Notes under the pieces: generated by a model
What the model saw: only the letters and a program-made list of their open reading frames with translations
Database searches by the model: none
Told to the model about the DNA's origin: nothing
NCBI GenBank assembly: GCA_030611085.1
Contig: JAUWQI010000011.1
Location: forward strand, 1 to 39,380
Source: Dehalococcoidia bacterium
GTDB taxonomy: Bacteria; Chloroflexota; Dehalococcoidia; GIF9; AB-539-J10
Direction: 5' to 3'
DNA: 39,380 nucleotides
Program-made: the position numbers and the translations under genes
Part shown: one piece after another, positions 1 to 39,380 of the stretch
Layout: the number at the start of each line of letters is the position of its first letter
How positions within the stretch are numbered: position 1 is the stretch's first letter

Positions 1-2
1 TG

Positions 3-227
3 GATAAATTAGTTCCCGGTGTTGCTTCCCCCCATACTCTACTTTAAGGAACGGATGTTAAATTTTACTCCAGTCACCTAAAGTTGACCCCTTGCCTGGA
101 GACCGAGATTGGCAATATGTTTGCTGCCGGTGATGGCGCCGGTATAAGCCGCGGCCTGGTTCAGGCTTCAGCCTCAGGCATAGTGGCAGCTAGAGAAATA
201 TTAAAACGGTCAGGCAAAAACCTTTAG
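3..227 (+). pseudogene. C-terminal remnant of an FAD-dependent dehydrogenase/oxidoreductase with an internal stop
   Basis: Frame 3 reads DKLVPGVASPHTLL*GTDVKFYSSHLKLTPCLETEIGNMFAAGDGAGISRGLVQASASGIVAAREILKRSGKNL*. This is a typical FAD-binding C-terminus (AAGDGAG..RGLVQA). An in-frame TAA lies at 45-47. The gene continues off the left edge. Confidence 0.55.
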
Positions 228-253
228 TCCTGAGCGAAGCGAAGGATCCCAAA

Positions 254-499
254 ATGAAATCCCTCATGTTTTTCGGCATTGATTTAACCTCAAGTTAAAC
301 TAAGCCCAGTGCCTGTTTAGGTTTAAATAGCAAACTGCAACTTGTCTATCTTGGCTTTCTTTCCCCTGATAGCGATATTATTGCTCTCATAAATCTTTAT
401 TCGTCTCAGGTAATAGCCATCGATGCCCCGCTGAGTTTGCCTCAGGAATTATACTGTCTTTCTCTATCGCCAAAATATGGTGGATGCTCTGGGCAATAG
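254..499 (+). pseudogene. Degraded DUF429-like (predicted RNase H-fold) protein fragment
   Basis: The frame from ATG 254 reads MKSLMFFGIDLTSS*TKPSACLGLNSKLQLVYLGFLSPDSDIIALINLYSSQVIAIDAPLSLPQELYCLSLSPKYGGCSGQ*. The GIDLTSS...VIAIDAPLSLP pattern resembles DUF429. There is a stop after residue 14 and the C-terminus is missing. Confidence 0.5.
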
Positions 500-561
500 T
501 GGAGAAGGGTTAATTTTCATCCCACTTTGACTTCCATCTCTCTCCTTGCTAAGCTAAGTGG

Positions 562-1086
562 GTGTTATCTAAAGGCTTGGTGGAAGTCTTCACCGGCGAT
601 GGCAAAGGGAAAACATCGGCTGCCTTAGGGGTAGCGCTCAGAGCTTTAGGACATGGCTTAAGGGTGTTCATTGTTTATTTTATGAAAGGCGATTTCCCCT
701 ATGGAGAACAAAAGATTTTATCTCAATTACAAAATGTGACATTTGCCAAATTTGGACAGTTGAGCTTTGTTAATCCGAATAATGTAAAAGAGGAGGAAAG
801 AAATGAGGCGAAAAAAGCCTTAGACACAGCCAGGAAGGCGATGCTAAGCAATGATTATGATGTGGTAATCCTCGATGAAATCAATGTAGCTGCAGCATGG
901 AAGCTCATTGACCTCAGTGAGGTAATAAAGCTAATACAGGAAAAGCCGGAAAAGGTAGAGCTCATCCTCACCGGGCGCTATGCTGACGATAAGTTCATCG
1001 AGCTAGCCGACCTGGTAACCAATATGACCAAGGTGAAGCATCCTTATGACAAGGGAATATTGTCGCGTGAGGGCATTGATTATTAA
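562..1086 (+). CDS. cobO: Cob(I)alamin adenosyltransferase (CobO/BtuR family)
   Basis: P-loop EVFTGDGKGKTSAALGVALRALGHG, VILDEIN and LILTGRYAD motifs; GTG start. Confidence 0.9.
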   Translation: MLSKGLVEVFTGDGKGKTSAALGVALRALGHGLRVFIVYFMKGDFPYGEQKILSQLQNVTFAKFGQLSFVNPNNVKEEERNEAKKALDTARKAMLSNDYDVVILDEINVAAAWKLIDLSEVIKLIQEKPEKVELILTGRYADDKFIELADLVTNMTKVKHPYDKGILSREGIDY

Positions 1087-1101
1087 ATAAAGGAGGGCGT
1101 A

Positions 1102-2202
1102 ATGGAATTAACTTTAAGTGTTATCAAAGCGGATGTCGGTGGCTATGTGGGACATTCCTCTAGCCACCCAGATGTGTTAAGGAAGGCTGAAGAAAAACTG
1201 GCACAGGCTAAAGGGCAGGGCTTGCTCATTGATTACCATGTTACTAGGTGTGGTGATGACCTCCAGTTGATAATGACTCATCAGCAAGGTGAGGATAATG
1301 AGCAAATCCATAAGTTAGCCTGGGATACCTTCTTGGAATGCACCGAGGTTGCCAAAAGCCTGAAGCTGCATGGTGCGGGGCAGGACCTTCTGTCTGATGC
1401 TTTCTCCGGCAATATTCGGGGAATGGGACCCGGTGTGGCTGAGATGAAATTTACCGAGCGCCAGGCTGAGACTATAATCATATTTATGGCGGATAAAACG
1501 GCCTCTGGCGCCTGGAACTTGCCACTATATAAAATATTTGCCGACCCCTTCAACACTATCGGATTGGTAATTGCTTCCAATATGCATTCCGGCTTTACAT
1601 TCGAAATCCACGATGTCAAGGAGCACCAAAAAATCAGCCTTAACTCCCCTGAGGAAATCTACGATATGTTAGTTTTCCTTGGAGCTCCAGGTCGCTATGC
1701 CATTAAAGCGGTGTGCCATAAAGAGAGTGGAGAAATCGCTGCAATTTCCTCTACTCAGAGATTATCTCTCATGGCGGGTAGATATGTAGGTAAAGATGAC
1801 CCTGTCTGCATCGTTCGCTCCCAGGGGAAATTCCCTGCCGTGGGTGAAATACTGGAACCATTTGCCTCTCCTTTCATAGTGGAGGGTTGGATGAGAGGTT
1901 CTCATCATGGTCCCCTGATGCCGGTAGCTGTCAATGAAAGTAATTCTTCCCGCTTTGATGGTCCACCCAGAGTTATAGCCGCAGGTTTCCAACTTGCTAA
2001 TGGCAAGCTCATTGGGCCTCGCGACCTCTTTGATGACCCTGCTTTTGATGAAGCTCGCCGTCAAACAAATATTATGGCTGATTTCCTGCGTCGCATGGGT
2101 CCTTTCGAACCTCATCGACTGCCACTGGAGGAAATGGAATATACCACCATGCCTGAGGTGATGAAAAAGCTAGCATCAAGATTTCAACCACTTGACAAGT
2201 AA
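1102..2202 (+). CDS. fbp: Fructose-1,6-bisphosphatase, archaeal-type (FBP aldolase/phosphatase family)
   Basis: 366 aa beginning LTLSVIKADVGGYVGHSSSHPDVL, with CRCGDD-like TRCGDDLQLIMTH and GPLMPV motifs of the FBPA/P family; SD aggaggg upstream. Confidence 0.9.
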   Translation: MELTLSVIKADVGGYVGHSSSHPDVLRKAEEKLAQAKGQGLLIDYHVTRCGDDLQLIMTHQQGEDNEQIHKLAWDTFLECTEVAKSLKLHGAGQDLLSDAFSGNIRGMGPGVAEMKFTERQAETIIIFMADKTASGAWNLPLYKIFADPFNTIGLVIASNMHSGFTFEIHDVKEHQKISLNSPEEIYDMLVFLGAPGRYAIKAVCHKESGEIAAISSTQRLSLMAGRYVGKDDPVCIVRSQGKFPAVGEILEPFASPFIVEGWMRGSHHGPLMPVAVNESNSSRFDGPPRVIAAGFQLANGKLIGPRDLFDDPAFDEARRQTNIMADFLRRMGPFEPHRLPLEEMEYTTMPEVMKKLASRFQPLDK

Positions 2203-2203
2203 A

Positions 2204-2812
2204 ATGCCTGAGCTTCTCCTTGCTAGCACTAATTTGGGGAAAATTGAAGAATATCGCCTTCTCCTTGGCAATCTGGGCTGTAAAATAACTACATTAGCTG
2301 AGAAAGGGATAGCCAAAGTTGTCGCCGAGTCGGGGAGTAGCTATGAAGAAAATGCTCGTCTAAAAGCTACTACTTATGCCGAATTAAGCCAACTCGCCAC
2401 TCTTGCCGATGACTCAGGTCTTGAGGTAGATGCCTTAAGCGGTGAGCTAGGAATCCACTCAGCTCGCTTTGGTGGTAAAAATGCTACGGACGCGGATAAG
2501 GTAAAAATTCTCTTAGCCAAATTAGCCAGCGTTCCCTGGGAGAAACGAACTGCTCACTTTAGGTGCGTTATTGCCATAGTTACTCCAGAAGGAGGAATAG
2601 AATTATGCCATGGCGAGTGTAGTGGCATAATTGCCTTTGAGGCAAAAGAGGGAAATGGCTTTGGCTATGACCCTGTCTTTTACCTTCCTGAGATGGGTAA
2701 AACCATGGCTGAGCTCCCTCTAGAGATAAAAAATCAAATCAGCCACCGCGGTCAAGCTGCTCAGAGAGCACGGCAAGTGCTACAGCGACTTTATCTCTCT
2801 AGACTCGATTAG
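2204..2812 (+). CDS. rdgB: Non-canonical purine NTP pyrophosphatase (RdgB/HAM1)
   Basis: ELLLASTNLGKIEEY, LADDSGLEVDAL, SARFGG and GFGYDPVF motifs. The supplied ORF starts at TTG 2192; ATG 2204 is the likelier start. Confidence 0.92.
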   Translation: MPELLLASTNLGKIEEYRLLLGNLGCKITTLAEKGIAKVVAESGSSYEENARLKATTYAELSQLATLADDSGLEVDALSGELGIHSARFGGKNATDADKVKILLAKLASVPWEKRTAHFRCVIAIVTPEGGIELCHGECSGIIAFEAKEGNGFGYDPVFYLPEMGKTMAELPLEIKNQISHRGQAAQRARQVLQRLYLSRLD

Positions 2813-2961
2813 TAATCCTACTTGTCATTCCTCCTCCAAATTAAAGAGCTTTGACCTAAATATATCCCCGTAATAGAATGTACCTAAAAGTTTCGGCTTT
2901 TGGGACTACCTTACTGACTTTAACTTGTTTTAAAGTATTAGTGTTACCCTCGAAGGGAAAA

Positions 2962-3702
2962 ATGGAAGGCAAGATATCACCAAAGTATTATGTTGGTTGT
3001 AGTGGCTGGCATTATGACCATTGGCGTGGCCTTTATTATCCTGAAGGGTTACCCAAGTCCAAATGGTTGCAGTTTTATGCCAGGCAATTTACTACTGTAG
3101 AGCTTAACAATAGTTTTTATCGCTTGCCTTCCGAGAAGGCTGTTACCACATGGCGGGAGTTGGCGCCTGACAACTTCGTTTTTGCTGTTAAGGTGAGCCG
3201 CTTTATTACTCACATAAAGAGGCTAAGAAATTTGGGCTCAGCAGTGGAAAACTTTCTATCTCGGGCTCGCTTGCTGGGAAAGAAGCTAGGTCCCCTTTTA
3301 TATCAACTGCCACCTAATATGAAACGCAATGATGAAGTACTGGAAAATTTCTTATCCTCACTGCCTCAAAAATATCAGTATGTATTTGAATTTCGCCATG
3401 AATCCTGGATAGATGATGCTGTGTTCGATATCCTGCGAAGATATAACGCTGGTTTATGTATTTTCGATATGCCTGGCTTTACCTGCCCTCTTGTAGCCAC
3501 TAGTGATTTTGCCTACATCCGTTTTCATGGTAGTGGGAGCCTATATTCAAGCTGTTATTCTGATGAGGAACTTTCCCACTGGACTAAGAGAATTGCTCGC
3601 TTAGGTCAAGACATTAAAGTTGTTTATATCTACTTCAATAATGATGCTGAGGCGTTTGCGGTTAAGAATGCCATAACATTAGAAAAGTTCCTCGCTCCCT
3701 AA
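2962..3702 (+). CDS. DUF72 family protein (YecE-like)
   Basis: YYVGCSGWHYDHWRGLYYPEGLPKSKWLQFYARQFTTVELNNSFYRLP is the diagnostic DUF72 N-terminus. The supplied ORF is extended upstream to 2878. Confidence 0.9.
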   Translation: MEGKISPKYYVGCSGWHYDHWRGLYYPEGLPKSKWLQFYARQFTTVELNNSFYRLPSEKAVTTWRELAPDNFVFAVKVSRFITHIKRLRNLGSAVENFLSRARLLGKKLGPLLYQLPPNMKRNDEVLENFLSSLPQKYQYVFEFRHESWIDDAVFDILRRYNAGLCIFDMPGFTCPLVATSDFAYIRFHGSGSLYSSCYSDEELSHWTKRIARLGQDIKVVYIYFNNDAEAFAVKNAITLEKFLAP

Positions 3703-3858
3703 GGGTCAATAAATTAAAAACGGATACATGCCTGATTACCTGCGTTCCATTACCCTAAAAATGCCAAATTATTACAGATTATGAAAGGAGCACTGGAAAT
3801 GCAGCAATGTCTTATCCACTACGAGCTATGTTGATAGTCACCATCTGATAGCTTTCAA

Positions 3859-5280
3859 CTATTGTCGCTCTCTCATTTCATAATATTGAACAAACTTACT
3901 TATAGCTCGAGAGGCTCTATTGAATGAAGGAAACACCGGTATGCCAGCCGCAAGGCACCTCTTTTCTGCACTAAAAGCGCGGCGTGCTGCCTCAGGTTCT
4001 CCACAATGGCGTAATATTAAAGCTATAGGCTTAGTCACACTCCTTTTGGCCTCGATAAGGGAATCAATTTGCTTGTCTAACACTTCACTGGTACCACGGT
4101 ACAAACCAAAAGCCACTCCAATGTGAATAAGGCTAAAATCAATACCATCATAGTTAGCAACAATCTCAAGGACTTTGGGCAGAATATGGAGATCCAACAC
4201 CGATGTGGCAAGGTCAACAGGGTTACATACACTAGTCCCAGGATCAAATCCCTCGGGGATAATCTTCCTTAACTCTCTTCTTACTTCTGAAGGAAGTGAA
4301 GGAAGGGTTAACCCTTCCTTTTCACAGTTATCAGTAATCAAGACACTACGACCACCACTGCCTCCAACGATTCCCATTCTTTTTCCTCGGCAGGGCTTCC
4401 AATGTTGGAATAATAAAGTCAAGTCGACTAGCTCTTCCAAATCATAGACTTGCATTATCCCTAATTGGCAGAGGAGAGAACTCCAAATAGTGTTACTTCC
4501 AGCTAATGCTCCAGTGTGTGAGGCCACCGCTCTAATCCCAGCTTCGGTTGTCCCCCCCTTGAGCATAATCACTGGCTTAATTTCAGATGCCTCCTTTAGT
4601 GCATTAATAAAACGTCTTCCATCTTTCGTTCCCTCAACATAACCAAGAACAATCTTAGTTTGTGGGTCGTGGGCGAAATATTCCATAAAATCGGCTTCAT
4701 TGAGGTCACAAGCATTCCCGAAGCTCACAACCTTACTAAAGCGAATGTCTTTTGCATCCGCGAGCTGGACTCCCTCCATCGAATTTCCCCCGCTCTGGCA
4801 AAGAAAACCAACACAGCCACTCTCTTTAGGAAAAGCATCATCAAAGGAAATTCCTGAGCTAGGGCAATATATTCCCATACAATTAGGGCCGATAACCCGC
4901 ACACCTCCTTGGCGTGCAATTTCTGTGATTTCCTTCTCCAAGCGAATCCCCTCCTCTTTCCCCATTTCGCTAAAGCCAGAGGTGAAAAGCTGAATTACCT
5001 TCACCTTTTTGGCAGCACACTCCCTCATAAGTTGAGGAGTGAGAGCAGCCCTAATGGCGCAGATAACATGATCTACATGCCCAGGAACGTCCAAGATGCT
5101 AGGATATACCCTTAAGCCTGATATTTCACTGGCTCTGCGGTGAATAGGATATACCCTTCCTTCGTAGCCGAATTGTATCAGTGAATTTAGGAATTTGGCG
5201 GTAACAAAGCTAGAGGAATCAGGTAAGGCCCCCACTACAGCTATGGAACTAGGATGGAAAATATATTCTAGGTCTGGCAT
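3859..5280 (-). CDS. CoA-binding protein / ADP-forming acetyl-CoA synthetase alpha-like subunit
   Basis: LEYIFHPSSIAVVGALPDSSSFVTAKFLNSL, VIGPNCMGIY, FLCQSGG and the SHTGALAGS phospho-His-type motif. Confidence 0.8.
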   Translation of the reverse strand: MPDLEYIFHPSSIAVVGALPDSSSFVTAKFLNSLIQFGYEGRVYPIHRRASEISGLRVYPSILDVPGHVDHVICAIRAALTPQLMRECAAKKVKVIQLFTSGFSEMGKEEGIRLEKEITEIARQGGVRVIGPNCMGIYCPSSGISFDDAFPKESGCVGFLCQSGGNSMEGVQLADAKDIRFSKVVSFGNACDLNEADFMEYFAHDPQTKIVLGYVEGTKDGRRFINALKEASEIKPVIMLKGGTTEAGIRAVASHTGALAGSNTIWSSLLCQLGIMQVYDLEELVDLTLLFQHWKPCRGKRMGIVGGSGGRSVLITDNCEKEGLTLPSLPSEVRRELRKIIPEGFDPGTSVCNPVDLATSVLDLHILPKVLEIVANYDGIDFSLIHIGVAFGLYRGTSEVLDKQIDSLIEAKRSVTKPIALILRHCGEPEAARRAFSAEKRCLAAGIPVFPSFNRASRAISKFVQYYEMRERQ

Positions 5281-5330
5281 TTTTAGCTCCTCGGTTGAAA
5301 ACTAAGAGTAAGCAAGAATGGTCTCCTCCT

Positions 5331-7145
5331 TTACAGGTATTCCTTAACCTTCTTTGCCAAGGCTAAAGTCATGCCTTCTGTTTGGCCCAGTTCCTCCTGT
5401 GAAGCTTCTTTAATGACTTCAATTGAGCTAAATCTCTTCAGTAATGCCTTCTTTCGCTTTGGACCAATGACGGGAACGCCATCCAATGCAGAGGCAGTAC
5501 TTTCCTTATGGCGTAACTTTTGATGGTAGCTAATAGCGAAGCGGTGCGCTTCATCCCGTGCTCTTTGAAGTAGATGAAGAGCGGGGGAATCCTTGGGTAT
5601 AGCAATTGGCTTGGGCTCGCCAGGCATGAAGACATCCTCATTTCCTTTAGCCAAGCTAGCCATGGGAATAGAGTTTACCCCCAACTCGCGCCTTACTTTT
5701 AAAGCGGCATTAAGCTGCCCCCTGCCACCATCAATGAGGACAAGGTCAGGAATGATTACCCAAGTGCTTTCACCAGCCATGCCTCTTTTGAAACGGCGCC
5801 TCAATGTCTCTTGAATCATAGCATAATCATTGGCGCCGTCTACCATTTTGATGCGAAAACGCCGATAATGAGCTGGCTTAGGCAAGCCCTTTTCCAAAAC
5901 AACCATACTGCCCACGGCCAAAGCACCCTGAATATCAGAAATATCATAGCACTCTATTCTTAGCGGTAGCCGAGGGAGCTTAAGTCTATCTTTTAGCTCT
6001 CGCAAACTAGTAGTTATGGCCTGCGGATTTATTTCCTTAGCTTGAGCTAACTGCAAGCCTTTATCAGCATTTTCAGCTACTATGTCTACTAGCTGCTTTT
6101 TGCCTCCTTGCTGCGGCACTTGAAGTTTTACCCTACCATCCCTCTGTTCTTTAAGCCACTCACAGAGCACTGACCTCTCATCTACAGGGTATTGAAGCAA
6201 TATTAGTGGTGGTATATATGGGGCTGAGGCATAGTATTGCTTCACAAAACTTGTCATTATGTAGCTGGATTCCTCACCACCACTGCCCTCCATAATAAAA
6301 TGGTCCCGACCAATAAGTTTATTATTGCGAACAAAGAAAACCTCCACATAGGCTTGCCCTTCATTTCGTGCTAGAGCAATGATATCCTGCTCACCTCGTA
6401 AAGTTATGGCGATCTTCTGCCCCTCTAGGACTTTCTCTATTGCCCAAATCTGGTCGCGAAGTGAAGCAGCCTTTTCAAACTGAAGCTGCAGGGTTGATGC
6501 TTTCATCTTATTGCGTAATTCACGAAGAACTAGCTCTTGTTTACCTTCTAAAAACAAAATGGCTTGGTTTATTACCTCCCGATATTCCTGTTTGCTCACA
6601 GCGCCGATGCAGGGCCCGAGACAGCGGTGGATATAATAGTTGAGGCAGGGTCGCTTATCTTTACCATCGATGGATTTGGTACAGGAACGAAAAGGGAAGA
6701 TTTTCTTAATCAGCCTTAGAGTTTTGCGCACTGAGCCAGCACTGGCGAAGGGCCCGAAGTAGCTGGCTCCATCTTTCCGGAAACGGCGAGTGATGTAAAC
6801 ACCAGGCCAATCTTCATCAATGGTTATTTTAAGGTAGGGGAAGGTTTTATTATCTTTAAGCCGCACATTGTATCGGGGGCGATATTTTTTTATCATATTG
6901 CATTCCAGGATAAGCGCCTCTTGTTCGGAGTTGGTAACTATGAATTCGAAATCGCACATCTTCGCCACTAATTGTTGGCTCTTGGTCGACAAGTTAGTAG
7001 GAACACCAAAATAACTCTTTACCCGATTACTCAAATTGGCGGCCTTACCGACATAAATAACCTTGTCTTCCCTATCCTTGAATAGATAAACTCCGGGGCT
7101 TGCTGGCAAAGTCTTTAATTGTTGTTCCAGTCGCGCTGATTCCAC
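5331..7145 (-). CDS. uvrC: Excinuclease ABC subunit C
   Basis: GIY-YIG N-terminus LPASPGVYLFKDREDKVIYVGKAANLSNRVKSYF, UVR region and RNase H-like C-terminus LVLIDGGRGQLNAA, ending in HhH. The supplied ORF runs to 7196; VESARLEQQL (GTG ~7145) is a more plausible start. Confidence 0.95.
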   Translation of the reverse strand: MESARLEQQLKTLPASPGVYLFKDREDKVIYVGKAANLSNRVKSYFGVPTNLSTKSQQLVAKMCDFEFIVTNSEQEALILECNMIKKYRPRYNVRLKDNKTFPYLKITIDEDWPGVYITRRFRKDGASYFGPFASAGSVRKTLRLIKKIFPFRSCTKSIDGKDKRPCLNYYIHRCLGPCIGAVSKQEYREVINQAILFLEGKQELVLRELRNKMKASTLQLQFEKAASLRDQIWAIEKVLEGQKIAITLRGEQDIIALARNEGQAYVEVFFVRNNKLIGRDHFIMEGSGGEESSYIMTSFVKQYYASAPYIPPLILLQYPVDERSVLCEWLKEQRDGRVKLQVPQQGGKKQLVDIVAENADKGLQLAQAKEINPQAITTSLRELKDRLKLPRLPLRIECYDISDIQGALAVGSMVVLEKGLPKPAHYRRFRIKMVDGANDYAMIQETLRRRFKRGMAGESTWVIIPDLVLIDGGRGQLNAALKVRRELGVNSIPMASLAKGNEDVFMPGEPKPIAIPKDSPALHLLQRARDEAHRFAISYHQKLRHKESTASALDGVPVIGPKRKKALLKRFSSIEVIKEASQEELGQTEGMTLALAKKVKEYL

Positions 7146-7215
7146 GGTAAATTTATTGTAGCAAGTAACTTGAATAGGGACAAAAATGATTCGCATTATG
7201 CTAGAATATATGCCA

Positions 7216-8052
7216 ATGAAACAAGATATCGCTGCCTTTCTGGAATATCTAGCTAAAGAGAAGGGCTATTCACAGAATACCTTAGCTGCTTACCGCAATG
7301 ATCTAAGCCAAATGGCAGCCTTTTTTGAAGCGGAGAGGATAAAGGGGATAATCAAGTCCTATGATGAGCTTTTGAAAAGTTATTTGCTTAAGCTCAGGGA
7401 GAAGAAATATTCCTTAGCCACTGCGGCTCGCAAAGTAGCCTCAGCGAAATCGTTTTTCAAATTTATGTTTGAATCAGGGAAATTAAGAGAGAACCCAACA
7501 CGGAATTTGCTTTCTCCTCAAGTTAGCAAACATTCACCCAAATTTTTGTCTCAATCTGAGTACCAAAGGTTGCTCGCAGAGCCAGCAAAGTTATCCACTC
7601 CAGAATCTAAAAGAGACGAGGTAATGTTGGAATTACTTTATGCCACTGGCCTACGCGTAAGCGAAATAGTAGCGTTGAATATTAAGGATATTGATTTGGA
7701 GCAAAATTGTGTACATTGTGCTCATAGTAGCTCTAAAAGACGGATTCCTTTTGACCGTCGCTTAAGTCGGTTGTTAAAAAGTTTCCTTGAGAGTGATAGA
7801 CTGGATTTATTATTTTATGAAGGGGAAGAATCGCTATTTCTTAATCGGCGGGGCAAGCGGCTTACTCGGCAAGGATTTTGGCAGATTGTTAAGAACTATG
7901 CCTCTAAAGCAGGTCTTGCTGGTAAAATCACGCCACATACCTTGCGTCATAGCTTCGCCAGGCATGAATTACAAACTGGCGTCGACCTTCATTCCCTCCA
8001 GCAACTTTTAGGGCATGCCTATATTTCCAGCACTAGAGTTTATAAGAGGTAA
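7216..8052 (+). CDS. xerD: Tyrosine recombinase XerD-like
   Basis: N-terminal SAM-like domain (FLEYLAKEKGYSQNTLAAYRNDL), YATGLRVSEIVAL, HTLRHSFARHEL, LLGHAYISSTRVYKR, so R/HxxR/H/Y are all present. The supplied ORF begins at 7186. Confidence 0.88.
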   Translation: MKQDIAAFLEYLAKEKGYSQNTLAAYRNDLSQMAAFFEAERIKGIIKSYDELLKSYLLKLREKKYSLATAARKVASAKSFFKFMFESGKLRENPTRNLLSPQVSKHSPKFLSQSEYQRLLAEPAKLSTPESKRDEVMLELLYATGLRVSEIVALNIKDIDLEQNCVHCAHSSSKRRIPFDRRLSRLLKSFLESDRLDLLFYEGEESLFLNRRGKRLTRQGFWQIVKNYASKAGLAGKITPHTLRHSFARHELQTGVDLHSLQQLLGHAYISSTRVYKR

Positions 8053-8058
8053 TGGATA

Positions 8059-8301
8059 ATGTCTAAAAAATCACGTCGCACTAAAGCGAAACAGCGTGCT
8101 AGAGTAACAAAGCCAATACAGCCGCTGCATCCGCAACAGCTCAAGCCAGTGGCTGCTAAGCCTCAATCACCAGTTAGAGTATCTCGCGAGGCTCAAGATT
8201 CCGTCAGCCGCTACCAATATGTGATGCCTGAAGTAAAACGCATTGGCATTCTTGCCGGATCCATGATTCTAATCCTCATAGTACTGTCTTTTGTTCTTTA
8301 G
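8059..8301 (+). CDS. Small basic protein with a C-terminal transmembrane helix, function unknown
   Basis: 80 aa ORF directly after xerD with a Lys/Arg-rich N-terminus and hydrophobic C-terminus IGILAGSMILILIVLSFVL. Confidence 0.6.
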   Translation: MSKKSRRTKAKQRARVTKPIQPLHPQQLKPVAAKPQSPVRVSREAQDSVSRYQYVMPEVKRIGILAGSMILILIVLSFVL

Positions 8302-8327
8302 TAAACATTTCCAGTTGATGAATTGTA

Positions 8328-8963
8328 GTGGATTTAAAGGCAGCTAAGGCTAGCTTAATTAAATACCTTAACCAGGAGATTGCCGATAAGCGTGTGGTTA
8401 AGGCAATGGAGCGTGTTCCTCGTGAAGCCTTTGTACCTCAGGAATGTTATTATGCGGCTTATGAGGATAGGCCCCTGGGTGTTGGCTTTGGGCAAACTAT
8501 TTCCCAACCTTTCATTGTAGCTTTGATGAGTCAAGCCTTGGAACTTAAGGGCAATGAAAAGGTGTTGGAGTTAGGTACTGGAAGCGGCTATGAGGCGGCT
8601 ATATTAGCTGAGTTGGCCCAAAAAGTAGTCACTGTAGAATGCATCCCTGAGTTGGCGGAATCAGCCAAGCAGGTTTTGGATAAACTGGGCTATTCCAACG
8701 TTGAAGTTCACATTGCTGACAAGATTCTAGGTTGGGCAGAGGAAGCACCCTATGATGCTATTATAGTTTCTGCTGGTGCCCCCTCTGTTTCTCAAGTCCT
8801 CCTGGAGCAACTAGTCTGGAAAGGTCGGCTGGTAATCCCCGTAGGCTCCCGCTGGCAGCAAGACTTGCTTAAAGTTACTAAGTGCCGGAAAGGAAACAGG
8901 ATAGAAAACCTGGGTGGTTGCTATTTTGTGCCTCTTATTGGTGAAGGCGCATGGGAGAAATGA
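8328..8963 (+). CDS. pcm: Protein-L-isoaspartate O-methyltransferase
   Basis: RVPREAFVP, GFGQTISQPFIVALMSQALEL, VLELGTGSGYEAAILAELA; GTG start. Confidence 0.92.
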   Translation: MDLKAAKASLIKYLNQEIADKRVVKAMERVPREAFVPQECYYAAYEDRPLGVGFGQTISQPFIVALMSQALELKGNEKVLELGTGSGYEAAILAELAQKVVTVECIPELAESAKQVLDKLGYSNVEVHIADKILGWAEEAPYDAIIVSAGAPSVSQVLLEQLVWKGRLVIPVGSRWQQDLLKVTKCRKGNRIENLGGCYFVPLIGEGAWEK

Positions 8964-8993
8964 ACAATTAGTAAACGTTCACCCACTCCCTAT

Positions 8994-9056
8994 GTCACCC
9001 TGAGCGAAGCGAAGGGTCTCCGAGATTCTTTGGTCGCTACGCTCCCTCAGAATGAC
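8994..9056. repeat. MITE-like dispersed repeat, copy 2
   Basis: gtcaccctgagcgaagcgaagggtctccgagattctttggtcgctacgctccctcagaatgac: imperfect inverted repeat with GTCA(C/T)yCTGAGCGAAGCGAAG...CTCAGAATGAC ends, also seen at 225-250, 15241-15295 and 30847-30913. Confidence 0.75.
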
Positions 9057-9126
9057 ACCAAGGTGAACAGTTACAATGATTCAATTGTATTGAGAGCCCC
9101 GGAGGGTTTAAAAGGAGGTTAATATT

Positions 9127-9675
9127 ATGGAAGTGCTTGAAGCGATAAAAGGACGGAGGAGCATCCGCAAATATAAATCTACCCCTGTAACTGACGAAGA
9201 TGTCAATGCTGTGCTAGAAGCAGCTCGCTGGGCACCATCATGGGCTAACACCCAGTGTGCCCGATATGTGGTAGTGCGAGACCCCGGGACAAAAGCGAAA
9301 CTAGCTGAAGCTATGGTTCCGCCTACTCCAGCTATCGCTGCGGTAAGAGAAGCCCCGGTAGTTATCGTTGCCTGTGCCGAACTGGGTAAATCGGGATATA
9401 AGAAGGGCTCACCTGTTACCAACAAAGGTGACTGGTTTATGTTCGATGTTGCTCTAGGAATGCAGAACTTGGCACTAGCTGCCCTATCTCGGGGGCTGGG
9501 AACAGTCCATGTAGGCACTTTTGATGCCGAGAAGGCGGAGGAAATTTTGGGTATACCAGAAGGGGTGGTGGTAGCTTCAATGACTCCCCTGGGCTACCCC
9601 GACGAAGAGCCAAAGGCACCGCCCAGGAGAGAACTTTCTGAACTGGTATTCCACGAAAGTTATGGACAAAAATAA
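9127..9675 (+). CDS. Nitroreductase family protein
   Basis: MEVLEAIKGRRSIRKYKSTPVTDEDVNAVLEAARWAPSWANTQ, GLGTVHVGTF, PLGYPDEEPKAPPRRELSELVF. Confidence 0.92.
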   Translation: MEVLEAIKGRRSIRKYKSTPVTDEDVNAVLEAARWAPSWANTQCARYVVVRDPGTKAKLAEAMVPPTPAIAAVREAPVVIVACAELGKSGYKKGSPVTNKGDWFMFDVALGMQNLALAALSRGLGTVHVGTFDAEKAEEILGIPEGVVVASMTPLGYPDEEPKAPPRRELSELVFHESYGQK

Positions 9676-9677
9676 AG

Positions 9678-9750
9678 CGCCCCCAAGGGAATTCGAATCC
9701 CTGTCTTCAGCTTGAAAGGCTGACGTCCTAGTCCCCTAGACGATGGGGGC
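9678..9750 (-). tRNA. tRNA-Glu (anticodon TTC)
   Basis: Minus strand gcccccatcgtctaggggactaggacgtcagcctTTCaagctgaagacagggattcgaatccctttgggggc: 7-bp acceptor stem, T arm GGTTCGAATCC-type, anticodon loop ctTTCaa. CCA is not encoded. Confidence 0.92.
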
Positions 9751-9763
9751 AATGCCGAATATT

Positions 9764-10786
9764 TTAAGGGTAAATAGCTAAAGCCTCAAGCCCTGCTGTC
9801 TCGGGTAAATCAAACATCAAATTCATATTTTGCACTGCTTGACCTGCTCCCCCCTTAACAAGATTGTCAAGACAGCTAATAACTATGAGCCTATTTGTGT
9901 TTAAATCAATAGTCGGGTAAATAAAGCAAAAGTTATTTCCCCAGGCATGCTTGGTTTGAGGAGGCTTATCCGTTACTCGAACAAAGGGCGCATTCTTATA
10001 AAATTCACGATATAGCTGGTTTAAGCTATCAGTTGACAGCTTGCAACTATCAGTTAGTTTAGCATAACAGGAGCTTAATATGCCTCGTGTCATTGGCACA
10101 AGGTGAGGCACAAAGGTTATTGACAGAGAAAGCTCAGGATTTAGCAACTCCAACTCCTGCTCTATTTCAGGCAAGTGGCGATGCCCTTCAAGAGAGTAGG
10201 CACATGCATTCTCATTGGCTTCAGAATAATGAGTATTTAAACTCAGGGTTCTACCAGCGCCAGAGACACCTGATTTGCTGTCAATTATTATATCGGGATA
10301 AATAAGTCCTTCCTTAACTGCCGGTGCCAATGCCAATATGGCACCAGTGCTATAGCAGCCAGGGTTCGCGACCAGAGAAGCCGCGGCAATTTTATCTCGG
10401 TGTAATTCAGGCAAGCCGTAAGCTGCCTCCTTTAGCAATTTGGGTGATGGATGAGTGAATCCATACCATTTGGGGTATTCGCCGACATTCTTCAACCTGA
10501 AATCAGCACTGACATCGATAACCTTAATGCCCTGTTTCAGCAAAGGTGGCACTACATCCACGCTGGTTTTATGAGGCATTGCTGAGAAAGCAATATCAAT
10601 ATTGCTATCAAGTTCGGCTTTTATGGAATAACCAAGACCACTGAGATGTGGGAAGACATCACCTAGCTTTTGACCTGCGGCGCTTCGCCCAGTAACTGAA
10701 GTAAGCTCTACTTGAGGATGTTGGTAGAGCAAGCGAGCCAACTCAGCACCAATATATCCAGTAACATTTATTATGCTTGCTTTCAT
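9764..10786 (-). CDS. argC: N-acetyl-gamma-glutamyl-phosphate reductase
   Basis: ASIINVTGYIGAELARLLYQHPQVELTSVTGRS, ANPGCYSTGAILALAP, DSKSGVSGAGR. Confidence 0.93.
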   Translation of the reverse strand: MKASIINVTGYIGAELARLLYQHPQVELTSVTGRSAAGQKLGDVFPHLSGLGYSIKAELDSNIDIAFSAMPHKTSVDVVPPLLKQGIKVIDVSADFRLKNVGEYPKWYGFTHPSPKLLKEAAYGLPELHRDKIAAASLVANPGCYSTGAILALAPAVKEGLIYPDIIIDSKSGVSGAGRTLSLNTHYSEANENACAYSLEGHRHLPEIEQELELLNPELSLSITFVPHLVPMTRGILSSCYAKLTDSCKLSTDSLNQLYREFYKNAPFVRVTDKPPQTKHAWGNNFCFIYPTIDLNTNRLIVISCLDNLVKGGAGQAVQNMNLMFDLPETAGLEALAIYP

Positions 10787-11393
10787 TCTCATTTGAGATT
10801 GTTTCGCCGCTACTTAATATATTTAACACTTGAGAAGTTGTCTGAAGGTTCGACTTTCTAAATGCTTTGAAATTGTTTTCTCACCCTACCTACTGCCAGA
10901 GCATCCAGCAGTCTCAGCTTTCTCTTCCATGTTCATGCCTGAATCAGGAGGACAGCCCTCCTTCCTTAAGCAGGATTGTATACTGCCTGTAATCCATTCG
11001 TCAAACTATCCAGTTCACCACCTACCTTGTCCATATCCCTTTACCTCATGACATGCTATAGGAAACATGTCCTCGGCGATACTCTCGATTAGTATTTCTC
11101 CAGTCAAGTGCAGTATAGGAAGATGATAAATATAAGTGATGCTGCTGGCGCCTCCCAAACTCGCGCTCCCTCCGCCCTTAAAGATTCAAGTGCGGTCTTA
11201 GAGGCATCGATTACAATAGAAAGGTGAGATAGCCTCTTGCCTTTAATTCTCCAGGACTTGGCTGCTCAGCTCCCCTCCTCTGGAGGTTGCCATATCTCTC
11301 CACCGACACCCTTTGTCCATATCCTAAATCTTGTCTATGAGAAGTGCTCCCTGTGTTTGAAAATTCCGCACATACTAATTATCATAGAAGGAG

Positions 11394-13313
11394 TCATTTG
11401 TCTTCTTCAGTATTCATAAACCTGATGTTGATATCAGTGGTAATCACCCCAGTCCGGCCATCTCGATATTTTACTTGAGCCCCCATCTGGATATCTTTCT
11501 TATCACTATAAATGGCATCTACAAGCCGCTTATACCTTTGTTCCATAAAACCCCGCCTTAACTTCCTAGTCCTGGTAAGCTCGGACTCATCAGGGTCAAA
11601 TTCCTTATGCAAATTGAGGAATCTCCTGATTTTAGCTGCCTCTGGAAGCAGCTTATTCACCCTTTCTACATCTTTCTGTATAAGATCGTAGATCTGTGAC
11701 TTCTGAGAGAGGTCAGTGAAGGTAGTGTAAGTAATTCTGTGGCCCTCGGCCCACTTCCCTGCATTAGCATAATCGATAATCATAATAACGCTGACAAAAG
11801 GCTTATCCTTTCCTCCGAGGCACATAGCATCCCTGACATATGGGCTGAACCTGAGAGTGCTTTCAATAAATTGGGGTGAAAACTTAGTGCCATCAGGAAG
11901 ATCAAGAAGCTCTTTGGCGCGGTCCATAAAGACGACTTGTCTATCCTCATCGAAGACAGCAGCATCACCAGTGTGGAACTTGCCTCCTTCCATACAAGCT
12001 TTACTTGCCTCCTCATTTTTATAGTAACCAAGGAAAACGCCAGGGCTCTTTACTAAAATCTCACCATCTTTTTTAGATAGCTCCATCTCTACCCCTGGGA
12101 ATGGCTCACCAATAGTTTGGTGCTTTATCAGCTTGGTATGCCCCAGCGCCATTCCACACTCAGTAGTCCCATATGCTTGTTTCAAGTTTAACCCCAGAGC
12201 ATGAATGAAGCGGAAACTTTCCGGACTCAGAAGGGCACCGGCAGTATAGCAATGTTTTACGTTTAATAGTCCTAACTTGTCGAGCAATGGTCTAAACATT
12301 ATCAGCCAGCTAAGCTTATACAATGCCTTCCAGAAAAAGTTTACTTCTTTTCTTTGAAGCGCGGCATCATGCACTTTGACGCCGATGGGCAGGCAACGGT
12401 AATAGAAAAACTTTTTAATGCCACTCGAATCACTTATCTTCATTTGAATGGTTGAAGCTACGCTTTCCCATAACCTCGCTCCGTAGAATATAACGCTGGG
12501 ACCTATTTCCCGTGTATCCTCTTCTATAGTTTCCGGTTCTTCAGGAAAGTTTACGGTCATGCCGGAGAGGAGCGATCCACCTACACCTATTAGTTGCTCT
12601 GTTATCCAGGCTGGGGACATATTGCTCAAGTATTCATCCTTTTGTGTCCAGCCTTGAACCCCGGCGAAGCACGCAGAGTCAAAGATAAGGTTTTTGTGAC
12701 TGAGCATTGCTCCTTTGGGCGAACCAGTAGTTCCGGAGGTATACATAATGAAAGCCAGGTCACCTTCCTTTAATTTCTCTACACTCTCCTCAAAAACCCC
12801 AGGGTGTTCCTTTTCGTACTTTTGGCCCAGTTGGAGCACATCATCGAAGTTGTGCAAACCAGGCACATCATAATTCCACAACCCTTTAGCATCCCAATAG
12901 ATAATAGTTTTTACCTTGGGAAGCTCACCATCCTCCTGGACTTTAAGCACCTTATCAACCTGCTCCTGATCCCTACCCACGACAACCGTACTATCGGAAT
13001 GGTCAATGATGTAGATTATTTCCGAGTACATGGCATCAGTGTAAATGGGAATTGTTGCTCCACCAGCTGCTTGGGCAGCAAATTGTGCCCAGTAATACTC
13101 TGGGTCGTTATCCCCGATAATTGCCAGTTTATCCCCACGCTTAAAGCCGAGGCTCATAAGTCCCAATGCAAAGAATTTTACCTTTTCCCAGTACTCCTTC
13201 CAGGTGTATTCTTGCCAGATGCCAAAATCCTTCCTTCGCTGGGCTACTCTATCCTCCCCGAATTTCTCCATAGCCTCCTGTAGTAACTTAGGTAAAGTAA
13301 TTCCCTCTATCAT
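11394..13313 (-). CDS. AMP-dependent (long-chain) fatty-acyl-CoA synthetase
   Basis: YTSGTTGSPKGAMLSHKNL (A3), YGTTECG (A5), HTGDAAVFDEDRQVVFMDRAKEL. Confidence 0.9.
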   Translation of the reverse strand: MIEGITLPKLLQEAMEKFGEDRVAQRRKDFGIWQEYTWKEYWEKVKFFALGLMSLGFKRGDKLAIIGDNDPEYYWAQFAAQAAGGATIPIYTDAMYSEIIYIIDHSDSTVVVGRDQEQVDKVLKVQEDGELPKVKTIIYWDAKGLWNYDVPGLHNFDDVLQLGQKYEKEHPGVFEESVEKLKEGDLAFIMYTSGTTGSPKGAMLSHKNLIFDSACFAGVQGWTQKDEYLSNMSPAWITEQLIGVGGSLLSGMTVNFPEEPETIEEDTREIGPSVIFYGARLWESVASTIQMKISDSSGIKKFFYYRCLPIGVKVHDAALQRKEVNFFWKALYKLSWLIMFRPLLDKLGLLNVKHCYTAGALLSPESFRFIHALGLNLKQAYGTTECGMALGHTKLIKHQTIGEPFPGVEMELSKKDGEILVKSPGVFLGYYKNEEASKACMEGGKFHTGDAAVFDEDRQVVFMDRAKELLDLPDGTKFSPQFIESTLRFSPYVRDAMCLGGKDKPFVSVIMIIDYANAGKWAEGHRITYTTFTDLSQKSQIYDLIQKDVERVNKLLPEAAKIRRFLNLHKEFDPDESELTRTRKLRRGFMEQRYKRLVDAIYSDKKDIQMGAQVKYRDGRTGVITTDINIRFMNTEEDK

Positions 13314-13455
13314 ATAACCTCCTATCCCCCTGATAGCAAAAATCTCAAACTATCAGGGAATTCCCTCGTTTTTTTATTATACCATCTGCACTTTATGGAT
13401 TCAACACATCATAGAACACTTAAGAGATAAATATCTACCCCGAGCGAAATTTTGC

Positions 13456-14454
13456 TCAAACTTTGGTTTGCTCTACTGGAAAGGGATGACCATCGAGGTC
13501 GAAATGTGGCAGGTAATTTTCTGCGGCATCTATCTCTTGAATCCAGCCATTCTCTAACCCCAGTTTATCAACCAATTTAAGGACTTCGTGGTATTCTGAA
13601 GTGGAGATTTTGCGCCGCAATTGTGGTATCCCAGGGGCTAGATAAGTTGAGTAGTATTGGGACATGATACTCACGGTTACCCTTGGAGAAACTTCCTTAA
13701 CCAACCAGGTAAGCGAATCCCGACTATCTGCTAACCCATTGGGAAGGATAAGATGGCGCACGATTAATCCTCTCTGAGCCAGCCCCGAGTCGTCTAATAT
13801 CAACTTATCACCTACCTGCCGATGCATTTCAAGGATAGCCTGACGAGCTCGTGTCACATAATCAGCAGTGTGGGAAAGCCTTGCCGCCCATGTATCAGAA
13901 GCATACCTCAAGTCGGGCAGGTAAACATCCACAACCCCGTCCAGCGCTCGAAGGGATGCTACAGAGTCATAGGCATTGGTGTTGTAAACTATTGGCACCT
14001 TAAGTCCCATAGGCACCGCTTCCAAAACCGCTCGAACTAATTGAGGCACAAAGTGAGCAGGCGAAATGAAACTAATGTTGTGGCATCCTAAATCATCCTG
14101 AAGATATATCATGCGCTGAGCCAAAGAGTGGAAATCTATCTCCTTAGAGCTTTGGTGATTTGGGTCTTGACTGATTTGATAGTTTTGACAGTAAACGCAT
14201 CTCATATTGCAGTTACCGAAGAAAATAGCTCCCGTCCCTCGGCTGCCTGAAATGGCTGGCTCTTCGCCGTGATGGTCACAGACTGCAGAGACTATAGGCA
14301 AGTATCCCGAGTGGCAAAACCCTTGCTCGTTTTCCAAGCGGTTGACATGGCACTCCCTGGGACAAATGTCACATGACGCCAAACATGCCTCTATCGCTTC
14401 AGCCCTGCGTTTAAGCTCGCCACAACGATATAGTTTAAGATATGAAGGCTCCAT
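13456..14454 (-). CDS. Radical SAM protein (PflA-like activating enzyme family)
   Basis: GAIFFGNCNMRCVYCQNYQIS gives the CxxxCxxC-type cluster (CNMRCVYC), preceded by a Cys-rich ASCDICPRECHVNR N-terminal segment. Confidence 0.85.
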   Translation of the reverse strand: MEPSYLKLYRCGELKRRAEAIEACLASCDICPRECHVNRLENEQGFCHSGYLPIVSAVCDHHGEEPAISGSRGTGAIFFGNCNMRCVYCQNYQISQDPNHQSSKEIDFHSLAQRMIYLQDDLGCHNISFISPAHFVPQLVRAVLEAVPMGLKVPIVYNTNAYDSVASLRALDGVVDVYLPDLRYASDTWAARLSHTADYVTRARQAILEMHRQVGDKLILDDSGLAQRGLIVRHLILPNGLADSRDSLTWLVKEVSPRVTVSIMSQYYSTYLAPGIPQLRRKISTSEYHEVLKLVDKLGLENGWIQEIDAAENYLPHFDLDGHPFPVEQTKV

Positions 14455-14635
14455 TCTATGCTATTTACCCAGTCATCACATTGGAAGATTTCATTGCAGT
14501 AATTATAGTCTGTCAACTTGCACACCCTCAAAATCTGTGCCCTTCAAACCAATATTGGAATGTGACCTCAGCAAGTCTGGAGGAAATAGAATATTCGTCT
14601 CGATTTGAGATGCCCTTCCGCTGCTTTTAGCTTCT

Positions 14636-15172
14636 TCAAGCTTTGTAGCTATCTCGGTAATACACCAATAGATATAGCTCTCTGAGCAAGTCTGATTCGT
14701 TATGGCGAATAATCTGCTGCAAATAATCCTTATTTTTAGTGTGAAGAAATCCCTGCCACAGCATAGGGACATCCTTGCCGCTTACTACTGGCTCGTTAAA
14801 GTAATGCTCTGCATGAGAGAATAGCTCATCCAGCTTAGGCCATTTAAGAGAAAGCTCGTCTGCCTTTTTCTTCCAGGGTTGAAATAGGTCTATCCCCTCA
14901 ATATACATTCCTTTGGCTTTAAGGAATCCTTTCTCGAAGGAGAGATTATAGGCATAGAATGGCCGAGGCAGATTAGGGACGAGCTCAGCAAGCTGAGCGA
15001 TAAACGGTTCTTCTTCCCTTGAGGTTCGGCATATTATCTCAAGGCGGTTTCCTTGAACATAGCCAAAAACCACTATCTCATCGCAATCACTGTCAAGCCC
15101 TGTGGTTTCTATATCAACCAGAGTTCCCCGCGGAATGCTTACCATTAACTCTCGACTATAGGATGTAACCAT
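14636..15172 (-). CDS. RNase H-like / predicted 3'-5' exonuclease-fold protein
   Basis: LVDIETTGLDSDCDEIVVFGY (DEDD-like ExoI), YAYNLSFEKGFL (ExoII-like), IIRHNESDLLREL. Confidence 0.6.
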   Translation of the reverse strand: MVTSYSRELMVSIPRGTLVDIETTGLDSDCDEIVVFGYVQGNRLEIICRTSREEEPFIAQLAELVPNLPRPFYAYNLSFEKGFLKAKGMYIEGIDLFQPWKKKADELSLKWPKLDELFSHAEHYFNEPVVSGKDVPMLWQGFLHTKNKDYLQQIIRHNESDLLRELYLLVYYRDSYKA

Positions 15173-15240
15173 TTCTCACTCCCCTTTTGCTAAGCATTAT
15201 ACAAGCTGAGCTACTATAATGGTAGAGGATTGTTTATTTT

Positions 15241-15295
15241 GTCACCCTGAGCGATAGCGGAGGGTCTAGAGATTCTTCGCTTTGCTCAGAATGAC
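15241..15295. repeat. MITE-like dispersed repeat, copy 3
   Basis: gtcaccctgagcgatagcggagggtctagagattcttcgctttgctcagaatgac; same ends and inverted layout as 8994-9056. Confidence 0.75.
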
Positions 15296-15365
15296 AGTCG
15301 GGTTATTAAACGACCTCACGGTAGGAGGCTTTGTCAAGAACTCGTGGTGGGATAAAATTGATATT

Positions 15366-15599
15366 ATGATGTGGCCCCTAAGGTATATAGGCAAATTTTT
15401 AATTCTTGGCGGGGCTTTCCTGGTCTTCTTGGGCTTGCTATTGGTCTTCTGGCAAAGGATTCCCTTTCTAGGGAAACTCCCCGGCGACATATTTGTGCAC
15501 AAGGGAAATTTTCAGTTTTTCTTTCCTATAATGACCTGCCTCATAATTAGCATCTTGCTTACCCTTATTGTGAATCTGATAATCCAGCTATTTAGATAG
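15366..15599 (+). CDS. DUF2905 family small membrane protein
   Basis: RYIGKFLILGGAFLVFLGLLLVFWQRIPFLGKLPGDIFVHKGNFQFFFPI is typical DUF2905. The supplied ORF begins at 15282 inside the MITE-like repeat; ATG 15366/15369 is likelier. Confidence 0.8.
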   Translation: MMWPLRYIGKFLILGGAFLVFLGLLLVFWQRIPFLGKLPGDIFVHKGNFQFFFPIMTCLIISILLTLIVNLIIQLFR

Positions 15600-15626
15600 C
15601 TGCTGAGGTAACCCCCTCCTAGCTTC

Positions 15627-15782
15627 CTAAGTAAGGTAATTGATAATTATTATTATTCCTATCACAATGAGGTAAATGCCCACCAGGTAATTGAGGATTT
15701 TGGGGAAAATCATTACCACAATGCCAAAAATAAGGCTAATTATTCCTGCGACGAGACCAACACTACCATGTATAATAGGCAT
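15627..15782 (-). CDS. DUF3096-like 51-aa membrane protein
   Basis: Complement of 15782-15627 reads MPIIHGSVGLVAGIISLIFGIVVMIFPKILNYLVGIYLIVIGIIIIINYLT* with a strong SD ataggaggtgatag upstream. Below the 60-aa cutoff of the supplied track. Confidence 0.7.
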   Translation of the reverse strand: MPIIHGSVGLVAGIISLIFGIVVMIFPKILNYLVGIYLIVIGIIIIINYLT

Positions 15783-15907
15783 AAACTATCACCTCCTATG
15801 ATTCAATTGCGGTATTGTGTCAGGGAAACGAACATTTCGTCAATAGCCGCAAGCTTGCTATATCTCTCTAACCACCTTTCTTCACAAACCTAGGGCTACA
15901 CTATGCC

Positions 15908-16231
15908 TTAAAGCTCTAAGGTTAGAGAGACCTGGGTATCAGAAGTTTGCTCTCCACCAACCACCCTCTCTGGTGCAATTAGCACATATAGTGCATCTCT
16001 GTCTGCTTTGCACACTATTACTTTATAGTCTGGAGCCAACTCCAATGACCTGGCTACGCTATCCGTCCATTCCCCCACGATATCATTGCCCATAGTAAGG
16101 CTTATTCCAGGTGTTCCATCTCGGATTGTCGCAGCGCTTATGGTTAAGGCAACTTGTCCCAGGTCGTAGTTGTGCTCGGAACAAAGCTCTCTTACACGCC
16201 CACTATCAATATAAATTTCCCACATATCCAC
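15908..16231 (-). CDS. Hypothetical protein
   Basis: 107 aa ORF with no overlap to neighbours; no family recognised. Confidence 0.45.
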   Translation of the reverse strand: MDMWEIYIDSGRVRELCSEHNYDLGQVALTISAATIRDGTPGISLTMGNDIVGEWTDSVARSLELAPDYKVIVCKADRDALYVLIAPERVVGGEQTSDTQVSLTLEL

Positions 16232-16311
16232 TCCAAGAAGTCAATCTTATGCTAAAACACGCCTTGCCCGAAGTCAAGGAAAGATGGCAAGGCTTTTCCT
16301 AAGGGTGAGCC

Positions 16312-17307
16312 TTATTTTCCAAAATGCTCCAGAACAAGAGCTACTGCGCCTAACACACCAGAGTCATCTCCCAGCAGAGCTGGTTTGATTTCAACAGAGT
16401 TAAGCGGTGTTTTGAAAGCTCTTTCTTTAACCACATTTATTGCTGGCTCTAGCAGTAAGTCGCCCATCTTGGCCAAGCCTCCACCTATCAATATTAGTTC
16501 AGGATTAAAAATATTGACCAAGTTAGCCAAGCCTACCCCAAAATAATATCCCAGGTGAGAGATAAGCTCCTTAGCCAGTTTATCTCCTTGCCTGGCTGCC
16601 AGAGAAACAATCTTGGCGTCAATTCTGCTCACATCCCCATTTACAAATTCAATAATAGAGGTATAGGCACCCTGGTTAATTTGTTTCACTGCTTCTCTAG
16701 CTAAAGCTGTGCCCGAAGCTAGAGATTCCCAGCAGCCAATATTGCCACAGTTGCATCTCGGTCCATTAACATCTATAGTCATATGCCCAACTTCGCCAGC
16801 AGTGCCACAAGCTCCGGTATACAATTTGCCATCAGCAATGATACCTCCTCCGATGCCGGTGCTTACTGTGATATAGATGAGATTGGCAACCTTTTTTTCT
16901 ACTCCAAAGCACCATTCGCCCAAGGCAGCCAAATTGGCATCGTTGCCTAAATAGGCAGGGACGCCAAACCTTTGCTCAACGGCATCTCTTAATGGCACTT
17001 CATTCCAACCAGGAAGATTAGGAGAGAAGACAACTTTGCCATTATCACCGTCTATGATACCGGCAGCAGCAATACCTATGCCCAAAAGCTGAGATAGCTC
17101 AACTTTGTCCTGAGCTACGGTTTCTTCAATAGTCGTGAATATGCTACTTATTACGGCATCAGGTCCAGCTTGAGCCAGAGTAGGACTATATCCCCGACTA
17201 AGAATCTCTCCCTGGGCAGTAGCAACCACAGTGGCAATTTTGGTGCCACCGAGGTCCACCCCTAAGATAAGCTCTCGCTCTTTGCTCTTTGCCACCAGAA
17301 TCTGCAT
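16312..17307 (-). CDS. ROK family sugar kinase (glucokinase-like)
   Basis: LGVDLGGTKIATVV, GNDANLAALGEWCFG, STGIGGGIIADG, GHMTIDVNGPRCNCGNIGCWE zinc motif. Confidence 0.92.
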   Translation of the reverse strand: MQILVAKSKERELILGVDLGGTKIATVVATAQGEILSRGYSPTLAQAGPDAVISSIFTTIEETVAQDKVELSQLLGIGIAAAGIIDGDNGKVVFSPNLPGWNEVPLRDAVEQRFGVPAYLGNDANLAALGEWCFGVEKKVANLIYITVSTGIGGGIIADGKLYTGACGTAGEVGHMTIDVNGPRCNCGNIGCWESLASGTALAREAVKQINQGAYTSIIEFVNGDVSRIDAKIVSLAARQGDKLAKELISHLGYYFGVGLANLVNIFNPELILIGGGLAKMGDLLLEPAINVVKERAFKTPLNSVEIKPALLGDDSGVLGAVALVLEHFGK

Positions 17308-17369
17308 TTTTGAATATTTGTTACTTTTAGTGATTTTTATTAATTGCCTTTTGCCAGCTCTTTCTCAGT

Positions 17370-18941
17370 TTACAATTCCCTGCCCCACCTCTCCTTTATC
17401 TCAGCCATTTTGGGAATGCCCTTAAGCCCCTTTGGCAGGTTGTCAACAAATACTATGGACTTCGGCACAGCATGAGAGGGAAGGCGTTCACGGCAAAATT
17501 TCATTATCTCCTCCGCTGTGGCTTTTTGCCCTTCTTTTAAAAGGACAACCGACTTAACAGCATTCCCCAGTTCTTCATGCGGCACTGGTATTGTTACACA
17601 CTCTGCGACCGCAGGACAGAGATCTATCACGGCATCTACCATAAAGGGTGGAACCATCTCTCCTGCAGTAACAATCGTGTCTTGTTTCCTCCCGTAAACA
17701 TAGATATAACCGTACTCGTCGGTAAAGCCTATATCCCCTGTGTGTAGCCATCCTTTCTCGTCTATAATCTCTTTTGTTTTCCCCGGGTCATTCCAGTATC
17801 CCTGGAACCTGGGACCTCCTGTGGTCATTATTTCGCCAACCTCATAAGCGTCAGTCTCTTCCCCTTCCTCATTTACTATCTTGAAATAGCTGGAGGGTGC
17901 TGGCCAACCTTGAGCTAATACACCTTTTGTTAAGTCCATGAATTCGTAATCCTGTGGCCTTGCCCAGGTCACAGGGGTATGCTCCACTGAACAGTAGCCA
18001 AAGACACACTTACAACCAAATATCTCCTCTATACGCTTATTATAATGCACAAGGGGGACTCCACCAGAACTCCATACCTTGCGTACCGTTCCTGGATTGT
18101 ATTTCTCTGCTCCTGGAAAGTTTATGATATCGGGTATCATAGGGGAAAAAAGCAAGACATAGTTCGGTTTATATCTCTGTATCTCCTCCAGCCTCGTCTT
18201 AGGGTCCTGGGCATTAGATATGTAAACAGTGCAACTATAAAAGAGATACGCGCTAACTGTAAATGATGTGGTTGTATTGTAAGGAGTCTCGGGGGTATAT
18301 TGGGTTATATCAGGTGCTATTTCGAGATTAATGGCGAACCCTATCCAGGAATGCCAAATGTTACTGTATGTCCACATTGCCTGCTTGGGAAACCCAGTAG
18401 TCCCTGAGCTTGCCAGGAGGAAAGCAAGGTCACCGGGTTTACTCTCTCTAACACCTAGCGGCTCTGTGAGTGGAAACTTGGATACCCACTCTTCATAGTT
18501 TTCCATATAATCCAGGCCTTGTCCAATAGAGATATACTTCTTCACGCTTTTAAGTTGTGCGTGAATGGAATTCACTATCTCAAAGCCGTTAAAGGTACTA
18601 ACAGGCGACGCTATTTTCCCCTTCACAAAGAGAACTTTTGCTCCAGTATTGTTTATCTGGAAGACGACCCCCTCAGCAGGCGGAATACTCATGGGATTTA
18701 TTTCTTGCCAAACTATCCCCGTTTTAAGACAAGCCCACTGTATTTCATAAAATGGAAAACAATTGTCGCTTAAAACCGCTATTATATCTCCCCGTTTTAG
18801 GCCAAGGCTAAGCAAGCCATTTGCTACCTTATTTATATGTTCATTGAATTCTTTCCAAGTTAAACCTTCATCTTGATAGACTAAGGCCAATTTATCTGGA
18901 TGCCTTTCAGCATGTTTCTTTGGAATTTCACCTAGTATCAT
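17370..18941 (-). CDS. AMP-dependent acyl-CoA synthetase/ligase
   Basis: LLASSGTTGFPKQAMWTYSN, GYCSVEHTP, HTGDIGFTDEYGYIYVYGRKQDTIVTAGE. Confidence 0.9.
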   Translation of the reverse strand: MILGEIPKKHAERHPDKLALVYQDEGLTWKEFNEHINKVANGLLSLGLKRGDIIAVLSDNCFPFYEIQWACLKTGIVWQEINPMSIPPAEGVVFQINNTGAKVLFVKGKIASPVSTFNGFEIVNSIHAQLKSVKKYISIGQGLDYMENYEEWVSKFPLTEPLGVRESKPGDLAFLLASSGTTGFPKQAMWTYSNIWHSWIGFAINLEIAPDITQYTPETPYNTTTSFTVSAYLFYSCTVYISNAQDPKTRLEEIQRYKPNYVLLFSPMIPDIINFPGAEKYNPGTVRKVWSSGGVPLVHYNKRIEEIFGCKCVFGYCSVEHTPVTWARPQDYEFMDLTKGVLAQGWPAPSSYFKIVNEEGEETDAYEVGEIMTTGGPRFQGYWNDPGKTKEIIDEKGWLHTGDIGFTDEYGYIYVYGRKQDTIVTAGEMVPPFMVDAVIDLCPAVAECVTIPVPHEELGNAVKSVVLLKEGQKATAEEIMKFCRERLPSHAVPKSIVFVDNLPKGLKGIPKMAEIKERWGREL

Positions 18942-19080
18942 TTCACTTTCCTATCTAAAATTTTGATTTTGGCAGAGTCGTACCGACCTTGCTACTGCTA
19001 ATTATTATAACTTAGATGCAGACTTGAGCATAGCAACATCTTGGGGTAAAATGTCAGATATCATGATAGGATTCGAGCAT

Positions 19081-20268
19081 ATGAAGAAAATCTCCCGCAC
19101 ATCTTCATCCAAGATAGTGCTTTTAGTAATCGATGGCGTGGGTGGCTTGCCTCACCCCGAGACCTGCAAGACGGAGCTGGAGTCAGCGAGAAAGCCCAAT
19201 CTAAATCACATAGCGAGGGAATCACTTTGCGGTCTAATCGACCCTGTAGGTTCAGGAATCACCCCGGGGAGTGCACCAGGGCATTTAGCCCTCTTTGGCT
19301 ATGACCCTATTAAGTATAATATTGGTCGCGGAGTTCTCGAAGCTCTAGGAATAGACCTAGAGTTAAAATCTAAAGATATTGCCGCCAGAGGAAACTTCTG
19401 TACCATTGACGACAAGGGAATTATTACGGATAGGAGAGCAGGGCGAATTTCCACGGAGGAGAATGCCGATTTATGCCGAGTATTAAGTGACATTGATATC
19501 AAAGGAGCCAAAATCCTAGTTAGGCCAGTAAAGGAGCATAGATTTGTGCTTATCCTTCAAGGTGACGGTTTATCACCTGAGTTAACAGATTCCGACCCTC
19601 AACAAGTGGGACTAGCTCCTAAGAAGATACAGGCACTATCGCCGCAAGCACGAGGAACAGCAGAAATTGTCAGCGAATTTGTATCGCAAGCAAGAAGCCG
19701 ACTGAAAAATGAACCGGCTGCTAATATGGTGATTATGCGCGGCTTTTCCCAGCTCCCTGATATTCCATCCTTGTCTGAAATCTATAAATTAAAGCCGGGG
19801 ACCATTGCCGTGTATCCTATGTATCGAGGCTTGGCCAAACTGGTTGGAATGCAGATACTGCCAGCAGGCGACAATATAACTGACCAGCTAAAAAGTTTGC
19901 GGCAGCATTACAGAGATTATGATTTCTTTTTTATCCATTTTAAGAACACCGATTCCAGAGGGGAGGATGGCGACTTCGAGGCTAAAGTTCGCGCTATCGA
20001 GGAACTTGATAATGCACTTCCCCCTTTGCTTAACCTGAATCCAGATGTCCTGATTGTTACTGGAGACCACTCCACGCCGGCGAATTTAGCCACGCATAGC
20101 TGGCATCCAGTTCCCTTCATGTTGAAGTCTAAATGGTGCTTCCCTGATAATGTTACTGAGTTCTCGGAGAGAGCTTGCCTTGCTGGTGGTATGGGTCGTT
20201 TTCCCGCTGTAGAAATCATGCCTCTAGCTATGGCTAACGCCTTAAAACTAGATAAGTTTGGCGCCTAG
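19081..20268 (+). CDS. apgM: 2,3-bisphosphoglycerate-independent phosphoglycerate mutase, archaeal type
   Basis: KIVLLVIDGVGGLPHPETCKTELESARKPNLNHIA, GSAPGHLALFGYDP, ARGNFCTID, FIHFKNTDSRGEDG, TGDHSTP. The supplied ORF starts at 19024. Confidence 0.9.
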   Translation: MKKISRTSSSKIVLLVIDGVGGLPHPETCKTELESARKPNLNHIARESLCGLIDPVGSGITPGSAPGHLALFGYDPIKYNIGRGVLEALGIDLELKSKDIAARGNFCTIDDKGIITDRRAGRISTEENADLCRVLSDIDIKGAKILVRPVKEHRFVLILQGDGLSPELTDSDPQQVGLAPKKIQALSPQARGTAEIVSEFVSQARSRLKNEPAANMVIMRGFSQLPDIPSLSEIYKLKPGTIAVYPMYRGLAKLVGMQILPAGDNITDQLKSLRQHYRDYDFFFIHFKNTDSRGEDGDFEAKVRAIEELDNALPPLLNLNPDVLIVTGDHSTPANLATHSWHPVPFMLKSKWCFPDNVTEFSERACLAGGMGRFPAVEIMPLAMANALKLDKFGA

Positions 20269-20316
20269 CAAAGCTAAATAAAAGATTAAAATGCAAAAAG
20301 CAAAGGTCAAAATCTT

Positions 20317-22449
20317 TTAAGTTTTGATTTCGGGTAGGTCTTCTTGCTCTAATGCTTCCATAAGGCGGGCAGCTCTGGGGTAGCCAATGCGCAGGCGGCG
20401 CTGCAAGAAAGAGGTGGATATATGCTTATGCTCTTGTAATAGGTGCTTTGCTTCCTCCAGAAGAGGGTCTGGAGGAGGAGCTATCCTTTGACTTAAAGCT
20501 ACCGCGGCTATTTCATCGAAATTGATAGGGCTTACTTCTGTCTGCCTCTGATTCCCCCAGAAGTATACCAGCCTCTGAATCTCAGCATCGGAAACAAAGC
20601 TTCCCTGAAGGCGTTTAGGCTTACTCGCTTCGCTAGACATGTAAAGCATGTCGCCTCGTCCCAGCAATTTCTCGGCACCCGCCGCATCAAGGATAGTTCT
20701 AGAATCCACTTGAGAGGTGACTGCGAAGCTAATGCGGGTAGGAAAGTTAGCTTTAATAAGCCCTGTAACCACATCTACTGAAGGACGTTGAGTAGCCACA
20801 ATGAGATGAATGCCTGTGGCGCGCGCTAATTGAGCTAATCGGCAAAGTGCATGCTCTACCTCATCAAAGGCGGCCATCATTAAATCGGCCAGCTCATCGA
20901 TAACCAGCACCAGATATGGCAGCACTTCTCCAGGTGAACGGTCTTTATTATAACCCTCAATATTGCGCGCTCCGGCCTGAGCAAACTTGCGATAGCGATT
21001 ATCCATTTCCTGGTTAAGCCATCGTAGCGCCTTTATAGCCTTATCGGTATCCACAATCACAGGGGCAGCCAAATGAGGCATTCCGCCAAAACTCACCAGC
21101 TCTACCCTTTTGGGGTCAATCAAGATAAATCGAATATCATCAGGGCTGTTATGTAACAGCAAGCAGCAAATAATAGAATCAAGGCAAATAGTTTTGCCGC
21201 TCCCGGTAGCCCCAGCGATAAGCAAATGTGGCATCTTGGCCAGGTCAGCCGCCGCTGCCTCACCACCAGCACCCTTGCCTAAAGCTACAGCCAGCTTGGA
21301 CCTGGCTTTGGCCTTCTGAAAAGTAGCGGTCTCTACCGCAGCACGAAGGGCAACTGAGCCAAACACCGTGTTAGGAACCTCGATGCCTACTACTTGTTTC
21401 CCCGGCACGGGAGCTTCAATTCTAATGCTAGGGGCAGCTAAGGCTAAGGCTAAATCGCTGGCCAGGGCACTAATACGGTCTACCCTGACTCTAGTCTTGG
21501 ATACCTCCTCCATCCGTGATTGGCCCTTTTCCCTTATTTCCTTATATTTGCGGTCCCAGCCAGGCTCAACACCGAATTGTGTTACAGCAGGCCCCGTGTT
21601 TATTTGCACAACTTTAGCCTCCACACCATAGCTAGCTAGAGCATCCTCAATAAGTTGGGCTCGTTGCTCAATATCATCCTTATCTAATTTCACTTCGCTC
21701 GGTTTATCCAGGATATCGATAGGTGGAAGCTGCCAGCCACTAGGAGTGAGGATTGGCTGGCGTTGAGATTGCCATACTTCAGGCGCAATGATAGGGGAAG
21801 GAAGGGACATTTCAGGTTGCGTTTCTACCTCAACAGTGCTGGAGCTTGCTTTCGAAGGAGCAACCTCAGCGGGGGTAGCTTGACGAATTACAGCTTTAGG
21901 CCGGGGTTGAGAAATCTTATGAATTTGCCTCGCTACGCTTGCAACGACAACCCTGAGAGCATGCCAGACCTTGTGCGGGATAATAAAAACGATACCTAAG
22001 AAGGCAAGTCCAGCTACTCGAAGCCCCCCTATAATATCGGGGACACCTATTATGCTTTGACCAAAGCTACCCCCAAGGCTAGCCTGGCTTAGAATGCCCT
22101 TGCCAGGGATGAAAAATGAAAGTAACCCCCATATGGCTAAGGCCGAAATAATCCCGCCAACAAACCAATTCCACCTCTTCACTGAAGCAGAGAAATGCCC
22201 TCGCCATATCACCCAAATTACCACACCTAAGGCGATAGCTATTATTGCTAACCCACAGCCAAATAGTGTGAGCATGCCTTCCCATATCACTTCACCCCAT
22301 AAATACAGCAAGCTTACTATTACGACAATTAATATAAGCCTTCGTATCACGGGAGAGGCGATAAAAGCAAAAAAACGCTTCCACCATGGTCGGCTTTCTT
22401 TCTTCTTCCGCTTTGACCTAGATGTAGCTCGTCGTTTTGCCTTAGCCAT
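20317..22449 (-). CDS. ftsK: DNA translocase FtsK/SpoIIIE
   Basis: N-terminal TM segments; Walker A HLLIAGATGSGKTICLDSII; PYLVLVIDELADLMM; RATGIHLIVATQRPSVDVVTG; C-terminal gamma-like winged helix. The supplied ORF runs to 22563 and overlaps RNase J; MAKAKRRATSRSKRKKK is the likely start. Confidence 0.93.
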   Translation of the reverse strand: MAKAKRRATSRSKRKKKESRPWWKRFFAFIASPVIRRLILIVVIVSLLYLWGEVIWEGMLTLFGCGLAIIAIALGVVIWVIWRGHFSASVKRWNWFVGGIISALAIWGLLSFFIPGKGILSQASLGGSFGQSIIGVPDIIGGLRVAGLAFLGIVFIIPHKVWHALRVVVASVARQIHKISQPRPKAVIRQATPAEVAPSKASSSTVEVETQPEMSLPSPIIAPEVWQSQRQPILTPSGWQLPPIDILDKPSEVKLDKDDIEQRAQLIEDALASYGVEAKVVQINTGPAVTQFGVEPGWDRKYKEIREKGQSRMEEVSKTRVRVDRISALASDLALALAAPSIRIEAPVPGKQVVGIEVPNTVFGSVALRAAVETATFQKAKARSKLAVALGKGAGGEAAAADLAKMPHLLIAGATGSGKTICLDSIICCLLLHNSPDDIRFILIDPKRVELVSFGGMPHLAAPVIVDTDKAIKALRWLNQEMDNRYRKFAQAGARNIEGYNKDRSPGEVLPYLVLVIDELADLMMAAFDEVEHALCRLAQLARATGIHLIVATQRPSVDVVTGLIKANFPTRISFAVTSQVDSRTILDAAGAEKLLGRGDMLYMSSEASKPKRLQGSFVSDAEIQRLVYFWGNQRQTEVSPINFDEIAAVALSQRIAPPPDPLLEEAKHLLQEHKHISTSFLQRRLRIGYPRAARLMEALEQEDLPEIKT

Positions 22450-22510
22450 CACTAGTAAATTCCAATATCTAAATTCTAAATAAAATTGACTTTCCCTTCG
22501 AATTCCGTAC

Positions 22511-24178
22511 TTAGTATTTCTCGATAACTGAGATAATAATGGGACGGCGGTGAGTCTGTTCATAGAGGAATCTGCCCAGTGAATCTTTCACCACTGCATC
22601 AAGCTTGCTTCGCTTCATGCTCGTAGCTAACAATCTATCGTGATTTAAGGTAGCTGCCACCACATCCTGGCTTTTCTCAATTAGCACCTGATTGTTCCCT
22701 GCATCGACAAAGCCTCGCGTTATAATACGCGGCTGCCCCATTATTTTGCCCCCTTTAACGTTAATAGTAGCGGTTACTACCACAACTCCATCTTGAGAAA
22801 GCGACTTGCGGTCATAGAGGACAGCACTATTCAGTTCACCTGTTACCGAGCCGTTCACATAGACATCGCCTACGGGAGTTTTACCAACCACTTTCCCTGA
22901 ATCCTGCCCCAACTCAAGTATATCTCCATCCTCAAGGACAAAAATATTATCCTTTGCTATACCCATGCTTCGGGCTAATCCAGCATGCAAGCTTAAATGA
23001 CGATACTCGCCGTGAATGGGCACGAAGAACTTGGGTTTAACCAAATTAAGTAGAAGCTTCAACTCCTCCTGGCTGCCGTGCCCATGAACATGAATTTGAG
23101 CTAGCTTGCCATAAATTACATTAGCACCCTGATGGAAGAGGCTATCTATAGTGTTGTTAACTAGTGCCTCATTGCCAGGAATGGGAGTTGCTGACAGCAC
23201 CACTGTATCATCAGGGACTATCTGAACTTGACTATGAGGGTCTCTATTAGCCATACGCACTAAGGCAGAGGTGGGTTCACCCTGGCTTCCTGTAGCTAAT
23301 ACAACAACCTGATTGTGAGGCAAAGCTTTAAATTCATCAAAATGGCAAAGGATGCCAGAGGGAGCAGTGAGATAGCCCGTTTTTAGCGCCATTTTCACTA
23401 TCTCTCTCATACTTCGTCCCACGATAAATACACGGCGACCATGCTTGGCGGCGACCTCAAGCACTTGCTGGATGCGAGATATCAGGGAGGCGAATGTAGC
23501 TATGATTACTCTTCCTTTTGCCTCGGCTATAATATGATCTAAAGTATCGCTGACTACTCTCTCAGAAGGAGTATATCCAGGAAGCTCAGCATAGGTGGAA
23601 TCAGCAAGAAGAAGTAAAACTCCCTTTGTTCCTAGATAGGCTAATCGGTTGAGGTCGGTAGTCTCGCCAATCACTGGGGTATAATCGAGCTTAAAATCAC
23701 CGCTATGAACTACAACGCCAGCCGGAGTATGAATGACTAGCCCCACAGAGCCAGGAATGCTGTGACAAACAGAGAAAAACTCTACTTTAAAATTACCTAG
23801 CGTAATCCTGTGCCCTGGTCCAATTACATTCAGGTTGGTTTTAGTTTTTACTCCACGTTGCTTAAGTTCCACAGAAATCAACTCTTGAGTGAACTTGGTG
23901 GCATAAACGGGAAGAGGAAGGCGAGGTAAGATATAAGGCAGAGCCCCAATGTGGTCTTCATGTCCATGAGTAATGACTATCCCTCTTAAATTTTGCTGCC
24001 TCCCTAGAAGATAGTTAATATCTGGGATAACTAAGTCAACTCCCAGCATCTCCTCGCTGGGAAACATAAGCCCGGCATCAATGATAATAATGTCATTACC
24101 ATATTCCAGGGACATCATGTTCTTACCGATTTCGCCCAGTCCACCCAAGGGGACGATTCTTAATTTATTTACTGACAT
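22511..24178 (-). CDS. rnj: Ribonuclease J
   Basis: LRIVPLGGLGEIGKNMM, ITHGHEDHIGALPY, HSGDFKLDYTPV, FVPIHGEYRHL, LEDGDILEL. Confidence 0.94.
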   Translation of the reverse strand: MSVNKLRIVPLGGLGEIGKNMMSLEYGNDIIIIDAGLMFPSEEMLGVDLVIPDINYLLGRQQNLRGIVITHGHEDHIGALPYILPRLPLPVYATKFTQELISVELKQRGVKTKTNLNVIGPGHRITLGNFKVEFFSVCHSIPGSVGLVIHTPAGVVVHSGDFKLDYTPVIGETTDLNRLAYLGTKGVLLLLADSTYAELPGYTPSERVVSDTLDHIIAEAKGRVIIATFASLISRIQQVLEVAAKHGRRVFIVGRSMREIVKMALKTGYLTAPSGILCHFDEFKALPHNQVVVLATGSQGEPTSALVRMANRDPHSQVQIVPDDTVVLSATPIPGNEALVNNTIDSLFHQGANVIYGKLAQIHVHGHGSQEELKLLLNLVKPKFFVPIHGEYRHLSLHAGLARSMGIAKDNIFVLEDGDILELGQDSGKVVGKTPVGDVYVNGSVTGELNSAVLYDRKSLSQDGVVVVTATINVKGGKIMGQPRIITRGFVDAGNNQVLIEKSQDVVAATLNHDRLLATSMKRSKLDAVVKDSLGRFLYEQTHRRPIIISVIEKY

Positions 24179-24188
24179 GGTTTTACCC

Positions 24189-24785
24189 TTAAAATAAACT
24201 CAATTGTTGAGCTTCAACTGCAGCCTCGGCTACTTCTTCACCTTGAGCTAGAATCTGTGGAATCTTGAGCATATCAGCCTCGATGACTTGACGCAGACTG
24301 CCCTGGTGCAAAGCCGCTGCAGGATGGTACATGGGGTAATAGATGACATTGTCCAGTTTTCGTGCCTTTCCATGAATCTTGCCTATGCTTTCATTGGGGA
24401 AATATCTCGCCAGAGAATAACGCCCTAAAGTAATAATCATTCTGGGATGGATTATCTCTATTTGGCGGTCAAGCCATTTGCGGCAAGCCTGTATCTCCGC
24501 TGGCAAAGGGTCACGATTCTGCGGAGGGCGGCATTTGATTACATTGGCAATATAAACTTCCCTCCGGCTTAAACCGATGGAAGCTAACAATTGGTCCAAA
24601 AACGCTCCCGCCGGCCCCACAAAAGGACGCCCTTGCTGGTCCTCATTCCACCCCGGCGCCTCACCAATGAAAAGTAGAGCAGCCTCCTCAGGTCCCTCAC
24701 CAGGCACAACTTTGGTGCGGTGCTTAGCTAGCCCACAATCCTGGCAATTTGCAATCTCTTGGTAAAGCTCAGCCAAAGCTGACAT
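24189..24785 (-). CDS. udg: Uracil-DNA glycosylase, family 4
   Basis: NCQDCGLAKHRTKVVPGEGPEEAALLFIGEAPGWNEDQQGRPFVGPAGAFLDQLL, NVIKCRPPQNRDPLPAE, MYHPAAAL; Fe-S cysteines present. Confidence 0.93.
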   Translation of the reverse strand: MSALAELYQEIANCQDCGLAKHRTKVVPGEGPEEAALLFIGEAPGWNEDQQGRPFVGPAGAFLDQLLASIGLSRREVYIANVIKCRPPQNRDPLPAEIQACRKWLDRQIEIIHPRMIITLGRYSLARYFPNESIGKIHGKARKLDNVIYYPMYHPAAALHQGSLRQVIEADMLKIPQILAQGEEVAEAAVEAQQLSLF

Positions 24786-24893
24786 CTAATTTGATAGTAG
24801 CATACCTACCTTTATCGGTCAACAAAGGTAGGCCTTCAGCTTGTATCATCTCCTAACTATTTCGATGCAATTTAACAAAGAGCCGCCTTTGTG

Positions 24894-24922
24894 TTGACAC
24901 CCTATACCTACCAAAGTATAAT
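24894..24922 (+). promoter_or_regulatory. Consensus sigma70 promoter TTGACA-17-TATAAT
   Basis: ttgaca at 24894-24899, 17-nt spacer ccctatacctaccaaag, tataat at 24917-24922. Confidence 0.75.
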
Positions 24923-24929
24923 TTCTACC

Positions 24930-25205
24930 ATGCGGGTAAAGCTGAATAATAGTCAATTGAGCGGATTATCCCAACACCTCCCTTTTGAGGTAGTATTAGA
25001 GGAGCCGAGAGATGTTAAAGGCCTTCTAGAGATATTAGGGCATAACATGCCCTGGGATGAAATGGGGCTCAATAAATTCGGTGACCCACTTAAGAAGCCA
25101 AACAGAGTAACTTTTTCTGTTGAAGCGGTTAATGGTGGGTTTGTCTGCGATATTCATCCTGCTTTTGCTTGTTATATTTCCAATCTTCTGACAGAGAAGA
25201 AATGA
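24930..25205 (+). CDS. Hypothetical protein (~91 aa), possibly leaderless
   Basis: ATG 24930 lies 7 nt after the TATAAT box; ORF MRVKLNNSQLSGLSQHLPFEVVLEEPRDVKGLLEILGHNMPWDEMG... The supplied ORF is extended upstream into the promoter. Confidence 0.6.
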   Translation: MRVKLNNSQLSGLSQHLPFEVVLEEPRDVKGLLEILGHNMPWDEMGLNKFGDPLKKPNRVTFSVEAVNGGFVCDIHPAFACYISNLLTEKK

Positions 25206-25376
25206 AGAGTTCATTTCATAGTGTGCCACAAAGATAGCTGGACTATGCCATTGCAAGAAACATAGCGATGAGGCATTCAAGGCAGGATAGCATAAGCTAC
25301 TTTGCTTGCAATAATAGAACAACATGAGGGACAGAGTAATTAAACAAAGTCTTGAGCAATAAATCTACTAAGTTGC

Positions 25377-25452
25377 GGGCCGTTAGCTCAGTTGGTAGAG
25401 CACCTGACTTTTAATCAGGTTGTGGTGGGTTCGAGCCCCACACGGCCTACCA
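25377..25452 (+). tRNA. tRNA-Lys (anticodon TTT), CCA encoded
   Basis: gggccgttagctcagttggtagagcacctgactTTTaatcaggttgtggtgggttcgagccccacacggcctaCCA: full cloverleaf, D-arm GCTCAGTTGGTAGAGC, T-arm GGTTCGAGCC. Confidence 0.96.
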
Positions 25453-25681
25453 AAAATCTGCCATTAAAATAAGACAAGCCTATTTACAAAGTTCCTCAAT
25501 TCCAGAAGGTGAAGCACATCGCCAAGAACAATGAAATTCTACCAATCTCGTCTTAGACCATTTGTGTTTGATATAGGACTTGTCCTCATAATTTACTGAG
25601 GTGTATATTTGTTTCACACTGAATAAGAGTTCAGCAACCTGATGATGTAAATCATACTTTTGACATTGACTGCCACCGCTC

Positions 25682-25894
25682 TAGGAAATATTCGTCTGGC
25701 TCAGTATAACTGTAACTCGAACCGATAGCTCCTTTGGGGAGGAAATGAATGAAAAGTCACCCTTTGAAAAACTAAAGGAGTTGGGCTAGAACTTGCTTAG
25801 CGAATTTACCTTGCTTTCACCACTTATTTTGGATACCATAAATACCAGTTAGTTATTGGAGATTGGTAACGACCTGTTGGCCCATTACACTATA
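25682..25894 (+). pseudogene. Decayed C-terminus of an integrase-core (IS481-like) transposase
   Basis: One frame reads ...RTDSSFGEEMNEKSPFEKLKELG*NLLSEFTLLSPLILDTINTS*LLEIGNDLLAHYTIS*. This resembles the tail of rve-type transposases (kSPFEkLKeLG...LL..fa.lpPiiLD.Ist...GNDLLAHY), with internal stops. Confidence 0.5.
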
Positions 25895-25906
25895 AGTTAG
25901 AAAACC

Positions 25907-26605
25907 ATGACAGAGAAACTTTATCCTCCCCAACATGTAGCTATTATCTTGGATGGCAATGGCAGATGGGCAAAGCAGCGCGGGTTGCCCCGTCTTCTAG
26001 GGCATAAAGCTGGAAGTGACAATATTCATCGCGTTGCAGGACTATTCGCCAATTACGGAGTAAAATACCTTACCCTTTATATGTTTTCCACAGAAAATTG
26101 GAACCGCCCGGAGGGCGAAGTCAACGGGCTTCTTAAGCTTCTGGCAGAGAAAATTGATAGCGAAACTCAGACTTTCCACAAAGCTAATATTAAGCTCAAG
26201 CATCTCGGTAAGCTAGATGGGCTCTCTCCTCAATTAAGGCAAAAAATAAAGGTGGCGACTGAACTTACTAAGAATAACACCGGATTGATACTTTGTCTTG
26301 CTTTTGACTACGGTGGCAGGGATGAGATTGTGGAGGCAGTCCAGCGTCTTATCAGTGATGGTGTTTCCCCAATGGGTATAGATGAAACTCGGTTTAGCCA
26401 GTACTTGTTTAGCTCAGATATCCCCGATCCGGATTTAATCATTCGCACCGGTGGTGAGATGAGACTAAGTAACTTTTTATTATGGCAAGCGGCCTATAGT
26501 GAACTTTACTTTACGCCGGTATTATGGCCTGATTTTGGCCCAAAAGAGATTGAAGATGCTTTCCTTGATTATAGGCAGCGTCAGCGCCGTTTCGGCAGGT
26601 TATAG
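25907..26605 (+). CDS. uppS: cis-prenyltransferase / undecaprenyl diphosphate synthase family
   Basis: HVAIILDGNGRWAKQRGLPRLLGHKAG, TLYMFSTENWNRP, LAFDYGGRDEIVEA, DPDLIIRTGGEMRLSNFLLWQAAYSELYF. Confidence 0.95.
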   Translation: MTEKLYPPQHVAIILDGNGRWAKQRGLPRLLGHKAGSDNIHRVAGLFANYGVKYLTLYMFSTENWNRPEGEVNGLLKLLAEKIDSETQTFHKANIKLKHLGKLDGLSPQLRQKIKVATELTKNNTGLILCLAFDYGGRDEIVEAVQRLISDGVSPMGIDETRFSQYLFSSDIPDPDLIIRTGGEMRLSNFLLWQAAYSELYFTPVLWPDFGPKEIEDAFLDYRQRQRRFGRL

Positions 26606-26637
26606 CTTTGACTCCTGCGTTGGTGAGAGTGGCAGAC

Positions 26638-27171
26638 TTAGGTTTTCTGCCAACCAAGAATGGTTAAGGCACTCAGTCCCACGCCAGCGATTACAGCTCC
26701 AAGCCAGCCAAGCAGACATAAACTGGTGACAATCGCCCCAGCAATGATGACCCCGAAGAGAATCGATAAGAAAGCATACCTGAATTTTATACCCAACAGG
26801 AAGGCAGCAATCGACCCAGTCCAAGCACCAGTTACAGGAAGCGGAATGGCTACGAATAGTGTCAGACCAATTTTCTCATACTTTCCAATGGTCCCCCCTC
26901 GTCGTCTGGTGCGCTCAAAAACCCAATTGACTACTCTTCGACCTACTCCTACCCGACTAACAGCTTTAGCCAACGAGTCTAAAAACAGTAAAAGGATTGG
27001 TACAGGCAGTAGATTGCCGATAACGGCTAAGCAGAAAGCTTTGTACCATGTCATATGGAACAAATTTATAGCTAGGGGCAAAGCTCCTCGCAACTCTACT
27101 ACTGGTAAAGCTGATACGATTACAATTATCAGTTCTTGAGGAATATTCCAACTCAGGAATTCTTCAATCAT
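26638..27171 (-). CDS. Small multi-drug export-like membrane protein (COG2426-type)
   Basis: PQELIIVIVSALPVVELRGALPLAINLFHMTWYKAFCLAVIGNLLPVPILLLFLD, RRGGTIGKYEKIGLTLFVAIPLPVTGAWTGSIAAFLLG. Confidence 0.8.
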   Translation of the reverse strand: MIEEFLSWNIPQELIIVIVSALPVVELRGALPLAINLFHMTWYKAFCLAVIGNLLPVPILLLFLDSLAKAVSRVGVGRRVVNWVFERTRRRGGTIGKYEKIGLTLFVAIPLPVTGAWTGSIAAFLLGIKFRYAFLSILFGVIIAGAIVTSLCLLGWLGAVIAGVGLSALTILGWQKT

Positions 27172-27243
27172 AGTTGGTTAACTATTATATCATTAGGCAT
27201 TGCTTGTTTAGCTTTTCTACCTTATAATTCCTTGCCTAAACAG

Positions 27244-28434
27244 ATGTATGATGTCATTATAGTTGGTGCTGGTCCAATAGGAAGCCATACCGCTTCCAAA
27301 TTAGCTGCGCTTGGCTATAAGGTAATTGTCCTGGAGCAAAAGGAAGATGCCGGCGAAAATATTTGCTGCACAGGCATCATTAGCATTGAGTGCTTTAACG
27401 CTTTCAACCTCAATGCCAGCATTTTGAGGCAGGCAAACTCAGCCAAGTTCTTCGCTCCCTGCGGTGAATTTATCAGACTTGAGAGAGAAGCCCCTCAAGC
27501 TTACATAATCGACAGTGCTAGTTTAGACAAAAGCTTGAAGGAGCGTGCCCAGAAATATGGCGCTGATTACCTGCTCTCGACCCCGGTGGTAGCTATTACT
27601 CCCGAGGCAGATTGCGTTTCAGCCACGGTTAATTACCAGGGCAAACAGAGGACATTCACTGCCCAGGTTGCTGTCCTGGCATGTGGCTCTGGTTCCAGAC
27701 TCCCTGAAAAGATTGGATTAGGCAGAGTCTCTGACTTTATGGTTGGAGCTCAGGCTGAAGTAAATACAATAAATATAGATGAAGTTGAAGTTTATTTTGA
27801 CCAGAATCTTTTTCCCAGCTTTTTTGGCTGGCTTGTACCCACCAAAAGTGGTAAGGGACTAGCGGGGTTGCTCGTCCCTGATAACCCAGCTTCGTATCTG
27901 AGAAGCTTTCTCCGTCATCTCCAATCTCAGGGCAAGATAGCTTCAAGTGAAGCTGATATGAAATTTGGCACCATCCCATTAGGAACTCTACCTCGAACTT
28001 GTAGCGACCGAATAATAGTAGTCGGTGATGCTGCCGGTCAGGTCAAGCCTACCACTGGCGGGGGCATATACTATGGCCTCTTATGTGCCGACATTGCTGT
28101 TAATTGTCTTCACCAAGCTTTTCTCGCTAATAATTTCTCGGCGGCCAAGCTTTCTATATACCATAAGCAGTGGCAGGCTAAGCTCGACCATGAGCTTCGA
28201 ACCGGCTATCGGGCGCGGCGTCTTTACAAAAAGCTTAGTAACCGTCGCATTGACCATTTATTCCAAGCAGCCCAAGCTAACGGCATATTCAAGCTTATAG
28301 CTGAGTGGCCAGACTTCTCCTTTGATTGGCACAGGAAACTCATCTTTGAGATAGTAAAGCACCTGACTCCTGGCTTATTATCTGTTGCACTGAAGCCAAT
28401 CACAAAGATGAGGACGAACCGTCCCCACTACTAG
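27244..28434 (+). CDS. Geranylgeranyl reductase family FAD-dependent oxidoreductase
   Basis: YDVIIVGAGPIGSHTASKLAALGYKVIVLEQKEDAGENICCTGIIS, GDAAGQVKPTTGGGIYYGLLCADIA. The supplied ORF starts at 27136. Confidence 0.85.
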   Translation: MYDVIIVGAGPIGSHTASKLAALGYKVIVLEQKEDAGENICCTGIISIECFNAFNLNASILRQANSAKFFAPCGEFIRLEREAPQAYIIDSASLDKSLKERAQKYGADYLLSTPVVAITPEADCVSATVNYQGKQRTFTAQVAVLACGSGSRLPEKIGLGRVSDFMVGAQAEVNTINIDEVEVYFDQNLFPSFFGWLVPTKSGKGLAGLLVPDNPASYLRSFLRHLQSQGKIASSEADMKFGTIPLGTLPRTCSDRIIVVGDAAGQVKPTTGGGIYYGLLCADIAVNCLHQAFLANNFSAAKLSIYHKQWQAKLDHELRTGYRARRLYKKLSNRRIDHLFQAAQANGIFKLIAEWPDFSFDWHRKLIFEIVKHLTPGLLSVALKPITKMRTNRPHY

Positions 28435-28465
28435 GTCTTAACTGAATAGTCTTGGATGCTAGATT

Positions 28466-30793
28466 ATGCATACACAGATTAATAAAAGGCGATTATCCCC
28501 ACCAGTTATAGCTGTTATAGCGCTGCTCGCCATAACTGGAATTTCCCTGTATATACGTATAGCCCTGCCTTATGACCAGGTCTTTGTTCACGGCGCGGTG
28601 TGGTTTAGAGGAAATGACGCCTGGTATTTCATGCGCCAGATAGAGAATACAGCTTGCAACTTTCCTCACATCAATCCCTTTGACCCTTACGTGCTCTACC
28701 CTGGTGGTGGTGGAGGACCTTCTCTCCGCCCCTTCTTCGTCTGGCTTGTCGCTGGCATTGCCTGGCTGGTTGGACTGGGCTCCCCCAGTCCACACATTAT
28801 AGAACTTGTTGGCGCCTACATCCCGCCTATTTTGGGCACTCTCACAATCATCGCAGTATATTTTATTGGCAAGGAGCTGTTTAACCGCTGGGTGGGCTTG
28901 TTATCGGCTGCCTTGCTTGCCCTCTTGCCCGGGGAATTTTTAAATCGCTCGCTGCTTGGCTTTACCGACCACCATGTGCTAGACAGCTTGCTCTCCACCG
29001 CCTCTATGCTGTTTTTCATTCTAGCCATTAAACGAGCCAGGGAAAGGCAAATATCATTCACACACCTCTTGCATCGAGATAGGGCCACTATCGCCAAGCC
29101 TCTTATCTATGCCTCGCTTGCTGGCATCTTCCTGGGTATGCACTTCCTTTCCTGGAAAGGTGCCCTGCTAATTGCATTCATTGTATCTATCTATTTGATA
29201 ATTCAATTCATCATAGACCACCTGCGAGGGAAATCAACTGACTATCTGTGCATCATCGGCACATCATATTTCCTCATCGCCTCCATAGTGTGTCTTCCCC
29301 ACCTGGGCAAAGCCGGGGTATCAGCAGTCTTTGGCACATCGTTGCTAATTGCCGTACTGATGCCTATAGCCTTAAGCATCATCTCTCGTCTCATGGTAAA
29401 GAAAACGGTAAAGCCTATTTACTACCTGCCGGCACTAGTGGGACTTGCTGCAATCAGTTTTGCTGTTTTCCATGCCGTTGATCCCACTTTGCTTCATTCC
29501 ATGTTAATCAGATTTAAACCCTTCACCCCAGGTGGTGCTTACCTCACCGTCCTGGAAATGCATCCTCTTCTTCTTCCCTATGGTCATTTCTCGCTAAAAG
29601 TAGCCTGGCTTAATTTCACCACTGCCTTCTTCATCTCCTTCATCTCGCTTGGCTGGCTTATCTACCTCTCCATCAAGAAAGAGCGCGCCGATAAAACTTT
29701 GTTTCTGGTGTGGAGCATAACAACGCTAGCAGCGGTCCTGGGAGAGCGTCGTTTCGGGGATTACTTCGCTATAAATGCTGCTTTGCTCACGGGTTACTTC
29801 TCGTGGAGAATCCTGGACTTTGCTGGCGTAAAAGAATTGCTAGCCAGGCCCAAACAGATGGTTAAAGCATATACAGAGGCGAAGAAGGCGAAAAAAAGAA
29901 AGAAAGCCGAGGTGAAGGCAAGAGAAAAAGCGCTACGAGAACGCAGAATCGCCTGGATGAAGGTGATTGCAATCGGAATGGCTGTCTTCTTCCTCGTCTT
30001 TTTCCCTAACATTGGAAAAGCTAAAGCTCTTGCTCAGGAGCCATCTCTCATTACCGAAGGCTGGTATAGCTCGCTTCAGTGGCTAAAGAATAACAGCCCC
30101 GAGCCTTTCGGCGACCCTGATTTCTATTACAAGCCACTCGAAACTCCGTTCCAGTATCCCAAAACCGCCTATGGCATAATGTCCTGGTGGGACTATGGCT
30201 ACTGGATAATGCGTATTTCCCAGCGCATACCAAATTCCAATCCCGGCCAGGCTAACGCTGCCAGAGTAGCTCACTTCTTCATTGCTCAGGATGAAAAAGC
30301 TGCTAACAAAATCATGGACAAAATGGGCTCGGAATATGTCATAATTGACCATCAGATGCCCACCACAAAATTCTATGCCATGCCGGAATGGGCTGGCAGT
30401 AACCAGGACGAGTTCTTCGAAACCTATTATCGGCCAACGCAGGGTGGTAAACTGGAGTCTGCAACTCTCTTTTATCCCGGTTACTATAACTCCACTGTTG
30501 TCAGGCTTTATAACTTTGATGGCAAAGCGGCAGTCCCGCATGAGACATTGGTGATTTCTTATAAAGAAGTGATACAGCATAAAGAGATTACTAGCTCGAA
30601 ATCTTTTTCTAATTATGAAGATGCCGAAACTTACATCTCAAGCCAGGAGTCGGGAAATTATAGAATAGTGGGCTCTGACCCATTTATTAGCCCCGTGCCG
30701 CTGGAAGAAATGGAGCATTACAAGCTGGTTTATACTTCAGCACAAAAGTGGCAAGGTAAGCCGGCAGTAAAGCTATTTGAGTACACTAAATAA
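28466..30793 (+). CDS. STT3-family oligosaccharyltransferase catalytic subunit
   Basis: 775 aa, many TM segments, N-terminal GNDAWYFMRQIENT and GFTDHHVLDS acidic loops, and catalytic SWWDYGYWI (WWDYG at 30185-30199). Confidence 0.9.
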   Translation: MHTQINKRRLSPPVIAVIALLAITGISLYIRIALPYDQVFVHGAVWFRGNDAWYFMRQIENTACNFPHINPFDPYVLYPGGGGGPSLRPFFVWLVAGIAWLVGLGSPSPHIIELVGAYIPPILGTLTIIAVYFIGKELFNRWVGLLSAALLALLPGEFLNRSLLGFTDHHVLDSLLSTASMLFFILAIKRARERQISFTHLLHRDRATIAKPLIYASLAGIFLGMHFLSWKGALLIAFIVSIYLIIQFIIDHLRGKSTDYLCIIGTSYFLIASIVCLPHLGKAGVSAVFGTSLLIAVLMPIALSIISRLMVKKTVKPIYYLPALVGLAAISFAVFHAVDPTLLHSMLIRFKPFTPGGAYLTVLEMHPLLLPYGHFSLKVAWLNFTTAFFISFISLGWLIYLSIKKERADKTLFLVWSITTLAAVLGERRFGDYFAINAALLTGYFSWRILDFAGVKELLARPKQMVKAYTEAKKAKKRKKAEVKAREKALRERRIAWMKVIAIGMAVFFLVFFPNIGKAKALAQEPSLITEGWYSSLQWLKNNSPEPFGDPDFYYKPLETPFQYPKTAYGIMSWWDYGYWIMRISQRIPNSNPGQANAARVAHFFIAQDEKAANKIMDKMGSEYVIIDHQMPTTKFYAMPEWAGSNQDEFFETYYRPTQGGKLESATLFYPGYYNSTVVRLYNFDGKAAVPHETLVISYKEVIQHKEITSSKSFSNYEDAETYISSQESGNYRIVGSDPFISPVPLEEMEHYKLVYTSAQKWQGKPAVKLFEYTK

Positions 30794-30846
30794 ATATGAT
30801 TCACTTGAGCTACAAAATAAGAGAGCGTTTAGTAACTCTGCACTCT

Positions 30847-30913
30847 GTCATTCTGAGCCGCAGGCGAAGAATCTTTGAGATTCTTCATTCCGCTTTGCTC
30901 CATTCAGAATGAC
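30847..30913. repeat. MITE-like dispersed repeat, copy 4
   Basis: gtcattctgagccgcaggcgaagaatctttgagattcttcattccgctttgctccattcagaatgac; inverted arms and shared ends with the copies at 8994 and 15241. Confidence 0.75.
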
Positions 30914-30977
30914 AACGGGAGAGGTGGCACGTTACTGTTAATAAACAATCTCGAAATAATTAGCCCAGGAGGGAATT

Positions 30978-32282
30978 TTGCTAAAGCTAGCTGATAAGAT
31001 TAGAGACAAAACTGCCAGAGTAGGCATAGTGGGGCTGGGCTATGTCGGGCTTCCCCTGGCGATAGCCTTTTCCGAGTCAGGCTTTAGGGTATTGGGATTT
31101 GATACCCAGCAAAAGAGGGTGGATTTGGTTAACCAGGGCAAGTCTTATATTGCCGATGTTCCTGATACCCGCCTTTCACTTGCATTAGCCAATAACCTTC
31201 TAGAAGCAACTACAAAACAAAGCAGGCTTAATGAGATGGATGCCATTTGTATTTGTGTGCCCACCCCCTTAACCAGGACCAAAGACCCTGACCTATCCTA
31301 TGTTATCCACGAATCTGAAGAGCTATCTAAATATCTTAAGCACGGGCAACTGGTGGTTTTAGAAAGCACCACTTATCCCGGCACCACCAGGGAAGTGATG
31401 TTGCCCATCCTGGAACGCTCGGGACTAAAGGGAGGCTCAGATTTCTATTTAGCCTTCTCACCAGAGAGGGTTGACCCCGGAAGTAAAAACTACAATATCA
31501 AGAATACCCCCAAGATAGTAGGTGGCATAGCCCCCGAATCTACTGAGCTTGCTGCGCTTCTTTACCATCAGGTAGCTGAGGTAGTAATTCCGGTTTCCTG
31601 CCCCGAGGTGGCTGAGATGACCAAGGTGTTTGAAAATGTCTTTCGCAGCGTAAACATCGCACTGGTCAACGAGCTTGCTCAACTTTGCCAGAGAATGAAC
31701 ATCAGCGTCTGGGAAGTTATCGCTGCTGCTTCCACCAAGCCATTCGGCTATATGCCCTTCTATCCCGGGCCTGGTGTTGGTGGACATTGCATTCCCCTCG
31801 ACCCTTACTATCTGGCTAACAAAGCCAGAGAATATGATTTCCACACCAGGTTCATTGAGCTCGCAGCCGAGATTAACGAGCACATGCCTTATTACACAGT
31901 TTCACGCATTATGGAAACTCTGAATGCTCAGGGCAAAAGCCTAAATGGAGCCAATGTGCTGGTGTTGGGAGCAGCCTACAAAAAGGATATGGCAGATACA
32001 AGAGAATCTCCTGCCCTCAAGCTAATTCAGCTTCTTCAGGAGAAAGGAGCAAAGGTAAACTACAATGACCCCTTTATAGCGAAAATTGAGCTTCCCCAGG
32101 GTGGGCTTAGCTCCATAGCGCTTACTGAAGGAAATTTATCTTCCGCAGACTGTGTCATAATAGCCACTGACCATAGCTGCTATAATTGGGAGCAAATAGC
32201 AACTCAGGCAAAATTGGTATTTGACACTAGAGGGGTAACTCGAGACTTGAAACAAAAAAACATTTTTAGATTAGGGGAATAA
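30978..32282 (+). CDS. wbpA: Nucleotide sugar dehydrogenase (UDP-GlcNAc/ManNAc 6-dehydrogenase, WbpA/WecC-like)
   Basis: [83 protein letters not shown] start after aggaggg. Confidence 0.9.
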
Positions 32283-32287
32283 AGAAT

Positions 32288-33910
32288 TTGGAACGGAATA
32301 TAGCGGTTATCGGCTGTGGCTACTGGGGTAAGAACCTGGTGCGGAATTTCGCCGAGCTGAGTGCCCTTCACACTATCTGTGACGCCAGCCCTAGCATTCT
32401 GGAGCAATTCGCTTCTCGCTACCCTGAGATAAACACCGAAACAGATTATCATCGCCTCCTCCAGAATAAGGAACTGCAGGGAGTAGTTATCGCTACTCCT
32501 GCCGTGCTCCATTATTCTATAGCAAAGGAAGCACTCCTTGCCGGCAAAGATGTCTTTGTAGAAAAGCCTCTTGCCCTTAGAGTTGAAGATGGAGCAGAGC
32601 TGGTTGAATTAGCTCAAGAAAAAGGCAGAATCCTCATGGTCGGTCATCTCCTGGAATATCACCCAGCAGTGGCAAAGCTCAAAGAACTAGTGGACAAAGG
32701 AGAACTGGGGAAAATCCAATACATCTACTCCAACAGACTTAATTTGGGCAAATTTCGCACTGAGGAGAATATCCTCTGGAGCTTCGCTCCTCACGATATA
32801 TCAGTTATCTTGCTGCTGCTTGGTGGAGAGATGCCCCAGGAAGTCTCCGCCCATGGTGGCTATTACTTACATCAAGATATTGCCGATGTCACCTTAACCA
32901 CAATGAACTTCAAGGATGGCATAAGAGCCCATATCTTCGTAAGCTGGCTTCATCCTTTCAAAGAGCAGAGGCTTGTCCTCGTGGGCGATAGGAAAATGGC
33001 AGAATTTAACGACACCAAACCCAAGGACAAGCTTTGCCTTTACAGTCACCAGATAGAATGGATTGAAAGAAAGGCTATTCCTCGCCTGGAGGAAGCTGAA
33101 ATTGTCCCGCTTCCCTCAGAAGAGCCGTTAACAATAGAATGCCAGGATTTTATTAATTGTGTAGAAACCCGTAGCAAACCAAAAGTTGATGGACGCAAAG
33201 GGCTACAGGTTCTGGAGATTTTATCCGCTTGCCAGAAATCGCTGGAACAAAATAGCAAGGTCATTACGCTAAACAAGCCAGAGAGCAGTTACTTTACTCA
33301 CGAAACAAGCATCATAGAAGAATCCTGCCAGATTGGTGAAGGAACGAAAATATGGCACTTTTCCCACATTATGCCCCAAGTGACTATGGGCAAGAGCTGT
33401 GTTATTGGGCAGAATGTCTTTATCGGCAAAGGAGTGAAAATAGGCAACAATGTCAAAATTGAAAACAATGTCGCTGTCTTTGAGGGAGTAACCTTAGAGA
33501 ACGATGTCTTCTGCGGACCCTCCTGCACTTTCACCAATGTTATTAACCCAAGGAGTCAAATATCCCGCAAACACGAATTCAAACCTACTCTGGTCAAAAA
33601 GGGAGCCACCATTGGCGCCAATGCCACTATCGTCTGTGGCAATAATATCGGTAGCTATGCTTTCATAGGCGCTGGCTCTGTAGTCACCAAAGATGTTCCC
33701 GACTATGCCCTGGTTTACGGCAATCCCGCCAAGCTTCGCGGCTGGGTCTGCGAATGTGGAGTGAAACTTAACTTCGGCGAAAATACCCAGGCCCAATGCT
33801 CCGGATGTGGTAAAATCTATCAAAAGAAGGGCAAGGAGATAACTAAGATTGAGATTGAGATTGAGATTAAGATTAAGACTGAGAGTGAGTCTGAGTCTGA
33901 GGGACAATGA
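32288..33910 (+). CDS. Gfo/Idh/MocA oxidoreductase fused to a left-handed beta-helix acetyltransferase (WbpB-WbpD-like fusion)
   Basis: N-terminal [27 protein letters not shown]-terminal hexapeptide repeats [60 protein letters not shown]; ends in repeat-encoded [21 protein letters not shown]. Confidence 0.9.
33845..33898 (+). repeat. Nine-unit hexamer tandem repeat inside CDS (repeat A)
   Basis: aagatt gagatt gagatt gagatt aagatt aagact gagagt gagtct gagtct; translated as alternating IE/SE dipeptides. Confidence 0.85.
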
Positions 33911-35172
33911 ATATCCCCCTGGTTGACCTGAAAGCACAATACAACTCCATAAAGGGAGAAATCGACCACGCTATCGCTCAGGTCATTGAGCGCAGCCAAT
34001 TCATTCTTGGTCCAGAGGTCAAGGCTTTTGAGGAAGAGATTGCCGCTTACCTCGGCGTCAAATATGCTGTAGGCGTTGCCTCAGGCACTGATGCCCTAAA
34101 TCTGGCTCTACTTGCCTGCGGGATTAAGCCCGGCGATGAGGTCATCACCACACCCTTCACCTTCATCGCTACCACCGAAACCATAACTCAATGCGGCGCT
34201 ATCCCGATATTTGTGGATATAGACCCAAAGACCTGCAACATCGATCCCCAAAAGCTTGAAGAGCTTTTGGAAAGGAAATTCTCCCACCAATCCCCAGTGA
34301 AAGCTATCCTACCCATCCACCTCTATGGTCAAGCTGCCGATATGGCTCCTGTTCTGGAGCTTGCTCAAAAATATAACCTCAAAGTTATTGAGGACTGCGC
34401 CCAGGCTTTAGGAGCAGTTTATTATAGTCGGCAGTCGGAATCCCAGACTCCAGACTCCAGACTCCAGACTCAAGGCTCTGAACTCAGAACTCAGAACTCA
34501 GAACTTGGCTGCAGGGTGGGGTCGCTGGGCGATGCTGGCTGCCTTAGCTTCTTCCCCAGCAAAGTGCTTGGCGCTTACGGAGATGGGGGCATGGTAGTAA
34601 CCAATAACCCTGAGGTCGCCGAAAAGGTTGCCATACTTAGAAATCATGGCTGCAAGGAAAAATACTACCACCTCGTTCCTGGATTCAACAGCCGCCTTGA
34701 TTCCCTTCAGGCAGCCATCCTCAGAGTTAAGCTAAAGCACCTTGATGCGTGGATTGACCAGCGGCGTCAAAAGGCTTCCCTTTATGCCCGCCTTCTTGAA
34801 CCGATAGATGGAATTGAGCCACCTTACGAAGCGACTTACAGCCATCATATCTTTAATTACTACACCATTCGCCTCACGAATTACAATAATGTAGGGGAGA
34901 CTCTTGTATCCTCCCACCCTACTCAGCGTGCGCGCTCCCGGGATAAACTGCGAGAACACCTTAGCTCGCAAGGCATTGCCACCGCTATTTACTACCCTCT
35001 TTCCCTTCACCTCCAACAGGTCTACAAATCCCTGGGCTATCAACCCGGCGACTTCCCTGAAAGCGAGAAGGCTCAGGAAGAAGTCCTCTCCCTACCTATC
35101 TATCCCGAGCTGACTACAGAGCAAATAGAAATGATAGCAAAAGCGATTAGGAAATTTACAAAGAGAGATTAA
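33907..35172 (+). CDS. wbpE: DegT/DnrJ/EryC1 (WbpE-like) sugar aminotransferase with two repeat-derived insertions
   Basis: [91 protein letters not shown]. Confidence 0.92.
34443..34505 (+). repeat. Nine-unit heptamer tandem repeat inside wbpE (repeat B)
   Basis: ccagact x4, caaggct, ctgaact, cagaact x3 = 63 nt, frame neutral; encodes (QTPDSRL)(QTQGSEL)(RTQNSEL). Confidence 0.9.
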
Positions 35173-35290
35173 CATTAAAATTAAGACTGAGACTAAGAAT
35201 CTCAACCTGAATCTCAACCTGAATCTGAATCTGAATTCTGAATCTATTTCTGTTATGATAGGGCAGCCGGCAGGATGATGGCGATATTAA
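35172..35290. repeat. Composite hexamer repeat element C
   Basis: attaagactgagactaagaatctcaacctgaatctcaacctgaatctgaatctgaattctgaatctatttctgttatgatagggcagccggcaggatgatggcgatatta; lies between wbpE and vapB. Confidence 0.8.
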
Positions 35291-35303
35291 TTAAACAGCT
35301 TGG

Positions 35304-35332
35304 TTGACATACATAACCTTTGGTCATATAAT
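35304..35332 (+). promoter_or_regulatory. Consensus sigma70 promoter upstream of vapBC
   Basis: ttgaca 35304-35309, 17-nt spacer tacataacctttggtca, tataat 35327-35332. Confidence 0.75.
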
Positions 35333-35371
35333 TAAGCCATATGAAATAGACATAAAATAAGGAGATTATAT

Positions 35372-35575
35372 ATGGCAAAGACAACGGTTGTTATAGATGA
35401 CGAATTACTGGAGGAGGCGATGCGAGTGACCAGTGCCAAGACCAAGAAGCAGGTTATCTCTGCTGGGCTGAAGGAGTTAATTCGCAGAAAGAATTTGGAA
35501 GCCTTACGCCAAGAGGCAGGTACATTTGACTTAGCTCTTTCTCTAGAGGAGCTAGAGAAACTGAGAAATGAGTAA
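35372..35575 (+). CDS. vapB: VapB-family antitoxin
   Basis: MAKTTVVIDDELLEEAMRVTSAKTKKQVISAGLKELIRRKNLEALRQEAGTFDLALSLEELEKLRNE; overlaps the PIN gene. Confidence 0.85.
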   Translation: MAKTTVVIDDELLEEAMRVTSAKTKKQVISAGLKELIRRKNLEALRQEAGTFDLALSLEELEKLRNE

Positions 35576-35987
35576 TAATCTTGTGCTCATTGATACCTCG
35601 GTTTGGATTCCGTTTCTTAGGAAATCCCCACCACTGGCAGTAAGGGATGAAGTAGACCATTTGCTGGCGGAAAATAGGGTAGCTATTGTTCCAATGATAC
35701 GCCTGGAACTGTTAGGTGGCACTAAATCAGCAGATGAGTTTGACCGTCTCAAAAGCCATCTCGACGCTCTTCATCGAATACCAACTGACGAAGCCAACTG
35801 GAAGGCAGCAGCCCAGCTTGCTTTTGAACTACGGCAGCGAGGTAAGATTATTCCTTATACTGACATACTCATCGGCTCAGCAGCAATCCTTAGCAATTCT
35901 TTATTGCTTCACGCCGACAGACACTTTGATTTGATGGCTGAGGATACTGACTTGAATGTGAGGAGTCTTGTCTCCAAAGTGCACTAG
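35568..35987 (+). CDS. vapC: VapC-family PIN-domain toxin ribonuclease
   Basis: NLVLIDTSVWIPFLR, RLELLGG, IPYTDILIGSAAILSNSLLLHADRHFDLMA: PIN acidic residues. Confidence 0.9.
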   Translation: MSNNLVLIDTSVWIPFLRKSPPLAVRDEVDHLLAENRVAIVPMIRLELLGGTKSADEFDRLKSHLDALHRIPTDEANWKAAAQLAFELRQRGKIIPYTDILIGSAAILSNSLLLHADRHFDLMAEDTDLNVRSLVSKVH

Positions 35988-36187
35988 TGGTGAAATCGCC
36001 GGCAAGCGCACTTATCTTCTGGGATTTCCCGGACCCTACCAGGGAAACACTAGCCCACGCTGGCATAAGCCGAGAACAATGGCTACGCTCATATGAACTA
36101 CCCGCTACCCCCTACACGCTACTCCCTATCCGCTACCCGCTACTCCCTCTATGCGCTACCTTCTACCCGCTGCCCGCTACCCGCTAA
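35987..36187 (+). CDS. Short ORF whose C-terminal half is translated heptamer repeat; possible gene fragment
   Basis: SALIFWDFPDPTRETLAHAGISREQWLRSYE looks protein-like, followed by LPATPYTLLPIRYPLLPLCATFYPLPATR encoded by CTACCCG-type heptamers. Confidence 0.35.
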   Translation: MVKSPASALIFWDFPDPTRETLAHAGISREQWLRSYELPATPYTLLPIRYPLLPLCATFYPLPATR

Positions 36188-36369
36188 TCCGTGATGGCAG
36201 GACAGCAGAGATAATTAAGACTAAGACTAAGACTAAGACTAAGACTAAGACTAAGACTAAGACTAAGATTAAGATTAAGACTAAGGCGAGACTCTAAATC
36301 TGAATTCTGAATCTGAGTCTCAATCTATTTCTGGGACGGCAGAGCCGCCGAAAGGATTGTAGAAGTATT
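36098..36369. repeat. Composite repeat element D (heptamers + TAAGAC hexamers + GAATCT hexamers + GGACGGCAG core)
   Basis: CTACCCG-like heptamers 36098-36187; core aatccgtgatggcaggacagcagagataat; TAAGAC/TAAGAT units 36216-36287; gaattctgaatct; gggacggcagagccgccgaaaggattgtagaagtatt. Confidence 0.85.
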
Positions 36370-36413
36370 TGCGAGTATGAAATATAATAATACAGGAAAA
36401 ATGAGGAGGAGCA

Positions 36414-36659
36414 ATGATTAGCAAAAGGAGTTATAAAGAACGGATAGTGATTGACACTAGAATTCACTTTGGGAAACCTTGCATTGCAGGGACCAGAATT
36501 CCAGTAGAGAATGTGCTTGAATTGATTCAGGAAGATATCCCATTTGATAGAATCATCGAGAAGTATTATCCAGATCTGGAAATAGAGGATGTGAAGGCTT
36601 GCGCTAGATATGCGACAGACCTGGTGCGCTCGGAAGAGATTCATATAGGGGCAGTCTAG
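36414..36659 (+). CDS. DUF433 domain antitoxin
   Basis: RIVIDTRIHFGKPCIAGTRIPVENVLELIQEDIPFDRIIEKYYPDLEIEDVKACARYA is the diagnostic DUF433 sequence; SD gaggagg. Confidence 0.9.
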   Translation: MISKRSYKERIVIDTRIHFGKPCIAGTRIPVENVLELIQEDIPFDRIIEKYYPDLEIEDVKACARYATDLVRSEEIHIGAV

Positions 36660-37028
36660 ATGCATCTCCTTACTGATCAAGATGTTTATCAAGTGACTGT
36701 AGTCCAACTCAGGGAATGGGGTCACGATGTAATGACAGCAAAGGAACTCGGAATGCAGCGGGCGTTGGATGAAAACCTTCTGAGAAAAGCAAAGGAGACA
36801 AATCGAATATTTATCACAAGGGACAAAGATTTTGGCGCTCTTGTTTTTCTGGAAGAATCGCTGTCAGCAGGAGTCATTCTATTGCGAATTACACCGATAA
36901 CTATAGAAGATGTGCATCGGGAGCTTTACCTGCTTTTCCGCGAGCACACCGAAAACGAGTTAAAAAACCTTTTCTGTGTGATTGAACCATATCGCTATAG
37001 AATTCGCCGCCTACAGGAGGCGCGGTAA
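36660..37028 (+). CDS. DUF5615 PIN-like toxin
   Basis: MHLLTDQDVYQVTVVQLREWGHDVMTAKELGMQRALDENLLRKAKETNRIFITRDKDFGALVF; immediately downstream of DUF433. Confidence 0.88.
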   Translation: MHLLTDQDVYQVTVVQLREWGHDVMTAKELGMQRALDENLLRKAKETNRIFITRDKDFGALVFLEESLSAGVILLRITPITIEDVHRELYLLFREHTENELKNLFCVIEPYRYRIRRLQEAR

Positions 37029-37029
37029 T

Positions 37030-37195
37030 AGCGCATAGCGGGTAGGGTGTAGGGTGTAGGGAACTACCCGCTACCCGCTAATCCGTGATGGCAGGGCAGC
37101 AGAGATAATTAAGACTAAGACTAAGACTAAGACTAAGGTCAAGACTGAGACTCAGAATCTCAACCTAAATCTAAATCTGAATTCTGAATCTGTAC
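37030..37195. repeat. Composite repeat element E
   Basis: Inverted TAGCGGGTAG/CTACCCGCTA arms, then ctacccgctaatccgtgatggcagggcagcagagataattaagactaagactaagactaag (one mismatch to element D), then gactcagaatctcaacctaaatctaaatctgaattctgaatct. Confidence 0.85.
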
Positions 37196-37230
37196 AAGAA
37201 AATTCACTTATCGTTTAAGAGGAGTCTGAA

Positions 37231-37755
37231 TTGAAGAAAATTAGAATTATATTTGAATCAGGCCCTCTTATTACTTCCTGTAAGTTTCAAGTGGAGGGGA
37301 AACCAATTGTAGATTTAATTCTGGACTTCTGCGAGATTGTGATACCTCCTTCAGTTAAGAGAGAGGTTATTGAGGAAGGCTATAGGTATCCTGATAGTAT
37401 TATTGCTAAAGAAAGGAGCAATCAAGGTAGAATAGTGGTGAAGAACCTCTCAGGCAGCCAGGATAGGATATTGAAGATGTACAAACTAGGTGATGGAGAA
37501 AGAGAAGCAATCCAGTTATACCAAGAGCAAAGGGATAGCCCAGATTATCTTGTTATTGACGACAATTTGGCTTATATTGTTAGTGACTGCCTAAGGCTAA
37601 AGAAAATATTTCTCCTTGATCTGGTGTTAGAGTTAGTCAAGAGGGATAAGATTAAGAAGGATAGCGCTCGGAAGATTATCGAAGTGGTTCGCTCTAGGTA
37701 TTCAGAAGGCTTCATCGAGCATTCCCTTGAAATGCTGAAGGCGAAGGAGGCATGA
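37231..37755 (+). CDS. PIN-like toxin (DUF3368-like)
   Basis: IIFESGPLITSCK, IVIPPSVKREVIEEGY, LGDGEREAIQLYQEQ, DYLVIDDNLAYIVSDCLRLKKIFLLDLVLELVKR: DUF3368/PIN pattern. Confidence 0.75.
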   Translation: MKKIRIIFESGPLITSCKFQVEGKPIVDLILDFCEIVIPPSVKREVIEEGYRYPDSIIAKERSNQGRIVVKNLSGSQDRILKMYKLGDGEREAIQLYQEQRDSPDYLVIDDNLAYIVSDCLRLKKIFLLDLVLELVKRDKIKKDSARKIIEVVRSRYSEGFIEHSLEMLKAKEA

Positions 37756-37756
37756 G

Positions 37757-38014
37757 ATGCCAAAAGTAGAAGTAAAAATTGATGACAGGTTCTTCAAGTT
37801 CCTAAAACTATGGGCTCAACAAGAGAGAACAGAGGAGTCGGGGGTTTTGGCAAAACTTATAGAAAGAGAATATGAAAGAAAGCTGAGAGAGTTTTATGAG
37901 CAGTTCCAGAGAGGGGAGATTAGCTTAGGTTATTTAGCCAGAGAAATGGGACTGGCAAGGAGAGAAGCAGAAGAGGTTTTAGAAAAGCGGGGATTAAGGG
38001 TAACAAACATCTAG
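37757..38014 (+). CDS. Putative antitoxin (UPF0175-like DNA-binding small protein)
   Basis: 85 aa; ...FQRGEISLGYLAREMGLARREAEEVLEKRGLRVTNI resembles the UPF0175 HTH C-terminus; abuts the PIN-like gene. Confidence 0.6.
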   Translation: MPKVEVKIDDRFFKFLKLWAQQERTEESGVLAKLIEREYERKLREFYEQFQRGEISLGYLAREMGLARREAEEVLEKRGLRVTNI

Positions 38015-38126
38015 GACTATGACCCAGCAAAGGTCTCCGACTCAGCTTGTTGGTATTTCACTTCGAGCCAGAGAAAGAGGAGGAATTGGTAAGCATTGAA
38101 GCGTGATAGCAAGCTTACTTTCAGAG

Positions 38127-38236
38127 GCTACCCGCTACACGCTAATTGGGGACGGCAGGGTAGCCGAGAGGATTGTGGAGATAATTAAGACTAAGACTAA
38201 GACTAAGACTGAGAATCTCAACCTGAATTCTGAACA
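38127..38236. repeat. Composite repeat element F
   Basis: ggctacccgctacacgctaattggggacggcagggtagccgagaggattgtggagataattaagactaagactaagactaagactgagaatctcaacctgaattctgaac; ends at the IVP start codon. Confidence 0.85.
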
Positions 38237-38668
38237 ATGAAATTCGTATCATTTACAGAAATGCCTGTGTGGCAGAAAGCACATAAATTGGCTCTGGATG
38301 TTTATGAACTCACAGCATCATTTCCCAAAGAGGAGGTTTATGGCTTGACTTCCCAAACCAGAAGGGCTGCCTTGTCTGTTTCAGGAAATATAGCCGAGGC
38401 TTTTGGAAGATTTCACTATCTTGATAAGAACAAGTTTTATTTAAATGCCAGAGGCTCTTTGGAAGAGACAAAGAACTATCTTATAATTTCCCAAGACTTG
38501 GGCTACACCATGGCGGAAACTTGTCGACTAAAGATAGACAACATTGACGATATCAACGAGGAGTTAAATACTCTGATCAAAACTCTAAGAATACGAAACC
38601 AACACAAACCTAAACCCGAATCTCAATCTAAATCTGAATCTGAATCTGAATCTGAATCTGAATTCTGA
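38237..38668 (+). CDS. Four-helix bundle protein (S23 / 23S rRNA intervening-sequence protein family) with repeat-encoded tail
   Basis: FTEMPVWQKAHKLALDVYELTASFPKEEVYGLTSQTRRAALSVSGNIAEAFGRFHYLDKNKFYLNARGSLEETKNYLIISQDLGY; tail KPKPESQSKSESESESESEF. Confidence 0.9.
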   Translation: MKFVSFTEMPVWQKAHKLALDVYELTASFPKEEVYGLTSQTRRAALSVSGNIAEAFGRFHYLDKNKFYLNARGSLEETKNYLIISQDLGYTMAETCRLKIDNIDDINEELNTLIKTLRIRNQHKPKPESQSKSESESESESEF

Positions 38669-38683
38669 ATCTGAACCTGAACC
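38617..38683 (+). repeat. Hexamer tandem repeat G (TGAATC)n spanning the IVP C-terminus and the intergenic gap
   Basis: cgaatc tcaatc taaatc tgaatc x4 tgaatt c tgaatc tgaacc tgaacc, directly before ATG 38684. Confidence 0.85.
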
Positions 38684-38932
38684 ATGTCCACATCTGAGGG
38701 CTACATAGGCTATGCTAAAGACATCGGTTTTATTGCTGGAGCACAAGCAGCAGTAGCTCTGCTGCAGTTTATCCGACTTCCCATTCTAACCAAATGGCTT
38801 GGAGTTTCTCTCTATGGCATCTGGTCCCCCATCTGGGTGACTATCGTTCTGGTCACGCCGCTGGCTGTGTTGGGCTTGCAAGCAGCCTTCACGCGATTCC
38901 TGGCTTGCCTTTCACCGCGAGAACTCTTTTAA
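38684..38932 (+). pseudogene. N-terminal fragment of a polysaccharide (Wzx/MATE-type) flippase
   Basis: MSTSEGYIGYAKDIGFIAGAQAAVALLQFIRLPILTKWLGVSLYGIWSPIWVTIVLVTPLAVLGLQAAFTRFLA then CLSPRELF*; the typical protein would be >400 aa. Confidence 0.65.
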
Positions 38933-39189
38933 CTTGGCGATTAGTTGCTAGTACTTTTGGCTGAGATTTCCACTGCTTCTCGAGCTGCCTCATTTTCATA
39001 AAAGTTCCTGTGCAAGGCATTTGCTCGCTACTATAGCTTAAGGAGGGGTTGTTCCATTGGTAAAGCTCCAGACAGAGCTCCAATCTCCCCAGCCGGCGGC
39101 GTTTTGAGTTCTGGCTCTCCAGTAGAACTTGGTGCCATCATTGGGGAAGTCATTATGAGGTCGGATGTCAATAATGGACACGAAACCTT

Positions 39190-39380
39190 TCATGCTGCCA
39201 CCAGCCTGGCATAGTATTTCTGGGCATAAGCTACAGGTGATAAGAATCCCAGTTTAGCCTGTAAACGCTGCCGGTTGTAAAATAGCTCAATGTATTCTGT
39301 AATGGCGTCAATTGCTTCCCGCCTGGTCCGATAATGGCGGTGATGAATAAGTTCTTGTTTGATTATTCCCCAGAAACTCT
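39190..39380 (-). mobile_element. IS3-family transposase OrfB C-terminus (continues beyond the window)
   Basis: Complement reads SFWGIIKQELIHHRHYRTRREAIDAITEYIELFYNRQRLQAKLGFLSPVAYAQKYYARLVAA*, the canonical IS3 OrfB C-terminus (FYNRQRLQ..LGFLSPV). Confidence 0.9.

Follow-up and report, generated by a model that had tools for sequence, protein, structure and literature searches.

A surface-glycan operon on contig C11 of genome G000, a metagenome-type draft (30 contigs, 83% complete, 1.16 Mb) from an uncultured Dehalococcoidia bacterium, raises the question of how toxin-antitoxin (TA) modules that carry no mobility gene come to enter chromosomes and accumulate there. Between wbpE and a truncated flippase gene, three TA pairs (VapBC, DUF433-DUF5615, and PIN-UPF0175) and an S23/IVP four-helix gene lie in the same orientation, and every unit is preceded by a composite repeat. 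This island occupies positions 33845-38683 of the window, which is the whole 39,380-nt stretch analyzed. The earlier note had described this layout and proposed a platform for repeat-mediated TA capture. Gene positions and common orientation were confirmed, and repeat arrays A and C-G exist (Table 1). In a search of open-access literature, neither wecB tails nor such TA arrays were found reported for Dehalococcoidia.

Table 1. Genes and repeat elements of the island and its flanks (positions in the window).
Feature	Position	Strand	Support or composition
wbpB/wbpD fusion	32288-33910	+	GFO_IDH_MocA oxidoreductase and hexapeptide acetyltransferase
Hexamer array A	33843-33901		Lengthens C-terminus of wbpB/wbpD fusion
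wbpE aminotransferase	33907-35172	+	PF01041
Heptamer insert in wbpE	about 34443-34505		In frame
Element C	35173-35290	+	Hexamers (TAAGAC..GAATCT)n, then degenerate wecB-tail-like stretch YDRAAGRMMAIL
Predicted sigma-70 consensus promoter, upstream of vapB	35304-35332	+	TTGACA-17-TATAAT, 12/12 match
VapB	35372-35575	+	PF09957, E 5e-13
VapC	35568-35987	+	PF01850, E 1e-9
Element D	36098-36370	+	(CTACCCG)n, tail D1, (TAAGAC)n, (GAATCT)n, tail D2
(CTACCCG)x12.4	36098-36186		
Tail D1	36187-36220		12-bp deletion
(TAAGAC)x11.7	36216-36285		TRF score 126
Tail D2	36329-36370		FWDGRAAERIVEVF, 40 bits
DUF433	36414-36659	+	E 1e-20
DUF5615 PIN-like	36660-37028	+	E 2e-20
Element E	37030-37195	+	Inverted heptamers, wecB tail with the 12-bp deletion of D1, (TAAGAC)n, (GAATCT)n
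PIN-like ORF, DUF3368-like	37231-37755	+	PADLOC PDC-S70, 8e-9; DUF3368-like motifs by eye
UPF0175-like ORF	37757-38014	+	E 0.003, under Pfam cut-off
Element F	38127-38240	+	Two heptamers, wecB tail 38145-38186 (IGDGRVAERIVEII, 34 bits), (TAAGAC)n, (GAATCT)n
S23/IVP four-helix-bundle gene	38237-38668	+	PF05635/TIGR02436, E 3.5e-31
(GAATCT)x10.5	38618-38681		
Flippase start	38684-38932	+	Polysacc_synt, under cut-off; only 82 codons open

The VapB/VapC and DUF433/DUF5615 genes belong to type II TA families with matches over cut-off, and the adjacent PIN-UPF0175 genes do so only partly. The PIN-like ORF had no Pfam match and no PDB match by sequence, and a single-sequence structure model of its product (pLDDT 39) was too poor for use. 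Based on family membership, the modules are expected to act as ordinary type II TA pairs; we propose no role for them in glycan synthesis. Hexamers of array G encode the C-terminal tail of the S23/IVP protein. Two tRNAs were the only Rfam matches.

The contig ends 450 bp past the flippase ORF, in an IS3-type transposase fragment. This ending and the metagenome-type draft would fit an assembly artefact, in which distant places were joined at repeats by short-read assembly. We consider such an artefact highly improbable, because elements D, E, and F differ, perfect arrays reach about 60 bp at most, the wbpE-IVP-flippase order is the same in relative G076, and the pattern also appears in the assemblies of G041 and G076.

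The earlier note recognized a shared GGCAG core in the repeat elements. It is present in D, E, and F, but its nature had been overlooked: it consists of the final ~15 codons of wecB, the UDP-GlcNAc 2-epimerase gene (LWDGxxAERIVEII). The conserved C-terminal LWDGxxAERIV segment is in frame in the tails, and the wecB C-terminus of G064 (LWDGRTAERIL) matches the core. In D, E, and F the tail is an open frame with heptamers (CTACCCG) on one side and hexamers (TAAGAC/GAATCT) on the other; in D1, E, and F the frame is uninterrupted through both arrays, and in F it runs open to a stop overlapping the IVP start codon (ATGA). A wecB-tail profile gave 34-40 bits for D2 and F, compared to no match of at least 14 bits in 0.62 Mb of shuffled sequence. 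Element D, previously delimited at 36098-36369 as one element, is present, but the two tails inside it had escaped notice. The tail-like stretch of element C is the least secure of the tail assignments.

As the earlier note stated, the elements are not mutually identical. Identity between D and E is 92-93% over 87-93 bp, and between D and F it is 74-77%, indicating that the three are homologous units. D and E share the 12-bp deletion, and the genes that they adjoin (DUF433-DUF5615 and PIN-UPF0175) are unrelated; the punctuation copies resemble each other more than the genes between them do. D, E, and a second cluster on contig C17 also have CCCGCTACCCGCTA in common directly before the tail. 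Copies of a single unit could be explained by a MITE-like element, in which heptamers, wecB tail, and hexamers form a small mobile repeat with a captured wecB end, inserted between pre-existing TA genes. Parts of the unit do occur at C17 (heptamer-tail) and at C18 (hexamer half, with a 20-nt junction identical to E). We judge this origin quite unlikely, as neither terminal inverted repeats nor target duplications were seen, complete copies are confined to a 2-kb stretch of the island, and the hexamer junction was found in one of 393 genomes of the class, the source genome itself. Among the hexamer/CTACCCG elements, only the wecB site-1 inserts (z about -3) and the inverted heptamers of element E (hairpin z -2.3) fold clearly better than shuffles. 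Because most hexamer halves fold no better than shuffles, the idea that the hexamers are hairpins or a MITE was rejected.

Elsewhere in the source genome, the C17 cluster contains wecB, UPF0175-PIN, heptamers with tail relic ASERIVEILVSS, and VapBC. Outside the island, arrays of hexamers in the form searched for are limited to the interior of the C17 wecB and the C18 site (1.16-Mb genome), and ACTCNNN heptamer arrays only at C17, C15 (within nadB), and C5 (within purL). An array also lies upstream of a PhoU-like gene. Most arrays belong to two glycan/TA clusters, and therefore the repeats are not equally often beside housekeeping genes. Nine of the 11 PIN genes in this genome are away from arrays. 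The resident wecB is the closest relative of none of the G000 tail relics.

Related genomes provide empty, single, and multiple states of the operon. A plain UDPDH-wbpBD-wbpE-wecB operon is present in G064, G056, and others. In G041, a 117-bp segment consisting of a palindromic in-gene repeat and the wecB tail occurs on both sides of hicB (98/123 between the copies), so that the 3' end is duplicated around the insert as a direct repeat; the in-gene repeat is a different one. G076 has a wecB tail, a HicB-like gene, hexamers, and a second, diverged tail, and its relic is identical to its own wecB at 29 of 45 positions. Heptamer/hexamer inserts are also found in wbpE of G076 and G006. The island IVP is 86% identical to the G076 IVP located between wbpE and wecB. 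DUF433 units of G000 and G076 are at different junctions and have low identity (43% for DUF433 and 25% for DUF5615), suggesting separate acquisition. No TA genes in identical order without repeats, taken literally, were found.

Stranded wecB pieces were scanned in 26 stretches. All came from the C-terminus, with a length of about 20 residues and in one case about 110; no N-terminal or middle pieces were among them. Exclusive 3' ends would be expected if the wecB 3' end served as a site-specific attachment site for a recombinase acting in trans, with each TA cassette carrying its own tail and repeated insertion giving gene-tail-cassette-tail-cassette. Order and orientation at C11, C17, G076, and G041 agree with this, as does common punctuation of unrelated cassettes. 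However, the units have no recombinase ORF, the start of the flanking copies falls in different repeats in each genome, the tails are diverged without an identical core, and tail pairs occur in few genomes (G000, G041, G056, and G076). We therefore regard site-specific insertion as improbable. Allowing the small tail-bearing cassettes to insert serially at a wecB attachment site by either a trans-acting recombinase or repeat-guided recombination makes this reading slightly less improbable.

We tentatively favor, at somewhat below an even chance, serial acquisition of TA modules at wecB 3' ends by short-repeat recombination, with the island as a recombination-built insertion zone in a glycan operon. 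Tails of wecB lie within the punctuation, its copies are duplicated, relatives show the pattern again, and empty operons exist. In a plain UDPDH-wbpBD-wbpE-wecB operon like that of relatives, tandem repeats would have entered several genes in frame, including wecB, where they bracketed its last ~15 codons. One by one, unrelated TA modules and the S23/IVP gene may then have been gained at wecB 3' ends. Every gain would leave or duplicate a repeat-wecB tail-repeat segment next to the new module because exchanges ended within short repeats. This mechanism, exchange between short repeats by homologous recombination or RecA-independent replication slippage, and the order of events are our inference.

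Some observations count against serial acquisition. With 45 nt, the tails are short. Rather than copies, several may be remnants of wecB genes that were displaced, because the G000 relics are not closest to their own wecB and the G076 relic matches at so few positions. TA modules also occur without arrays: in G063, the wbpE/wecB junction has a ParE-type pair, and in G076 and G006 TA modules lie between wbpBD and wbpE. Stranded tails in G005 and G043 have no recognized TA gene beside them. Association of arrays with TA/IVP genes is weak (3/4 vs. 1/9 in 13 genomes, kinship ignored). These array-free junctions and TA-free tails, a longer wecB relic near a flippase in G056, the arrays in nadB and purL, and the fact that the G000 relics are not closest to the resident wecB would fit passive wreckage, in which wecB is repeatedly replaced and lost as a glycan operon turns over fast, its 3' relics stay, TA genes land at tolerant junctions, and repeats spread independently, the three being mechanistically unlinked. 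We consider passive wreckage doubtful, although worth weighing: random loss predicts N-terminal and internal wecB pieces, which were not found, D and E represent recent copies of a single element adjoining unrelated genes, and a true direct repeat surrounds hicB in G041.

What stands of the proposed capture platform is discrete units, homologous punctuation, recurrence at C17 and, with a simpler layout, in two relatives, and empty operons in others. A platform dedicated to TA genes is contradicted by the wecB origin of the core, by the PIN genes and G063 pair without arrays, and by arrays in nadB, in purL, and upstream of the PhoU-like gene. The locus bears on how TA modules are acquired, since its junctions keep a readable mark (the wecB 3' end in tandem repeats) and the states in relatives make the acquisition route testable from sequence data. 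In-gene short tandem repeats are usually seen as products of slippage; here they are tied to the turnover of genes in surface-glycan operons.

Integrative elements, including tRNA- and protein-gene-targeting islands, enter a gene at its 3' end and duplicate that end. The island pattern is similar in that the target 3' end is duplicated around the insert, most clearly for hicB in G041. However, inserts here are TA or IVP genes only, without a recombinase, the tails are diverged, and the copies begin in in-gene repeats. TA-rich chromosomal integron arrays such as the Vibrio superintegron (PMC8191803, PMC11551772) likewise combine small, unrelated modules, TA pairs among them, that all point the same way and share punctuation, whereas the island units are two-gene TA operons punctuated by the wecB 3' end and tandem repeats. 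As leftover wecB 3' ends wrapped in tandem repeats, the punctuation resembles a scar of gene shuffling more than an integron. The integron reading was rejected because no attC-like pair was at the junctions, in agreement with the earlier note; a scan with the consensus alone (RYYYAAC..GTTRRRY) gave one match on each strand, against 0.38 expected per strand, and both were within genes. By reading, no integrase ORF was seen between units or among the ORFs listed for the contig. Cyanobacterial STRR are comparable heptamer repeats. In Beggiatoaceae and cyanobacteria, short arrays of heptanucleotide direct repeats occur ahead of gene starts, at the ends of ORFs, and at surface-loop-like positions within them (MacGregor, 2015; PMC4679880). 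Short-unit direct repeats in intergenic regions and at ORF ends or loops are also found here, but they are 6- and 7-mers of other sequence, mostly in two glycan/TA clusters, and they bracket a wecB piece. Rickettsia palindromic elements (reviewed in PMC10969869) are also in-frame inserts in unrelated protein-coding genes, and the wecB site-1 insert folds; those elements are ~150-bp palindromes encoding a conserved peptide, whereas island repeats are tandem and most arrays have no fold. In Coxiella, the S23/IVP intervening sequence of 23S rRNA has been called a selfish element (PMC4990558). The island gene belongs to the same PF05635 family, but it is an operon gene outside rRNA, between wbpE and wecB/flippase.

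The genes and arrays that an earlier note had described in this contig were all found, and three of the elements punctuating the units between wbpE and the truncated flippase (D, E, and F) proved to be copies of one unit. The core letters of this punctuation are the 3' end of wecB (UDP-GlcNAc 2-epimerase) in the related genome G064. A small profile of the wecB C-terminus matched D2, one of two tails in element D, at 40 bits and F at 34 bits; 0.62 Mb of shuffled sequence gave zero matches of at least 14 bits. D1, the other tail, and E carry the same wecB tail with a common 12-bp deletion. The reading frame is open from heptamers into hexamers in D1, E, and F, and in F its stop codon overlaps the IVP start codon. 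Hexamers start at the wecB codons I-K-T, as in the wecB gene of G076 (C-terminus IKTQSQSKSES). Given the matching core, the open frames, and this starting point, the punctuation is best read as a terminal wecB segment with its in-gene repeats.

The source draft (30 contigs, 1.16 Mb, 83% complete) includes the window as an entire contig, which ends in an IS3-type transposase fragment shortly past the truncated flippase. The closest named operons are from Dehalococcoidia, and the AglB/STT3-like gene and the wbp genes are perhaps a protein-glycosylation operon. The PIN-like ORF had no Pfam match. A promoter scan found a 12/12 sigma-70 consensus ahead of vapB, in keeping with independently expressed units, and no overall promoter excess.

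The sole full-length wecB of the draft is on another contig, C17, with in-frame hexamer and heptamer inserts. Behind it come, in order, UPF0175-DUF3368 (PIN), heptamers, a tail relic (ASERIVEILVSS), VapBC, and further heptamers. The CCCGCTACCCGCTA immediately before the tail is common to D, E, and this relic. Identity between the VapC of this locus and that of the window is only 26%, indicating that the vapC genes are not copies of one another. The four wecB inserts of this draft and G076 encode NL/QS/ES/SN-rich linkers and are missing from G064 wecB.

The wbpBD fusion occurs in 13 of 84 genomes of the order. The plain order UDPDH-wbpBD-wbpE is in most cases free of TA genes and has few or zero arrays; wecB follows directly in G064 and G056. 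In G076, DUF433-DUF5615 separates wbpBD from wbpE, IVP separates wbpE from wecB, and a HicB-like gene (match below the Pfam cut-off) separates wecB from a second tail. In G041, hicB (PF15919, E 6e-11) is flanked by two copies of a 117-bp segment, another in-gene repeat plus wecB tail. A ParE-type pair lies between wbpE and wecB in G063, at a junction without arrays. Stranded tails occur without a recognised TA gene in G005 and G043; the 3' relic of G056 is longer. All stranded wecB pieces are 3'-terminal (whole wecB alignment scanned, 26 stretches), and tail pairs on one contig were seen only in the source draft, G041, G056, and G076.

Coordinates of features in the window and in other stretches
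Feature	Location	Remarks
AglB/STT3-like membrane protein	window 28466-30793	directly before wbp genes; WWDYG motif by eye; likewise in G076
wbpE with heptamer inserts, three genomes	window 34443-34505; L031 4352-4626; L179 13553-13596	
vapB promoter	window 35304-35332	
PIN-like ORF	window 37231-37755	PADLOC match; motifs by eye; weak match to C17 DUF3368 protein
Flippase, fragments, IS3-type transposase end	window 38684-39380	flippase open 82 codons only; contig edge
wecB with tandem-repeat inserts	L034 6535-7385 (source draft); L031 5811-6940 (G076)	four matching positions
nadB C-terminus heptamer array	L162 5340-5410 (C15)	
purL internal heptamer array	L163 5200-5250 (C5)	in frame
Composite hexamer array	L029 11794-11858 (C18)	upstream of PhoU-like gene and phosphate permease
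G005 mini-ORF	L233 8186-8350	resembles wecB start plus wecB tail, body missing (MKIASVVS...FGDGKAAERMTNII)
G006 decayed DUF5615	L179 14150-14600	adjoins DUF433, between wbpBD and wbpE
G043 ORF, KRGGQKSNRNARKHGFYS-type start	L236 3720-4080, - strand	between UDPDH and stranded wecB tail

The repeats had been proposed as a platform for TA cassettes. Arrays are concentrated in two glycan/TA clusters, but nadB and purL also contain them, another lies upstream of a PhoU-like gene, and 9 of the 11 PIN genes in the draft are away from arrays; TA acquisition therefore does not need arrays. The likeness to an integron finds partial support in form and none in mechanism. No attC-like pair was found at the unit junctions of the window. 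In-gene repeats extend to housekeeping genes (nadB, purL). The hexamer array near the PhoU-like gene and element E have a 20-nt junction in common. The wbpE inserts lie near one common place, before GSLGDAGC, with hexamers also in G076.

An explanation has to cover three facts: the wecB relics are 3' ends only, D and E are nearly identical and stand beside unrelated genes, and a direct repeat surrounds hicB. Exchanges whose ends fall in short repeats inside and behind wecB would account for all of these, and we infer recombination at short repeats. The resident wecB of the draft is the closest relative of none of its relics, and the G076 relic differs from that genome's own wecB. It is therefore probable that displacement of older wecB genes played a part; at 45 nt per tail the comparison is limited. 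Each ingredient of the layout is known (accumulating TA modules, duplicated 3' ends, tandem repeats inside genes); the variant seen here is new.
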